Shown here: piece after piece, positions 1-64,000 of the stretch
Layout: each line of letters starts with the position of its first letter
Numbering within the stretch: position 1 is the stretch's first letter
Source: Acidobacteriaceae bacterium
Lineage (GTDB): Bacteria > Acidobacteriota > Terriglobia > Bryobacterales > Bryobacteraceae
Assembly: GCA_019240405.1 (NCBI GenBank)
Contig: JAFAYL010000013.1
Span: forward strand, 186,001 to 250,000
Length of the DNA: 64,000 nucleotides
Reading direction: 5' to 3'
Position numbers and translations under genes: made by a program
The notes under the pieces: model-generated
Told to the model about the DNA's origin: nothing
The model's database searches: none
Seen by the model: the letters and a program-made list of their open reading frames with translations, nothing else

Positions 1-191
1 ACGCCCTGATCGACGAGGGTCTTGATGCGGGTGACCTCGTTTTCCGCCCGCTCGAGAAGGACGTCGGAAAGCGGGTTATGGGTTTTGTTTGCTGGAACCT
101 GCTCGTTCGGAGTCGATTGCGCCCGTCCCAAACAGCCGCTGAAGGCCAAAAAAAATAGCATTTGAAGGGCTAAATTTGAGGATTTACGCAT
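1..191 (-). CDS. Secreted or lipoprotein-like protein, N-terminal fragment
   Basis: Only the first 63 codons lie in the window; the ATG is at 191 and the reading frame runs off the left edge without a stop. The N-terminus is a clear export signal: positive residues (RKSS), a hydrophobic stretch of about 14 residues, then FSGC, which could be a loosely fitting lipobox, or cleavage may fall a little later after GRA. The mature part begins polar and Pro/Asn-rich and then becomes a charged amphipathic helix (LLERAENEV, followed by TRIKTLVDQG). I do not recognise the family; the helical character would suit a TolC-like or coiled-coil periplasmic protein, but this is a guess. Confidence 0.6.
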   Translation of the reverse strand, partial: MRKSSNLALQMLFFLAFSGCLGRAQSTPNEQVPANKTHNPLSDVLLERAENEVTRIKTLVDQG

Positions 192-313
192 CCGCCGCCA
201 GTGTAGTACTCTAAGCACAGGAGAACGCTTCAACCAGTCTGACAACCCAGCTCGTAACCCGAAAAAAAGCCACTCACCCCCCCGCACCGGGTTCAGATTT
301 ACCGAATTGGCTT

Positions 314-643
314 GTGGCCGCTCGCGCGGCTGAGTCCAAGAAAGCTCTCGATTTAATCGTCTTCGATCTTCGCGAAATCACGTCGTTCACGGATTACTTC
401 ATCATCTGCTCGGTGTCGAATCCGCGGCAGGCGCACGCAGTTTCGGATGAGGTTTCAAAACAGTTAAAGCAAATTGGCGAGCTCCCGATAAGCGCGGAGG
501 GTTATGTTGCGGCTGAATGGATCTTGATGGACTACGGCGATTTTATCGTTCACGTTTTCTCAGAGACCGCGCGGGCGTATTACGATCTCGAGCGGCTGTG
601 GCGACACGCGAAGAAGGTTCTGCTAAAGCCGTACGCCGTTTAG
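314..643 (+). CDS. rsfS: Ribosome silencing factor RsfS
   Basis: RsfS (RsfA/YbeB/Iojap family) binds ribosomal protein L14 on the 50S subunit and blocks subunit joining when nutrients run low. The 109-residue product shows the family core: LDLIVFDLREI, TDYFIICS, SAEGYVAAEWILMDYGDFIVHVF and a C-terminal YYDLERLW. The chosen start is a GTG at 314; it omits about ten residues of the usual N-terminal helix, and the frame is open back to a TAA at 212 without an ATG, so a CTG at 239 could be the true start. Its 3' end overlaps the convergent CPBP gene by 21 bases. The gene is usually beside nadD; the neighbour on the left here is an unrelated minus-strand gene. Confidence 0.9.
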   Translation: MAARAAESKKALDLIVFDLREITSFTDYFIICSVSNPRQAHAVSDEVSKQLKQIGELPISAEGYVAAEWILMDYGDFIVHVFSETARAYYDLERLWRHAKKVLLKPYAV

Positions 644-1594
644 CTCGTCCTGACTCGGAGCCTCAGGTGGCCTGTTTGAGACTTTTAGCCGCTCCAAACC
701 GGACGTGAATGCGCGAGGTGATGTAAATCGCACCACTGCGGCAAGAAGCAAGAGAATAGGAATGGCGAGAATGCTGCCCTCGGGTCCCACGCTACCGCCG
801 GATAACCAGCTCGGTCCTGCCGATGTTCCCGATAGAAAGTGCTGCGGAGACGGTTGGCCGCTATCGGAAACGCCGTAAAAGAAAGTTTCGGCCCAATCCC
901 ATGAAAGGTGATATCCGATGGCCCACCACAGCGAGCCTGTCCATCGCAAGCTGAACGCGAGGACCACGCCGGCAAGCATCGCAGCGGCAATACCTATGTA
1001 ATCCTCGCCTTTATTGCCAAGATGGCCCGCACCGAAGAGGGCGGACATCAAAATCGCGGCAGGCCAGAATCCGATTCCTTGCGAGAGCGCGAACAGCGGG
1101 TAGCCCCGGCTCATGAGCTCTTCGGTGAAGCCGACGAAAGTAAAAACAAGTAACCAAAACAATCCCCATGCGAGGGCAGCCGATCCTCTCAAAGACAATG
1201 GGCCGAGGCGAAACCCGCCAGCTACGATGAGCAAAATCATGAGCAAACTGAGCGAAAGAAATCCCGCGGCAACACCTGCGAATAAGTTTCGGCTTCGATT
1301 AAGCGAAACCAGTCCGAAGTACGAGACGGGCTTGCGCTCAATACGAGCCAAGATCCAGGTGGCTGCGAACACGCCGATGAAGGCGGATGCCTGCTCGATC
1401 AAGGCGCGGAACTTTGGCGCAAGGCGCCAATCGAAACTTTTGGCTGCAAATACCAGACCGACTACGAGGCCCGCTGCCAGTAATAAAAAGAGCAGAAATC
1501 GCCATCCGGATCGCAAGCCAAACGGGCCCACGAAAATCCATCTCAATCGCGATTGAAGACTACGTTTGTGAGTATTCGCGTTCAGGGCATCCAT
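623..1594 (-). CDS. CPBP family intramembrane glutamic protease
   Basis: A 323-residue polytopic membrane protein of the CPBP (Abi/Rce1-like) family, whose members cleave substrates within the membrane. The signature motifs are present: E158-E159 with R163 (EELMSRG), FGAGH with H191, and a third motif with H229 (WAIGYHLSWDW). About eight hydrophobic segments cover residues 31-300, which fits the fold. The ATG at 1594 is preceded by a good ribosome binding site (gggaggcag). The C-terminal tail after residue 300 is polar. Substrate unknown; bacterial members have been linked to protein processing and bacteriocin immunity, but nothing nearby points to either. Confidence 0.85.
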   Translation of the reverse strand: MDALNANTHKRSLQSRLRWIFVGPFGLRSGWRFLLFLLLAAGLVVGLVFAAKSFDWRLAPKFRALIEQASAFIGVFAATWILARIERKPVSYFGLVSLNRSRNLFAGVAAGFLSLSLLMILLIVAGGFRLGPLSLRGSAALAWGLFWLLVFTFVGFTEELMSRGYPLFALSQGIGFWPAAILMSALFGAGHLGNKGEDYIGIAAAMLAGVVLAFSLRWTGSLWWAIGYHLSWDWAETFFYGVSDSGQPSPQHFLSGTSAGPSWLSGGSVGPEGSILAIPILLLLAAVVRFTSPRAFTSGLERLKVSNRPPEAPSQDELNGVRL

Positions 1595-1735
1595 AATCAG
1601 TTCTGCCTCCCTAAATGAGCGAGAGTGCTATTGGCAACACAGTCCTGATCTGTTCCTTTATAATCAAGAAGGTAGCGCAGCAGATCATATCCAATTGGCA
1701 TAGGCCGCCGGGCCGGCGAGCGGATTGAAGAGAAG

Positions 1736-2767
1736 ATGAATCGTCTCGGAACGCTCACACCACGTCATTACGACGTATTGCACGCGATTGTTCAGAAGTA
1801 CATTGAAACTGGGCAACCCGTTCCATCGCACACCATCGCGCAGAAGTATTCGATGAGTCCGGCATCGATTCGAAACACGATGGCTGATCTTTGGGAAGCG
1901 GGTTATCTCTCGCAGCCGCATACCTCGGCTGGGCGTGTTCCGACAGAACGCGCTTACCAGAGCTATGCGAAAACGCTGCTCGGCAGCCGCATCGTCCAGG
2001 CGGAACTCGACCGGCTACAGTTAGAAATTCGGAAAGCGGATAGTGTTGAAGGCCGCATCGAGCGTTCATCAAGACTTCTGACCGAGATCACGCGGAATTT
2101 CGGAATCGCGGCGGCAATTCCAACGGAAAATCAGACACTCGATCAGGTTGAGCTGCTCGCGCTGCCGGAGCGGCGCATTCTGATGGTTGTGGTTACGCGC
2201 GATCGAATCGTGCGAAATAAAGTCATCACGGTGGACGACCATATCTCGCAGGACGAGTTGACCTCGATTCGCAATTACATCAACTACAATTTCGGCGGAT
2301 GGATGATACACAACATCCATCGGGAGTTGAAGCGCCGCTTAGAACTGGAGAGCGCGGCTTACGATGCGATTCTCAGGCGGGTAAGCGTTTTATATTCAAA
2401 CGGTATTCTTGATCTCGGCCTGATGCCGCAGGTGCATTTCGAAGGCGCGGAAAATCTAATTGGGCTGGACTTGCACCTCACCAGAGAGCGGATGCGCGAT
2501 CTCTTGCGCACCCTTGAAGAAAAGAAGCGCATTTTGCAGTTGCTCGAGCGATTTCTGGAACAGCGCGATGGGGAGGTGGCGGTTCAAGTGGGTCTCTCGG
2601 ATGTACACTCCAGCATGAGCGAACTGTCGCTGATCGGCATTCGCTTTGCGTTGCCGAACGGGCTCGCGGCGAATGTGGCGGTGCTCGGGCCTATGCGAAT
2701 GAACTACACGCGCGCTGTTTCCGCGGTTCTCCACGTGGGGCAGGCTTTCAAGACTGCGACAACTTAG
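1736..2767 (+). CDS. hrcA: Heat-inducible transcription repressor HrcA
   Basis: HrcA represses chaperone genes (groESL, and often grpE-dnaK-dnaJ) by binding CIRCE operators, and needs GroEL to stay active. The 343-residue product has the usual length. Residues 1-80 form the winged-helix DNA-binding domain, including YIETGQPVPS, SPASIRNTMADLWEAGYL and the conserved HTSAGRVPTERAY; residues 85-340 are the GAF-like/dimerisation part. A TATAAT box sits at 1659-1664 but without a well-placed -35 hexamer. Unlike the common arrangement it is not followed by grpE/dnaK, but by a VOC gene 44 bases downstream. No complete CIRCE is visible upstream; only a half-site-like GAGTGCTA at 1623-1630. Confidence 0.93.
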   Translation: MNRLGTLTPRHYDVLHAIVQKYIETGQPVPSHTIAQKYSMSPASIRNTMADLWEAGYLSQPHTSAGRVPTERAYQSYAKTLLGSRIVQAELDRLQLEIRKADSVEGRIERSSRLLTEITRNFGIAAAIPTENQTLDQVELLALPERRILMVVVTRDRIVRNKVITVDDHISQDELTSIRNYINYNFGGWMIHNIHRELKRRLELESAAYDAILRRVSVLYSNGILDLGLMPQVHFEGAENLIGLDLHLTRERMRDLLRTLEEKKRILQLLERFLEQRDGEVAVQVGLSDVHSSMSELSLIGIRFALPNGLAANVAVLGPMRMNYTRAVSAVLHVGQAFKTATT

Positions 2768-2811
2768 CGGCGGCTCATCAGCATTTAAAGAAGCCTCGAT
2801 ATACTCCCTTT

Positions 2812-3597
2812 ATGCCCGTTATCGAAAGTCACACTCCTGGAGCATTCTGCTGGTTCGAGCTCGGTACCACCGATCAAGCTGCGGCCAAGCAGTTTTATAC
2901 CGCGCTTTTCGGTTGGTCGTTCAATGACTTTCCGATTGGCCCTTCGGAGAAGTACACGATCTTTCAATTGGGCGGAGAGGATGCTGCCGCGGCATACACC
3001 CTTCGGGACGATCAGAAATCCCAAGGCGTGCCGCCGCACTGGCTGGTTTACGTTGCCGTTGAGAATGCGGATGAAGCTGGCCGCCGCTCAGCCGAACTAG
3101 GAGGCCAGGTGTATGCCGGCCCGTTCGATGTCAGCGATCATGGACGGATGGCTGTCTTGGCCGATTCGACTGGCGCAGTTTTCGCGGTTTGGCAGAAGAA
3201 GAACCATAAAGGGGTCGGCGTCACCGGTGAGAACGGCACAGTGTGTTGGGCTGATCTAAGTACGCCCGATTCTGCTAAGGCCAGACACTTTTATCACGAG
3301 CTCTTCGGCTGGAACTTTGTCGAAGGCGAGAAGGACACTTCCGGGTACCTGCATATCAAGAACCATGAGCAATTTATTGGAGGCGTTCCTTCTCCGTCCC
3401 AGCGCAACCCGAACGCGCCGCCTCACTGGATGATCTATTTTCAAGTGGCGGATTGCGATGTCTCAACCAGCAAGGCGAAAACGCAGGGCGCTCACGTGAT
3501 ATTTGAGCCCATGAGTATGGAGCACGTCGGCAGGTTTTCGATTCTGAACGATCCTCAAGGAGCGGTCTTCTCACTATTTCAGCCGGAGACGAGATAA
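2812..3597 (+). CDS. VOC family protein with two glyoxalase-like domains
   Basis: A 261-residue protein made of two vicinal-oxygen-chelate (glyoxalase/bleomycin-resistance-like) modules, roughly residues 5-122 and 132-258. Each half opens with the typical pattern: FCWFELGTTD, then AAAKQFYTALFGW; and VCWADLSTPD, then SAKARHFYHELFGWN. Each half ends with a DP(Q)GA(V)F-type strand. Such tandem VOC proteins are common in soil bacteria; most have no assigned reaction, and possible ones include metal-dependent detoxification or dioxygenase-like chemistry. The ATG at 2812 follows hrcA by 44 bases and may share its transcript. Confidence 0.87.
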   Translation: MPVIESHTPGAFCWFELGTTDQAAAKQFYTALFGWSFNDFPIGPSEKYTIFQLGGEDAAAAYTLRDDQKSQGVPPHWLVYVAVENADEAGRRSAELGGQVYAGPFDVSDHGRMAVLADSTGAVFAVWQKKNHKGVGVTGENGTVCWADLSTPDSAKARHFYHELFGWNFVEGEKDTSGYLHIKNHEQFIGGVPSPSQRNPNAPPHWMIYFQVADCDVSTSKAKTQGAHVIFEPMSMEHVGRFSILNDPQGAVFSLFQPETR

Positions 3598-3614
3598 CAA
3601 GCTTCGATTGACTC

Positions 3615-4226
3615 TTGTCTACATTTTTCCGGCATCTTCTCCACATGCTGTTTCAACTGGGATATGCCGGGCCCATTGTGATGGGTGTGCTCGATTCTTC
3701 GTTCCTTTTTCTACCGTTTGGCAATGATCTGCTTATTGTCGGCCTCATCGCCCGCCATCATCAGGGATTCATTGTTTATGTGCTTGCGGCCGGTTGCGGT
3801 TCGGTAATTGGCGTTTGGCTACTCGATCTTGTCGCCCGAAAAATCGGCGAGGAGGGCATTCAAAAAGTAGCAGGCCCGAAGCGCTTCACGTATCTGAAAC
3901 GCAAAATTGGCGAAAAAGGCGGGAGAGCACTCGTGCTCGGCTGCCTTGCTCCTCCGCCATTTCCGTTCACGATGGTTGTGGCGACAAACAGCGCTCTCGG
4001 TTATCCCAAAGCGCGTCTCCTTTTCATCGTTTGGTTAGCGCGCATTGTTCGATTCACGTTAATCGGGCTGCTTGCTCTAAAGTTCGGGCCTGCTATTCTG
4101 CGGATCGCAAATACACCGGCATTCAAATGGTCGATGGCTGTGTTCATTGTGATCTGCACAGTTGGAAGCGCGCTGTCGATCACGAATTGGGTCCGCAAGA
4201 GCCGGCGAATTAGAACGGCCGCGTGA
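3615..4226 (+). CDS. VTT-domain (DedA/YqaA-like) membrane protein
   Basis: A 203-residue membrane protein of the SNARE-associated/VTT (DedA) superfamily, linked in other bacteria to lipid scrambling and membrane homeostasis. Features: an N-terminal re-entrant-type segment (GVLDSSFLFLPFGNDLLIVGL), a long helix with GSVIGVWLLDLVARKIG, the basic loop GPKRFTYLKRKIGEKG, a second re-entrant segment with APPPFPFTMVV, and two terminal helices. The start is probably the TTG at 3615, because the residues before the internal ATG at 3645 (FFRHLLHMLF) look like part of the protein; neither start has a strong Shine-Dalgarno. It begins 17 bases after the VOC gene. Confidence 0.8.
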   Translation: MSTFFRHLLHMLFQLGYAGPIVMGVLDSSFLFLPFGNDLLIVGLIARHHQGFIVYVLAAGCGSVIGVWLLDLVARKIGEEGIQKVAGPKRFTYLKRKIGEKGGRALVLGCLAPPPFPFTMVVATNSALGYPKARLLFIVWLARIVRFTLIGLLALKFGPAILRIANTPAFKWSMAVFIVICTVGSALSITNWVRKSRRIRTAA

Positions 4227-4351
4227 CGCAATCTGCCCGTCACCTTCGTTTGTCTATCGGTTCTAAAGAGTATTGGGGATGAGACCGATAGTCGAATAGT
4301 GCAGTGTCGCAGTCGCTCGGGCCATTTGGAGCCTGAATTGCTCGTAAACTC

Positions 4352-4360
4352 AAGGAGGAG
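4352..4360 (+). promoter_or_regulatory. Strong Shine-Dalgarno preceding a possible AUU start
   Basis: The sequence AAGGAGGAG at 4352-4360 is a near-perfect Shine-Dalgarno. Seven bases later, in the frame of the following gene, lies an ATT codon (4368-4370), directly before a well-formed signal peptide. No ATG, GTG or TTG occurs at this spacing. Confidence 0.5.
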
Positions 4361-4367
4361 AGACAAC

Positions 4368-6317
4368 ATTCGAGGCCTACTGTTTTCTGCGCTCCTTTCC
4401 ACGGTGAGCCTCGCGTTTTGCGCGGATATTCCACAGACCCGGCTGCAATCCACCACTCTGCGTGAAACGAGCCAGTTCACTTATTATTGGCAAACGACGC
4501 CGGTAGGGGAGACGGCACAACTCCTTACTCTTTTCCGCGGCGCATCTGAACCCAATCGCGATAGGGCAGCGGACATGCCGCTCGTCACGGTGTTACGCGA
4601 TACGCTGGGCGACAAAAATCCCGAAAATGACCGCGTCTCTTACGTCTGGCTGCTCAGCTATGTGCGTCCAAATCTCGGACAACGCCTGCTCTCTGCGGTT
4701 CCGTTTTTCTACTGGCGCGTTACGGATGGGCCGAAATCTCTCAATGAGCATGGCGCGGCTCCGCTTCTGAACGTCACGGCCCCGCAACATCCTGTTGTTT
4801 CTGAAATTGGGCGCAATATTCTTCAGTGGACGATGCTCGATCCTATGACGACACCCGTCCGGGCGACGTCGCGCGCTTATCGAAGCAACGAATCAGACGA
4901 CGAACGGCTACATCTCGAGGAAGCAATCAATTATTTGCGGAACGCGCCAGTGGGTGATAAGGATTCGGAACTCACGGAAGTTCAACTGGATACGATTCTT
5001 GCCAGGCTGGAATTGCGAAAACGGTTGCTCGGCGGTTTTGTCTCGGAGCGTCGTGCTGCGCAACTGGGGCAGGAGGATGGTTTCGAGCAGGAGCGGATTC
5101 GGAGCCGCAATTGGGAGCTGTTGCGCCAGTGCGCGGAAAAAACCGGACTACTTTTCGAGCCGTTGAATCTGGGGGGAAGGGAAGGGCAGTATGCCGTTGT
5201 TTGGTTCCCGCTCGGGCAGGCGTTCGAGAGCTCCGGTGCATCGTTAACACCTATTTGGAAACTTTTAAACCTCAAGAATCCTTGGGATGACGCACGCCTG
5301 AAGCAATGGCATGGCCGAGTTTACGAGCGCTCGCTTGATGAGAATGGATCCCTGCTTCCTCCCGGCGCGACTGGCTCGCAGCCTGTCAGGTTGGTCCCCT
5401 TGGGTGTTTATAGCCTCAATTATCCGCGGCTTCCATTGCTTTTGGTTGACTTTCGGGACACCCTGCATGTTCGCCGTCATGAGATGACGCAGCGCACGAT
5501 CAATGAAATCACGTCGGGAGTGATTGGAATATCGCACTTTACAAACTGGTATTACTACGTCGCGGCCGATCTTTATGACTTCATCAAAGCCCGGCATGGG
5601 GCTGCCATGAACCAGGCGGCCCGCCTGGACTGCTATTCACAGTTTCGAGTTGAGCTCGCGCTGGACCACTCGCTCGATCCGGTTCTTCGAGAGCAGATGC
5701 GGCACTACGTACACTCTCTCGCCATTAACCCGCTCCAAGGCTCACCGGATCGCGAGATCGAGCTTGCCAAAACGCGGTTTGCATTGCTTCAGGCCGATGC
5801 TCAGGAAGACGGAGATTTAGCCGCCCAGCTTGACAAAGACCGGCGCGCGGAGCTGGCTGAGTTTGGAGAGAACAGGCGAGCCCGCATACTCGGCGATGTA
5901 TTGCATGAGATATCGTTCGGGCTGTACACACATCGGGTCAGGCAGCAGCCGGACGAAATTGCCGCACTGGATCGTGATCGCCGGATTCGATATCAATTGA
6001 GTTTCCTCGATTCTCTCGCTGATGCAGGCACCCAGCCCGAGATTGCTTATGACAGCTCACACATTCACGCGGCATTAATCGAGCTGAGTGATTTGATGGC
6101 CGGAGTGAAATCTCCCACCTTGCGCGCCCATGTAGGATCGACAGTGGCGCGGGTGAGAGAACTCTCACGAGACACAGCTCTGCAGGCAGACTGCTCGCAG
6201 GCTCTCGTGGCAGTTAATGGACAGGAGAAACCTTCGACAGCGGCCGTCTCATCTGGCCTGGCTGCCTCGACCAATACTGTTGCTTCGGTGGGCGCCAGCC
6301 TGGACGCTCATAAGTGA
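4368..6317 (+). CDS. Secreted protein of unknown function, possible AUU start
   Basis: I do not recognise this family. The frame is open from a GTG at 4299 (672 codons), with a TTG at 4338, but the signal peptide (RGLLFSALLSTVSLAFC, then ADIPQTRL) and the AAGGAGGAG at 4352-4360 fit initiation at ATT 4368, giving about 649 residues. The mature protein looks extracytoplasmic: an early beta-rich part (FTYYWQTTPVG, YVWLLSYVRP, FFYWRVTDGP), a charged helical middle (EEAINYLRNAP to QEDGFEQERIRSRN), a section with LVDFRDTLHVRRHEMTQRT, and a helical C-terminus ending in an Ala/Ser/Thr-rich tail. It overlaps the next gene by four bases (GTGA), so the two are probably translationally coupled and may act on the same substrate at the cell surface. 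Confidence 0.7.
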   Translation: MRGLLFSALLSTVSLAFCADIPQTRLQSTTLRETSQFTYYWQTTPVGETAQLLTLFRGASEPNRDRAADMPLVTVLRDTLGDKNPENDRVSYVWLLSYVRPNLGQRLLSAVPFFYWRVTDGPKSLNEHGAAPLLNVTAPQHPVVSEIGRNILQWTMLDPMTTPVRATSRAYRSNESDDERLHLEEAINYLRNAPVGDKDSELTEVQLDTILARLELRKRLLGGFVSERRAAQLGQEDGFEQERIRSRNWELLRQCAEKTGLLFEPLNLGGREGQYAVVWFPLGQAFESSGASLTPIWKLLNLKNPWDDARLKQWHGRVYERSLDENGSLLPPGATGSQPVRLVPLGVYSLNYPRLPLLLVDFRDTLHVRRHEMTQRTINEITSGVIGISHFTNWYYYVAADLYDFIKARHGAAMNQAARLDCYSQFRVELALDHSLDPVLREQMRHYVHSLAINPLQGSPDREIELAKTRFALLQADAQEDGDLAAQLDKDRRAELAEFGENRRARILGDVLHEISFGLYTHRVRQQPDEIAALDRDRRIRYQLSFLDSLADAGTQPEIAYDSSHIHAALIELSDLMAGVKSPTLRAHVGSTVARVRELSRDTALQADCSQALVAVNGQEKPSTAAVSSGLAASTNTVASVGASLDAHK

Positions 6318-8695
6318 GCAGGGTTTTCGCCCTCTTCTGTATCATCTTCTCTTTTGGGGCGCGCCCCGCGATTTCTCAATCTCAGGCAACGCCGATCGCT
6401 CCAACACCAGCGCGACGGATCGTCATCCTCAAAATTGACGGACTGAATGCAGATCTGCTTTACGGCACGATGCGGTCGAGGGATCCTGTAACGGGCAAAT
6501 CATTGCTCCCGTGGTTCTCGCACCTATTCGCAGAAAATGGTGTGGTCTTTGAGAACTTCTATACGCGGGGTATCAGCCTTTCGGCTCCGTCGTGGTCGAT
6601 GCTCGATACAGGGCGGCATTCCATTATTCGCGGAAATGTCGAATACGACCGCTTCACCGGCCACGTGTATGACTACCTGAACTTTTTTCCGTTCTATATC
6701 GGTTATGCCCGCTCACGGCATGTTGACATGCCGGGCGTCGAAGTACTGGACCGCGCCGGAATCCCGCTTTTGAGTGATCGTTTCGAATACGACCAGAGAT
6801 TCCAGGGTTTTCAGTTGTATCAGCGGGGAGTGCGCTGGCACACCCTCGAGCATGTTCTCGAGCACCGCTTCTCATCGAAGGTGCTGGTCTCGATGCTGGA
6901 GAGCGCCGGAGCACCATCACTCGACCAGCTTCTCGCCGAGGAAACAGAAGGGGAATTGAAGAAATCGCTTAGAAATCCAGAGATTCTTTACCTTGATTTT
7001 TTCACCGGCGATATGGATCACGAGGGACACGCGACAAACGATCCAGCGGCGCTGCTTCATGCGCTGCGGCAGCTTGATGCGCTCGTGGGGAGGATCTGGA
7101 CTGCGATTGAGGAGAGTTCGACGGCTCGCGAAACTCTGTTCGTTGCGGTCTCGGATCACGGGATGAACAATGTGCCGTCGATCTTTAGCGAAAGCTTCAG
7201 TCTCCCCGACTTCCTGAATAGGCAGCAAGGCGGTGCACACCATGTCATTACGAACCGGCATCAACTCAGCGAATTTAAGTTAATGGGCCTGAACCCCATG
7301 GTACAGAGAGTTACTAATCCGAGCACGGCTTCGTTTTACCTGAAGGGAGAGGCGGCTCACTATCCCACGGCATGGCTCGATTTGGATGGAAACGAGCGCG
7401 CTTCTGTTCATTTGCGGAACAGCGATCTCAACAAGATTCACATTCTGTTGCTGGAGTTGGCGAGACCTGACCTTCAGAAGACAATTCGCCGGGCGGCGGC
7501 GGCTTGTCTGCGTGAAACTATTGACCGCCATCGCGCTGCTTGGTCTGAAACCGCGGCGGAACTTGACCAAGAGATGACGGCGCTAAAGAAGGTCATCGAA
7601 GAACGTAAAAAGGCGGTGCTGAATCTGCCAAAAAAATGGACTGCAGAGCAACTGGCGAGAGGCGAGGACAAGGCGGCGAGGCGCTTAGCCGATGAGCTTG
7701 ATGACTGGCAGCAGGAGCAGACTGAGTATTCGGGATACGCGTTGCGTTTGCGGGCGCTGCTCGCACTTCAGGATGATCCAGAACATCCTTTTCGGCAAAG
7801 AGTATCCGATTACATTCCTGAACATAGTCTTGGCGAAAACAATAGCGTGGCTCAGATCGAGCACTATGTCGTTGGGCCAGGTGTGGAGGGTTTTGTTCTC
7901 GATACTGACGGTCGCGTAGATGAAGAGAAATCGTTTCGGTATGTGAACTATTTTTCGGTACTTGCCGATCAACGGGTGCGCAATAATCCGCAACCCGCTT
8001 TATCTGCGCGTCCGATTGACTTCAGTGCAATGCGGGTACCCGACGATCGATATGACCCGGCGATTGATTCGCCGGTGCATGCGTATTGGCTTTACGCGAG
8101 CGAGGATGCTCAGTTGCTCATTCTTCAAGACGACGGCGGGCGTATTGCAGTGAAGCCGATTCAGCGGCTGGTGCAGGGCGCGGATGGAAAAGTGCATTGG
8201 TCCCCACAAGAATGGCGACGGGGTTTGCCGCTGCACTTGTTTGAAGATGCTCAGCTTCATGTGCCGGAGAATCCGGATCGCGCTGCGTGGCTATCTGAGT
8301 GGCATACCGAACGCGATTGGCTCGGGGCGGTCCATATGTCTCAATATTCGAACGGCGTGATCGGCATTACGGAGCAATTCTCACCATTCCCTCCTGATAT
8401 TCCGGGTCCGCAGGGGATCGACCCGATACTGCTGCGTTACGAACGCCGCCGCCGGGAATTGGTTCAACCGGATTTCGAGGTTTTCGCGGCGGATCATTGG
8501 AATTTCAACGTGCGGAATTTCAATCCCGGAGGCAATCACGGCGGCTTTTTTCGCATCTCGACACATTCGGTTTGGATGATGAGCGGCGCGGGTTTACAGG
8601 CACGGACAATTTCCGAGCCCTGCGACAGCTTGAGTTTCGCGTCGACGCTCCTTAGTCTTGCGGGGCGGGTGCCGTCCATGCCGAGCGCGCGATAG
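6314..8695 (+). CDS. Secreted alkaline-phosphatase-superfamily phosphodiesterase
   Basis: A 793-residue protein of the type I phosphodiesterase/nucleotide pyrophosphatase group. A signal peptide covers residues 1-22. Metal-site residues are visible: D42 in KIDGLNADLL, the nucleophile-position Ser90 in SAPSWSMLDTG (a Ser where Thr is common), LDFFTGDMDHEGH, VSDHGM and, near the C-terminus, GGNHGG. Between residues about 370 and 650 lies a long insertion with a charged coiled-coil (TAAELDQEMTALKKVIEERK) not part of the minimal fold. It starts with GTG, overlapping the stop of the upstream unknown gene by four bases. The substrate could be a phosphodiester or phosphonate ester; the sequence does not decide. 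Confidence 0.85.
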   Translation: MSRVFALFCIIFSFGARPAISQSQATPIAPTPARRIVILKIDGLNADLLYGTMRSRDPVTGKSLLPWFSHLFAENGVVFENFYTRGISLSAPSWSMLDTGRHSIIRGNVEYDRFTGHVYDYLNFFPFYIGYARSRHVDMPGVEVLDRAGIPLLSDRFEYDQRFQGFQLYQRGVRWHTLEHVLEHRFSSKVLVSMLESAGAPSLDQLLAEETEGELKKSLRNPEILYLDFFTGDMDHEGHATNDPAALLHALRQLDALVGRIWTAIEESSTARETLFVAVSDHGMNNVPSIFSESFSLPDFLNRQQGGAHHVITNRHQLSEFKLMGLNPMVQRVTNPSTASFYLKGEAAHYPTAWLDLDGNERASVHLRNSDLNKIHILLLELARPDLQKTIRRAAAACLRETIDRHRAAWSETAAELDQEMTALKKVIEERKKAVLNLPKKWTAEQLARGEDKAARRLADELDDWQQEQTEYSGYALRLRALLALQDDPEHPFRQRVSDYIPEHSLGENNSVAQIEHYVVGPGVEGFVLDTDGRVDEEKSFRYVNYFSVLADQRVRNNPQPALSARPIDFSAMRVPDDRYDPAIDSPVHAYWLYASEDAQLLILQDDGGRIAVKPIQRLVQGADGKVHWSPQEWRRGLPLHLFEDAQLHVPENPDRAAWLSEWHTERDWLGAVHMSQYSNGVIGITEQFSPFPPDIPGPQGIDPILLRYERRRRELVQPDFEVFAADHWNFNVRNFNPGGNHGGFFRISTHSVWMMSGAGLQARTISEPCDSLSFASTLLSLAGRVPSMPSAR

Positions 8696-8823
8696 CGCCT
8701 TGAGAGAAAACGAAGGCAAACGACACAATTCGAAAGAAAGATATTGGCGGCGAACGAAAGTTAATGTAAGATATCAGCGAATTCCGCTGAGCACGCATTT
8801 CTCCGCTCGAGGAACTGAGTCGA

Positions 8824-9615
8824 ATGCCCAAGCGAACGCCTCACCGGTTGCTGGCCGAAGAGCGACGCCGCGAAATACTGGCTGTCTTAGGCCAGAACGG
8901 CAGAATTACGGTTGACGAAGTCATGAAGCGCTTCGGCGTTTCCGCCGTAACCGCGCGAGGCGACCTAGATACGCTGTCTGAGTCGGGCGCGCTCGTGCGC
9001 TCGCATGGAGGGGGGCTTCGACCGCTAACTGCCGCTCCCGAGCACCCGTTAAAGGTTCGCGAGAGCATCCATCACGAAGAGAAAGTACGAATCGCCGAGG
9101 CAGCCCTACAACTGATTCGGCCCTTGCAGACGATAATTCTGTGCACGGGGTCCACCTCCGCCGAGCTCGCCGGGCAAATACGACGGAAATCCCCGGAAAA
9201 CCTAACTGTCATTACCTATGCGCTCAATATCGCTTCGGCACTCGCGGAAGCGCCAAACATTGCGCTCGTGATGGTGGGGGGAATGCTGCGACAGGTATCG
9301 AGCGCGTTTGTCGGCCCGCATGCCGAGCAGATGATGGATTCGCTGCACGCCGACCATTGCTTCCTCAGCACGGTGGGCCTCGATATCGAGGTCGGCCTCA
9401 CGACACTCGACATCATGGAAGCCCAGCTTAACCGGCGAATGATCAGAGCGGCGCGTCAAGTAACGGTGCTCGCCGATTCGAGCAAGTTTGGTCTCCGCAG
9501 TCTGTCGTTGATTGCGGATTTCAGATCCGTTCATCGTGTGATCACGGATTCGAACGCGCCGCAGGATCAGATAGAGAAGCTGCGCTCCAGGGATATCGAA
9601 GTTTTGGTTACGTAG
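8824..9615 (+). CDS. DeoR family transcriptional regulator
   Basis: A 263-residue DeoR-type repressor, of the usual length. Residues 12-68 are the helix-turn-helix (RRREILAVLGQNGRITVDEV, FGVSAVTARGDLDTLSESG, RSHGGG). Residues 80-255 are the sugar-phosphate-sensing domain, with the expected ILCTGSTSAELA, VITYALNIA, MVGGMLR, VGLDIEVGLTT and LADSSKFG blocks. Regulators of this type normally respond to phosphorylated sugars. It lies directly upstream of the TonB receptor/fucosidase locus in the same direction, which makes that locus its most likely target; an inverted repeat at 9638-9655 could be the operator. Confidence 0.9.
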   Translation: MPKRTPHRLLAEERRREILAVLGQNGRITVDEVMKRFGVSAVTARGDLDTLSESGALVRSHGGGLRPLTAAPEHPLKVRESIHHEEKVRIAEAALQLIRPLQTIILCTGSTSAELAGQIRRKSPENLTVITYALNIASALAEAPNIALVMVGGMLRQVSSAFVGPHAEQMMDSLHADHCFLSTVGLDIEVGLTTLDIMEAQLNRRMIRAARQVTVLADSSKFGLRSLSLIADFRSVHRVITDSNAPQDQIEKLRSRDIEVLVT

Positions 9616-9637
9616 CGCCGTTTCGATTGTGAGGCAG

Positions 9638-9655
9638 CTTACGGAAATCCGTAAG
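9638..9655. promoter_or_regulatory. Inverted repeat, candidate operator
   Basis: Perfect 7-base inverted repeat CTTACGG-aaat-CCGTAAG in the gap between the DeoR gene and the TonB receptor. It is centred about 50 bases upstream of the -35 box at 9694. It may be an operator for the DeoR protein or part of a weak terminator for its gene; the pyrimidine-rich stretch that follows does not begin immediately, so I favour the operator. Confidence 0.4.
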
Positions 9656-9693
9656 AGGTTCTAACTTTTCCTTTCGTTTTGTTTCTTTTTTTC

Positions 9694-9722
9694 TTGACAG
9701 CGTTGGATATCCCAATTACAAT
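9694..9722 (+). promoter_or_regulatory. Consensus sigma70-type promoter for the TonB receptor locus
   Basis: TTGACA at 9694-9699, a 17-base spacer, and TACAAT at 9717-9722: a perfect -35 and a five-of-six -10. Transcription would start near 9729-9730, which excludes the longer open frame from 9679 as the start of the receptor and supports the ATG at 9769. Confidence 0.75.
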
Positions 9723-9768
9723 TCCGTCAAAGCTCGTGATTTACGAGTTGAAGGGGGTAAGAAACCGT

Positions 9769-12700
9769 ATGCAGAACCGGCGGACGATAACTCGTTTTGC
9801 GCTTGTCCTAACGTGTGCTCTCGTTGTTTGTCTTATAGGCATTGCCCCGAGTTGGGCGCAACAAGTCACGGCATCGATCACGGGAGAAGTCACGGACCCG
9901 AGCGGCGCGGCAGTGGCTGGTGCAAAGATTACGGCTACCGACACGCAGCGCGGCACGCAATACACGGGGGAAACCAATTCAAACGGTCGCTACACGATTT
10001 CCAATCTTCCCGTGGGGACCTATGACGTGAAGGTGGAAAACCCGGGATTCCAGACTGCAACTGTGTCGAACGTCACGCTCGAATTGAATCAAGTCGCGAA
10101 GCTCGATTTCCCGATGCAGATCGGAAATGTGGCGACGACAGTCGAGGTGACGAGCGCTGCGCCGGCGTTGCAAACCGAATCGACGCAATTGGGCCAAGTC
10201 ATTGATGCGCGAACGAACACTACACTCCCGCTTGCTACGCGCAATTACGTCCAATTGACGCTGCTCACGGCAGGAAGCGTCCATCCCGATCCCTCAAGTT
10301 TCACGAACGGGCAGACAACGGCGAGCAGCGGACGTCCTTATGTCAACGGCAACCGCGAGCAGGCAAATAACTTCATTCTGGACGGCATGGATAACAACCA
10401 GGTCTCTGACAATCTAGTTGGTTACGCGCCCAGCGTCGACGCCATTCAGGAGTTCAACGAAATCACGCAGAATGCGCCCGCGGAATTCGGCAACTTCATG
10501 GGTGGGATCATCAGCACTCAGATCAAATCGGGGGCGAACGCCTATCACGGCGACCTGTTCGAGTTCTTCCGCAACGATGTCTTGAACGCAAACTCATGGT
10601 CGAATAACTTCACGAACTCGCCCAAACCCAAATTGCGCTGGAACGAATTCGGTGGAACCTTCGGCGGCAGAATTATTCGAGACAAGCTCTTTTTCTTTGT
10701 TGATTATCAAGGACAACGGTTCGATACTCCGACGAGTATCGGTCCCACTAGTGTGCTCACAGCGGCCGAGCGTAACGGAAATTTCTCCCAATTGCTACAA
10801 GGGCCACATCCGATTCAACTCTTTAACCCGTACGTGCTCGATAAGAACGGCAACCGCGTGCCTTTTGCGGGCGATATTATTCCCAAAGCCCTCCTCGATC
10901 CCGTGGCGCTGAAGATCGTCAATTCTTCCGCGTACCCGCTTCCTACGCTGCCCGGTTTGATCAACAACTATCTGTATGCGACTCACACAGCGATCAATGG
11001 CGACCAGGGAGACGCGCGTGTTGACTGGAATCTTTCGGAGCAGAACCGGATTTTCGGCCGGTATTCGCAAAGTATTATCGATAACCCGAGCACCAATAAC
11101 ATGCCATTGTTCTATAACGGATTCGCCACTTATCCCACGCACAACGGCGTGTTGGATTGGGTGCACACGTTTTCCCCCACCGTCATCAACGAGGCGCGTG
11201 TGGGAGTGAATTACGTGTTCATCAACAACGGTGCTTCGGCGAACGGCGTTAGCGATTTCCCTGCGGCGGTTGGGCTTCCGGGTATTCCCTCCACGATTCT
11301 GCCATCGATGGTGATCGCGGGGAATAGCGGCAATGCTGCCAACATCGGCAATTCCGATATATTTCAGCTCTTCGCGGATACGGTAATTCAATACGAAGAT
11401 ACCATGAACATCAGTAAGGGTGTTCATACACTACACCTCGGGTTCCAGGGGTGGCGGCAACGTATCGACACGTTCTATTCGGGCAATAACGGTCGCGCGG
11501 GCACGTTCAACTTCGATGGCCGCTATACAGCCGGTCCGAATCCGTTGGCGACGCAGGGCACATGCCTCACGCCCGTCAAGCCTTGCCCGGAGACTGCAGG
11601 CATAGCAGATGCCGACTTCATGCTTGGCTTACCTGCCTCAATTGGAGGAGGCGTGAACGGCGGGACGTGGGGCCAGCGCGCTAACATCTTCGCGGCTTTC
11701 TTCCAGGATGACTGGCACGTTACGCCCACGCTGACCCTGAATTTGGGTTTACGCTGGGAGCTTCACACACCATGGGTGGAGGTGCATGACCGGCAGACCA
11801 ACTTCGGGCTCATTTCGGGCGCAATCGAGCTGGCGGGGCAGAACGGAAACAGTCGGGCACTCTACAACCAGTACAACGGAATCACGAATTACCAGCCGCG
11901 CATCGGAATTGCATGGAACCCGCGAAAGAACACCGTCGTCCGATCGGCGTATACGTTATCGAGTTACCTCGAAGGGACAGGGACGAATCTCAGGCTGCCC
12001 ATCAACCCTCCGTTCGCACATGAAACGGACGCGAGTTACACTTCACTGCCTTTCCCAGGCTCGGTGCTAAGCAAGGGCTTTCTTCCGCTTGAGGCGAACA
12101 CGGGGAATCCATTCGCCGGAGCGCTGCTGCGCGTTTGGGATCCCAACGTTCGGCCAGCCGTTTCCAATCAATGGAATTTCACGGTTCAGCAGGAGTTGAA
12201 CCAATCGACGACGCTGCAAGTCGGTTACGTCGGGCAGAAGACCACTCACTTAGCTGTGCCGATGCCTTATTTCCAGAGAGCGCTTCTGCCGAACGGTAGT
12301 ACCGTGGGCAGCCCCTACCTGTCTGGCAACCCGACGCTTTACAACGAGATTAGCCAGATTTCCGGAACGGCGACAAACGGCAATCAGAGCTATAACGCTT
12401 TACAGGCCGTGCTCCAAAAGCGCATATCAAACGGCCTGGAGGGGTCGGTGGCGTATACCTATTCGAAGTGTATGACGGACTCCAGCGGCTATTACGGTTC
12501 TTGGGGCGGGCAGACGACACCAACCTCGCCCTACTGGCAAAACCTGTACGACAAAAAGGCGGAATGGGGCCCTTGTTACTACGATGCGGAACACGTTCTG
12601 ACCAGCTACGCGACATACGATATTCCGATCGGCCGCGGTCGAGCAATCGGGCACGACATGAATAAAGTCGTAAACGCGGTGATTGGTGATTGGCAGGTCA

Positions 12701-13128
12701 ACGGAATTCTCCAGCTTCACACTGGCTTCCCGCTCACGATTTCAGCCGGCGATGCTTCAGGAACGAACTCTCGCGGATCGCGGGCGAACTGCATCGCTCC
12801 GGTGCACATCTTTGGCGAGCAGAATTCTCCGAGCGGAGGATATCAGTGGTTCGATCAAAATGCCTTCGCGGCCGCGGCCCCGCATACTTTTGGGACCTGC
12901 GGCGTAGGTACGGTTCGCGGGCCAGGCCTACATACGCTCGATCTCAGTCTGGCGAAGTTTTTTGACATCACAGAGCGCCAAAAGATCGAATTTAGAGCTG
13001 AGTCTATTAACTTAACCAACACACCGATTCTGAACTCGCCAAATACTGGGTTAGGCAGTAATCTTGGTCTCCTGCAAAGTTCACAAGGAGCCAGAAATCT
13101 CCAGTTCGCCTTGAAGTATCTTTTCTGA
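9769..13128 (+). CDS. Oar-like TonB-dependent receptor
   Basis: An outer-membrane receptor of 1119 residues from the ATG at 9769, which has a purine-rich site (aagggggtaag) and lies downstream of the promoter at 9694. A signal peptide ends at PSWAQ. Next come a carboxypeptidase-regulatory-like beta-sandwich (ITGEVTDPSGAAVAGAKITA to NLPVGTYDVKVENPGF), a plug domain (YVNGNREQANNFILDGMDNN; DAIQEFNEITQNAPAEFG; GGIISTQIKSGAN, then YHGDLFEF) and a large beta-barrel ending in the aromatic strand NLQFALKYLF. This is the acidobacterial Oar/OmpA-related type, thought to import oligosaccharides or act in adhesion. Context with a DeoR regulator and a GH29 fucosidase suggests a glycan ligand. Confidence 0.9.
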   Translation: MQNRRTITRFALVLTCALVVCLIGIAPSWAQQVTASITGEVTDPSGAAVAGAKITATDTQRGTQYTGETNSNGRYTISNLPVGTYDVKVENPGFQTATVSNVTLELNQVAKLDFPMQIGNVATTVEVTSAAPALQTESTQLGQVIDARTNTTLPLATRNYVQLTLLTAGSVHPDPSSFTNGQTTASSGRPYVNGNREQANNFILDGMDNNQVSDNLVGYAPSVDAIQEFNEITQNAPAEFGNFMGGIISTQIKSGANAYHGDLFEFFRNDVLNANSWSNNFTNSPKPKLRWNEFGGTFGGRIIRDKLFFFVDYQGQRFDTPTSIGPTSVLTAAERNGNFSQLLQGPHPIQLFNPYVLDKNGNRVPFAGDIIPKALLDPVALKIVNSSAYPLPTLPGLINNYLYATHTAINGDQGDARVDWNLSEQNRIFGRYSQSIIDNPSTNNMPLFYNGFATYPTHNGVLDWVHTFSPTVINEARVGVNYVFINNGASANGVSDFPAAVGLPGIPSTILPSMVIAGNSGNAANIGNSDIFQLFADTVIQYEDTMNISKGVHTLHLGFQGWRQRIDTFYSGNNGRAGTFNFDGRYTAGPNPLATQGTCLTPVKPCPETAGIADADFMLGLPASIGGGVNGGTWGQRANIFAAFFQDDWHVTPTLTLNLGLRWELHTPWVEVHDRQTNFGLISGAIELAGQNGNSRALYNQYNGITNYQPRIGIAWNPRKNTVVRSAYTLSSYLEGTGTNLRLPINPPFAHETDASYTSLPFPGSVLSKGFLPLEANTGNPFAGALLRVWDPNVRPAVSNQWNFTVQQELNQSTTLQVGYVGQKTTHLAVPMPYFQRALLPNGSTVGSPYLSGNPTLYNEISQISGTATNGNQSYNALQAVLQKRISNGLEGSVAYTYSKCMTDSSGYYGSWGGQTTPTSPYWQNLYDKKAEWGPCYYDAEHVLTSYATYDIPIGRGRAIGHDMNKVVNAVIGDWQVNGILQLHTGFPLTISAGDASGTNSRGSRANCIAPVHIFGEQNSPSGGYQWFDQNAFAAAAPHTFGTCGVGTVRGPGLHTLDLSLAKFFDITERQKIEFRAESINLTNTPILNSPNTGLGSNLGLLQSSQGARNLQFALKYLF

Positions 13129-13143
13129 GCTGGACGGTCCGTT

Positions 13144-13171
13144 GGGAGCCCGGCGGCACCGCCGGTCTCCC
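13144..13171. repeat. GC-rich hairpin between receptor and TPR genes
   Basis: GGGAG, one mismatch, CCGGCG, loop GCAC, CGCCGG, mismatch, CTCCC. The stem of 5+6 pairs is very stable but has no following T-run, so it is more likely a processing or mRNA-stability element, or a dispersed REP-like palindrome, than an intrinsic terminator. It could lower expression of the downstream TPR gene relative to the receptor. Confidence 0.5.
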
Positions 13172-13191
13172 GCAGAGTACGCTAATAGTCG

Positions 13192-14175
13192 ATGCGTAAG
13201 CTCGTGGTAACGGCTTTGCTCAGCGCGAGTCTAGGGATGGCGCAGGCGGCACGATCGGTAACTCTACCCAATGTCGCTGCTGAGCACGCTGCATTGCTTG
13301 CTGACACCGGCCATTGTCAAGAAGCGCTCCCGCAACTGAATAAAGCTCTGGGGCGCGTTCAGGGTACTGATCTAAAGCGCAAAGTCGGGATCGGCGGCGT
13401 GAAGTGCAGCATGGCGGCGCACGATGCGAGCCGCGCAGTTTCATTCTTGGTTTGGCTGAATCGCGAATTTCCGCACGATCCGGAGATCCTTTATCTCTCA
13501 TCGCACGTCTATTCCGATCTATCGCTGCTGGCCTCCAAGGAGCTTTTGGCGACCGCCCCCGGTTCGGTACAGGTTCGGGAATTAAATGCTGAGGCGCTTG
13601 AAACGATGGGGAAGTGGAAGGATGCTGCGGATGAATATCGGGCCGTGCTGGCTAAGGATCCGCAAATGCCGGGGATTCATTATCGTCTTGGCAGATTACT
13701 GCTTTCAGAGCCTGACCCGCCGCCCGATGTCAAGGATCAGGCCCGGCGGGAATTCGAAGAAGAACTGAAAATCGATGGGTCGAATGCAGGGGCGAATTTT
13801 GTTTTGGGCGAGCTGGCGCGACAGGCGGAGAAGTGGCCGGAAGCGATCGACTACTTCTCAAGAGCGACGAAGCTGGATGCGAGTTTTGTGGATGCTTACC
13901 TCGGGCTAGGGCGCGCGCTGCTCGGGGCTGACAAGCCGGAACAAGCGATAGCACCGCTCGAAACTGCGGAGAAGCTTCAGGCTGAGAATCCTGTCGTTCA
14001 CTTTCAGCTCGCGACTGCATATCGCCGAGCCGGGCGCAAAGCGGATGCCGACCGGGAATTCATCGCGCATCGGGAGGCATCGCAGAAGGCCAATCAAACC
14101 AGCGACGAGATTAAGAAACAGGTTTCGGGCGGTACTCTCGAAGCGGCACCGCCAGCCGAAAAACCACCACAATAG
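13192..14175 (+). CDS. Secreted tetratricopeptide repeat protein
   Basis: A 327-residue exported protein: signal peptide at residues 1-19 (LLSASLGMAQA), then TPR-type helical pairs. Recognisable repeats include HAALLADTGHCQEALPQLNKAL (about residue 31), NAEALETMGKWKDAADEYRA (about 131), GANFVLGELARQAEKWPEAI (about 198) and AYLGLGRALLGADKPEQAI (about 238). The C-terminus is charged and Pro-rich. TPR proteins usually scaffold protein assemblies. It ends three bases before the CRTAC1 gene, so the two are almost certainly co-transcribed; the pairing recurs near Oar-like receptors in related genomes as far as I recall. Confidence 0.85.
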   Translation: MRKLVVTALLSASLGMAQAARSVTLPNVAAEHAALLADTGHCQEALPQLNKALGRVQGTDLKRKVGIGGVKCSMAAHDASRAVSFLVWLNREFPHDPEILYLSSHVYSDLSLLASKELLATAPGSVQVRELNAEALETMGKWKDAADEYRAVLAKDPQMPGIHYRLGRLLLSEPDPPPDVKDQARREFEEELKIDGSNAGANFVLGELARQAEKWPEAIDYFSRATKLDASFVDAYLGLGRALLGADKPEQAIAPLETAEKLQAENPVVHFQLATAYRRAGRKADADREFIAHREASQKANQTSDEIKKQVSGGTLEAAPPAEKPPQ

Positions 14176-14178
14176 TTC

Positions 14179-15891
14179 ATGCGCGCTATTTGCGCGGGAG
14201 TGCTTTCCACTAGCGGTTTGGCGCTGACGATTTCCGCAGCCTTCTTACTCAGCACGCCCGCAGGAATCCAGTTTGAGGATGTCGCAAAAAAGGCGGGCAT
14301 TCAGTTCACGCATTTCAAAGGAAGCCACGGGATATCGACAATTCTTGAAGAAGCCGGCCCAGGCGTGTGCGTGGCTGATTTCGATGGCGACGGTTACCAA
14401 GACATTTACTTTGTGAATGGGCGCGATTTATACGGAGGCGGCATTCAGGTGCGGAACGCGCTCTATCGGAATAACGGCGACGGCACATTTACCGATGTGA
14501 CGTTAAAGGCTGGCGTGCCGGGCACGGCTTACGGTTTGGGTTGCGTCTGGGGCGACTACGACAACGACGGGCATCCTGATCTCTACGTAACGCAATACGG
14601 CAAGAATGTTTTGTATCGCAACAATGGAGACGGGACCTTCACGGATGTGACTCAGAAGGCGCATGTGGATGGAACTGATTTCGGAACTGTGTTCCACACC
14701 GGCGCGACATTCTTCGATTACGACCGGGACGGTTATCTCGATCTATATGCCGGCGGATACGTGAACTTCGGACCGGGAAGCCAGAGGACGTGCATCATCG
14801 GTACGAATGTCGAGGCGAGCTGCAGGCCGGCTGTGTATAAGGGCACGCCTGCCGTGCTGTATCACAACAACCGCGATGGCACGTTTACGAACGTCACAAA
14901 AGCCGCCAAAATGTTCCAGCCGAATGGGAAGAATCTCTCGGTGGCTGCTGCCGATTACGACACTGACGGGTGGCCAGACCTGTTCGTTGCAAACGATGGT
15001 GTTGACGTTTATCTCTATCACAACCAGCATGACGGCACGTTCAAGGACGTAGCGCTGACGACTGGGATCGCCTTAACAGCGAACGGCAATGCTATGGCGG
15101 CCATGTGTATGTCGCTTGGCGATTACGATAACGACGGCCTGCTCGACTTGTACATTTCGGATTGGCAGGGCGCGGGCGATCATATCTGGCATAACGATGG
15201 TGAAGGTTTCCTCGAAGAGGTTAGCGACCGGACGGGAATAGCAGCCCAGACACAGAATGTGCTCAGTTTCGGCGGAGGCTTCTTTGATTACGATAATGAC
15301 GGCCGTCTCGACCTGTTTATCGCGAATGGTCACGTGTACCAGGATGTGGAGAAGACGGCGGCAAACATTCACTACAAGCAGATCAATTCGTTGTTCCACA
15401 ACGACGGAAATGGCCGGTTTTCGGATGTGACGGCGAACTCGGGGCCAGGATTTACGGTTCCGCACTTAGGACGAGGCGCGGCATTTCTGGACTTTGATAA
15501 TGATGGATTTCTTGACATTGTCGTCGCGAATAATGGCGATCCCCCTTTGCTGCTGCGCAACAGTGGCGCGAACGGAAACCATTTTGTGAACTTCAAATTA
15601 GTGGGAACGCGCAGCAATCGTGACGCGATGGGCGCGCGGATTAAGTTGATCTCCGGCGGCATTGCGCAGATTCGCGAGATCGCAGGTGGCGGCAGCTATC
15701 TCTCGCAAAGCGATCTGCGTGCCCACTTCGGACTCGGTCGGGAGACACGAGTTGAACGAATGGAGATCTCGTGGCCGAGCGGGAGGCGGCAAACGTTCAG
15801 AGATATTCCGGCTGACCGATTTTATGTAATCGAAGAGGGCAAAGATGAGTTGCGATCGCAGAATTTCAAGCTTCAGGCGTCCAAGCGGTGA
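14179..15891 (+). CDS. CRTAC1-like protein: FG-GAP/VCBS repeats plus ASPIC/UnbV domain
   Basis: A 570-residue exported protein (hydrophobic N-terminus, residues 1-30). It carries at least seven calcium-loop repeats of the form D-x-D-x-D-G: DFDGDGYQDIYF, DYDNDGHPDLYV, DYDRDGYLDLYA, DYDTDGWPDLFV, DYDNDGLLDLYI, DYDNDGRLDLFI and DFDNDGFLDIVV, predicting an integrin-like beta-propeller. The C-terminal 110 residues form the ASPIC/UnbV domain (NRDAMGARIKL, GGGSYLSQSD, RMEISWPSG). The biochemical role of bacterial members is not established; surface adhesion or ligand binding is plausible. It directly follows the TPR gene. Confidence 0.9.
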   Translation: MRAICAGVLSTSGLALTISAAFLLSTPAGIQFEDVAKKAGIQFTHFKGSHGISTILEEAGPGVCVADFDGDGYQDIYFVNGRDLYGGGIQVRNALYRNNGDGTFTDVTLKAGVPGTAYGLGCVWGDYDNDGHPDLYVTQYGKNVLYRNNGDGTFTDVTQKAHVDGTDFGTVFHTGATFFDYDRDGYLDLYAGGYVNFGPGSQRTCIIGTNVEASCRPAVYKGTPAVLYHNNRDGTFTNVTKAAKMFQPNGKNLSVAAADYDTDGWPDLFVANDGVDVYLYHNQHDGTFKDVALTTGIALTANGNAMAAMCMSLGDYDNDGLLDLYISDWQGAGDHIWHNDGEGFLEEVSDRTGIAAQTQNVLSFGGGFFDYDNDGRLDLFIANGHVYQDVEKTAANIHYKQINSLFHNDGNGRFSDVTANSGPGFTVPHLGRGAAFLDFDNDGFLDIVVANNGDPPLLLRNSGANGNHFVNFKLVGTRSNRDAMGARIKLISGGIAQIREIAGGGSYLSQSDLRAHFGLGRETRVERMEISWPSGRRQTFRDIPADRFYVIEEGKDELRSQNFKLQASKR

Positions 15892-15939
15892 CGAATGCTT
15901 TAGCGCTCCAGAGATCATCCGCCCGCTATTCTGATCCTG

Positions 15940-16572
15940 ATGAGCAGCAGACGTCTGCTGGTTTTTGTCCTGATCTTCGATGCCGTTGCGTTATTGATCC
16001 TCTATCCGCACTTGGACGCATTCTGTTGCGGTTACCTAATTCTGAGCACAGGTCTTGCTTTTCTTCAGGCGTATGTGAGCGCGCGATTCTCTGATTCCAC
16101 AGAAATCCAGCGCCTGTTTTATTCGAAAGATATCGATCCGGCTTGGGATAAATGGGTCGCGCTGCTCGGCTTAGCTGAGCTAGGCATCTTTTTTGAATAC
16201 GCTCATTGGCGGCTCGCTCCGAGGCTCGTCAATCCGGGCGCGCAAGGGCTGGGTTTGCTGCTCTGTCTTGCGGGCACACTCTGGCTTTTGTGGGTTGATT
16301 CGTACTTAGTTAACAACTTCCCGTCGCATTACCGAGGTGGAAAGCTGATGATGGGCGGACCGTATCGTTATGTTCGACACCCCAGATATGTGGGTCTGCT
16401 TGCGACGCGCCTCGCTCTGCCGCTTCTTTTCGGCAGCGTGATCTCGTGCATTGTCGCAATCGCGTGGATTTTCTTGATCCGTAGGCGCGCGCGTTTGGAG
16501 GAGCGTTACTTGAGGAGTAAGTTTGGCGCGGTTTACTTGCAGTACGCCTCACATGCGGTCGGAATACCATAA
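15940..16572 (+). CDS. Isoprenylcysteine carboxyl methyltransferase-like membrane protein
   Basis: A 210-residue polytopic protein of the ICMT/PEMT-like phospholipid methyltransferase group. Four to five hydrophobic segments precede the signature GGPYRYVRHPRYVG (about residues 145-158), which forms the SAM-binding region, and the C-terminal RARLEERYLRSKFGAVYLQY matches the family ending. Bacterial members have no prenylated protein partner known here, so the substrate is open (lipid or small thiol). It starts 48 bases after the CRTAC1 gene; its stop overlaps only the extended frame of the fucosidase, not its likely ATG. Confidence 0.8.
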   Translation: MSSRRLLVFVLIFDAVALLILYPHLDAFCCGYLILSTGLAFLQAYVSARFSDSTEIQRLFYSKDIDPAWDKWVALLGLAELGIFFEYAHWRLAPRLVNPGAQGLGLLLCLAGTLWLLWVDSYLVNNFPSHYRGGKLMMGGPYRYVRHPRYVGLLATRLALPLLFGSVISCIVAIAWIFLIRRRARLEERYLRSKFGAVYLQYASHAVGIP

Positions 16573-16576
16573 CAAA

Positions 16577-18010
16577 ATGAATCGCAGAGCTTTTACTTCG
16601 CTGTTGACAGGATCCGCCGCTTTTTCAGTTGGCGGCTTGCGCCGAAGCCTCGCAAGGGCGAATATACATTACGAACCAACCTGGGATTCGATACAAACGC
16701 ACACTGTCCCCGAGTGGTATCAGGATGCGAAGCTCGGCATTTTCATCCATTGGGGCCTATATTCCGTGCCAGCGTGGGCTCCGCCTACGGGCGAGCTTGG
16801 AAAAATTGATCCAAACACCTGGTTTATTAACAATCCGTACGCTGAATGGTATCTAAACTCACTCCGGATTACTGGCTCGCCGACTTACAAACACCACATC
16901 GAGACTTACGGGAAGAATTTCGATTATTACCAGTTCACCGAGACTTTCAATCAAAGTACGCGGGCTTGGAACCCGGAAATGTGGGCGTCGCTGTTCAAGA
17001 AGATCGGCGCGCGATATGTTGTGCTGACCAGCAAGCATCACGACGGTTTTCGTCTGTGGCCGTCCGCCGTCCCAAATCCACACGCGAATGGAAGGCAGCT
17101 TTCAGCGCAGCGCGACCTCGCTGGCGATCTGACCTCGGCAGTTCGGGCGGCTGGGTTGAAGATGGGGCTGTATTATTCGGGCGGGCTCGATTGGACGTTC
17201 ACGACGGAGCCGATCCGTAACTCGCAGGATATGAAGGCGCGCGTTCCGCAATCGGCAGAGTATGCGCGTTATGCCGACGCTCACTGGCGCGAATTGATCG
17301 ACCGCTATCAACCGGCAATACTCTGGAACGACATTAATTACCCGAAAGCCGGCCAACTTAGGCAAATTTTCGCGTATTACTACAACACCGTACCCGAGGG
17401 TCTGATCGATAATCGTTTCGGCGTGCCGTTCTCAGACTTCACGACACCCGAATACGCGAAGTACGACAAAATTACTCCGAAAAAGTGGGAGGCGTGCCGC
17501 GGCCTGGGTTTCAGTTTTGGCTATAACCAGGTGGAGGGGCCGAAGGAAGTGATTCCCCCGGGCGAGCTTATTGCGCTGCTCGTTGACATCGTTAGCAAGA
17601 ACGGCAACTTACTTCTGAACGTCGGACCAAAAGCAGACGGGAACATCTCCGATATTCAACTAGACCGGCTTCACAAGCTCGGGTCATGGCTTGACGTGAA
17701 TGGAGAAGCATTGTTTGACTCGCGACCATGGGTAAGGGCGTCCGCTACTGCGCCGGACGGTACAGACGTCCGCTTTACGCGCAAGCACGACAGTCTCTAT
17801 ATCATCTTCCTGAATCCGGTGAAGGGCGAGGCCCTCAGAGTGCCTTCGGTGCGCGCGGCCGACGGCACAAGCGCGCAGATACTTGGAACGAGCTCCCGAT
17901 GCACGCTGGCTCAGAAGGACGAGGACCTTGTCGTTACGGCGGCCGGAAGGCTGCCCGGAAGTTATGCTGTCACTCTGAAACTGACGCCCGCGCCAAAGTC
18001 TCTTGTGTGA
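16577..18010 (+). CDS. Alpha-L-fucosidase, GH29, Tat-exported
   Basis: GH29 enzymes release alpha-L-fucose with retention. The ATG at 16577, four bases after the methyltransferase stop, gives 477 residues beginning with a twin-arginine signal (NRRAFTSLLTGSAAF). Family blocks follow: WYQDAKLGIFIHWGLYSVPAW, VLTSKHHDGFRLWPS, MGLYYSGGLDW, ILWNDINYP with the probable nucleophile D252, and KWEACRGLGFSFGYN with E305, the probable acid/base by recalled comparison with the Thermotoga enzyme, then LVDIVSKNGNLLLNVGPKADG. A C-terminal beta-sandwich completes the protein. Together with the DeoR regulator and TonB receptor it suggests use of fucosylated glycans. Confidence 0.92.
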   Translation: MNRRAFTSLLTGSAAFSVGGLRRSLARANIHYEPTWDSIQTHTVPEWYQDAKLGIFIHWGLYSVPAWAPPTGELGKIDPNTWFINNPYAEWYLNSLRITGSPTYKHHIETYGKNFDYYQFTETFNQSTRAWNPEMWASLFKKIGARYVVLTSKHHDGFRLWPSAVPNPHANGRQLSAQRDLAGDLTSAVRAAGLKMGLYYSGGLDWTFTTEPIRNSQDMKARVPQSAEYARYADAHWRELIDRYQPAILWNDINYPKAGQLRQIFAYYYNTVPEGLIDNRFGVPFSDFTTPEYAKYDKITPKKWEACRGLGFSFGYNQVEGPKEVIPPGELIALLVDIVSKNGNLLLNVGPKADGNISDIQLDRLHKLGSWLDVNGEALFDSRPWVRASATAPDGTDVRFTRKHDSLYIIFLNPVKGEALRVPSVRAADGTSAQILGTSSRCTLAQKDEDLVVTAAGRLPGSYAVTLKLTPAPKSLV

Positions 18011-18013
18011 GGG

Positions 18014-18748
18014 TTAAACCGCGAGTCCTTTGACGGTTTGAGCGTTCAGCAGCTTTTCCGCGTTCAATGCTCCGGCGGGCGTTTCTTCGTGTTTGAAAAT
18101 CGCATAGGTCGGATAAGCATTGCTTCGATATTGCTGAACGCGGTAGCCGATACTGCCCAGCTCCGATTCGGTGTACTCCGGCTTCCGCAAGCGCAGATAG
18201 ACGAAGTCGGCAGTGAGGACGTGCGGCGTCTCGAGATTCTCGTTTTCGGCCATGCAAAGCGCAACGTTGGCTTCTCTGAGCGCTGAATAAACGGCTTCGT
18301 CGAACCAGCTTGCATTCCTGAATTCAAAAACAGCCTGAATGGATTTCGGCAATAGCCGGATGAAGTTTCCGAGTGTTTCGATATCTGCTTTGAAGGAGGG
18401 CGGAAGCTGAAACAGAATCGGCCCGAGGCGGCCAGCGCTGCGGAGCGGCTCTAAAGAATCGAGAAACACGCGCGTGAATTCCTCGGCATCTTTCAACCGC
18501 AGAGAGTGCGTTATTTTCATGTGAGCCTTGGGCATAAAGAGAAAGCTGTCGGGTGTCGACGCGATCCATTTTTCGAATGTTTTTGGCGGCGCAATACGCC
18601 GGTATGTGTAATTCACCTCGACGGCATTTAAGCGGCTCGCGTAATAGGTGAGGAATTCCGAACTGGGCAATTCACGGGGATAGAACTCAGGTTTCCAGCT
18701 CGGGTATGCAAATCCTGAGGTTCCGCAATAAAGCTTCGCTTCCGGCAT
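18014..18748 (-). CDS. DUF72 family protein (YecE-like)
   Basis: A 244-residue DUF72 protein with a predicted TIM-barrel fold and unknown reaction. Diagnostic segments: YCGTSGFAYPSW at the N-terminus, LNAVEVNYTYRR, FLFMPKAHMKITH, LGPILFQLPPSF and VFEFRNASWFDEAVY. Its ATG lies three bases after the stop of the molybdopterin oxidoreductase, so it is the third gene of that operon. It meets the fucosidase gene end to end with a three-base gap. Confidence 0.88.
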   Translation of the reverse strand: MPEAKLYCGTSGFAYPSWKPEFYPRELPSSEFLTYYASRLNAVEVNYTYRRIAPPKTFEKWIASTPDSFLFMPKAHMKITHSLRLKDAEEFTRVFLDSLEPLRSAGRLGPILFQLPPSFKADIETLGNFIRLLPKSIQAVFEFRNASWFDEAVYSALREANVALCMAENENLETPHVLTADFVYLRLRKPEYTESELGSIGYRVQQYRSNAYPTYAIFKHEETPAGALNAEKLLNAQTVKGLAV

Positions 18749-18751
18749 TTC

Positions 18752-19522
18752 TCAGAGTCCTGCGAACCAGTCGTATCCCTGTTCGCCCCAATAATCAGCC
18801 GGCCTCTCGTTCGTGTACTGGATGAACCCGAGCCGCTTTATGCTCTTGATTCCATACTTGCCGGGAATTACGAGCCGAAGCGGCGCTCCGTGTTCATCGG
18901 CGAGAGGCTTTCCATCATGTTCGTACGCTAACAGTGTCTGCGGATGCATGGCGCTCTTCATATCCAGTCCGACATAATAATCTTCACCCGGAGTGGCCAT
19001 ATAGACAAAGTTCGTAAGTTTCAGGTCCGGACGAAAATATTTTCGCGTGAAATCGGAGAAGCGCGCGCCGCCCCAATAGGCAATTGCGCTCCAGCCTTCA
19101 ATACAGCAGAATCGCGTGATCATTTCGGTCTTCGGAAGCGCCTTGACATCCGCCAAGGACAAGTTGAGCTCCGAGCCGTTTTCGTCCGCGATTACTTTCA
19201 CGACCCACGGGTCGGGATCGGCGTCCTCATCCATTCCGATGTCGCCGTTCGGCTTAAGCCAGCCAACGTCGCTTCGCGAATAGGTTGGCATTAAATGCGA
19301 ATCGCTGAAATAGCTGTGGGCCAGTTGTCCGTTCATATCAAGAATCTTGCGCTCCGGCCATTGAAGTCCGTCCTCACGTTTTCTCGATCGTACCCACTTA
19401 TAGCCGCCGAATGCGCCTATCGCGGCGAGGCCTCCAACGAGGAAATCGCGCCGGGTTTTTCGACGCAGAGCGCGCTTGATTTCGTCCTCGGGCAGAACAA
19501 TCTCGGGATGCCAGCTATTCAT
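18752..19522 (-). CDS. Sulfite-oxidase-like molybdopterin oxidoreductase
   Basis: A member of the sulfite oxidase/MsrP (YedY) fold with molybdopterin. The likely ATG at 19522 overlaps the cytochrome b stop by eight bases and gives 256 residues; the longer frame to 19618 lies inside the cytochrome gene. A Tat-type signal is present (KTRRDFLVGGLAAIGAFGG). The Mo-ligand cysteine is the second Cys of RFCCIEGW (about residue 140), followed by the family pattern DMKSAMHPQTLLAYEHDGKP and PLRLVIPGKYGIKSIKRL. With the adjacent membrane cytochrome b it probably forms a periplasmic two-component redox enzyme, by analogy with MsrPQ, but its electron donor and substrate are not evident. Confidence 0.88.
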   Translation of the reverse strand: MNSWHPEIVLPEDEIKRALRRKTRRDFLVGGLAAIGAFGGYKWVRSRKREDGLQWPERKILDMNGQLAHSYFSDSHLMPTYSRSDVGWLKPNGDIGMDEDADPDPWVVKVIADENGSELNLSLADVKALPKTEMITRFCCIEGWSAIAYWGGARFSDFTRKYFRPDLKLTNFVYMATPGEDYYVGLDMKSAMHPQTLLAYEHDGKPLADEHGAPLRLVIPGKYGIKSIKRLGFIQYTNERPADYWGEQGYDWFAGL

Positions 19523-20159
19523 TCTCTTCCACCAATTCATAACCGATAACAATTCCGCGAAAGTTGTTCCAGCCGGCCCGGATGACCTGCCACACGTGCA
19601 CGACAAAGAAGAGGACATACCCGATGGTGAGGACGAAGTGAATCAGTCGCGCACCCTCGTAGCCACCGAACAGCGCGGCCAGCCAAGCAAGCTGGGCTGG
19701 TTTATAAATCGCGAGCCCGGTTAAGACAGACCCGACACCCATCACGATGATTCCGGAATAGCTGACTTGTTGAGCGGCATTGTACTTGTCTTGAGGAAGC
19801 GGCTTGTGTAAACCGAGATCATGAAGCACGACGTGCCATGCATTTCGAAACGTGGATAGCGACCGCGGAACTAACAGGCGCCATTCGCCTGAGATCAGCG
19901 TGTATGCGACATATAGGATCCCGTTGATTACAAACAGCCACATAAACACAAAGTGCAGCGCCATGCCTTCAGCAAGGCGGTGATCCATGCGAAAGACTCG
20001 GTAGACCCAGGCTGGGAAAAAATGCAGCGGCCCTATCCGATACACGTCATTCGCCCAATAGATTAATAGTCCGCTCCAGATCATTAAAAACAGAAGCGGA
20101 AAATTGATCCAATGAAACCAGCGGATCGCAGCCGGGTGCTTCAGTTTCAGTTTCTGCAT
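19515..20159 (-). CDS. Membrane cytochrome b (b561/thiosulfate-reductase-like)
   Basis: A 214-residue integral membrane di-heme cytochrome b. Four main hydrophobic helices carry candidate heme-ligand histidines: HPAAIRWFHWINF at the N-terminus, AEGMALHFVFMW, and ARLIHFVLTIGYVLFFVVHVWQV near the C-terminus. It is first in an operon with the molybdopterin oxidoreductase (eight-base overlap) and DUF72. The likely role is to carry electrons between the quinone pool and the Tat-exported molybdoenzyme. Confidence 0.88.
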   Translation of the reverse strand: MQKLKLKHPAAIRWFHWINFPLLFLMIWSGLLIYWANDVYRIGPLHFFPAWVYRVFRMDHRLAEGMALHFVFMWLFVINGILYVAYTLISGEWRLLVPRSLSTFRNAWHVVLHDLGLHKPLPQDKYNAAQQVSYSGIIVMGVGSVLTGLAIYKPAQLAWLAALFGGYEGARLIHFVLTIGYVLFFVVHVWQVIRAGWNNFRGIVIGYELVEENE

Positions 20160-20230
20160 TCGGTTTCGTTGGCCGCGATGAGGACCAATGAGTGCCAGCT
20201 AAATAAAAGGTTATCCTTATTTGGTCAGAT

Positions 20231-21463
20231 ATGCAGCAACCCGCCCCCACGACCTCCGAGCCTCTCACATTTTTGTGTTTGGCAAGCTACGAAAAAGGAT
20301 ACGCATTTTTGGAGCAAGCCAAGCGGCAAGGATGCAGGGTTTTTCTCTTAGCATCCTTCAGCCTTCAGCACACCGCCAAATGGCCGGAAGGTCTCGATGA
20401 GATTTTCTATATGCCCGACAAGGAGCACGAGTGGAACCTGCGTGACATGCTTCTCGCGGTGAGTCACCTCTGCCGGACGAGACAGATTGACCGGATTGTT
20501 CCGCTCGATGACTTCGACCTCGAGAAAGCTTCTTATCTGCGCGAGCACCTTCGCCTTCCCGGTTTAGGCGAAACTGCAACGCGTTATTTTCGGGACAAGC
20601 TTGCGATGCGCATGCGTGCGGCGGAGCAGGGGATTCCTGTTCCAGAATTTACTCCGATCTTTAACTACGAGAGAATCACGCGCTACGTTGACACGGTGCC
20701 TCCTCCCTGGCTGCTGAAACCCAGGCTTATGGCCGGAGCGATCGGTATCAAGAAATTTCATCATCGACAGGAAGTCTGGGACAGGATTCACAGCATCGGT
20801 GATGAGCAGTCTTTCTTTGTTCTCGAGCGCTTTGTGCCCGGCGATATCTTTCACGTCGACTCCATCTGGTTCCGGGGCGAGATGGTCTACGCCGTTGCGA
20901 GCGCATATGGGACCCCTCCGCTCGATGTAACGCACAGCGGGGGTATCTTTACAACCAAGATTCTGGAGCGTGGCTCGAAAGACGGCGATGCGCTGAAGGA
21001 ACTGAATCGCCGCGTTCTGTCGGCTTTCTGTCTCACAGACGGGGTGTCGCACACGGAGTTCATTCGCGCTCACGAAGACGGCACCTTCTACTTTTTGGAA
21101 ACATCGGCTCGCGTTGGAGGCGCGCATATTTCGGATCTGATCCAGGCCGCGACCGGAATTAATATGTGGGCTGAATGGGCGAAGGTAGAGCTTGCCGCAG
21201 CCTCGAATTCGAGCTACACGCCACCCGAACCGGATGACGCATATGCGGGATTGCTGGTGTCGCTTGCGCGGCAAGAGTGGCCGGATACGTCCAGTTTCCA
21301 TGAGCCTGAGCTTGTATGGCGAATGAGCAAGCGGCACCATGTCGGGTTTATTGTGAAGTCGCCCGATTACAAGCGCGTGGGCGAATTGCTGAACGCATAT
21401 TCCGAGCGCGTGCGGCGCGAGTATCACGCCTCGGCTCCCGCTCGGGAGAGGGTCCGCGAATAG
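20231..21463 (+). CDS. ATP-grasp domain ligase, function unknown
   Basis: A 410-residue ATP-grasp protein. The N-terminal part (residues 12-115) is a Rossmann-like pre-grasp region (LTFLCLASYEKGYAFLEQAK; RIVPLDDFDLEKA). The grasp core follows: RDKLAMRMRAAEQGIPVPEF, WLLKPRLMAGAIGIKKF, FFVLERFVPGDIFHVDSIWF, and the metal site FLETSARVGGAHISDLI, with TEFIRAHEDGTFYFLE upstream. Such stand-alone enzymes join a carboxylate to an amine or thiol at the cost of ATP. The gene diverges from the cytochrome b gene across 71 bases and is followed by a polysaccharide deacetylase; no biosynthetic partner defines its substrate. Confidence 0.85.
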   Translation: MQQPAPTTSEPLTFLCLASYEKGYAFLEQAKRQGCRVFLLASFSLQHTAKWPEGLDEIFYMPDKEHEWNLRDMLLAVSHLCRTRQIDRIVPLDDFDLEKASYLREHLRLPGLGETATRYFRDKLAMRMRAAEQGIPVPEFTPIFNYERITRYVDTVPPPWLLKPRLMAGAIGIKKFHHRQEVWDRIHSIGDEQSFFVLERFVPGDIFHVDSIWFRGEMVYAVASAYGTPPLDVTHSGGIFTTKILERGSKDGDALKELNRRVLSAFCLTDGVSHTEFIRAHEDGTFYFLETSARVGGAHISDLIQAATGINMWAEWAKVELAAASNSSYTPPEPDDAYAGLLVSLARQEWPDTSSFHEPELVWRMSKRHHVGFIVKSPDYKRVGELLNAYSERVRREYHASAPARERVRE

Positions 21464-21506
21464 AATTGACGCGCCGTGCCGTTTTGCGCGTGCTAGTCTG
21501 AGGGCG

Positions 21507-22217
21507 ATGCGACCTCTTGCGGCAGCCGGTGTCGCAGGCGCGGCAGTGCTCGGTGGGGTTTCTGCCACGCTCGCCTATGGCAGCGTCTCCAGATCCTCGC
21601 AGCTCTTCGGGCCTTCTGTTTATCGCGGACCAGGAGTTAGGCGCTCAATAGCATTGACGTTTGATGACGGGCCGAGCGAAGGAACGTTGCCGCTGCTTGA
21701 TTATCTAGCGAAGCATGAGATTAAAGCCACGTTTTTTCAGTGCGGAATGAACGTGCGGCGTTTGCCTGAGATCGCCGGGCAAGTCGCTGCTGCGGGCCAT
21801 CAGATCGGAAATCACACTTATTCGCATCCGAAGCTACCTTTTAAATCGGCCACGCTGATTGACGAGGAATTTACAAGAGCGCAGCACATCATCCAATCGG
21901 AAACCGGCGTCGCGCCCATGCTTTTACGCCCGCCTTACGGGCTCCGCTGGTTCGGAATGCAAGCCATGCAGGCGAAATTGGGATTGTTGAGCGTGATCTG
22001 GACAGTAATTGGTTACGACTGGCAATGGCCGGCAGATCGAATCGCGGCGCACGTGCTCAGGCATGCATCGCCGGGGGGAATCGTCTGCTTGCATGATGGG
22101 CGAACGGTGGAGCCGAATCCGGACATCCGGCCGATGTTGGACGCGATCCAGGAAATTGTGCCCAGGTTGAAGGACAGCGGGTACGCGTTTGAGACCGTGA
22201 GCGACATCTTGGGATAG
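21507..22217 (+). CDS. Polysaccharide deacetylase (NodB domain)
   Basis: A 236-residue CE4 deacetylase with an N-terminal membrane anchor or signal (residues 1-25). All NodB motifs are intact: TFDDGP at 51-56 (D53 base, D54 metal), GNHTYSHP with H103 and H107 as metal ligands, RPPYG starting at R141, and LHDG with H196. It would remove N- or O-acetyl groups from peptidoglycan, chitin-like or exopolysaccharide substrates in the envelope. It lies 43 bases behind the ATP-grasp gene. Confidence 0.92.
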   Translation: MRPLAAAGVAGAAVLGGVSATLAYGSVSRSSQLFGPSVYRGPGVRRSIALTFDDGPSEGTLPLLDYLAKHEIKATFFQCGMNVRRLPEIAGQVAAAGHQIGNHTYSHPKLPFKSATLIDEEFTRAQHIIQSETGVAPMLLRPPYGLRWFGMQAMQAKLGLLSVIWTVIGYDWQWPADRIAAHVLRHASPGGIVCLHDGRTVEPNPDIRPMLDAIQEIVPRLKDSGYAFETVSDILG

Positions 22218-22278
22218 CCGTGGATTTGAAGATCTGATCAAGCTTGCTAACGCGCGCCGCTCGGTTTCGGAATAAGCC

Positions 22279-22857
22279 CTACTGGCTGGCTCCGCTGCCT
22301 TTGTGCGCCAACCGGCTGCAAGCCTCACCCGCGCCCAGGGTTGCGATAGCGTCCTTGCCAGCTTCGATGTAACTGATTCGGCCTTCTTTGTCGACCACGA
22401 ATGTGACGCGATTCGCAACGCCATAGTCAGGGATAAAAACGCCGTAATCCTGGGCGACTTTGCGAGTTGTGAAATCGCTTAAGAGCGGGAACGAGAGGCC
22501 GAGCTTATCCGCGAACGCCTTCTGCGAAGGCGTATTATCTTCGCTGATTCCGAATACTGCCGCATCGGTTCCCTTGAACTTATCTATTCCGAGCTGATAC
22601 GTTTGCATTTCCTTGGTGCAGCCGCCCGTGAATGCCGCCGGAAAAAAAGCGAGCACTACGGTCTGCTTTCCGCGAAACGAGGAAAGCGTAACCTTATCGC
22701 CGACCGTCGATGGCAGCGTGAAGTCGGGCGCCATGTCTCCGACTTTCAATTTGGTTGAGGGCGGTTCATTCCCCGATTTTCCAGCTTGGCCAAGCGTCCG
22801 TGCGAATAGGCTTACACCTGCAATAGCCGTGAGTAGAACAATAGTGAATCGCTTCAT
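22279..22857 (-). CDS. Exported peroxiredoxin (AhpC/TSA, Bcp-like)
   Basis: A 192-residue thiol peroxidase with a signal peptide (residues 1-23). The active-site motif PAAFTGGC places the peroxidatic cysteine at C80; VGDMAPDFTLPS and FGISEDNTPSQKAFADKLGLSFPLLSD match the family. The only other cysteine of the mature protein, C180, is near the C-terminus, so it works either as a 1-Cys enzyme or with an atypical resolving Cys. It would detoxify peroxides in the periplasm and needs an external reductant. Confidence 0.9.
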   Translation of the reverse strand: MKRFTIVLLTAIAGVSLFARTLGQAGKSGNEPPSTKLKVGDMAPDFTLPSTVGDKVTLSSFRGKQTVVLAFFPAAFTGGCTKEMQTYQLGIDKFKGTDAAVFGISEDNTPSQKAFADKLGLSFPLLSDFTTRKVAQDYGVFIPDYGVANRVTFVVDKEGRISYIEAGKDAIATLGAGEACSRLAHKGSGASQ

Positions 22858-22891
22858 GATTTCCTCGCTACGAGTCGAACGGATTTGATAC

Positions 22892-24388
22892 TCAACGCAA
22901 CTCTATCACCGCTAGTCCCTGCCGGGCAATCGTGATCGGACCGCCGATGGCATGTTCTTGCGGCGAATCTAATTCGGAGGATTTGATGATTTGTGCAAAC
23001 TGAGCCTGTGTCGGAGTGGGCGGGCCCCCGGCCGCCTGCCAACCCTTCAGAGCTGAACCGTGATCCGGGTCGAGGAACTGCATGGTGCAGTGTGTGGCGC
23101 CGCTTCCTTTGACTTCGAGCCGAAATGTTTTCGGCCCCACATCCTCTCTTGGCTCCGCGTAATTCCACAACGCGATGACAAATGTGCCATCGCCGCGTTT
23201 GGTGACCAAGGCGTTTTCCGAGTTGGTCTCAAGGCGAGTATCGCCAAGGTGGTGCAGCAGTTCAAAGGCTCGAAACGTCGCCTTCGGTATGCCGCCTTCG
23301 GCGACCAATCCGTACCCCCCATAAAACGGGGTTTTGATCACGCCCTGTTCCTCGAACACATCGGAAAAGGTCCAATACGACATCATGTTCGCAAGCCCAT
23401 CGCATTCGCGAATGTTGTTCGCGAGCCATGGCCCCATAAACGCGCTATCTGTCACCTCTTGCTGGGTCATATAGCTCGCGTTGTATTCAGACCAAATGAT
23501 CGGTGTATCCGGCGCGGCGGATGACTTCACCTGGTCGTAAACTTTTTTTGCGGCGCGCGCTACCATGTCGCGGCGAGCGATCGGAACCTTGTTTCCGAAC
23601 ACGTCCTGCGATGTATCGTTTCCGTAAACGTGCGTTGAAACGAAATCGAACGGGATCTGATTTTGCGTGCAGTGCGCGATGAATTTATCGACCCATGCCG
23701 CTTGCGCTGTCGCGGGGCCTCCGACCCGGATCTTCGGATCGACGCTTTTTACCGCTTTCGCCGTGACATCGTAGAGCTGGAAATATGTGGCCTGTTGCGG
23801 GATTCCATTCCAGAAGTCAATGTTCGGTTCGTTCCAAACTTCGAAATACCACTGCTCCACTTCATCGTTGCCATAGCGATCGACAAGGTGTTTTGTAAAA
23901 GCCTCAATCAGGGCAGCCCACTTCGCGGGGTCCTTCGGCGGCGACGGAAGCGGCTTGTACCAGAACGCATGCGGTTTCAAATTTGCGGCCAGCTTGCGCG
24001 GCATGAAACTGAGCTCCACGAAAGGCTTAACGCCACTTTCAAGAAGCCCGTCGTAAATTTGATCGACATACGAGAAGTTGTAAATCGGTTTACCCTGCGC
24101 GTCTTCGTCATACACGCCGACCTCGTCATGAAAGATTGCGTGGAAGCGAACGTATTTGAAACCGGTAATTTCCTTGACTGTTTTGAGGTCGCGCCGGTAG
24201 CTCTCTCGAAGGCTCAGGATGGCTCGCCCAGAGCCGAACATCTGCTCCCAGATATGCGGGAAGGGATGCGCAGGAGCGTTCGCATCTACAGAAATGGTCT
24301 CCACCTGACTACTAGCTTGATCTGTTTTAGCGGATCCGGATGCAATGAAGCTTACACTTAAACTCGCAAGGATACAGAGCCGTTTCAC
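22892..24388 (-). CDS. Glycoside hydrolase family 39 (beta-xylosidase-like)
   Basis: A GH39 clan-A retaining glycosidase. The frame extends to 24445, but a GTG at 24388 begins a normal signal peptide (KRLCILASLSVSFIASGSA) and frees the divergent promoter region, giving 498 residues. The acid/base is E187 in YFEVWNEPNIDF; the nucleophile is E301 in PIIWSEYNASY. The barrel also shows YVRFHAIFHDEVGVYDED, VELSFMPRKLA and ANMMSYWTFSDVFEEQG. A C-terminal beta-sandwich follows from about residue 400. Substrates of the family include xylosides and iduronides; exported location suggests hemicellulose-derived material. Confidence 0.9.
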   Translation of the reverse strand: MKRLCILASLSVSFIASGSAKTDQASSQVETISVDANAPAHPFPHIWEQMFGSGRAILSLRESYRRDLKTVKEITGFKYVRFHAIFHDEVGVYDEDAQGKPIYNFSYVDQIYDGLLESGVKPFVELSFMPRKLAANLKPHAFWYKPLPSPPKDPAKWAALIEAFTKHLVDRYGNDEVEQWYFEVWNEPNIDFWNGIPQQATYFQLYDVTAKAVKSVDPKIRVGGPATAQAAWVDKFIAHCTQNQIPFDFVSTHVYGNDTSQDVFGNKVPIARRDMVARAAKKVYDQVKSSAAPDTPIIWSEYNASYMTQQEVTDSAFMGPWLANNIRECDGLANMMSYWTFSDVFEEQGVIKTPFYGGYGLVAEGGIPKATFRAFELLHHLGDTRLETNSENALVTKRGDGTFVIALWNYAEPREDVGPKTFRLEVKGSGATHCTMQFLDPDHGSALKGWQAAGGPPTPTQAQFAQIIKSSELDSPQEHAIGGPITIARQGLAVIELR

Positions 24389-24462
24389 GCCTGTTAGAGA
24401 ACGAAAAAGCCGTCCGCGTTGCTTGGTACCATAGCAATGTCCCATTGGAAGAGGTATTGAGG

Positions 24463-24936
24463 ATGCGCAAGTGCGTGCTTTTTGCGATGGTCATGGCCGG
24501 GGCTTTCGCGGCTGTAAATGGCGCTCAGAGCCAGGATCCCAACCCTGCCGCCCACGGGCCCGTTTTTCTGGATAATCACAGACCGCCTAAAAAAGGGAAA
24601 GCACCCACAACTCGTTCTGTGAAAGGGAAGGTTGTCGATCAGTCGGGCCAACCGCTCGAAGGCGCACTCGTGACCCTCACCGATACCAAGGCCAACGAGA
24701 AGCGAACCTTCATTACCAAGCAGGACGGCCGGTATAATTTCGACGATCTGAGCTTCACGATAGATTATCAGCTTCAAGCCCGATATAAGGATGCGAACAG
24801 CGAGCCCAGGAAGCTGAGCCAGTATGACCGAACGCCGGATATAGTGCGGATTCTCGATATAATTCCTTCCTCAAGTCCCTCGGCTCAGACCTCCGAGGCG
24901 CAAGCCAAAAAGGTAGAGACCGAACCCAAAAAGTAG
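24463..24936 (+). CDS. Small secreted protein with carboxypeptidase-regulatory-like domain
   Basis: From the ATG at 24463 the product has 157 residues: a signal peptide (MRKCVLFAMVMAGAFAAVNG), a Pro/Lys-rich linker, then one carboxypeptidase-regulatory-like beta-sandwich (VKGKVVDQSGQPLEGALVTL to GRYNFDDLSFTIDYQLQARY), and an Ala/Ser/Lys-rich tail. This is the same fold that forms the N-terminus of the TonB receptors in this window, but here it stands alone. It diverges from the GH39 gene with about 74 bases between starts and meets the uronate-isomerase-like gene directly at its 3' end. Function unknown. Confidence 0.8.
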   Translation: MRKCVLFAMVMAGAFAAVNGAQSQDPNPAAHGPVFLDNHRPPKKGKAPTTRSVKGKVVDQSGQPLEGALVTLTDTKANEKRTFITKQDGRYNFDDLSFTIDYQLQARYKDANSEPRKLSQYDRTPDIVRILDIIPSSSPSAQTSEAQAKKVETEPKK

Positions 24937-26214
24937 CTAAGCTGGCAGTCGGGCGAAATTCCGGAAATTCTCTTGAAACAATCGCTTCACGTCGCGACGG
25001 ATCTGATCTGTTGTAACGCGCCAGCCATCCCGCGCGAGCGCGTCATAGGAGTCGGTTAGAGCAGCGGAGATCGTGTGCCTCGCGTGGTTCCATTTATAAA
25101 TGATTTGGTCGAGCACTCGCGCGTCCGAGTGCTGCGGTATGAAAGTGGCGCCGAGCATCTCCAATCTCTCGGTTGTAATCTCGCGAACGATCGAGGGATT
25201 ATTCAGGAACCACCAGCATCCGAACGGCATCAGGTTTGAAAATTTGCGCGCCGCTACGCACAGCTCGTGCTGGTTTTCGCGTGAAAGCATGCTTACAAGA
25301 AAGCGGTTCTCAGGATTTTCAAGGCAGATGCGTTCCACGGAGGTGATATCTGCGTAGCCGACTGCGTCGCCTGCATCTCTGAGCGCGGGGTTCACCCCTC
25401 TGCGCGCACCGATCATCATTGAGAATGGCAGTTTGTGCTCACGCGCCGTGGGTAGAAGAGCTTCCTTCAAGAGAAACCCTTCAATGGAATCCTCGGGGTA
25501 CACGAAATCCGGCGGCAGCGAGACAGCCATGTACACGGGCTTCATGCGCTCGATCCAGCCGTCAAGAAAACTTCGTATGCTTGTGACGTCTTCGTCGCGA
25601 AGAGTTGTTTGAGCAGCGTAGCGGCGATTGGTAACACGCCCGCTCAACACGTCTTGCGCACGCTCCCAATCGCGCAGCAGCGGATCCAAACGCAGGGCCG
25701 GATGTAATGCCGGATGACGCGCCGCGCTCGATTCCCAATATTTTGCTTCCTGTTCGTCAAAAATGTCGTTCGTCATCACCATATCGCTGACGCGCGCCAA
25801 TTTCATCGCCTTTTCGATATGAGCGTTCCCCTGCAAATCTGAGAAAAACTCCCGAGCTTCTTTCAACGTGGGGGCGGAAGGATCGAGGCCGTAGGCAGTC
25901 AAGACGCAAACGACACCACGACATGCCTCAGACACAGGCGTGTTGCGAACAAACAGCGTGTCCCAAATGAGATCTGCCTGCCTGGGTTTGTCCATATCCC
26001 AAAAGGAATCGACCGCAACGTGTGAGGACCGAAAGAGCTCAGCGATCAAATAGTGATAAGTCAACAAATCGTCGATACCGGCCGAAAAGAGAGTCTTGAA
26101 ACTCGGCGGGTATTGATGTGTGTGAACGTCGAATACGTAAGTATCGTCGACGATCCGTTCCACCTCAGCCGCGAGCTCAGCCGATTGAATCGGAAGATCC
26201 GCGGTTTCCGGCAT
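24937..26214 (-). CDS. Uronate-isomerase-like (UxaC-family) TIM-barrel protein
   Basis: A 425-residue protein of the amidohydrolase superfamily resembling glucuronate/uronate isomerase. It shows the N-terminal metal motif FDVHTHQYPP, a barrel strand MMIGARRGVNP, and near the C-terminus MPFGCWWFLNNPS with TERLEMLGATFIPQHSDARV and YKWNHARH, a pattern I associate with UxaC relatives. It is shorter than typical UxaC (about 470 residues), so it may be a divergent paralogue with another substrate. Its ATG overlaps the msrA stop (TGATG), so the two are translationally coupled. Confidence 0.72.
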   Translation of the reverse strand: MPETADLPIQSAELAAEVERIVDDTYVFDVHTHQYPPSFKTLFSAGIDDLLTYHYLIAELFRSSHVAVDSFWDMDKPRQADLIWDTLFVRNTPVSEACRGVVCVLTAYGLDPSAPTLKEAREFFSDLQGNAHIEKAMKLARVSDMVMTNDIFDEQEAKYWESSAARHPALHPALRLDPLLRDWERAQDVLSGRVTNRRYAAQTTLRDEDVTSIRSFLDGWIERMKPVYMAVSLPPDFVYPEDSIEGFLLKEALLPTAREHKLPFSMMIGARRGVNPALRDAGDAVGYADITSVERICLENPENRFLVSMLSRENQHELCVAARKFSNLMPFGCWWFLNNPSIVREITTERLEMLGATFIPQHSDARVLDQIIYKWNHARHTISAALTDSYDALARDGWRVTTDQIRRDVKRLFQENFRNFARLPA

Positions 26215-26873
26215 CAGCGCTTGCAGAGCTGCGGGTACTGCTTTTTCAACTGTTCTAGCTTGGGAAGATCGTTGTACACGATATACGGATTATTTGGATT
26301 GCGATCTAAATAGTGCTGGTGATAACTCTCAGCGGCGTAAAAGCCGTGGAACGGAACTACTTGTGTAGCGACGGGCCGCGAAAATATTTTTGCCTCATTC
26401 AACTGCGAAATGTAAGCTTCGGCCACCCGCTTCTGATCGTCATTCATGTAGAAGATTGTTGAGCGATATTGCGTGCCTTCATCCGGCCCTTGGCGGTTTA
26501 ACTCAGTCGGATCGTGAGCCACCGAAAAGTACACCTTCAGCAACTGCCCATAAGTGATTTGCGCCGGATCGTATGTGATCTCGACGGACTCGGCGTGACC
26601 TGTTCGGCCAGTGCTGACGGTTTCATAATGCGCGGTTGACTTGTCGCCGCCTGCGAAACCGGCTACTATTTTCTTAACGCCTTTCAATCGCTCGAAAACC
26701 GCCTCGACGCCCCAGAAGCATCCGCCCGCCAAAACGGCCTTTTGGTCTTTTTGCGTTGTCGATGCCGGAATATCGATGGCCGCGTCGGGGAAATCAACTT
26801 TCTGCCGGGCACTCGTAGAAAGTCCTAGGATCAAGAGTGCGAGCGCACTGTAAAGGATGAATTGTTTTCTCAT
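26214..26873 (-). CDS. msrA: Exported peptide methionine sulfoxide reductase A
   Basis: MsrA reduces methionine-S-sulfoxide. From the ATG at 26873 (five bases after the PIG-L stop) it has 219 residues, with a signal peptide (FILYSALALLILGLSTSA), so it acts outside the cytoplasm. The catalytic motif GGCFWG is followed by VAGFAGGDKSTAHYETVSTG, HAESVEITYDP, the conserved GPDEGTQYRSTIFY and YHQHYLDRNPNNPY. A C-terminal Cys in QLCKR may serve as a resolving residue. It is coupled to the downstream isomerase-like gene by TGATG. Confidence 0.93.
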   Translation of the reverse strand: MRKQFILYSALALLILGLSTSARQKVDFPDAAIDIPASTTQKDQKAVLAGGCFWGVEAVFERLKGVKKIVAGFAGGDKSTAHYETVSTGRTGHAESVEITYDPAQITYGQLLKVYFSVAHDPTELNRQGPDEGTQYRSTIFYMNDDQKRVAEAYISQLNEAKIFSRPVATQVVPFHGFYAAESYHQHYLDRNPNNPYIVYNDLPKLEQLKKQYPQLCKR

Positions 26874-26878
26874 TGGGC

Positions 26879-29659
26879 TCACTTCCATTCTGGATTCTTT
26901 CCAGCGCTTACAAGATTCGCCAGAATCCGAAACGCACCGGGAACACCCGAAGGCAGTTGCCGGTAAAGCGCGAAGGCATCATAAATATATATTCCCTTCC
27001 CATATCGAGCCACAAGCAGACCTCCGCGCTGCGGATCCTGCCCCGGATCGTGCGTTTCCACTAACGCTTTATAACGCGGATCCCAGGTCTCCATAAACCC
27101 GTGTCCTCGCTCTTCTTCCCAGCCGAGAAAATCGGATTCCGTAATCTGGTTCGGCCATTTCAGAATGGGATTAGAAACATCGACAATCTTCACAGCCGAC
27201 CTCTCGTCCACAACTTTTTGCGGATTCTGTCCCAAACTGAACGGATACGGCCCGTAACCCTGCTCGAAGTTCTGAAGGTTATATTGCACGAGCAGCACGC
27301 CTCCATTCTTCACATAATCGAGCAAGCGCGCATTCGCCGTTCGCAGTTCCGAATTCACCGCGTACGCTCGCACGCCTAGCACAATCGCATCGTAATCTTT
27401 GAGATTGGCGTCTTCGACGTCATCGGCTGAAAGAATCTTCATGTTCAGGCCCAGATCTTCCAGCGCGCGTGGAACGTCATCCCCTGTACCGGGTACGAAT
27501 CCGATGCGCAGACCGGATGGAGTCTTTACATCCACTCCGACTGCTTTGTAAGTTGCCGGGCGGTAGTAAGGATATGGAATTAAGCCTGGATAGCCCACCA
27601 GCCGGTACCCCTCTTCGTACTGCTTGCCTTTGTATTCCGCGATGGCCCTGATGTCGTAATTCTTTGGTTCGATTGATCGCGGCGTCACATCGAAAGTCAA
27701 GGTCTGCGTCTCGTCGCTGTCCAGCGAGAATGGATGCTCGGCCGGGATCGCCATCCATTTCGGCGGAAGGCTTAGACGGAGCCTGCCGTCAACATGTCCT
27801 TTCACATTGCTGTGAAGGATGCAGGAGAACGAAAACGAGCGCGCCGTAAGAGGAACCGCGCCAGCCGCCGGCGTGACGGACACCGAAATTGCCGGCCCCA
27901 TTAAGAGCGGCTCTGTTTGCAACCCGACGTGTTCGATGCGTTGCACACTTTGGACCACTTGCCGAATCTCTAATCCGGTTCCTTGATATGTAATTCGCGC
28001 GATCGCCTCCAGCGGATACGGCGCGAACGACAGATTGCGGTAGCGCCCATCGGTCAGATCATAATAAGGCTGCTCCTGGTCGGGCCGGCGGAAATACGGT
28101 TTCGTGAGTTGCGCATCGGCAGGCGCGGTAATCGCGAACTTCAACCGGAGATCAGTGCCTGCCGCTAGCGTTGGGCTCGGCGAGCTATCAGGACGAATCT
28201 TCCAGTCGTGTCCATCGGATGCGCGAACATCGATGCTTTCAATGTTCAAGGACCCAGGGCCCTGATTGAACAAATGTGCGTGGACCCCGAAAGATTGACC
28301 CGGAATTGCGATTCGGAAGGTGACCTGCGGTCCAGCAAAGCGAGCAAAAGGTCCAGTTGGCTCCTTCTCGGGCGCGATTATCGCTTCAAAAGTGATCCCG
28401 AGGGCCTCAAGCAGCGCTTCTTGAAACTGATGTTCCTTTACGCCGAGCTCGAACGCGACATCACCTTTTCCGGGTTCCTGTAAATCGCTTTGGCGAACAC
28501 GCTCGAGTAATGATCGAGTTGCTTTCAAGCCCTCCGCTAAAATCGGCGCAATGGCGGCCGGATCGTCGGCTCTGTAGCGAGTACATGCATCACCAGACAG
28601 GTTGGAGATGTGCTCGAGTCCTTCCTTGAGGAACGGCGACTCGCCTTTCGCCAGCGCCGCAATTCCTTTCAATGAAACGTCGATTCCGTCGTAGAATGAG
28701 CTCTCTTTTTCGCCAACTCTAACGTGCGACCCATAGCGGTGATAAGGAGCCTTGTACGGAGCCGGCGTTGGAATAGTCCCGCCTCCATTCTGGCTTTTTT
28801 GGTGACCCCATCCTTCGCGCCCAATCTGAAGAAATGTCAAGCCTGCGGCTGCGTCTCGTGTGCCTTCCAGTATCTCGACGTTTGCTGCGGGCTTCGCATT
28901 GATCCACGTCTGATTCACGTAGTCGAAGAAACGCACCGGCACATATTTGTCGGTCGCGTAATCATAGATGCCCTCTTTGGTGGTCTCAAAAAAAGGCACG
29001 CGAGCGTAGACCTTAAGCGGTGTCCATGGCCGTAAGCCTTCCCGGATCTGCTCAGGGAACCGGTTCGGATCGCCCGCCGCAAGAAACACCTCTTGCGCCA
29101 TTTGTCCGGCAACCTGATGATTGCCATGGCCGTCAGTGGGCGCTCCGGCGAACACGGAGGTGATGATCAGAGGCCGAGTCATTCTCACGACGCGCACTAC
29201 ATCGGAAAGCACTCGATCGTGACCCCATTGTTCGAGTGCTTCCTCACGCGTTTTCGAAAATCCGTAATCGATCACCCGCCCCCAGTATTGATCGACGCCG
29301 TAATATCGGTCTGAAGCGAGCAGCTCTTGGGTCCGCACGAGGCCAAGGGCGTCGTAGAGATCCTGAGACATGACGTTCTGGCCGCCTTCACCACGGTTGA
29401 GCGTCATTAGCACGGCTCGTGCGCCCAGGCCGCGAGTCTGGTAAGCCAGCATTCCGCCGTCTTCATCGTCGGGATGCGCTACGATCATCAGAATGCTGGC
29501 ACGCGTGCGAATCGCCGCAAGCCACCGCGATAAGTCCGCTGCGCCTCGGTTCACATCGACCGGCACGGTATCGTTATTCGCCGAGATGGCTGCTCCGGCA
29601 ATCAACAGAGCCGCAAAAAGGAATCCGGATCTCAACGCAAGATTCGTTTTGGCTTTCAT
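26879..29659 (-). CDS. Large secreted PIG-L family deacetylase with C-terminal GATase-like domain
   Basis: A multi-domain exported protein of about 926 residues (ATG 29659; a GTG at 29674 would add five). After a signal peptide, the PIG-L/LmbE zinc deacetylase domain spans about residues 50-300, with AHPDDED and the distal histidines in DGHGNHQVAGQM. A central stretch (about 430-690) contains NEW3-like beta-sandwich strands. The C-terminal 200 residues resemble a class-I glutamine-amidotransferase-like/ThuA fold (DYDAIVLGVRAYAVNSEL, YVKNGGVLLVQYNLQNFEQG, GLLVARYGKGIYIYDAFALY), with no clear catalytic Cys. PIG-L domains remove N-acetyl from GlcNAc-type sugars. It follows a small gene by about 23 bases. 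Confidence 0.85.
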   Translation of the reverse strand: MKAKTNLALRSGFLFAALLIAGAAISANNDTVPVDVNRGAADLSRWLAAIRTRASILMIVAHPDDEDGGMLAYQTRGLGARAVLMTLNRGEGGQNVMSQDLYDALGLVRTQELLASDRYYGVDQYWGRVIDYGFSKTREEALEQWGHDRVLSDVVRVVRMTRPLIITSVFAGAPTDGHGNHQVAGQMAQEVFLAAGDPNRFPEQIREGLRPWTPLKVYARVPFFETTKEGIYDYATDKYVPVRFFDYVNQTWINAKPAANVEILEGTRDAAAGLTFLQIGREGWGHQKSQNGGGTIPTPAPYKAPYHRYGSHVRVGEKESSFYDGIDVSLKGIAALAKGESPFLKEGLEHISNLSGDACTRYRADDPAAIAPILAEGLKATRSLLERVRQSDLQEPGKGDVAFELGVKEHQFQEALLEALGITFEAIIAPEKEPTGPFARFAGPQVTFRIAIPGQSFGVHAHLFNQGPGSLNIESIDVRASDGHDWKIRPDSSPSPTLAAGTDLRLKFAITAPADAQLTKPYFRRPDQEQPYYDLTDGRYRNLSFAPYPLEAIARITYQGTGLEIRQVVQSVQRIEHVGLQTEPLLMGPAISVSVTPAAGAVPLTARSFSFSCILHSNVKGHVDGRLRLSLPPKWMAIPAEHPFSLDSDETQTLTFDVTPRSIEPKNYDIRAIAEYKGKQYEEGYRLVGYPGLIPYPYYRPATYKAVGVDVKTPSGLRIGFVPGTGDDVPRALEDLGLNMKILSADDVEDANLKDYDAIVLGVRAYAVNSELRTANARLLDYVKNGGVLLVQYNLQNFEQGYGPYPFSLGQNPQKVVDERSAVKIVDVSNPILKWPNQITESDFLGWEEERGHGFMETWDPRYKALVETHDPGQDPQRGGLLVARYGKGIYIYDAFALYRQLPSGVPGAFRILANLVSAGKNPEWK

Positions 29660-29682
29660 CCGTGACTTCAGCACGCTATCCG

Positions 29683-29892
29683 CTATGCGAGCGGCAATCC
29701 GTGTTCTTCTAGCGTGCCCCTCACCTCGGGAGGCGTAAGCCGTGATGCATCGTACTCGACGAACAATTCATCCCCTGAGGGCTGCACGCGCGCCACGAAG
29801 AAGCCGTACACGGCATGAATGCGCGAGATCTGCTCGAAGTCGTGATCAGTCAGGCTGCGCGCCAGCTTGAACGTGACGTCCACCTTCGTCAT
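29683..29892 (-). CDS. Small HMA-like-fold hypothetical protein
   Basis: A 69-residue protein from ATG 29892. The sequence (VTFKLARSLTDHDFEQISRI, then HAVYGFFVARVQPSGDELFVEYDASRLTPPEV and EEHGLPL) has the beta-alpha-beta-beta-alpha-beta rhythm of HMA-like ferredoxin folds but lacks the CxxC metal motif. It sits between two co-directional genes with short gaps (76 and 23 bases), so it is probably part of the run 31555 to 24937. No function can be assigned. Confidence 0.6.
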   Translation of the reverse strand: MTKVDVTFKLARSLTDHDFEQISRIHAVYGFFVARVQPSGDELFVEYDASRLTPPEVRGTLEEHGLPLA

Positions 29893-29968
29893 CGCGATTC
29901 AGAATAGCATTTGACGGCGCATAGAGTGTGATCGTGCGATGTCTATCCAAGGTGCGTCGCCGAGAGCA

Positions 29969-31555
29969 TCAGTGCGCTAGGATTTCCGTCAAGACACGTC
30001 CGGATGAGCCGCTCGGCGTTTCGATATCAAGGATGGCGGCCAGAGTGGGGGCTATGTCGTTCACCTCGATTTGTTCGTCATAGCGGCCGGGTTTGACACC
30101 CGGTCCCATGAAGAGAACAGGAACATGGCGGTCGTAATTGTAAGGCGAGAAATGCGAGGTCCCGTGGGTGCCGGGCAGGTAGTTGGGCTCGATTACGACG
30201 AAGATGTCGCCGCTGCGAGGCGGATAATAGCCGTTCATTTCGGCGCGTGCGATGAAATCGCCAGAGAGACCAGAGTCGAGCTGGTCGCGAGTGTAGACAC
30301 GGGCAACGTGCAGCTCCGGAGCGGATAGCAAAGCGTCTCGAGCGTTGTCATAAACTTCTTTCTCCGTAACGCGGTTTCCGGTAGAAGTTTTGAACGCTTC
30401 GATCGCATGCCGATTCAGGTATAAACTTGTTTCTTCGGCTGGAATTAGCCAATCGGCTGGACCAAACCGTTTGGTTAAGACATCCCGCACGACTGTTTCC
30501 GGATTTGTTGGGACATAACCGCCGGGCATTTTTCGCTCTTTATCGACAGCCGGTAAAGGAGCTACGCCATGATCGGCAGAAAGAACGATTACTACATTTT
30601 GTAGTCCCACCTGCTTATCAATTGCGGCGAAGAGCTTACCGAGCTGCTGATCGGTGCGGATTGCCATATCGCGGACTTCGGGCGCATCCGGCCCGACCGC
30701 GTGGCCGATGTAGTCGTTCGAGGAGAAAGAAATCGTCAGCAGATCGGTCGGCCCGCGCTGGCCGAGCTTTTCGCCGGTGATTGCCTGTTCGGCGAATTGC
30801 TCAATTAGCTCGTTGCCCCACGGACTCGCGGGAAGCCTCTCGTAAGGCGCTTTAGTTGTTCCATGAAAATTCCAGTTGGGAAAGCCCGGCCACTTTTGAT
30901 CGATGTACTTCGCGGGGAGTTTGCGGTTATTAAATAAGCTCGCCCATGATGGAAGCTGATTCGTATAAAAGCTGCTCGTGATGAAATTTCCGCTGGCGTC
31001 GTCGAACCAATAAGCGGCGGCTGCGCGATGACCGGACGGCAGAATCGCACCCCGGGCTTTGATGGAAACACCGATGACTTTAGAATCTTCGCGCGCGTTG
31101 CGAAGCTCGTCGCCAATCGTACTGACCAGGAGACGCCTTGGGGAGGCGGGATCAGAATCGGTACATTTGGGCCCTTTTTCGGGGCTTGGAGCACCCACGT
31201 TGACTGCCTCCCAATCGCAAACGCTGGTGACAATTTTCGCTTCGGCGCGCTCGTACCAAGAGTTGCCAATTATCCCGCTTACGGCAGGCATTGCTCCTGA
31301 CATGAATATGCTGTGGCCGACGGCGGTAACGGTCGGGACCTGAGTGTAGAAGGCGTTGGTGAAATCGGCGCCGCGGGTGATGAGCTGATTGAGGCCGCCG
31401 TGGTAGTCGCTCCGAAAACGCGTCAGGTAATCGTAACGGAATTGATCGATGATGATGGCAACGATTAGTTTCGGGCGGGCGATCGCGGTGAATGAAGTAC
31501 TCGCCAGGAAAGAAAGCAGTATCGCGGCTAAGATGGTGAAGCGACGGGCGGACAT
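29969..31555 (-). CDS. Exported alkaline phosphatase, PafA-like
   Basis: A 528-residue alkaline-phosphatase-superfamily enzyme with signal peptide (residues 1-26). Metal and nucleophile sites resemble PafA-type monoesterases: D37 in AIIIDQFRYDYL, Thr77 in VPTVTAVGHSIFMSG as the probable nucleophile, FSSNDYIGHAVGPDAPEV, LSADHGVAPLP and, near the end, GTHGTSHFSPYNYDRHVPVLF. The family releases phosphate from monoesters, often under phosphate starvation. Among the minus-strand run it is the first gene. Confidence 0.88.
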   Translation of the reverse strand: MSARRFTILAAILLSFLASTSFTAIARPKLIVAIIIDQFRYDYLTRFRSDYHGGLNQLITRGADFTNAFYTQVPTVTAVGHSIFMSGAMPAVSGIIGNSWYERAEAKIVTSVCDWEAVNVGAPSPEKGPKCTDSDPASPRRLLVSTIGDELRNAREDSKVIGVSIKARGAILPSGHRAAAAYWFDDASGNFITSSFYTNQLPSWASLFNNRKLPAKYIDQKWPGFPNWNFHGTTKAPYERLPASPWGNELIEQFAEQAITGEKLGQRGPTDLLTISFSSNDYIGHAVGPDAPEVRDMAIRTDQQLGKLFAAIDKQVGLQNVVIVLSADHGVAPLPAVDKERKMPGGYVPTNPETVVRDVLTKRFGPADWLIPAEETSLYLNRHAIEAFKTSTGNRVTEKEVYDNARDALLSAPELHVARVYTRDQLDSGLSGDFIARAEMNGYYPPRSGDIFVVIEPNYLPGTHGTSHFSPYNYDRHVPVLFMGPGVKPGRYDEQIEVNDIAPTLAAILDIETPSGSSGRVLTEILAH

Positions 31556-31703
31556 GCGGGCAGATTAGCAGAGGTAGCCGAGGCGAGCTCAGTTCGCGCT
31601 GATAAGAAGAGCGATACAGGCTCGGACTGTATTCTGAACCTCCTTGGGTGCTGCGCCTGGATGCTTCGCGTGGCTGGTTTTCAAATCGTGGTGGAATATT
31701 GGT

Positions 31704-31949
31704 ATGGCAATCGAGATCAAGCGGTGCTTCTTTTGAAGCGATATCAAAGCGGAGGCCGTGAGCCTCAAGAACCATATTGGACGTGAATTGCACGTACCGA
31801 TTCGGTTACGCATGGGCGCGCCTGGGGGGTTGGACGTTTTCGTAGACGGCGAAGAAATTTACTCGAAGAAAAAAACAGGACGTCTGCCGACAGCCGCTGA
31901 ACTGATCAACTTGATTCGCGGGAAACTCCCTGGGGCCATCAGTGTTTAA
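31704..31949 (+). CDS. Candidate SelW/Rdx-like selenoprotein with in-frame UGA
   Basis: Reading from ATG 31704 gives MAIEIKRCFF, then TGA at 31734-31736, then 70 more codons to TAA at 31947. If UGA is selenocysteine the product has 81 residues with C8-F-F-U11, the C-x-x-U redox motif of SelW/Rdx proteins. The part after the UGA matches the family: APGGLDVFVDGEEIYSKKKT, then GRLPTAAELINLIRG. These thioredoxin-like-fold proteins usually carry CxxC or CxxU right after the first strand, which is exactly where the UGA falls. A hairpin downstream fits a bacterial SECIS. Its last 11 bases overlap the convergent YprB-like gene. A conventional gene caller would report only 31758-31949 from a GTG. A nonsense-mutated Cys pseudogene is the main alternative. 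Confidence 0.72.
31737..31781 (+). promoter_or_regulatory. Candidate bacterial SECIS hairpin
   Basis: Immediately after the UGA. Upper stem GAGGC (31752-31756) pairs with GCCTC (31762-31766) around the loop CGTGA, which has a G at its second position as expected for bSECIS. Twenty bases separate the UGA from the loop, within the usual 16-37. A lower stem CGATAT (31739-31744) pairs with ATATTG (31774-31779, one G-U) across a symmetrical 7x7 internal loop. Bacterial SECIS elements lie in the coding region like this and bind SelB. Confidence 0.55.
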
Positions 31950-33240
31950 GGGGATGCGATGACTTCGCACGCCGTGCTTTGGGCTTGGCCAACCGTTTTT
32001 CTAAACGGGTTCTCCGGTGGAGGAGCGAGGAAGATGGCCGGGCAGCGAGTGCTTTGTTCGTAAATTCGAGCGCAAGAGCGAAATCGTTCTCCTCGTGTTC
32101 GTAGTGTTTAGCGAGTTCCTCGAGCGCGCGAAATCGAAAGGGATTTGTACAGCTCACCAGCTCTGTAAAGACGCGAACGGAAGCAGCGTGGCAGCCGAGT
32201 TTCTTTTCAATTAACGCGACATCCCACAGCGCTCGAAATAGCAAAGCGTCGGGAAGGCCTGTGTCAATGGAGCGCTTCAAGAGTCCGAGCGCTTGCTCAG
32301 GTTGATCGGTCGCGAGCAACCAGCGAGCGATCCCGGCCAAGTCCTCACCCCGTTTCACGCCTATTTGGGCCAGTGCCTGAAAATCAGTGGCGCGGAACGC
32401 GGTAGGGACGATAGCGGTTAAGCAGGCGAGGGTCAAGATGTCCATTGCGTTGTGATGGAAAATCGGCACCAAACGGCGGGCTTCGTGAGAGCGCAAGTAT
32501 TCGAAATAGACGTAGGGGATCAGGTCGCCAGGCAAATCGCCGTCCCGGTAGTAGCCGAGAATTTCCCGCTCGAGCTGGATCAGGCGACAGCTTTCGCCAC
32601 GAAGCTTCCACAGCCGACGCGCTCCGTAGAGCAGGTCGAGGTGTTGGAGTCTTAGAAACGGATGTGGTTGCCGGCCGAGCGTGTAGCGTGTCTCGAGCAG
32701 CGGTTGGTCATAGGTTTTTCCGTTGTAGGTGATTAAAACGTCGAACTCGTTCAAATGGGCCTCGAGAGCAGCCAGTGTGCTGCACTCTTCGGTGTAGTGG
32801 CGCATGAAAAACTGGCGCACGCGGAAACCCTCGCGCGTGATACGACCCACGCCGATCAAGAAAGCATACGCGCTACCGCCCGTACTCATCAAACCGGTTG
32901 TTTCGGTGTCGAGAAACGCCCAACGCTCAGGCGCTACAGGGCGAATTTCGCCGGGTCCTAATACATCTAGCAAGTCGTGAGCTAGATAAGCCAAGGCACC
33001 CACATCCGCAGAACCGTGAGGCCGATGTGAGGGAAACAGGCGTTCGGTTTGGAAGTGCGGCCCGAATTCGTTGCTTACGATTTGGCCTGTCGACCACTCC
33101 TCGATAAAGGAGCGCGGACTTTGTAAATGAGGAAGCAGATTTTCGGAGCGCCTTGGTTGTGTGGAAAAGCTCGAAAATCTAGCGTTGATCAACGCTATTC
33201 GTTCCTTTAAACGTCCGAGTTGTTCCTGCGGATCCAGCAA
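31939..33240 (-). CDS. YprB-like ribonuclease-H-fold exonuclease with TPR tail
   Basis: A 433-residue protein with a DEDD-type RNase-H-like domain (about residues 105-275): FLDTETTGL (first acidic pair), LITYNGKTYDQPLLETR, LDLLYGARRLWK and the final HHNAMDILTLACL. Residues 300-420 are TPR-like helices (LARWLLATDQPEQALGLLKR, ELAKHYEHEENDFALALEFTNKALAA). The family is known from B. subtilis YprB and is predicted to be a nuclease; substrate unknown. The basic C-terminus overlaps the selenoprotein candidate's 3' end by 11 bases. Confidence 0.87.
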   Translation of the reverse strand: MLDPQEQLGRLKERIALINARFSSFSTQPRRSENLLPHLQSPRSFIEEWSTGQIVSNEFGPHFQTERLFPSHRPHGSADVGALAYLAHDLLDVLGPGEIRPVAPERWAFLDTETTGLMSTGGSAYAFLIGVGRITREGFRVRQFFMRHYTEECSTLAALEAHLNEFDVLITYNGKTYDQPLLETRYTLGRQPHPFLRLQHLDLLYGARRLWKLRGESCRLIQLEREILGYYRDGDLPGDLIPYVYFEYLRSHEARRLVPIFHHNAMDILTLACLTAIVPTAFRATDFQALAQIGVKRGEDLAGIARWLLATDQPEQALGLLKRSIDTGLPDALLFRALWDVALIEKKLGCHAASVRVFTELVSCTNPFRFRALEELAKHYEHEENDFALALEFTNKALAARPSSSLLHRRTRLEKRLAKPKARRAKSSHPLKH

Positions 33241-33315
33241 GTAGGGTTCGCCTTTTATTTGCCCAGTATAGCGGTATTTGGAATTGCTTGCAGCAGCCTT
33301 CTACGATGGTTCTGA

Positions 33316-35169
33316 ATGTCTTATCACCTTCTGTGGCTGTTCGTTGTCGCATATCCGGGCGGACTATTCGCGGGGCAGGATTTCGACGTTGCAGCTCATT
33401 ACAGCAAGCAGGAGTATCGGATTCCCATGCGGGACGGGAAACGATTGTGGACAGCAGTCTACGCGCCCAAAGATGGATCTCAAAGGTATCCGATTCTTAT
33501 GACGCGGACTCCGTATGGGGTCATGCCGTATGGAGCCAATGCTTATCCGAAGCGGATCGGGCCGTCGCGAAAGTTTGCAGAAGACAGATTCATTTTCGTT
33601 TATCAGGATGTGCGGGGCCGCTTCATGTCGGAAGGGGAATGGCGCGAGATGACACCGGAGAAGGATGTAAAGCGCGGACCCAATGACGTGGATGAGAGCT
33701 CGGATACCCACGACACAATTGAGTGGCTGGTTCGGAACGTGCCGAATAACAACGGGAAGGTAGGCTTACTCGGAACGTCTTACCCGGGTTTTTATACAAG
33801 CGCAGGAATGATTGATGCGCATCCGGCGTTGGTGGCAGCTTCGCCACAAGCACCGGTTGCAGATTTGTACATGGGTGACGATGCCTTTCATAACGGGGCG
33901 TTCTTTCTGATTGCCAACTTCAGCTTCTACACTTTTTTCGGCAAGCAAGATAATCCCGAGATGCCTCGAAAAGAAAAGCGGTTCGATTACGGAACCAAAG
34001 ATGGCTATAAGTTCTACCTCGATATGGGGCCATTGATCAATGCTGACGAGAAACATTTCAGGTTCAAAAATCCGTACTGGACTGACATCATCAGCCATCC
34101 GAATTACGACGAGTTTTGGAAGGCGCGAAATATACTTCCGCACTTGAAGAACATTAAACCGGCAGTTTTGGTCGTCGGAGGGTGGTTCGACGCCGAGGAC
34201 CTCTCGGGAACACTGAAAACGTATCGCGCGATTCAGAACCAATCGTCCGGTATAGACGAGAGGCTCGTAATGGGTCCGTGGGTGCACGGAGGGTGGCAGG
34301 GCGGAACGGGAGAGAAGCTGGGAGACATTGCGTTCGGGTCGAAAACGGCTGAGTTTTTTCGCGATGAGATTGAGTTTCCGTTTTTCCGGCATTTCCTGAA
34401 GGGCGGCGACGATCTGAAGCTGCCGAGGGCCTATGTTTTTGAGACCGGCAAGAACCTGTGGCAAAAGGAAGAGGCTTGGCCACCGCCGGGCGCCTCACCG
34501 GTTCGCTGGTATTTTCGCGCTAACCGAAAATTGTCCGAAGATGTTCCCGATGAGAGCTCTGGCTTTGATGAATATGTGAGCGATCCAGGGAATCCAGTGC
34601 CGTTCTTCGCGAGACCAACTCTCGACATGGCGCAGGAGTACATGGATGCGGATCAGCGCTTTATTGAAGGGCGTGGCGACGTATTGAGCTATAAGAGCGA
34701 GGTTCTGGATGAAGACCTAACGATTGCCGGACCCATATCGGCTCGCCTCTTCGTCTCAACTACAGGTACGGACTCGGATTACGTCGTGAAGGTGATCGAT
34801 GTTCATCCGAAAGGCAGCGGGGGCCCGCTGAGCGGATATGAAGAGCTTGTGCGGGGCGAACCCTTTCGCGGTAAGTTTCGCAATGGCTTCGACCACCCGG
34901 AGCCGTTCCGGCCTGGAGAGGTCGAGCAGATTCGCTTCACAATGCCCGATGTTTATCATTGCTTTTTGAAGGGGCACCGCATTATGGTGCAACTCGAAAG
35001 TTCGTGGTTTCCTTTGGTTGACCGCAATCCGCAAATCTTTACAAATATTCCGACTGCAAAGCCGTCCGATTTTCGGAAAGCAACAGAGCGTGTCTACCGC
35101 TGCAAAGATTGGGCATCTTTTATTGAAGTAAATATGCCACCAAACGCAGAGCGTCAGGGAGGGAGATGA
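33316..35169 (+). CDS. CocE/NonD family X-Pro-peptidase-like hydrolase
   Basis: A 617-residue exported serine hydrolase of the CocE/X-Pro dipeptidyl peptidase (S15) group. After a short signal (to GLFAG) comes the alpha/beta hydrolase domain: YRIPMRDGKRLWTAVYAPKD, RTPYG, IFVYQDVRGRFMSEGEW, DTIEWLVRNVPNNNGKVGLLG, then the nucleophile elbow GTSYPGF. VVGGWFDAED supplies the probable acid and GPWVHGGW the histidine. The C-terminal jelly-roll (about 400-600) is typical (DYVVKVIDVHPKG; GHRIMVQLESSWFPLVDRNPQ). It acts on peptides or esters. Confidence 0.9.
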   Translation: MSYHLLWLFVVAYPGGLFAGQDFDVAAHYSKQEYRIPMRDGKRLWTAVYAPKDGSQRYPILMTRTPYGVMPYGANAYPKRIGPSRKFAEDRFIFVYQDVRGRFMSEGEWREMTPEKDVKRGPNDVDESSDTHDTIEWLVRNVPNNNGKVGLLGTSYPGFYTSAGMIDAHPALVAASPQAPVADLYMGDDAFHNGAFFLIANFSFYTFFGKQDNPEMPRKEKRFDYGTKDGYKFYLDMGPLINADEKHFRFKNPYWTDIISHPNYDEFWKARNILPHLKNIKPAVLVVGGWFDAEDLSGTLKTYRAIQNQSSGIDERLVMGPWVHGGWQGGTGEKLGDIAFGSKTAEFFRDEIEFPFFRHFLKGGDDLKLPRAYVFETGKNLWQKEEAWPPPGASPVRWYFRANRKLSEDVPDESSGFDEYVSDPGNPVPFFARPTLDMAQEYMDADQRFIEGRGDVLSYKSEVLDEDLTIAGPISARLFVSTTGTDSDYVVKVIDVHPKGSGGPLSGYEELVRGEPFRGKFRNGFDHPEPFRPGEVEQIRFTMPDVYHCFLKGHRIMVQLESSWFPLVDRNPQIFTNIPTAKPSDFRKATERVYRCKDWASFIEVNMPPNAERQGGR

Positions 35170-35173
35170 TTTC

Positions 35174-35632
35174 GTGTCTTTAACTCAGCCAGTCAGTGGG
35201 CCCGAGAGAAAGCGGCCCTTTGTTCGCTCGCTGTTACCGTACACAACGGTAGCGATGATTCTTGCGGCTTTGTATGTTGCGTGGACCTTCTATTCGCGAC
35301 ACGAAGCGAATCGCAGAGCTGAAGAGGCGCTCGAAAACAAGCGAGAGGAGGAGAACAAACGAATTGTGGACGAAGTATATGGGTCTGGCGAGATCAAGTT
35401 TACCGATCTGAGCGCCGATGTGGGCGCGCTGTCGCCCGGAGAAACGACGCAGTTGTGTTACGGGGTGCTAAATGCGAAGACGGTAAAGATTGACCCACCA
35501 GTCGCGCAGCTTAAGCCGACATATCACCATTGCTTCGAAGTTGCGCCGAAGAAGACTACAACCTACACCGTCACGGCCGAGGACGGAGCTGGACATTCAA
35601 AAAGCGAATCGCTAACGATTCAGGTGAAATGA
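35174..35632 (+). CDS. Membrane-anchored hypothetical protein with Ig-like domain
   Basis: A 152-residue protein from GTG 35174, four bases behind the CocE-type gene. A single transmembrane helix (LLPYTTVAMILAALYVAWTFY) is followed by a charged coiled segment (HEANRRAEEALENKREEENK) and an Ig-like beta-sandwich (LSPGETTQLCYGVLNAKTVK, then TTTYTVTAEDGAGHSKSESLTIQV) exposed outside the membrane. I do not recognise a named family. Confidence 0.7.
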   Translation: MSLTQPVSGPERKRPFVRSLLPYTTVAMILAALYVAWTFYSRHEANRRAEEALENKREEENKRIVDEVYGSGEIKFTDLSADVGALSPGETTQLCYGVLNAKTVKIDPPVAQLKPTYHHCFEVAPKKTTTYTVTAEDGAGHSKSESLTIQVK

Positions 35633-35640
35633 CAGTATTC

Positions 35641-35934
35641 TTAGCGGCGGTGGCCCCAGTAGCCTCGAGCCCAGTAGCGACCGTGAGGACCGTAGGCCCA
35701 GCGACCTGAAGTCCAAATCGCTCCGTAGAAAGGCGCGGGCCCGACGTATGCGTCGACGTACGGACCGGGCGCGATATAGGTTGGAACATAAGGCGCAGGC
35801 GCGACGTACGCGCCAATGTACGGTCTCACCCAGGGCCGATGATAGTAGCCACGGTATCCGACTCTCCACCCACCAAACATCGTGGAGCTAGCGAGTAATA
35901 AACCGGCAATTCCTGTCAGCAATTTCGTTTTCAT
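35641..35934 (-). CDS. Small secreted Gly/Tyr/Pro/Trp-rich protein
   Basis: A 97-residue protein with a signal peptide (MKTKLLTGIAGLLLASSTMFGG) and a low-complexity mature part rich in Y, P, G, W and A, with repeated Y-(V/I)-(A/G)-P motifs (GAYVAPAPYVPTYIAPGPYV, then DAYVGPAPFYGA) and a GRWAYGPHGRYWARGYWG ending. Aromatic-rich proteins of this type are common small envelope proteins in proteobacteria and acidobacteria; function unknown. Convergent with the preceding gene. Confidence 0.7.
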   Translation of the reverse strand: MKTKLLTGIAGLLLASSTMFGGWRVGYRGYYHRPWVRPYIGAYVAPAPYVPTYIAPGPYVDAYVGPAPFYGAIWTSGRWAYGPHGRYWARGYWGHRR

Positions 35935-36205
35935 TTTTCTACCGCTCCTGATGTATTAAACGGCAGCGGCGGGCTGGGATGTACGCCGTTCATCAATGTT
36001 TAATTGTGAGGGCGGAGCGGGAACGGGCCGGGGATAGAAAAGCTCAACGAAAAGGGTTCAGTACCGGGGCAGAGCAGTATGTTTAGCGGTGGCTCAGATC
36101 TTCAGGGTACAAAGTACGGAATCCGAGCGAAGTTGCAGCCGTGATGATTGCGGCATCCCCCGTCTCAAGTTGATCGGTTGCTGCCCGAGCGAGTATTTTA
36201 GTAAC
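35935..36205. other. Intergenic stretch upstream of tRNA-Ser
   Basis: 271 bases without a supported gene. It must contain the promoters for the minus-strand 97-residue protein and for the tRNA, but I see no strong consensus hexamer pair. Open frames crossing here are overlaps with the tRNA and are not credible. Confidence 0.5.
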
Positions 36206-36295
36206 GGAGGAATGGCCGAGTGGTTTAAGGCGGCGGTCTTGAAAACCGTTAGCGTCGGAAGGCGCTCGGGGGTTCGAATCCCTCTTCCTCCGCCA
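36206..36295 (+). tRNA. tRNA-Ser (anticodon UGA)
   Basis: A 90-base class-II tRNA. Acceptor stem GGAGGAA (36206-36212) pairs with TTCCTCC (36285-36291), followed by G and an encoded CCA. The anticodon loop CTTGAAA gives the anticodon UGA; the long variable arm (GCGTCGGAAGGCGC region) and T-loop GGTTCGAATCC are typical for serine. Its 3' end shows no repeat elsewhere in the window, so there is no sign of an integrated element. Confidence 0.97.
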
Positions 36296-36435
36296 GAAGA
36301 AACGCGACTTGGCTGAGTGCTCATACGATCGATAGCGGAGCGAGTTCGCCAAATTGGACGATTCTGCCGTACGTCTTGAATTGAAGAACCCGGCAGACTG
36401 GATTCAGGGCTTCGCGGTTTGGATGTGAGTCGCGG

Positions 36436-37023
36436 TTATTTCTGTTTTTCGCTCGTCACTTGCAGATTATTCGTTACGGAGAACACGTTTGCCACGGCAT
36501 TCGCTCGCGTGTTGATCAACGTCTTATCAAATTGACTGTCGACAACGCCCTCCAGAAGCACGTGTCCGTTCTTGACAATGATGTGAATGGATGGCAAGGC
36601 TTGATACCCGTACTTGGTGCCGATGGATGGGTCTCCGTAGATGGCACGAAACTCCGCGCGCCGAATCTGGTCGTCCATTGGTGAGACGGGCAAAACTTCG
36701 ATATTGTTAACGACGTTCGTCACACCTTCGACACGCTTCACCACGTTTTCCGCGTCTGACTTCAGCACCGGATTGACTACCGCGCCTAGCAGAGTGATGG
36801 CAGTGCCATCGACCCGAAACGCGAGATCGTCAAAGATTCCGTAGTACGGAAGCATCACAAGCTCATGGCGGACTTGATGCGCGATGCGGCTTTCGTCTGC
36901 GGTCCCGCGAACGAAAGCGTCGTTATGATTCTTATCCTGCTTTCCCCAAGCCGAGGATGAACTGAGCAACATGGCTGCAGACACGACAGCCGTGAACATG
37001 GGAGATCGAAATTTTGTACGCAT
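36436..37023 (-). CDS. Exported protein with two BON domains
   Basis: From ATG 37023, with a good Shine-Dalgarno (agagagg), the product has 195 residues. A signal peptide (PMFTAVVSAAMLLSSSSAWG) leads into two BON modules: ESRIAHQVRHELVMLPYYGI to KRVEGVTNVVNNIEVLP, and QIRRAEFRAIYGDPSIG to ANAVANVFSVTNNLQV. BON domains bind phospholipid membranes and are found in osmotic-shock (OsmY-like) and envelope proteins, so it probably acts in the periplasm at a membrane surface. Confidence 0.9.
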   Translation of the reverse strand: MRTKFRSPMFTAVVSAAMLLSSSSAWGKQDKNHNDAFVRGTADESRIAHQVRHELVMLPYYGIFDDLAFRVDGTAITLLGAVVNPVLKSDAENVVKRVEGVTNVVNNIEVLPVSPMDDQIRRAEFRAIYGDPSIGTKYGYQALPSIHIIVKNGHVLLEGVVDSQFDKTLINTRANAVANVFSVTNNLQVTSEKQK

Positions 37024-37238
37024 TGAGTGCCTCTCTTGGCAGTTTTGGAAAATCCGCATAGCGGTGGAAGAACCTTCCCTGTGTAAGACCCAACTGATCT
37101 ACCCTTGTGACACACCGGGTTACGTGGGCCTCTAAGTGAAAATACGTATGCGAACGGAATTGGTTACGTCGCGTCAAGAACGGCAATTTCTCGGGCTAAT
37201 GTCGCAGCGTCTATCAGCCGAAAGCTTTAGTAGGCACC

Positions 37239-37421
37239 ATGAACTGTCCTGTCTGCGCCAACCCGAACGTACGACGCTCCCGAAGACGCGGGCTTATCGA
37301 CAAAGTGAGATTTTGGCTAGGACAACGACCCTATCGCTGTCATACCTGCATGCACCGATTCTTCTGTAAGCCGCCTCGTCGGGAATCTCCGAAGGCCTCG
37401 GCGATACAATCCAAGACTTGA
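37239..37421 (+). CDS. Small zinc-ribbon protein
   Basis: A 60-residue basic protein starting at ATG 37239. Four cysteines in two knuckles (MNCPVC and YRCHTC, spaced by 25 residues) predict a zinc ribbon; the rest is Arg/Lys-rich (RRSRRRGLIDKVR), suggesting nucleic-acid contact. It precedes the Nudix gene by 46 bases. No named family is recognised, but the composition and Cys pattern are not chance. Confidence 0.65.
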   Translation: MNCPVCANPNVRRSRRRGLIDKVRFWLGQRPYRCHTCMHRFFCKPPRRESPKASAIQSKT

Positions 37422-37467
37422 TTGTTTACGACTCAAACCGCTTGATTGCGGACGCTAGGGTAGAAAC

Positions 37468-38016
37468 ATGAAGGTCATCTCCTCGCGAGAGCTACTCAAA
37501 ACAAAGATTTTCAAGGTGATGGAGGAGGTTGCGGCTGATTCGACCGGCTTTCAAATCAAGCGGCTGATCGTGCGCCATCCAGGGTCGGCAGTAATGATGC
37601 CGGTGGACAAAAAAGACCGAGTTCTTCTCGTAAGGCAGTTTCGCCTTCCCGCTGACCGAGAACTCTGGGAACTCCCTGCCGGCCGGATTGATCCTGAGGA
37701 ATCAGCGTTACAGGCTGCGAAAAGAGAGCTGGAAGAAGAGACTGGCTATAGAGCTAAGCGATGGATAAGGCTCGCTTCATTTTGGGCAACCCCGGGGTAC
37801 GTGGACGAGAAGATGAATCTGTTTCTCGCGCTTGACTTGACCGAGGGCGAGCAAAAACCGATGGAAGATGAGCGGATTGAAACGCGATGGTTTTCGAAGG
37901 CGGAGTTGAGCGGTTTGATTAAGACAGGGAAGATCCACGACGGAAAAACGATCATTGGATATTTTCTTTGGCTCGAGTACAAGCGAGGAGCGCAAAAACC
38001 GCTATTCGGTCGTTAG
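37468..38016 (+). CDS. Nudix hydrolase, ADP-ribose pyrophosphatase-like
   Basis: A 182-residue Nudix enzyme. The Nudix box is GRIDPEESALQAAKRELEEE, then TGY (about residues 72-94), with the proline-containing ADP-ribose-type surroundings (VRQFRLPADRELWELPAGRI upstream, TPGYVDEKMNLFLALDL downstream). It would hydrolyse ADP-ribose or similar nucleotide sugars to AMP and a sugar phosphate. The 3' end overlaps convergent gpsA by 15 bases. Confidence 0.92.
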   Translation: MKVISSRELLKTKIFKVMEEVAADSTGFQIKRLIVRHPGSAVMMPVDKKDRVLLVRQFRLPADRELWELPAGRIDPEESALQAAKRELEEETGYRAKRWIRLASFWATPGYVDEKMNLFLALDLTEGEQKPMEDERIETRWFSKAELSGLIKTGKIHDGKTIIGYFLWLEYKRGAQKPLFGR

Positions 38017-39000
38017 AGGGCGGTCCATCAGTTCACTAATCGCGCGGCGCGGGTCTTTTGATTCGTACAACACTTCAAACATTTTGTTGATGATCGGGAG
38101 GTCGACGCCTTCCCGGTGACCGAGCTCGTGAGCGGCACGGCAAGTTGCGACACCTTCGGCGACCATTGACATACTCGCGAGAATCTGGTCTAAGGTGTGG
38201 CCGTGGCCAAGTTGAATCCCCACAAAGCGATTGCGCGACAGATCGCCATTGGCGGTCAGCACAAGATCGCCTAGGCCCGCGAGACCGCTCAGGGTGCGTG
38301 GATTCCCGCCCATCGCAAGCGCAAGGCGGGTAATTTCGGCCAGTCCTCGCGTGACGAGGGCGGCGACGCTATTGCTGCCGAGTCCCAGGCCGCGACATAT
38401 GCCTGCACCGATGCTAATCACGTTCTTGAGTGCCGCGCCGAGTTCGACTCCTATCACATCGGTACTCGCGTAAAGGCGCAATTTGGAGGTAGAAAATGCG
38501 CGCTGTATCTGTTCTGCCGTTTTCGCGGTTTCCGATGCAATCACGACAGCCGTTGGCTCCCCAGCGACAACTTCGCGAGCGAAGGTGGGACCAGAGAGCA
38601 CGGCAATACCCGACATAGGCGGCCGTCCCACTACTTCAGCCATCACTTGGGACATCCGGCACAGTGTTTCCTGTTCTATTCCCTTGGTTGCGCTCACGAG
38701 TAACGTTTGACGCGAGATGAAAGGGCTTGCCTGCGTGAGGACATTTCGTAAATACCGCGAGGGAACGACGAATAGGGCGATGTCAGAATCCGATACGACG
38801 GTCGTGAGGTCGTTCGAGACCTGGACGCGATCCGGCAGAGAAAAACCTGGTAGATAGAGGCTATTCTCGCGGACGCGGGTGATTTCAGCGGCGCGCGCGG
38901 AATCATGAACCCAGAGAGAAATCGAATCGAATCGCGGGGCGAGCGTGATAGCGAGACCAGTCCCCCAACTACCCGCGCCGATCACAGCGAGGCGGCTCAC
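38002..39000 (-). CDS. gpsA: Glycerol-3-phosphate dehydrogenase [NAD(P)+]
   Basis: GpsA reduces dihydroxyacetone phosphate to sn-glycerol-3-phosphate for phospholipid synthesis. The 332-residue product has the expected length, the NAD(P) motif VIGAGSWGTGLA at the N-terminus, LLVSATKGIEQET, IAVLSGPTFAREVV, and the active-site helix ELGAALKNVISIGAGICRGL with catalytic Lys, plus LAGLGDLVLTANGDLSRN. The start is a GTG overlapping the plsY stop by four bases (GTGA), so plsY and gpsA are coupled; together they supply and acylate glycerol-3-phosphate. Confidence 0.96.
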   Translation of the reverse strand: MSRLAVIGAGSWGTGLAITLAPRFDSISLWVHDSARAAEITRVRENSLYLPGFSLPDRVQVSNDLTTVVSDSDIALFVVPSRYLRNVLTQASPFISRQTLLVSATKGIEQETLCRMSQVMAEVVGRPPMSGIAVLSGPTFAREVVAGEPTAVVIASETAKTAEQIQRAFSTSKLRLYASTDVIGVELGAALKNVISIGAGICRGLGLGSNSVAALVTRGLAEITRLALAMGGNPRTLSGLAGLGDLVLTANGDLSRNRFVGIQLGHGHTLDQILASMSMVAEGVATCRAAHELGHREGVDLPIINKMFEVLYESKDPRRAISELMDRPLTTE

Positions 39001-39644
39001 ACAGTGTCCTCTTCTGTCGAGCCCTTTCTGAATGAAAAAACGTTTTCTTGCCCTTTGATGAGTCTAGAGATGTTTGCCTTGTGCCGGTAAATGATCAAGA
39101 GGCTTGCAAAGATGGAGGCCATCAGAACGGGTTGAGGCGAATGCTCGAGACCCCAGACCGCAAGCGGAAAAACGGCAGCGCCCACAATAGATCCGAGTGA
39201 AATGTATTTGAAAATGCCGACGATGGCGATGAAGATGATCAAGCTGACGGACAATGCGAGCGGGGTAAGAAGCAAAAATGCGCCGACGAAGCAGGCGACG
39301 GCTTTGCCGCCTTTAAAGCCGAGCCATATGGGATAGCCGTGTCCGATCATCACGGCTGCAGCCGCGAGCGGCGCTGCGAGCGGGTGATTGGGAGTTATCA
39401 GTGACGTGAGCCAAACGGCGAGAAAGCCTTTTAACATGTCGAGCAGCAGAACGATTACGCCCGCCCTTGTACCGGCCGCTCGATAAACATTCGTGGCGCC
39501 GATATTCCCGCTGCCCATAGTGCGCACATCCTTTCCCAACGAGAAGTGGACCAGAAGATATCCAAACGGCAAGCCACCGATGAGATAGGCGAGAATTGTC
39601 GCGGCGATAAGTGGGAAGTAACTTGACACCGGGGGCACGTACAA
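38997..39644 (-). CDS. plsY: Glycerol-3-phosphate acyltransferase PlsY
   Basis: PlsY transfers the acyl group from acyl-phosphate to glycerol-3-phosphate, making lysophosphatidic acid at the membrane. The 215-residue polytopic product shows all three family motifs: IGGLPFGYLL, GSGNIGATNVYR, and GHGYPIWLGFKGGKAVA. The start is a TTG at 39644 or one of two nearby GTGs (39638, 39629); none has a strong ribosome binding site. It follows thpR by five bases and overlaps gpsA, forming a thpR-plsY-gpsA operon. Confidence 0.95.
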   Translation of the reverse strand: MYVPPVSSYFPLIAATILAYLIGGLPFGYLLVHFSLGKDVRTMGSGNIGATNVYRAAGTRAGVIVLLLDMLKGFLAVWLTSLITPNHPLAAPLAAAAVMIGHGYPIWLGFKGGKAVACFVGAFLLLTPLALSVSLIIFIAIVGIFKYISLGSIVGAAVFPLAVWGLEHSPQPVLMASIFASLLIIYRHKANISRLIKGQENVFSFRKGSTEEDTV

Positions 39645-39649
39645 CGTGT

Positions 39650-40216
39650 TTATGGGGCAGCTACAGCGCGCACGAAGTTAAAGCGCCTAATGTTGCTGTA
39701 GATGCTGAAGTTCGAGCCGGGATCACTTCGGTACAGATCGAAGTGGGATACGGGAAAGTCACCGAGCGAAGCCGGCTGAAGTTCTTTTACGCGCTGCTTG
39801 AGACGGGTCAGAGGGACCGAATGGTTGATCCGGGCAAGGGTCAGGTGAGGCGAGAACTGGCGATTCTCTTTTGAAATTCCAATTTTTTCGAGCTGTTCTT
39901 CCGTGTCGCGCGCCAGTTGAAGCAAGGGCTCTCCCCCGTCGATTCCGGCCCAAAGTATCCGCGGCGAACGCTCGTCTGGAAACCAGCCCAAGCGGCTTAG
40001 TTCAACGCGAAACGCGGATCGGAGAACTAATAAATCAAGTGCACGGTAGAGTTCCTCCAGGCGGGACTCAGGCCATTGCCCGATGAATTTGATAGTGACA
40101 TGAAGGTTATCGAGCGGAGTCCATTTAATTAGCGCTTCCGGACGTAGTGCAGTCAGAAGACGCTCCAATCGCAACAGAGCGGCGGAGGGGAGGTCGATTG
40201 CGGTAAATAGGCGCAT
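39650..40216 (-). CDS. thpR: RNA 2',3'-cyclic phosphodiesterase
   Basis: A 188-residue 2H phosphoesterase (LigT/ThpR) which opens 2',3'-cyclic phosphates on RNA ends. Both H-x-T-x motifs are present: HVTIKFIG (about residue 45) and HLTLARI (about residue 127). MRLFTAIDLP at the start and the C-terminal FDLYRSDPG also match the family. First gene of the thpR-plsY-gpsA set. Confidence 0.92.
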   Translation of the reverse strand: MRLFTAIDLPSAALLRLERLLTALRPEALIKWTPLDNLHVTIKFIGQWPESRLEELYRALDLLVLRSAFRVELSRLGWFPDERSPRILWAGIDGGEPLLQLARDTEEQLEKIGISKENRQFSPHLTLARINHSVPLTRLKQRVKELQPASLGDFPVSHFDLYRSDPGSNFSIYSNIRRFNFVRAVAAP

Positions 40217-40351
40217 GAATGCCGTGCTAATGTTCTAGCGTACTTGATGGGGCGAGAGAAAGGGAACGGCTATCAGGGCCGCGAAACTCGACGAAGTGAA
40301 GAAATCGAAGACCCTTACGATTTGCGCAAATTGACTCGTGAGACGACTGCG

Positions 40352-40912
40352 ATGCGGCTTCACGATTTTGAATGCTCTGCGCCGGATCTTGCTCGCGACC
40401 TGCTTGGTTGCGTTTTGTTTCATGGCGCAACTGCCGGCATGATTGTCGAGACCGAGGCATATCTTGGCTTGGATGATCTCGCGGCGCATGCTTCGCGGGG
40501 CCGGACTGAGCGAACTAAGGTGCTGTTTGGACCTGCTGGCCGGGCTTATGTGTATTTCAGCTATGGAATGCATGAATGTCTGAATGTCGTCGCAGACCGG
40601 GAAGGTACGCCGGGGTGCGTGCTGATCCGTGCGCTAGAGCCGCTCTGTGGCTTAGCCGTTATGTATTCGCGGAGGCAATGGCACGGCCGCAAAACGGGTC
40701 TTGCGAATGGGCCGGGTAAGCTAACTCGCGCTTTGGAGATTACACGGGACCATTATGGGAAACGGCTCGATCGAGGTGATTTACGAATTCGCAAGTGGCG
40801 AGACAGACCTGTTTTCGAGGTTGAAGTCACGGCTCGCGTCGGAATCACGAAATGTGCAGATTGGCCATTGCGGTTTGTGTGGAAAGGAAATCCATGCGTT
40901 AGTCGAGGATAA
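40352..40912 (+). CDS. DNA-3-methyladenine glycosylase (AAG/MPG family)
   Basis: Excises alkylated purines such as 3-methyladenine to start base excision repair. The frame is open from 40244, but ATG 40352 begins right before the conserved N-terminal block (RLHDFECSAPDLARDLLG) and gives 186 residues. The catalytic region IVETEAYLG, then LDDLAAHASRGRT, and FGPAGRAYVYFSYGMHECLN are intact, as is LANGPGKLTRAL. It diverges from thpR. An earlier start remains possible since no good Shine-Dalgarno precedes 40352. Confidence 0.9.
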   Translation: MRLHDFECSAPDLARDLLGCVLFHGATAGMIVETEAYLGLDDLAAHASRGRTERTKVLFGPAGRAYVYFSYGMHECLNVVADREGTPGCVLIRALEPLCGLAVMYSRRQWHGRKTGLANGPGKLTRALEITRDHYGKRLDRGDLRIRKWRDRPVFEVEVTARVGITKCADWPLRFVWKGNPCVSRG

Positions 40913-40921
40913 TTTCCTGAG

Positions 40922-42562
40922 TTACTTCAGCCGAAAGGTGGCGTAAGCTTCGGTATTTCTGTAGACGATCGGGTCCGCTGCGAGCTGGAACCGGGCGGCT
41001 TGGTCACGTATTGTTTGAACGTCGGAATCTACGCTGGCTCGATCAGGCTTTGCCATTTGTTTCAGGAAAAATAGGTTTGCGCTTTTGACCTGCGCCGTTC
41101 GGAGCGAGTCTGCGAGGACAAAATAAAATTTGGGGTCGAGTAAGTCGAAATTCCATTCGTCCTTGTTTCGTAGAATCATCTGCTGTTCACCGGAAGGGCT
41201 CGTTGTCAGGTAAGCGTCGACTTTCTCATTTCCTGGAACATGCTTTGTAAACTGCCATTTCCAAGAATAGGTATGGATGTAGTAGGCAATCAGTGAGAAT
41301 TGATCGACATAGACGATTTCCGCCCGCGAAAGATTCGTCCGGAATGTGTTGTACTCTCGCGTGAATAATTCTTCGCTGATTTTGGGGAACTTACGCCAGC
41401 GGTATGAAAAGTTGACGGCTATCAGAATGGCTACTGTGATTAGCAGAGTGTTTCTGATGGAGAAATTCCGGAAAAGCCCAACGGAACGGTCGAGTATCAC
41501 AAATCCGGTCAACAACAGAAATGGGAACAGAATAGATTGCTGCCTCACGTAGCCACCGAAAGGATACCGCCTTACGAGAGAAAGCAGGATCAATTCCGAA
41601 AGCAGTAGAAAGAAGATCAATGCGGGAGTTGTTGCAGCGACTTGCCTTTCGTTTCCGCTGTGAAGAAAAACCAGATAAAAAAGCAGGAACAATCCTGAGA
41701 GGAATAGAGCAATCATGGCCGCCGTCGATGCAATTTCCACGGGCAGAAAATAATTGAGATCTGAACGTAACCCTGAAGACAGGAAGCGAAGAAGCGAGTC
41801 GCCCGCCTGGAAATAAAACTGGCTGACGTTGTTCTCGGTGGTGGGCTGATATCGTACGTGCGTGAAATATAGGGCAGCTACAATGCACAGCACTAACGCG
41901 ATGCTACCTAGGGCAGATCGCCGGTTCGCAGCCAGGCGTTTTACGACTGCTTCGCGGAACGCTGGATAACGCAGCGCGCAAACGAGCACAGCTATAAGGC
42001 AGGCGAGCCAAAAAAAGACCGCATAGTATTCGGTGGAGATTGCCAGGCTCGAAAAGATTCCGAACCACAGCAGAGCGCGATTGATTCTTGCTTGCGAGAA
42101 ATCTACGAAGAGATCGAGAAAGAAGAGGAACGCGCACAGAACGAGAAACAAAGCAAGAGGGTAGCCACGAACATCGCAGCTCATATCGATCATAGTTATT
42201 GAAAAGCCGAAAGCGGCCGCTGCAAGTAAGGCAATGATTCTGCTTCGCAGGAGCCGTCTCGCAATCTGCCCGATCAAAAACACGGAGCCGACTCCGGGAA
42301 AGATACAAATCGAGCGATAAACGAGATGCGAATGTCCGAGTCTGGCAACGTAACGCAACAGTAGATAGAAGAGCAGGGGATGGGCATCTTTCCTCCATTC
42401 GGAAAAGAAAAGCGCCCAACGATCTTGGGTTGCGATGAACACATGCCAATAGCCGTCGTAATGAATGAATTGATGTGCGCCGAGGAGTAACCGGGGGACG
42501 AGCGCAACCAGAACGATGATCCACAGAGCATAAGAGAACAGCTTGTCGCTGGCGACTCTCAT
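40922..42562 (-). CDS. GT39/ArnT-like membrane glycosyltransferase
   Basis: A 546-residue polytopic protein with about ten to eleven transmembrane helices and a C-terminal soluble part after residue 410. The first periplasmic loop has the pattern HYDGYWHVFIATQDRW, including acidic residues and aromatic residues typical of GT-C enzymes, and KDAHPLLFYLLLRY matches the second conserved loop of the PMT_2/GT39-like family. Such enzymes move sugars from polyprenyl-phosphate carriers onto lipids, glycans or proteins at the outer face of the cytoplasmic membrane. The acceptor is unknown. Confidence 0.82.
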   Translation of the reverse strand: MRVASDKLFSYALWIIVLVALVPRLLLGAHQFIHYDGYWHVFIATQDRWALFFSEWRKDAHPLLFYLLLRYVARLGHSHLVYRSICIFPGVGSVFLIGQIARRLLRSRIIALLAAAAFGFSITMIDMSCDVRGYPLALFLVLCAFLFFLDLFVDFSQARINRALLWFGIFSSLAISTEYYAVFFWLACLIAVLVCALRYPAFREAVVKRLAANRRSALGSIALVLCIVAALYFTHVRYQPTTENNVSQFYFQAGDSLLRFLSSGLRSDLNYFLPVEIASTAAMIALFLSGLFLLFYLVFLHSGNERQVAATTPALIFFLLLSELILLSLVRRYPFGGYVRQQSILFPFLLLTGFVILDRSVGLFRNFSIRNTLLITVAILIAVNFSYRWRKFPKISEELFTREYNTFRTNLSRAEIVYVDQFSLIAYYIHTYSWKWQFTKHVPGNEKVDAYLTTSPSGEQQMILRNKDEWNFDLLDPKFYFVLADSLRTAQVKSANLFFLKQMAKPDRASVDSDVQTIRDQAARFQLAADPIVYRNTEAYATFRLK

Positions 42563-42587
42563 CTTCGATACGCTACTCTAATATCGC

Positions 42588-42772
42588 TGTTGGTACGCTG
42601 AACCTCTCAACTGAGGGAAGGCGTTTAAAAGGGAACCTGGCGCGAATCCAGGACTGCCCCGCAGCGGTAAGCAGGAACGAACGGCCAAAAGGCACTTGCG
42701 AAAGAAGGGAAGCCGGGCCAGTAGAAACGCGATCTGAATGGCCGCCCGCCTGTAAGTCCGAAGACCTGCCGC
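42588..42772 (+). ncRNA. Cobalamin riboswitch
   Basis: The conserved core is directly readable: AAAAGGGAACCTGG, then GCGAATCCAGGACTGCCCCGC, AGCGGTAAGC, and the 3' B12-box portion AAGTCCGAAGACCTGCC. It binds adenosyl- or methylcobalamin and normally shuts off the downstream gene when B12 is plentiful. A further hairpin CCGCTC-atgat-GAGCGG (42776-42792) follows but with only a short T-poor tail, so control is more likely at translation through the gggaggg site at 42814-42820 than by termination. It precedes the TonB receptor gene. Confidence 0.95.
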
Positions 42773-42825
42773 AGCCCGCTCATGATGAGCGGAACTTTAT
42801 TTGGTCGCCTCGCGGGAGGGCTGTC

Positions 42826-45279
42826 ATGTCTTTCAAAATTTTCAATTCACTTTCCAAGTTGGGCGTCGCGCTACTCGGGTGCGCTGTGTGCTCGTTTGCG
42901 GACTCTCCTTCTTTGGCAACCGTCAAGGGAACAGTAACTGATCCGTCCAATGCCGCTGTGGCTGGGGCGTCGATCCGGCTGCACGAGGCAACCGGTACGG
43001 CGGTATTTACTACGACCTCAGACAGTGCTGGTAGTTTCGTTTTTCGCGAGCTCGCGCCTGGCGAATATCTGATTGATGCATCCGCGCCCGAAATGACGAT
43101 GTTGAAGGCGGAGACGCTGCCGCTCGTTGCCGGTAAAACCTACGAAATTGCAGTCCATTTGTCCGTATCGGCGGTTAAGAGCGAAATCAGTGTTACGGCT
43201 GCAAACGAACCGCAATCGACCGATCAAGTCTCGAAAGCACTGGATACGATCTCAGTTCAAGAAACAGAACAGCGTGGAATCTTTTCGGTGGCAGACGCAG
43301 TGCGATTTGTTCCAGGCCTACGCGTTAGCACTCGCGGCAGCCCGGGTTCCTTTACCACGATTCAGACGCGGGGCTTGCGGGCAACGGATACGGCTGTTTT
43401 GATCGATGGATTCCGGTTTCGCGATCCGACCGGAATACAAGGCGATGCGAGCGCCTATATCGGTGACTTACTGCTGGTCGATACATCACGAATCGAAGTG
43501 CTGCGGGGATCGGGCTCCTCGCTTTACGGCACGAACTCGATGTCGGGAACCATCAACGTTATTACTGAACCAGGCGGTCCGTTGCACGGAGATCTCGACG
43601 TCCAGGGCGGAGGACTGGGGTTGTTTCGCGGCGTTGCACGAATTGCTGGTGACGCGTTAAAGGACCGGCTTAGTTATTCGGCCGGATTGTCACATCTGAA
43701 TGTCACAGAAGGGGTAGACGATGTGGGCGCTGTCCGCGATTGGTCGGGTCAGGCTGGTTTAAATTACGCTCTCGGCGCGCATCTGCGTCTCGGAGCGGAT
43801 GTGTTCGCGAATACCGGCTACCTTCAGGAGAATGTCAGCCCGGCGCCCACCCCAAATGCGCCGGTTACCGGGATCATTCCCGCCATTCCACTCAGCACGG
43901 CGCAGATCCATTTAGTAGATGCCAACCTGCCGTATAACCCTGGCGATGCTACTTTCATTCCGTCGCTTGGTGATCCGGACGCGGGCCGCTATTCGCATTT
44001 CATTGACTCTCTTTTTCGGCTCGAAGACCACCTCACCCCGCGGCTCTCTTACCGCGTTGTTTACGGAATCGTGGACACAAATCGGAATAACACGAATGGG
44101 CCGGCAGGACCCAATGTTCCGGAATACTTTCAGCCGTTTTTTAATACATCAGACCGTTATGCGGGCCGCATTGATACCGTTCAGGCGCGCGTCGATTACT
44201 CACTCGGCGCACACGAGGCCTTGACCGGCGGTTATGAGTTCGAGCAGGAGCATTATCTAAATGTCTCTACCGACCAGAATCCGGATCTTTCCCAACGCGC
44301 ATTTTACAGAACCGATGCAAGACAAAAAACCAACGCTGTGTTTGCGCAAGACGCAACAACGCTGCTAGGCGGCCGGTTGGAAGTTTTGATCTCGGGCCGT
44401 TACACGCGAGCGGATTTGGATCAACCCAATTTAGTTGGCGGGCTTTCCCCTTATGCCAGTACACCGCTGCCGAAGCCACCCAGCGCCTACACAGGGGATG
44501 CTTCAGTCGCTTATTTAGTTCGAAGCACGTCGACCAAGCTGCGCGCCCATGTGGGAGATAGTTTTCGTCTGCCATCGATTTACGAGCGGTTCGGCGGCTA
44601 CTTCTACGGAGGAACGTATTTTCCATTGGGTGATCCGCGACTTAGCCCGGAACGCGCCGTGTCTATCGACGGCGGCTTCGATCAGTACCTGTTTCATGAG
44701 CATTTAAAGGTAAGCGGCACGTATTTTTATTCGCATTTGCAGCAAGTCATCGGATTTCTCGATTTTCCGCCAGGTTACGTGGATCCGTATGGACGCACCG
44801 GGGGCTACTACAACACGGGCGGCGGCATTTCGCGAGGGGTCGAATTAAGCGGTGATTTCCGACCCCGGCGCAGTACGGCAGTTTTCGCGTCGTACACGTA
44901 CACGAACGCTCAAAATCGGACTTCGCAGTACTACACCGGCACGGGGGTTGATCCACTGCAATCACCGCGTATTCTTCCAAACGTCTTAACGATTGTTGCA
45001 ACCCAGCAGCTCAAGCACGCCGATTTCGCGATGGATTTTGAAGCGGGAAGCGACTACTTATATCCGCTGTATGGCGTGTCTTTGCTCGCGAGTAATGCTT
45101 ATCGGTTCAGCGGTCCCCGGCAGCTTGGGCTTTCGGCCGGTTATTCGGTCCGCGTGAGCGAACGGACTTCGGCCCGCTTTTATGTGCGGGTTTCTAATGC
45201 GCTTGGGCAGGATTTCTACGAGGACGGATTTCGAACGCCCCCTCGTTGGGCGGTTGGAGGCATTCACTTCAGCTTTTGA
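42826..45279 (+). CDS. TonB-dependent receptor under B12 control (probable cobalamin transporter)
   Basis: An 817-residue outer-membrane receptor. Signal peptide (to SFADS), a carboxypeptidase-regulatory-like domain (TVKGTVTDPSNAAVAGASIR, about residues 32-110), a plug domain (VADAVRFVPGLRV; GLRATDTAVLIDGFRF; IEVLRGSGSSLYGTNSMSGT, then INVITEPGG) and a 22-strand-type barrel ending WAVGGIHFSF. The riboswitch upstream makes cobalamin (or another corrinoid) the likely ligand, like BtuB, but with an added N-terminal domain. No ABC transporter (btuCDF) genes are adjacent. Confidence 0.9.
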   Translation: MSFKIFNSLSKLGVALLGCAVCSFADSPSLATVKGTVTDPSNAAVAGASIRLHEATGTAVFTTTSDSAGSFVFRELAPGEYLIDASAPEMTMLKAETLPLVAGKTYEIAVHLSVSAVKSEISVTAANEPQSTDQVSKALDTISVQETEQRGIFSVADAVRFVPGLRVSTRGSPGSFTTIQTRGLRATDTAVLIDGFRFRDPTGIQGDASAYIGDLLLVDTSRIEVLRGSGSSLYGTNSMSGTINVITEPGGPLHGDLDVQGGGLGLFRGVARIAGDALKDRLSYSAGLSHLNVTEGVDDVGAVRDWSGQAGLNYALGAHLRLGADVFANTGYLQENVSPAPTPNAPVTGIIPAIPLSTAQIHLVDANLPYNPGDATFIPSLGDPDAGRYSHFIDSLFRLEDHLTPRLSYRVVYGIVDTNRNNTNGPAGPNVPEYFQPFFNTSDRYAGRIDTVQARVDYSLGAHEALTGGYEFEQEHYLNVSTDQNPDLSQRAFYRTDARQKTNAVFAQDATTLLGGRLEVLISGRYTRADLDQPNLVGGLSPYASTPLPKPPSAYTGDASVAYLVRSTSTKLRAHVGDSFRLPSIYERFGGYFYGGTYFPLGDPRLSPERAVSIDGGFDQYLFHEHLKVSGTYFYSHLQQVIGFLDFPPGYVDPYGRTGGYYNTGGGISRGVELSGDFRPRRSTAVFASYTYTNAQNRTSQYYTGTGVDPLQSPRILPNVLTIVATQQLKHADFAMDFEAGSDYLYPLYGVSLLASNAYRFSGPRQLGLSAGYSVRVSERTSARFYVRVSNALGQDFYEDGFRTPPRWAVGGIHFSF

Positions 45280-45285
45280 CTTCAG

Positions 45286-45312
45286 CAAGTGGCGGCACGC
45301 CGCTTGTTCTTT
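45286..45312 (+). terminator. Probable intrinsic terminator of the B12 receptor gene
   Basis: Hairpin CAAGTGGCG-gca-CGCCGCTTG (one U-G pair) seven bases after the stop, followed by TTCTTT. The short, interrupted T-tract makes it a moderate candidate. Confidence 0.55.
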
Positions 45313-45402
45313 GCGCTGTAAAGAACTTGCCTGATCGGTGAATATTGCCTATACTCGGTTTTAGGGTTACCGGCACTCATAAGTGCGAGTGTGGTGATTG
45401 TT

Positions 45403-46011
45403 ATGGCGTTTGCTCAACGGGCTCCAATAAGCAAAGATCCGGTCGCGATTGATCGTCATGCCGCGGACAATTTGCGTTTCATTCGCGACACCATGGAGCG
45501 GGCAGCTTCCTTTACGGCGGTGCCCGGTTGGGGCGGCGTGATGATCGGCGCTACGGCGCTGGGGGCGGGAGCCGTGGCCATGGGCGACTCGGCCCGTCAG
45601 CAATTCTTTATTTGGTTGGGTGAGGCGCTGTTGGCCTTACTGATCGCCGGATTTACACTCAAGGCGAAATCACGCCGGCTCGCGCTATCGCTCCAGTCTC
45701 GCCCGGCACGTCGCGCCCTGTTGAGCTTTGTCCCTCCGCTGTTCGCAGGTGCAGTTCTTAGCGCGGTTCTGTACAGGCTGGACGCCCTAAGCGCCGTTCC
45801 CGGCTTATGGCTGCTGATGTACGGCACGGCTGTCGTGACTGGAGGGGCTTTTTCGGTTCGGATTGTGCCGGTGATGGGACTCTGTTTCATGTTTTTGGGC
45901 GGCCTCGCGCTTCTTGCGCCAGCCCAGTGGGGCAATTGGTTCTTGGTAATGGGCTTTGGCGTTGTGCATGTCGCCTTTGGAGTGGTGATCGCAAGGAGGT
46001 ACGGTGGCTAG
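45403..46011 (+). CDS. Hypothetical membrane protein paired with a winged-helix regulator
   Basis: From ATG 45403 (GTG 45391 also possible) the product has 202 residues: a soluble N-terminus ([20 protein letters not shown]) and then six hydrophobic segments, ending in the sequence [17 protein letters not shown] do not recognise the family beyond similarity in layout to acidobacterial membrane proteins that accompany a small DNA-binding partner. Its end overlaps the next gene by eight bases, so the two are translated together. Confidence 0.72.
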
Positions 46012-46402
46012 ACCAGCAATGGCGCGGGAATCCGACCTCGCCGCATCCAGAACACGCGCGGCAAAGACGAGCAAGGGTGCAAGCGAGCGTGGAACAGTCG
46101 AGAACGCGCTTCCAAACCTCGACCGAATCATTCACGAACGAATGCGGCTGGGAATCGTAAGCGCGCTGGCCGTGAATGATTCGCTTACGTTCAATGAGCT
46201 TAAACGCCTGCTGCAAACGACAGATGGTAATTTGAGCGTTCATGCGAGGCGGCTCGAAGAAGCAAGATACGTGGAATGCACAAAGAGTTTCGAGGGCCGC
46301 ATGCCGAAAACCGAGTACCGCTTGACCGCCGCCGGTCGCAAGGCGTTCGAGCGTTACCTGAATCACATGGAAGCGCTGATTCAGTCGCTACGCGAGCGCT
46401 GA
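46004..46402 (+). CDS. Winged-helix transcriptional regulator (HTH_34-like)
   Basis: A 132-residue protein starting at GTG 46004, with AAGGAGG four bases upstream. A basic, disordered 35-residue N-terminus precedes a winged helix of the PadR/MarR-like HTH_34 type: HERMRLGIVSALAVNDSLTF, NELKRLLQTTDGNLSVHARR, LEEARYVEC, PKTEYRLTAAGRKAFERYLN. Such proteins usually control the membrane protein encoded beside them. It overlaps that gene and precedes rplA by 99 bases. Confidence 0.82.
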   Translation: MARPAMARESDLAASRTRAAKTSKGASERGTVENALPNLDRIIHERMRLGIVSALAVNDSLTFNELKRLLQTTDGNLSVHARRLEEARYVECTKSFEGRMPKTEYRLTAAGRKAFERYLNHMEALIQSLRER

Positions 46403-46424
46403 ACACACTCCGAAAGTCGCTCGT

Positions 46425-46436
46425 GTTATCCTGAAA
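46425..46436 (+). repeat. 12-base motif shared with the rpoB upstream region (copy 1)
   Basis: GTTATCCTGAAA, identical to 48256-48267. It contains a -10-like TATCCT, but no acceptable -35 hexamer lies 16-19 bases upstream of this copy. It stands 66 bases before the rplA start. Confidence 0.35.
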
Positions 46437-46501
46437 CAGTCCCGCAACACAGTTGGGAGGCAAGGGTGTTTATAGCCTGAGCCGTTTGAACCAGTCCACG
46501 C

Positions 46502-47212
46502 ATGAGCCACAAACCGGGTAAAAAATACGAATCCGCCGCCAAGCAAGTTGAGGCGAAGCCATATCAACTCGCGGAGGCTGTAAATCTCGTTCAGAAGATC
46601 AAGTACACGAAATTCGACGAGACGGTCGAGGTGCACATGCGCCTGGGGGTGGATCCGAAGCACGCCGACCAGATGGTGCGGGGCACTGTTGTGCTGCCGA
46701 ACGGGCTCGGCAAATCGAAGCGCGTTCTCGTGATTGCATCCGGCGATAAGGTTCGCGAAGCACAGGAAGCGGGCGCCGATTTCGTAGGCGGCGAAGACAT
46801 GGTCAACAAGATTCAGGGTGAAAACTGGACCGATTTTGATGCTGTCATTGCCACGCCTGACATGATGCGTTCCGTCGGCCGCCTCGGGAAGGTCTTGGGT
46901 CCTCGGGGACTGATGCCGAACCCCAAGACAGGGACTGTAACGACTGACGTGGGGAAGGCGATTCAGGAGATTAAGGCCGGTAAAGTCGAGTTTCGCGTGG
47001 ACAAAACCGGCGTTATTCACGCGCCGGTTGGCAAGGTCAGCTTCCCGAGCGACAAGCTTTTGGAGAACACAAATAGTCTGATTCAAGCGGTTATTAAAGC
47101 CAAGCCTTCGGCAGCTAAAGGCAAATACGTGAAGAGCGCGACCTTGTGCTCCACCATGGGTCCGGGCGTGCATCTTGATGTGACGCCCTTCAACACGAGG
47201 GCGGCGGCGTAA
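46502..47212 (+). CDS. rplA: Ribosomal protein L1
   Basis: L1 forms the mobile stalk that helps release deacylated tRNA from the E site. The 236-residue product is full length, with the diagnostic [20 protein letters not shown], then VVLPNGLGK, the GEDMVNKIQ segment, [20 protein letters not shown] and [16 protein letters not shown]. In most bacteria rplK (L11) comes just before it; here the preceding gene is a winged-helix regulator, so the block begins with rplA. The gap of 99 bases before it may hold a promoter; TTGGGAGGCAAGG at 46451-46463 resembles an L1 leader site. Confidence 0.98.
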
Positions 47213-47245
47213 AGCGCGCATCCGCTGCATATTCGAAAGCAGTGC

Positions 47246-47773
47246 ATGAAAGATAAAGACCAAAAGAAAAAAGAGCTTGAGAATCTAAGGCGAGCCCTCG
47301 AAGAAAGCAAGAACATTTTCGTGACCAGCTACGAGAAGCTGCGCGTCAGTCAGGATTTCGCGCTGCGGAAGACGATTCGCGAAGCTGGCGGAAACTATCG
47401 GGTGGTGAAGAACAACCTGGCGGCAAAAGCATCCGAAGGAACGGCGACGAGCGACTTGCTGGGTGATTTAAAAGGGATGACCTCGCTCGCCTACACTTCA
47501 AAAGATCCCGTCGCGCTCGCGAAGGCGCTGACGAAATATGCGAAAGAAAACGCGGCATTTACCTTCAAAGCGGGAATGGTCGAGGGGCGGGTCGTCGACG
47601 TGAAGGCGATTAACGACCTCGCGGCGATGCCCCCGAAAGAAGAGATTTACGCAAAGCTTTTGTACCTGATTAATGCCAACGCGACGCGATTGGTGAGCAC
47701 GGTTAACGGTGTAGGGCGGAATCTGGCGGTGGTTTTGGATCAGGCCGGTAAGGAAAACAAGTTTAAACAATAG
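47246..47773 (+). CDS. rplJ: Ribosomal protein L10
   Basis: L10 (P0) anchors the L7/L12 dimers on the ribosomal stalk. The 175-residue product shows [52 protein letters not shown] and the C-terminal helix [19 protein letters not shown] that binds L7/L12. It lies 33 bases after rplA and 17 bases before rplL, in the usual order. Confidence 0.98.
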
Positions 47774-47790
47774 GGAGTTTAGAAGGAAAA

Positions 47791-48174
47791 ATGGCGGATA
47801 TTAACGCAATCGCAGAACAGATTCAGGGTTTGACGCTGCTTGAGGCTTCTCAACTGGTCAAGCTACTCGAGGAGAAGCTGGGAGTTTCGGCGGCCGCGGC
47901 TTCCGTGGCAGTAGCGGCTCCCGGTGGGGGCGGCGGTGCGGCGGCCCCGGCAGCAGAAGAGAAAACGGAGTTCAGCGTCGTTCTGACTGCAGCAGGAGCG
48001 AACAAGATCAACGTTATTAAGGCTGTTCGAGAGGTGACGAGTCTAGGTCTGAAGGAAGCAAAGGACTTGGTCGACGGCGCCCCGAAGCCGATTAAAGAAG
48101 GTGTCAATAAGGAAGAAGCCGAGGCGATTCGGAAGAAGTTCGTCGACGCGGGTGCGACCGTCGAAGTCAAGTAG
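47791..48174 (+). CDS. rplL: Ribosomal protein L7/L12
   Basis: The stalk protein that recruits translational GTPases. The 127-residue product has the N-terminal dimerisation domain ([20 protein letters not shown]), a flexible Ala/Gly/Pro hinge (about residues 32-52), and the conserved C-terminal domain ([20 protein letters not shown], then [19 protein letters not shown] and GATVEVK). RBS agaaggaaaa precedes ATG 47791. Confidence 0.98.
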
Positions 48175-48632
48175 CCTGAAATTCCCGCATTTTGGTTGTT
48201 GTAAGCTAAAAGAAAGAAGGTCAGGGCCTTGGGTTGACGCCGCTGGCCATACTTGGTTATCCTGAAATTGACGTCAAACTGGCTCGTTCCCGCATCGTAC
48301 TTTGGGTTACAGTTTGTTGGGTAGTACTCCCGCGCGCTTGTTCCGGCGTTGCGGGCGTTTTTGCATGCCCGAAATCGCCCTTTTCTCACTGCCCACTTTT
48401 TATGTCTGTGGCCGGGATGTGCCCAATTACCGCCAGTACTTACCTGATCGTTACCGGCGACCAGGATCTTTCTCAGCATTTTTCAAGGCGCGGCCAATTT
48501 CTCACTCTCAGCAGATGCGGCTGGATCGCTGTGATTCACCGCTGATCGCCGTTGCCGCGTAGGATTGCGGTTCGGCTTCGTTTTTGCGAATTCGCTAGAT
48601 GACTTCATTTGTTTCATAAGGAAGAGCGTTAG
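48175..48632. other. Long intergenic leader between rplL and rpoB
   Basis: 458 bases without a credible gene; the open frames inside lack ribosome binding sites and family resemblance. It holds a probable promoter (48234-48263). A stretch with CGGGCgtttttgcatGCCCG (48352-48371) could fold into a hairpin. In many bacteria this gap carries an attenuator that sets the ratio of ribosomal protein to RNA polymerase mRNA; I do not see a classic terminator. Confidence 0.5.
48234..48267 (+). promoter_or_regulatory. Candidate rpoB promoter with the shared 12-base motif (copy 2)
   Basis: TTGACG at 48234-48239, an 18-base spacer, and TATCCT at 48258-48263 (four of six -10 bases). The -10 lies in GTTATCCTGAAA (48256-48267), which also occurs upstream of rplA. 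A start here would give a leader of about 360 bases before rpoB. Confidence 0.5.
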
Positions 48633-52937
<4,305 letters not shown>

Positions 52938-52975
52938 AAGGCCAGCGAATTCGAAAGGAATTTTAAGGACAATAC

Positions 52976-55900
52976 ATGTTTCGTTCCTCTCCGTACGATA
53001 GAGCTAATCTCATCGCCGACTTCGATTCGATTCGAATCAGCCTGGCGTCTCCCGAGAAGATCCGGAGCTGGTCGCATGGTGAAGTCACTAAGCCCGAGAC
53101 CATCAATTACCGTACGTTCAAACCTGAGCGCGACGGTCTGTTTTGCGCACGAATTTTCGGGCCAGTAGCAGACTGGGAGTGCCTCTGCGGTAAGTACAAG
53201 CGCATGAAACATCGCGGAGTGATCTGCGATAAGTGCGGCGTCGAAGTTACTCTTTCTCGCGTGCGCCGTGAGCGGCTAGGGCATATTGAACTGGCGAGCG
53301 CATCTTCGCACGTGTGGTTTTTCAAAGGCCTGCCGAGCCGGATCGGCTATCTTCTCGACATTACGCTTCGGGAACTCGAGCGCGTGTTGTATTACGAGGC
53401 GTTCGTCATTATTGATCCGGGTGAGGGCACGGGACTTAATGCCGGCGAAGTCATTAGCGATGAGCGCAAGCGCCAACTCGATCAGGAGTTTCCTGGCAAA
53501 TTCGTCGCCATGATGGGCGCCGAGGGTGTGAAAGAGCTCCTGAAGCGGATCGATATCGAAGCGCTCAGCCTGGACATTCGCGAGAAGATGAAAACCGAAA
53601 CTTCCGCGCAAAAGAAGCTGAAGTATGCTAAGCGGCTTCGAGTTGTCGAGAGTTTCCGAAAATCGGGCAACAAGCCCGAGTGGATGATTCTTGATGTCAT
53701 TCCGGTGATTCCACCTGAGCTCCGTCCATTGGTTCCGCTCGACGGCGGCCGGTTTGCGACTTCCGACTTGAATGATCTTTATCGTCGCGTTATTAACCGC
53801 AACAATCGCCTGAAAAAGTTAATGGAGCTGCATGCTCCCGATGTGATCGTCCGCAATGAAAAGCGCATGCTGCAGGAAGCTGTCGATGCGCTATTCGATA
53901 ATGGCCGGCGTGGGCGCGTTCTGCGCGGCGCAAACAATCGTCCGTTGAAGTCCTTGTCAGACACGCTGAAAGGCAAGCAGGGCCGCTTCCGTCAAAACTT
54001 ACTCGGCAAGCGCGTCGACTATTCCGGCCGTTCCGTGATTGTTGTCGGACCGGAGTTGAAGCTGCATCAATGCGGTCTGCCAAAGAAGATGGCGCTCGAG
54101 CTGTTCAAGCCTTTCATCTATCACCGTCTCGAGCAGCGCGGCCATTGCACGACTATTAAGCAGGCCAAGGAATTGGTTGAGCAGCAGGATCCGGTAGTTT
54201 GGGACATTCTCGAAGAAGTCATCAAGGATCATCCGATTCTCTTGAATCGCGCTCCTACGCTTCATCGTCTTGGAATTCAGGCGTTCGAGCCGGTGCTGGT
54301 GGAAGGAAAGGCGATCAAGCTGCACCCGCTCACTTGTACGGCTTTCAACGCCGACTTCGATGGCGATCAGATGGCGGTTCATATCCCGCTGTCGCCCGAA
54401 GCGCAAATCGAAGCAGCCACGCTGATGCTCGCTTCGAACAACATTCTTTCCCCCGCACACGGCGCACCTATTGCCATTCCGACTCAGGATATGGTGCTGG
54501 GCCTTTATTACCTGACCAAAATGCGCCCGAATTCAAAAGGTTCCGGTCGCACTTTCGCCTCGATCGATGACGTTCTGATCGCGCTTGAAATGGGCGAGGT
54601 GGAAACCCTTACGGCGATTAAACTCCGACATACCGGAAAGGTTATCGATCTAACGAAGGCCTTCGACAATCAGAACATTCTTCACACCGAGCCGATTGAA
54701 TTCAACAAGCAGTACATGGATACGACAGTCGGCCGCGTCATCTTGAACGATGTGCTTCCGAAGCAGATGCCGTTCATCAACGGTCTGCTCAAGAAGAAAG
54801 GACTCTCCCAGCTCGTCCAATACTGCTACTTGAACTTCGGTCTGCAAACGACCGTGCAGATGCTTGATGAAGTCAAGAAGCTCGGATTCCTCTATGCAAC
54901 GCGTGCCGGCATCTCGATTGGAATCGACGATATGGTCGTGCCCGAAGACAAGGGTAACCTGGTGCGCGACGCTGAGAAACAGGTTATTGAAGTTCAGCAG
55001 CAATATCAGGAAGGGGCGATCACGCAGTCCGAGCGCTACAACAAAATCATTGAAATCTGGTCGAAGGTCACCGAAGCGGTTTCCGACAAGATGTTTAAGA
55101 ACATGGAGGAAGATGACCGCACGGGCCGCAACCTGAATCCCATTTACATCATGGCGGACTCAGGCGCGCGAGGCTCGAAGCAGCAGATCCGTCAGCTTTC
55201 GGGGATGCGCGGCTTGATGGCCAAGCCGTCAGGCGAGATCATTGAAACGCCAATTACGGCCAACTTCCGTGAAGGGCTGAACGTGTTGCAGTACTTCATC
55301 TCGACACACGGCGCCCGCAAGGGATTGGCTGATACGGCACTGAAGACGGCCGACTCGGGTTATCTCACGCGCAGACTTTGCGATGTCGCGCAGGACGTGA
55401 TTATTACCGAAGATGATTGCGGAACGAGCGATGGAATTTACGTCGAGCCGATCATCGAGTCGGGCGAAATCATCGAACCGCTCCGTGACCGAATTGTCGG
55501 CCGGGTCGCTCTCGAGGATCAACGCGACTACGAGAACAATATTATCGTTCGTGTGAATGAGGAGATCACGGAAGACCTGGCGAGCGCGATTCAAGCAGCT
55601 GGTATCGAGCGCGTCAAGATTCGCTCCGTGCTTACCTGCGAATCAAAGCGCGGGGTCTGCCGGCTGTGCTACGGCCGCAATCTGGCTACCGGCCGGATGG
55701 TCGAGCGCGGCGAGGCCGTTGGCATTATCTCGGCTCAGTCGATAGGCGAGCCTGGCACGCAGCTTACGATGCGTACGTTCCACATTGGCGGCGCAGCTAC
55801 TCGTGTGAGTGAGCAATCTACGCAAGATGCCAAAAGCGACGGGTTTGTCAAATTCAACAACGTCAACACCGTCCGCAATAAGAAGGGCGAGCTGATCGCG

Positions 55901-57208
55901 ATGAACCGGAACGGCATTCTCATCATCGTCGACGAGAAGAGCCGGGAACGGGAGAGGTATCCGGTTGTTTACGGAGCCAAGATCAACGTCGAGAATGGCG
56001 CAGCCGTGAAGGCTAACCAGGTGCTGCTCGAATGGGATCCATATACGTTCTCGATTCTCACTGAGATCAGCGGAACCATTCATTTCAAAGACTTGATTGA
56101 CGGCGTGACGACTCAGGAACAGGTAGATGAGATCACAGGCAACATGCAAGTGGTCGTGACTGAGTCTTCGGACGAAAAGCGTTTTCCGACGATTATAGTT
56201 CGTCCGCAAGGTGCTGGCCGATCGGAAGAGAAGCGTTACCTAATGCCGACTCACGCACATCTGATGGTGTCGGATGGCGAAGAGGTGCATGCGGGCGATG
56301 TCCTCGCGAAGATTCCCCGTGCCACTACGAAGACCAAGGACATTACGGGCGGACTGCCCCGCGTCGTTGAGCTTTTCGAAGCTCGCAAACCGCGCGAGAC
56401 GGCGGTGATCGCGGAGATCAACGGCGTCGTAAAGTACGGCGAGGTTACGAAGGGCTTGCGCAAGCTCTACATTGTGGGTGATGACGGCGTGCAGAAGGAA
56501 TATTCGATTCCACGCGGCGTACACATCAACGTCCAGGAAGGCGAGCGCGTGCGCTCGGGCGACCCATTGATGGATGGCCCTCGCAATCCGCACGACATCT
56601 TGGCTGTGCTCGGCGAAAAAGAACTACAGAAATACCTTGTGAACGAGATTCAGGAGGTCTACCGTTTGCAGGGCGTTAATATCAACGACAAACACCTCGA
56701 AGTGATTTCACGACAGATGATGCGGTGGATCAGAATTGAGGATATCGGCGATACCGAGTTTCTACCCGAGGAAGTAGTGGACAAGTTCAAATTCCGCGAA
56801 GAAAATAATCGGGTAATTGACGCTGGTCAGCGCCCCGCAACGGGCAAACCGATTCTTCTCGGGATTACAAAGGCTTCACTGTCGACGGACTCGTTTATTT
56901 CGGCAGCAAGTTTCCAAGAAACGACTCGCGTGTTGACCGAAGCTGCAATCAATGGGAAAGTGGATTATCTCCGCGGTCTCAAAGAGAACGTCATCATGGG
57001 TCGGTTGATTCCTGCCGGTACAGGTATGGAATATTACCGGCGCGTAAAGATTGCCGGCGAGGACGTTGTCGAAGAAGAAGCAGTCCCCGAGCACGAGCTC
57101 TCACTCAGCGATACTCTTCAGGAGTATGGCGACGAGACTCGCGGCGTCTACACGGGTGGTCTATCCGAAGATGTGGGCGAGGACGCCTTGACAGCAGAAG
57201 AAATCTAA
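52976..57208 (+). CDS. rpoC: DNA-directed RNA polymerase subunit beta'
   Basis: The 1410-residue catalytic subunit. N-terminal zinc finger: [20 protein letters not shown], then CGVEV. Catalytic magnesium loop [12 protein letters not shown] with D460, D462 and D464. Other landmarks: [20 protein letters not shown] (switch 2 region), the bridge-helix region [20 protein letters not shown] and the second zinc site [16 protein letters not shown]. It begins 38 bases after rpoB, with aaggac as ribosome binding site, and is followed by a strong terminator. Confidence 0.99.
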
Positions 57209-57237
57209 TCCCTCGCGCTTAAAATAAATATCCGTTC

Positions 57238-57267
57238 AGGCGGTCCTAAAAAGGGCCGCCTTTTTTT
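57238..57267 (+). terminator. Intrinsic terminator of the rpl-rpo operon
   Basis: Stem AGGCGGTCC with GGGCCGCCT (nine pairs, one G-U) around the loop TAAAAA, followed directly by seven T. It lies 29 bases after the rpoC stop. Confidence 0.93.
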
Positions 57268-57314
57268 GAAACTCTCCTGTTTTCCTTTCGAATGGAGTAT
57301 TATCGTACCGGAGA

Positions 57315-57369
57315 ACGGCCACGCGTCCCGGGGCCGAGCTGGCAGAATTTTGGCCATGACTCCGGCCGT
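57315..57369 (+). other. Possible structured 5' leader of the Cache-protein gene
   Basis: ACGGCC (57315-57320) can pair with GGCCGT (57364-57369), enclosing TGGC-agaatttt-GCCA-type pairing (about 57340-57355). An alternative pairing CCACG/CGTGG (57319-57323 with 57367-57371) competes with it. I do not recognise a riboswitch class; it could be a simple untranslated structure. Confidence 0.25.
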
Positions 57370-57409
57370 GGTTAGTCTTCCGCGACAACCATGAAGTGGG
57401 AGGTGTGAG

Positions 57410-58537
57410 ATGGCCTTTGATCGATTGGAAGTTCGTGTTTCGATTACCAAGCTTCTGGTAGCTTTGCTGATCATTATTGTGCCGCTTAGCATCGCAGGAC
57501 TGATCCTGACGACGCGCAGCGATAGAGCGCTTGACAATAACATCGGCAACGAGTTTCGGACGATCGCCGATATTTACAGCAATGAAGCCGCGCAGTTCGT
57601 TCGCGACCGGATTGGCGACGTGAACATGATGACGGGTGAGCCGGCGATCATTGAAGCGGTTTCGAGGGCGAGTGGAAAAGGTGGGACTCAGGCGCGCGCC
57701 GCAACAGGAGCAACGGCTGGAGGCACGCAGGGCGGGGAAGGCGGCGTAACTGGGAAAGGAGTTCTTGGAACGAACGCATCCGAACTTCTCAGGCGGCGCA
57801 GAGATCTCGACCCCCGCTTCCTGAGCATCGTCGCGACAGACCAAAGCGGGACAATCGTTGCGGCGAGTCAAAAGCAGACGAGGGCATCGCTTGCCGGCGA
57901 GCCCGATTGGCAGGGCGCGTATAACGACGGCAAGGGAGCAGTGAAGGTGAGCAACATCCTGTTCGACGAATTTTCGAAATCGTATTACCTGAACATGAAT
58001 GCGCCCATTTTCGACGCAGCCTCGAGCCGTTGTATCGGCGTGTTGGTTGCAGCGGTGAGTGTTTCAGGCTTGCTGTCGCGATTCCAACAAGGACAGATCG
58101 CCAACGGAGCCCGCGCTGAGCTTGTCAGCGACGACGGGACGATTATTAGCGCACCCAATGCAGATGTATTCGCCCGCTTAAAATCTCAGACGTTCGACGC
58201 CGTACGTGATTCGCTCGGCTCGCTTCAAGGACATCAGAACGGGTCCGTTACCGCGCCTGTGAGTAACAGAAATTACGTGATAGGCTTCGCTGACACCGGT
58301 CTCAAACAGAACTACAGCAACTTAGGCTGGATCGTAATTGTAAGTGAGGAAGAGCACCAAGCGGCGGCGCCGATGCGGGCGATCCACGATTTCGCCTTAG
58401 CGATGGTCGTTCTCGGTCTCTTGATGGTTACACTACTCGGCGTCTACTACTATCTGCACCGGGCGCAACGCTTTTCAGACATCGAGTCAGTGCTTCCCTC
58501 CGAGGAACAGCGCGCGCGCGCAGCATCTTCTTCGTAG
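57410..58537 (+). CDS. Membrane sensor protein with Cache-like domain, no output domain
   Basis: A 375-residue protein laid out like a chemoreceptor or sensor kinase N-terminus: transmembrane helix at about 13-34 (LLVALLIIIVPLSIAGLILT), extracytoplasmic dCache/PDC-type domain (about 50-320; DPRFLSIVATDQSGTIVAAS, KSYYLNMNAPIFDAASSRCI, LVSDDGTIISAPN) and a second helix (MVVLGLLMVTLLGVYYYLH). After that only about 30 residues remain, so there is no kinase, HAMP, GGDEF or methyl-accepting part. A Gly/Ala/Thr-rich low-complexity stretch (about residues 88-120) interrupts the sensor. It probably signals through a separate partner, or senses without classical output. Confidence 0.8.
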   Translation: MAFDRLEVRVSITKLLVALLIIIVPLSIAGLILTTRSDRALDNNIGNEFRTIADIYSNEAAQFVRDRIGDVNMMTGEPAIIEAVSRASGKGGTQARAATGATAGGTQGGEGGVTGKGVLGTNASELLRRRRDLDPRFLSIVATDQSGTIVAASQKQTRASLAGEPDWQGAYNDGKGAVKVSNILFDEFSKSYYLNMNAPIFDAASSRCIGVLVAAVSVSGLLSRFQQGQIANGARAELVSDDGTIISAPNADVFARLKSQTFDAVRDSLGSLQGHQNGSVTAPVSNRNYVIGFADTGLKQNYSNLGWIVIVSEEEHQAAAPMRAIHDFALAMVVLGLLMVTLLGVYYYLHRAQRFSDIESVLPSEEQRARAASSS

Positions 58538-58577
58538 GAGCGGAGCGCATTAGCGACTGGTTTACCGCCTGCAAATA

Positions 58578-58922
58578 ATGGATCTCGAGCGCTTAAGGGA
58601 GCGGCTGCGCGTCAAAGAGCAGGAACTCGTGGATGAAGTCGTTCGTTTCGAGAATGAAGCGCGTGAATCCCGCGCCTCCGAAGTCGAAGATCCGATTGAC
58701 CAGGTGACATCTTCTGAAAGTAAAGCCACCAGTTTTCTTGAAAGCACATTAGCCGCGAATACGCTCAAGCTCGTCCGAGAGGCTTTGCGGCGCATTGACG
58801 ACGGGACTTACGGGAAGTGCGCCGATTGCGGCCGTACCATTGAACCGGCGCGTCTAGAAGCGGTTTCTTGGACACCATATTGTCGCGCTGATCAGGAACG
58901 GCACGACAGATCGGACACTTGA
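58578..58922 (+). CDS. TraR/DksA-like zinc-finger protein
   Basis: A 114-residue DksA/TraR-family protein: N-terminal coiled-coil (LERLRERLRVKEQELVDEVV), then the finger region KCADCGRTIEPARLEAVSWT, then PYCRADQE. The usual C-x2-C...C-x2-C is reduced to C-x2-C...C-x2-D. Whether it still binds zinc with three Cys and an Asp is unclear. The family binds the RNA polymerase secondary channel and works with ppGpp; the acidic tip residues of classical DksA are not obvious, so its transcription role is uncertain. Confidence 0.85.
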   Translation: MDLERLRERLRVKEQELVDEVVRFENEARESRASEVEDPIDQVTSSESKATSFLESTLAANTLKLVREALRRIDDGTYGKCADCGRTIEPARLEAVSWTPYCRADQERHDRSDT

Positions 58923-58958
58923 GCTTCCTGGCTGAGTGACCTGCGGTACGTTGAACTG

Positions 58959-60905
58959 GTGAGTTCAAATCCAGTACTTGCGCCCGAAAGGCCGATTGGG
59001 GCCCCTCCGGCACCTGGATGGCGTCGTTGGATGGGTGCCGCTGAAACGCTCGGTCGCCACGAGAGCCCAGAGAACCGGGTTCAACCGTGGTATCTCGTTA
59101 TCTGGCTTACCGGCGTCGATTATTTCTCAACTCTGGGATATCAGCCCGGTATCGCGCTGCTGGCCGCGGGCATAATCTCTCCGATTGCGACTGCCGCTCT
59201 GGTGGCGGTTACTTTACTTTGCGCGCTGCCCATCTATTCCCAAGTCGCCAATCGATCCTATGTGGGCCAAGGCTCGATTGCGATGCTCGAGAACCTACTG
59301 CCTGGCTGGTGGGGCCGTCTTCTTGTTTTGGTGTTGCTCGGCTTCGCCGCTACGGATTTTGTCATTACGATGACTCTATCAGCTGCTGACGCGGCTACGC
59401 ACGCAACGGAAAATCCGTATCTTCACCCTTTTCTGCACAACGCGAGACTGACGGTCACGCTTTTGCTATTGGCTCTTCTCGCTGCCGTTTTTCTTAAAGG
59501 ATTCAAAGAGGCAATCCGCCTCGCGACGGCCGTTTGCGTTCCCTATCTTCTGCTCAACGTTGTGGTTATGGTGAAGACGATTTTTGTTCTCATATCCCAG
59601 CCCGCCTCGTGGGGACACTGGAGCAATGCGCTCCATGCGCAAGGCGACTGGACACACATCGCAATCGCATCGCTCATCCTTTTTCCTCGTCTAGCGCTTG
59701 GCTTGAGCGGATTTGAAACCGGCGTATCGGTAATGCCACTGATCGAAGGCGACGAGCGAGATTCAGTTGAGGATAAACCGCACGGCCGAATTCGGAACAC
59801 TCGCAAGCTTCTGGTATCGGCGGCAGTAATCATGAGCGTTCTCCTGCTGATTTCGAGCTTCGTGTCTGCGTGGCTCGTTCCCCCGGAAGCGTACAAGGAG
59901 GGCGGCCAAGCGAGCGGGCGAGTGATTGCATACATGGCGCATTTGTATTTAGGAAACGTCTTCGGCTCTATTTATGACATCTCGACGATCCTGATCCTCT
60001 GGTTCGCAGGGGCGTCCGCAATGGCGGGCTTGTTGCACCTTGTACCGCGATACTTGCCGCGCGTCGGCCTAGCACCGCAGTGGGTCGCTTATACGCGCCC
60101 CCTGGTGTTGGTACTGTTCGCCTTTGACGTGATTATCACGCTAATCTTCCGCGCCAACGTAGATGCGCAGGGGGGTGCCTATGCAACAGGCGTTCTGGTT
60201 CTGATGTCTTCGGCAGCAGTGGCATCGGCAATTTCGCTCTGGAAAGAGCGTGCCTTTGGAACAGGGTTCTATTGCTGGCTCGTGGTGCTCGTTTTTGCCT
60301 ACACAACCATCGTGAACATCGCAGAGCGCAAAGACGGTATTATCATCGCGAGTTTCTTTATTCTGTTCATTCTGGTCGTGAGTGCGATCAGCCGTTACAT
60401 GCGATCCACTGAACTGCGTGTCGAAGGGCACAGATTCTGCGATCAGGAGTCAGAACGGATTTGGAACAAGCTTCGCGCGGAAAAAGTGAATCTGATTCCG
60501 GTCGACAGTCTGGATCCGGACGTGCGCAAGAGCCATGAACAGCAGATGAGCCACTACTATCATCTTGATGGGCCGCTGGCATTCGTGCAGCTGGTCTTGC
60601 TCGATAACCGGAGTGAGTTTTTATCGCCGATTGAGATTACGGCGAAACAGGAAGACGGCCAATACCTGATTAAGGCATCGCAGGCCGTTGCCAAAGCGAA
60701 TACGATCGCTTATCTGAGTGAATTGATCCATCCTGCGGGGATTTTTGTGAGGCTAACTCGGCTCAACCCGATGCGGCAATCGTTCCGCTATTTGCTGCTT
60801 GGAGAAGGGGAGACCGGGCTCATGGTCTACTCCATCTTGCAGCACTACTGGGAGGTGACGCATATGCGCGAAGAACGTCCTTGCATTTTTCTCATGAGCG
60901 ACTGA
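58959..60905 (+). CDS. APC-superfamily permease with C-terminal cytosolic domain
   Basis: A 648-residue transporter starting with GTG. About twelve transmembrane helices cover residues 45-475 (GVDYFSTLGYQPGIALLAAG in the first, with the unwound-helix type Gly pattern of LeuT-fold proteins; FPRLALGLSGFETGVSVMPL in the sixth region). A soluble C-terminus of about 165 residues follows. Size and layout resemble KimA-type potassium transporters, but amino acid transport cannot be excluded. It ends nine bases from the convergent MFS gene. Confidence 0.78.
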   Translation: MSSNPVLAPERPIGAPPAPGWRRWMGAAETLGRHESPENRVQPWYLVIWLTGVDYFSTLGYQPGIALLAAGIISPIATAALVAVTLLCALPIYSQVANRSYVGQGSIAMLENLLPGWWGRLLVLVLLGFAATDFVITMTLSAADAATHATENPYLHPFLHNARLTVTLLLLALLAAVFLKGFKEAIRLATAVCVPYLLLNVVVMVKTIFVLISQPASWGHWSNALHAQGDWTHIAIASLILFPRLALGLSGFETGVSVMPLIEGDERDSVEDKPHGRIRNTRKLLVSAAVIMSVLLLISSFVSAWLVPPEAYKEGGQASGRVIAYMAHLYLGNVFGSIYDISTILILWFAGASAMAGLLHLVPRYLPRVGLAPQWVAYTRPLVLVLFAFDVIITLIFRANVDAQGGAYATGVLVLMSSAAVASAISLWKERAFGTGFYCWLVVLVFAYTTIVNIAERKDGIIIASFFILFILVVSAISRYMRSTELRVEGHRFCDQESERIWNKLRAEKVNLIPVDSLDPDVRKSHEQQMSHYYHLDGPLAFVQLVLLDNRSEFLSPIEITAKQEDGQYLIKASQAVAKANTIAYLSELIHPAGIFVRLTRLNPMRQSFRYLLLGEGETGLMVYSILQHYWEVTHMREERPCIFLMSD

Positions 60906-60914
60906 AATCGCTCC

Positions 60915-62156
60915 TCAGGCTGCCCCGGTCGTCCATCGATCACGAGGCATCAAAATGTGGATCAGCAAAAGGGCTACTGAGTACATTAACCCAGCGATCA
61001 CGAACAGAGGCCCATAGGCTTCTTTCGAAAAATCGAGCCATATTCCGATGGCGGTGTGGGCAAACATCCCACCAAGAGCGCCGAACAATCCTGCAAGACC
61101 GATAATCGAGGCAACCACCGATCGCGGAAAGCAGTCCGACGCAATCGTGTACATGTTGGCAGACCATCCTTGATGAGAAGCGGCAGCGATGCTGACGAGC
61201 ATTACCGTGGCCCACAAATTTCCGGCCGTTTTGGGTACGAATGCGACCGCGAGAACGCACACCGCGAAGATCAGCATGACGCCTTTTCGCGCGCGCTCGA
61301 CGGGCCAACCGCGGTTCAGGAGGGCGGACGAGAGCCAGCCCCCGCCGATTGAACCGATGTCGGCCGACAAATAGATCGCCACCAGCGGGGGCCCAATGTT
61401 AACAAGATCAACGTGATAATTGGTCTGCAAAAAGCCCGGAAGCCAAAACAGATAGAAATACCAGACTGGATCGGTGAGGCCTTTCCCCAAGACAACCGCC
61501 CAGGTTGCTCTGCCCTTAAGGAGGCTTCGATACGGGATGTGATCGACAGATGCGTGGGGGGCATCCGAGCGGAACATTTTTGACGGCTCACGATAGATCA
61601 GAAACCACACGATGGTCCAACTCATGCTCAGTGAACCTGTGAACAGAAAACCCGAATGCCATCCGAAGCGACGGGCCAGAAATGGCACGACCAACGGGGC
61701 GATGATCGCGCCGAGATTCGATCCGCTATTCAAAATGCCAGTCGCGAGCGCTCGCTGGCCCCGTGCAAACCAATCGGCAACGGTCTTGATTGCGGCGGGA
61801 AAATTGGCAGCTTCGCCCAGACCTAAGACAAGGCGGGCAGCACTGAACTGGAGTACCGATCCAGCGAAAGCATGGCTCATGGAAGCGAGGCTCCAGACGA
61901 GTGCAGCGGCGCTGTAGCCGATCCGAATTCCGAACCGATCGATAAGCCAGCCGGCGATGGGCATGGTCAGGGCGTAGCCCAGCTGAAATGCGGAATTAAT
62001 TAGGCCGTATTGGGTCTCGGTCCAGTGCAGTTCCCGGCCGATGACCGGTTTCAAAATGCCGAGGACCGTCCGGTCCATATAGTTGACGGTCGTTGCGTAG
62101 AACAACAGTCCGCAGATGAACCAGCGGAAATGAGGACTGGCGCGGCTGAATATCAA
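60915..62156 (-). CDS. MFS transporter, ExuT/hexuronate-like
   Basis: A 413-residue, twelve-helix major facilitator. The N-terminal NYMDRTVLGILKPVIGRELH, then WTETQYGLINSAF, the A-loop GWLIDRFGIRIGY and LGLGEAANFPAAIKTVADWF are characteristic of the anion:cation symporter group (ExuT, GarP, NagU-like) that imports hexuronates and sugar acids. It lies six bases after the GH3 glycosidase gene on the same strand, which suggests uptake of a released sugar acid or oligosaccharide product. Confidence 0.88.
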   Translation of the reverse strand: MIFSRASPHFRWFICGLLFYATTVNYMDRTVLGILKPVIGRELHWTETQYGLINSAFQLGYALTMPIAGWLIDRFGIRIGYSAAALVWSLASMSHAFAGSVLQFSAARLVLGLGEAANFPAAIKTVADWFARGQRALATGILNSGSNLGAIIAPLVVPFLARRFGWHSGFLFTGSLSMSWTIVWFLIYREPSKMFRSDAPHASVDHIPYRSLLKGRATWAVVLGKGLTDPVWYFYLFWLPGFLQTNYHVDLVNIGPPLVAIYLSADIGSIGGGWLSSALLNRGWPVERARKGVMLIFAVCVLAVAFVPKTAGNLWATVMLVSIAAASHQGWSANMYTIASDCFPRSVVASIIGLAGLFGALGGMFAHTAIGIWLDFSKEAYGPLFVIAGLMYSVALLLIHILMPRDRWTTGAA

Positions 62157-62162
62157 GAGATA

Positions 62163-64000
62163 CTACTGCGATGTGGGCTGAGTTACGCCAGACTGCGCAA
62201 ATGTAACTCCTCCCGTTTTGGGCTCGCCTCCACTTACGGTGACCACACGGCCCTGAAGTTCAGATGTTTTCACTTCAAAGCTTGCGGTCCGCGCTTCGCC
62301 CGCCGTAAGACGAAACCTTTTGAAACCGATTAGGCGGGGATTGCTTCCGTCCTGGTTGGATAGATAAAGTTGAGCTACTTCGTCGCCTTCGCGCGAGGAG
62401 GTATTAGTAACTGACGCGCTTACTCGATACGTGTCGTTACCGGACCGTTCAAGCTTGACGTTCGAATAAGTAAATGTCGAATAGCTAAGGCCGAAGCCAA
62501 AAGGATATAGCGGCTGGCCTTTGAAATAGCGGTATGTCCTATTGCTCATTGAGTAATCAGTGAAAGGGGGAAGCTGGTCGACGGATTGATAGAAAGTAAC
62601 GGGAAGGCGGCCTGCTGGGTTGTTCCTTCCGCTTAAAGTATTGGCGATCGCTGTACCGGCTTCCTGACCTCCATACCATGTTTCGAGAATGGCCTTGGCT
62701 TTCTGCTTTGCGAGGTTAATCGCCAAGGCGCTTCCATTAACTAGCACCAATACGACAGGCTTACCTGTGTTCAGGACTGCTTCGAGCAGATTTCGTTGCG
62801 GCTCGGGAAGCTGAATGTCTGTGCGGTCTCCACCGACGAAGCCCGATATCACAAGTTTCGATTCCTCGCCCTCTAGGCGCGAATTTAAACCAAGGAATAA
62901 AATCGCGAGGTCGGAGTTCTTCACTAGCTCGACTGCGCCCTTGAGAGCGGCCTCTGCAGGCGGACTCCAGACAAGTTGGAGACCGCCTCCGCCGCCTTTC
63001 TGGGAATAATCTAGGCGCAGTGTATAGGGCTTGGCAGCCTCAAGCTGGACCGCCGCGGTCTTGGGGAACATCTGCTCGTCCGGGCGCTGGGAGTCGGTCA
63101 TAAGGAGGTGACCATTTATATACAAGCGAGCCGAATCAATCCGGCCGCAACTGTGGCACTCCGGGCGGATGACTCCGAGTCTGTATTCACCGGATTGGGG
63201 AACGCGCAGATAGCCGCTCCACCGTACAGAGAAATGGTCGCGCGGAACAGCGCGGAGAACCGCGCTATCTTGCATTTCCCAATTGAAGTAACCGCGCGGC
63301 TCGACCCGCGAGAGTTGCGGAGGCCCGCCTAAGTCTTCGTTCGCGAAATACTCGACAAGCAGACCATGCTTGTTTTCGTTGATCTCAGGCGTGAGAGCAT
63401 TTTGAGGTATCAATGCAGTCCATCCGGCGACATACGTGCTCCCGAGCGCAAACTCTACGGCTGAGCGGTCGCCAAACTCGCGTTGAACGCCTTCGAGCGG
63501 AGTGATGATGCCGCAGGGAATGCCGTTGTAGTTACCAAGCAGGGCGTCCGGATCATCGGCAGTAGGGCCGATTACTGCAATATTCTTGGGCGCGTGTTCA
63601 AGCGGCAAAAGATGATCCTCGTTCTTTAGCAGCACGATGGATTTCTCGGCCGCCTCAAGCGCAACCTTCCGGTGAGCTTCAGATGCGACTTGATCCGTTC
63701 CGATTTTGGAGAACGGCACACGATCGGGCGGATCGAACATGCCAAGGCGGAAGCGAACAGCAAACAGCCGCTCGACTGAGCGATCGATTTCACCTTCGGA
63801 AATGTAGCCTTTCTGTACAGCTTCTACTAACGCTCTGTACGCTTTGCCGCATTCGAGATCAGTGCCCGCTTTTACCGCTAGCGCGGAAGCTTTGGCGGGC
63901 GAGTCCGCGAAACGATGGCCACCGTAAATGTCATCAATCGCACCGCAATCGCTGACTACATAGCCCTTAAATTTCCAGCTCTCTCGCAGATTGTTTTTTA
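62163..64000 (-). CDS. Glycoside hydrolase family 3 beta-glycosidase with PA14 domain, 5' end outside the window
   Basis: The frame is open to the right edge, so the N-terminal part of the barrel is missing; only ATG 63740 lies within the visible portion and it is internal. Visible: LRESWKFKGYVVSDCGAIDD with the catalytic nucleophile Asp of the VVSD motif, then the (alpha/beta) sandwich domain with VALEAAEKSIVLLKNEDHLL, a PA14 insertion (about HGLLVEYFANEDLGGPP to GGGGGLQLVWSPP), a C-terminal half with FLGLNSRLEGEESKL, then the fibronectin-III-like end. The distal acid/base may lie in LNSRLEGEE. The enzyme would release terminal sugars from plant or microbial glycans; the adjacent ExuT-like transporter supports a catabolic role. 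Confidence 0.9.
   Translation of the reverse strand, partial: KNNLRESWKFKGYVVSDCGAIDDIYGGHRFADSPAKASALAVKAGTDLECGKAYRALVEAVQKGYISEGEIDRSVERLFAVRFRLGMFDPPDRVPFSKIGTDQVASEAHRKVALEAAEKSIVLLKNEDHLLPLEHAPKNIAVIGPTADDPDALLGNYNGIPCGIITPLEGVQREFGDRSAVEFALGSTYVAGWTALIPQNALTPEINENKHGLLVEYFANEDLGGPPQLSRVEPRGYFNWEMQDSAVLRAVPRDHFSVRWSGYLRVPQSGEYRLGVIRPECHSCGRIDSARLYINGHLLMTDSQRPDEQMFPKTAAVQLEAAKPYTLRLDYSQKGGGGGLQLVWSPPAEAALKGAVELVKNSDLAILFLGLNSRLEGEESKLVISGFVGGDRTDIQLPEPQRNLLEAVLNTGKPVVLVLVNGSALAINLAKQKAKAILETWYGGQEAGTAIANTLSGRNNPAGRLPVTFYQSVDQLPPFTDYSMSNRTYRYFKGQPLYPFGFGLSYSTFTYSNVKLERSGNDTYRVSASVTNTSSREGDEVAQLYLSNQDGSNPRLIGFKRFRLTAGEARTASFEVKTSELQGRVVTVSGGEPKTGGVTFAQSGVTQPTSQ

Follow-up and report, generated by a model that had tools for sequence, protein, structure and literature searches.

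A predicted selenocysteine-type SelW/Rdx gene with a conserved in-frame UGA in a divergent Acidobacteriota clade

Introduction

Bacterial SelW-like selenoproteins form an established and abundant family, known since 2005-2006 (PMC1088965, PMC1794560, PMC2398784). They carry a CxxU motif for which a redox function has been proposed (PMC1088965). Zhang and co-workers noted few or no Cys homologues of SelW-like proteins in Sec-using organisms (PMC1794560). In the case of C. jejuni, Ribo-seq and proteomics have shown that SelW (CJnc60/selW) is translated through its UGA codon (PMC11955535).

Here we describe a SelW/Rdx-like gene in a 64,000-nucleotide stretch of an Acidobacteriaceae bacterium genome (the window, C56:186001-250000; genome of 4.45 Mb, 96% complete). 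The gene resembles the described bacterial SelW-like selenoproteins in its length of about 80 amino acids, its N-terminal CxxU, its predicted thioredoxin-like fold and the placement of a SECIS-like element immediately after the UGA. Unlike them, the clade to which it belongs displays RC[FL]xU-xDIKAEAxSLK instead of YCxxU-NYLPRAA, and its SECIS loop is mostly of the CGUGA type, as compared to GGUCU/AGUCU in YCxxU-type bacterial SelW. A predicted UGA-encoded Sec is also shared with Campylobacter SelW (NF041051), a protein of 80 amino acids. However, the score of 31.8 bits against the NF041051 cut-off of 88 indicates that the family is shared and the subgroup is not. The Cys-type Rdx proteins (CxxC-RWxLRAAW) have the same Pfam family and fold as the window protein but constitute a separate group, and are not Cys orthologs of the window gene. 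A description of an RC[FL]xU clade combining CFFU with a loop of the CGUGA type was not found in the open-access papers searched. The kind of gene is already known, and the novelty is modest. It consists of this divergent clade of Acidobacteriota, marked by CFFU and by a SECIS loop of the CGUGA type, and of a single relative in which both redox residues have been lost.

Results and Discussion

Locus and reading frame

Translation of the gene identified a lone internal stop, a TGA, in an 81-codon frame, and a product that reads MAIEIKRCFF-U-SDIKAEAVSLKNHIGRELHVPIRLRMGAPGGLDVFVDGEEIYSKKKTGRLPTAAELINLIRGKLPGAISV (Table 1). This agrees with the original prediction, which had described a C-F-F-(TGA) motif created by one in-frame TGA. 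The prediction had also stated that gene callers would report a 63-residue fragment devoid of the active site, and a plain ORF search indeed returned nothing else at the SelW locus. Reading the UGA as Sec thus corrects a misannotation produced by standard pipelines.

Table 1. Coordinates of the SelW/Rdx-like gene, its elements and its neighbors, numbered from the first nucleotide of the window.
Feature	Position	Strand	Description
Rdx/SelW-like selenoprotein gene	31704..31949	+	81 residues, counting UGA as Sec; ATG start, TAA stop
UGA codon, proposed Sec	31734..31736	+	codon 11
C-x-x-U redox motif	31725..31736	+	TGC TTC TTT TGA = C8-F-F-U11; C and TGA in 21/21 clade members
SECIS core (putative)	31752..31766	+	5-bp stem GAGGC/GCCTC, loop CGUGA, conserved G at loop position 2
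Truncated ORF	31758..31949	+	63 aa from GTG; standard ORF search
Type I phosphodiesterase gene	29969..31555	-	flanking, unrelated
RNase_H_2 protein gene	31939..33240	-	flanking, unrelated

Both flanking genes lie on the minus strand and are unrelated, so that the SelW gene stands alone. Elsewhere in the window, a cobalamin riboswitch was detected at 42573-42787 on the plus strand (88 bits).

Family membership and predicted fold

Profile searches were performed with C substituted for U. The Pfam Rdx family (PF10262) was matched above its cut-off (E 1.1e-7; 32.3 bits against 22.6). The NCBIfam SelT/SelW/SelH models were matched with E values of about 1e-7, yet fell under their curated cut-offs (TIGR02174, 31.5 against 34.2; NF041051 as given above), and the gene was for this reason not assigned to the Campylobacter equivalog. 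A clade profile searched against the PDB matched MIEN1 (2ljk), and matched bacterial SelW-related structures weakly.

An AlphaFold2 model with a mean pLDDT of 77 was built from two aligned sequences, those of the window protein and one relative. The model predicts a strand at residues 3-7, the CFFU loop at 8-11, a helix at 14-29 and then three further strands, which places CxxU in the loop joining strand 1 to helix 1 of a thioredoxin-like fold. The best Foldseek matches to the model were SelW-related crystal structures (TM 0.76-0.81), among them 2p0g, 3dex and 2fa8 (TM 0.76-0.80). Mouse SelW (2npb) was also recovered, and the top 22 matches were all SelW-family proteins. These results bear out the SelW/Rdx assignment of the original prediction and identify the protein as a small redox protein of the bacterial SelW/Rdx family.

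Conservation of the TGA codon

The RC[FL]xU clade set, assembled by searching at the level of order, class and family, comprises 21 loci from 20 genomes, including the source genome, in ten genera. TGA is kept at the Sec codon in every one of these loci and the Cys form is absent from the clade, so that the closest relatives carry TGA and not TGC or TGT. Substitutions are largely synonymous both 5' and 3' of the TGA. The ratio pN/pS is 0.05 upstream of the TGA codon and 0.18-0.24 downstream, figures which are descriptive because related pairs are non-independent; they point to purifying selection on the part after the TGA.

An ancestral Cys codon that mutated to TGA, in a pseudogene or through a sequencing error, would also give an interrupted frame. 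Decay of this gene does happen, as a same-genus genome (G152) carries a second SelW copy (L108/L009; G152:C101:5501-5635, minus strand) that is 5'-truncated and without the CxxU part, and which is a decaying duplicate. In the clade, however, TGA occupies the same codon in all loci across ten genera, no member has a Cys form and the flanking change is mostly synonymous. Since TGA and the downstream frame are conserved together, the locus is neither a sequencing error nor a pseudogene, and we regard this explanation as refuted and very improbable.

The same comparison bears on whether the UGA could be a genuine stop, with a separate 63-amino-acid protein initiated at the internal GTG as the functional product. 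This reading is what an ORF finder yields. However, constraint within the gene is strongest in the codons upstream of the UGA, the GTG is present in only 14 of the 21 loci (the remainder having GTC or Gly codons), and the shorter product would lack strand 1 of the fold together with the active site. A protein starting at the GTG is thus extremely improbable.

The distribution of the clade is patchy: within the order it was found in 8 of 200 genomes, and the gene is therefore dispensable. In one clade homologue (L074; G776:C81:226632-226853, plus strand), the frame is intact and the motif is now TPLFP, with Cys and Sec both gone. This genome retains a full selB (400 bits), and the protein is possibly a repurposed, non-redox Rdx protein.

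A conserved stem-loop downstream of the UGA

A hairpin with a five-base loop, its second base G, had been proposed 20 bases past the UGA, and was confirmed. It consists of GAGGC (31752-31756), the loop CGTGA (31757-31761) and GCCTC (31762-31766), with the stem beginning 15 nt and the loop 20 nt downstream of the UGA. In a single sequence such a hairpin is weak evidence, because roughly 3.3% of all TGA trinucleotides across the window precede a comparable GC-rich 5-bp hairpin by chance and the single-sequence fold of the window hairpin was not significant (z = -1.27). The case for a SECIS element was therefore built solely on pooled and covariation evidence; the hairpin is strong evidence because it is conserved in relatives.

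Across the 21 clade loci, standard pairs occupy 101 of 105 cells; sliding the 3' arm by one or two bases lowers this to 37-45. At the outer pair, 14 loci have G-C and 5 have C-G, a compensatory change. The base on the 3' side of this pair is the third position of a Leu codon (CTC/CTG), where the change is synonymous and tracks the first base of codon 6. G is found at loop position 2 in 21/21 loci. Codon usage displays the same constraint: Glu codon 6, under the hairpin, is GAG in 13/13 cases, whereas Glu codons 13, 15 and 17 are mostly GAA. The codons under the hairpin are thus frozen, and elsewhere other codons are used for these amino acids.

In an eight-sequence alignment all 40 cells were paired. 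The covariation score of these eight sequences was matched by 19 of 500 shuffles, a modest result of a kind that relatedness inflates. When 37 loci were pooled, the hairpin region was more stable than its synonymous recodings (mean z -0.88, against -0.20 to +0.17 in control windows), with the per-sequence recoding tests in that set mostly non-significant when taken singly. Taken together, the hairpin is conserved as RNA. The YCxxU group mostly has a GGUCU- or AGUCU-type loop and a slightly shifted pairing register.

Selenocysteine machinery in the genome

The source genome encodes a tRNA-Sec with anticodon TCA (75 bits), selA (508 bits), selB (363 bits) and selD (349 bits, without internal stop); the absence of these genes, which would have spoken against the original prediction, was not observed. 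The cis and trans parts of Sec insertion are all present and conserved. Among the other 19 clade genomes, 17 have selB above its threshold. The remaining two are fragmented assemblies of about 780 contigs (G135), in which selB pieces are visible, and about 1140 contigs (G843). Co-occurrence with selA is uninformative, as this gene is found almost throughout the order, exceeding the cut-off in 164 of 200 genomes.

It was also considered whether the UGA is decoded as Trp, Cys or Gly, either because the code is reassigned or through unspecific read-through. No support for this was found. TGA terminates 18 of the 44 long ORFs in the window, which indicates a standard genetic code; the genome has tRNA-Sec and selA, selB and selD; and the UGA falls at the Sec/Cys redox position of Rdx. 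Such decoding is accordingly about as improbable as initiation at the internal GTG.

The evidence as a whole instead favors, with a probability of about 0.96, a gene encoding an 81-residue thioredoxin-like Rdx/SelW protein in which Sec would be inserted at position 11 through SelB and the downstream stem-loop. The decoding that had been predicted is supported by Rdx homology, the machinery, the TGA of the clade, purifying selection downstream and the conserved hairpin. The unexceptional single-sequence fold, the scores under both NCBIfam cut-offs and the patchiness of the clade weigh against it. During translation, the stem-loop just 3' of the UGA would recruit SelB carrying Sec-tRNA(UCA), and Sec would be inserted in place of termination. 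We infer that insertion at this UGA depends on SelB and that C8 and U11 of the C-x-x-U motif act as a redox pair, which the model places in the loop joining strand 1 to helix 1. By analogy with the family, the pair most likely performs reversible redox chemistry of the selenenylsulfide type, with small thiols, peroxides or protein disulfides as substrates. The clade could serve as a test case for the role of SelW in bacteria.

A second gene in the same genome, encoding an FdhA-like molybdopterin oxidoreductase (L109, G000:C47:3051-3803), contains an in-frame TGA within ARI-U-HSSTVPGLG (ARI-U-HSSTVPGLGASFGRGG), followed by a hairpin with a GGTCT loop. It is likely a second selenoprotein gene of the genome, and its loop type differs from that of the SelW gene. 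The clade offers a compact natural data set for the SECIS loops accepted by one SelB. A more tentative suggestion, which we consider possible but rather doubtful, is that the RC[FL]xU clade represents an Acidobacteriota SelW subfamily distinct in function, with its own substrate and SECIS loop type (CGUGA/GGGAC), that the SelB which serves it also reads a loop of the GGUCU type within that genome, and that one lineage (TPLFP) was repurposed to a non-redox function after losing Cys and Sec.

Distribution in Acidobacteriota and other Rdx groups

The post-UGA part was matched in 100 of 396 genomes sampled across the phylum. The best 29 of these matches, the window excluded, were translated, and in all of them a TGA directly precedes the matched part; they comprise 28 loci of YCxxU type and a single member of the RCFFU clade (L033). 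Complete loci inspected outside the CxxC group all have TGA, except one in which both residues are lost. Distant Acidobacteriota relatives are thus mostly Sec forms, and Sec-type SelW proteins are widespread in this major soil phylum, with about a quarter of the sampled genomes matching the post-UGA part.

Ten Cys forms were recovered. They constitute their own fully supported group, CxxC-RWxLRAAW, with TGC at the position, and a separate Cys group in Acidobacteriota fits the statement of Zhang and co-workers (PMC1794560). Five further Rdx-like loci (L081, L083, L087, L089 and L105) display [HS]CPTU-xNNKxKVxSL and a C-terminal GNW[FL]TRxFGAGYP. These also have TGA and are another Sec-type subgroup within the class.
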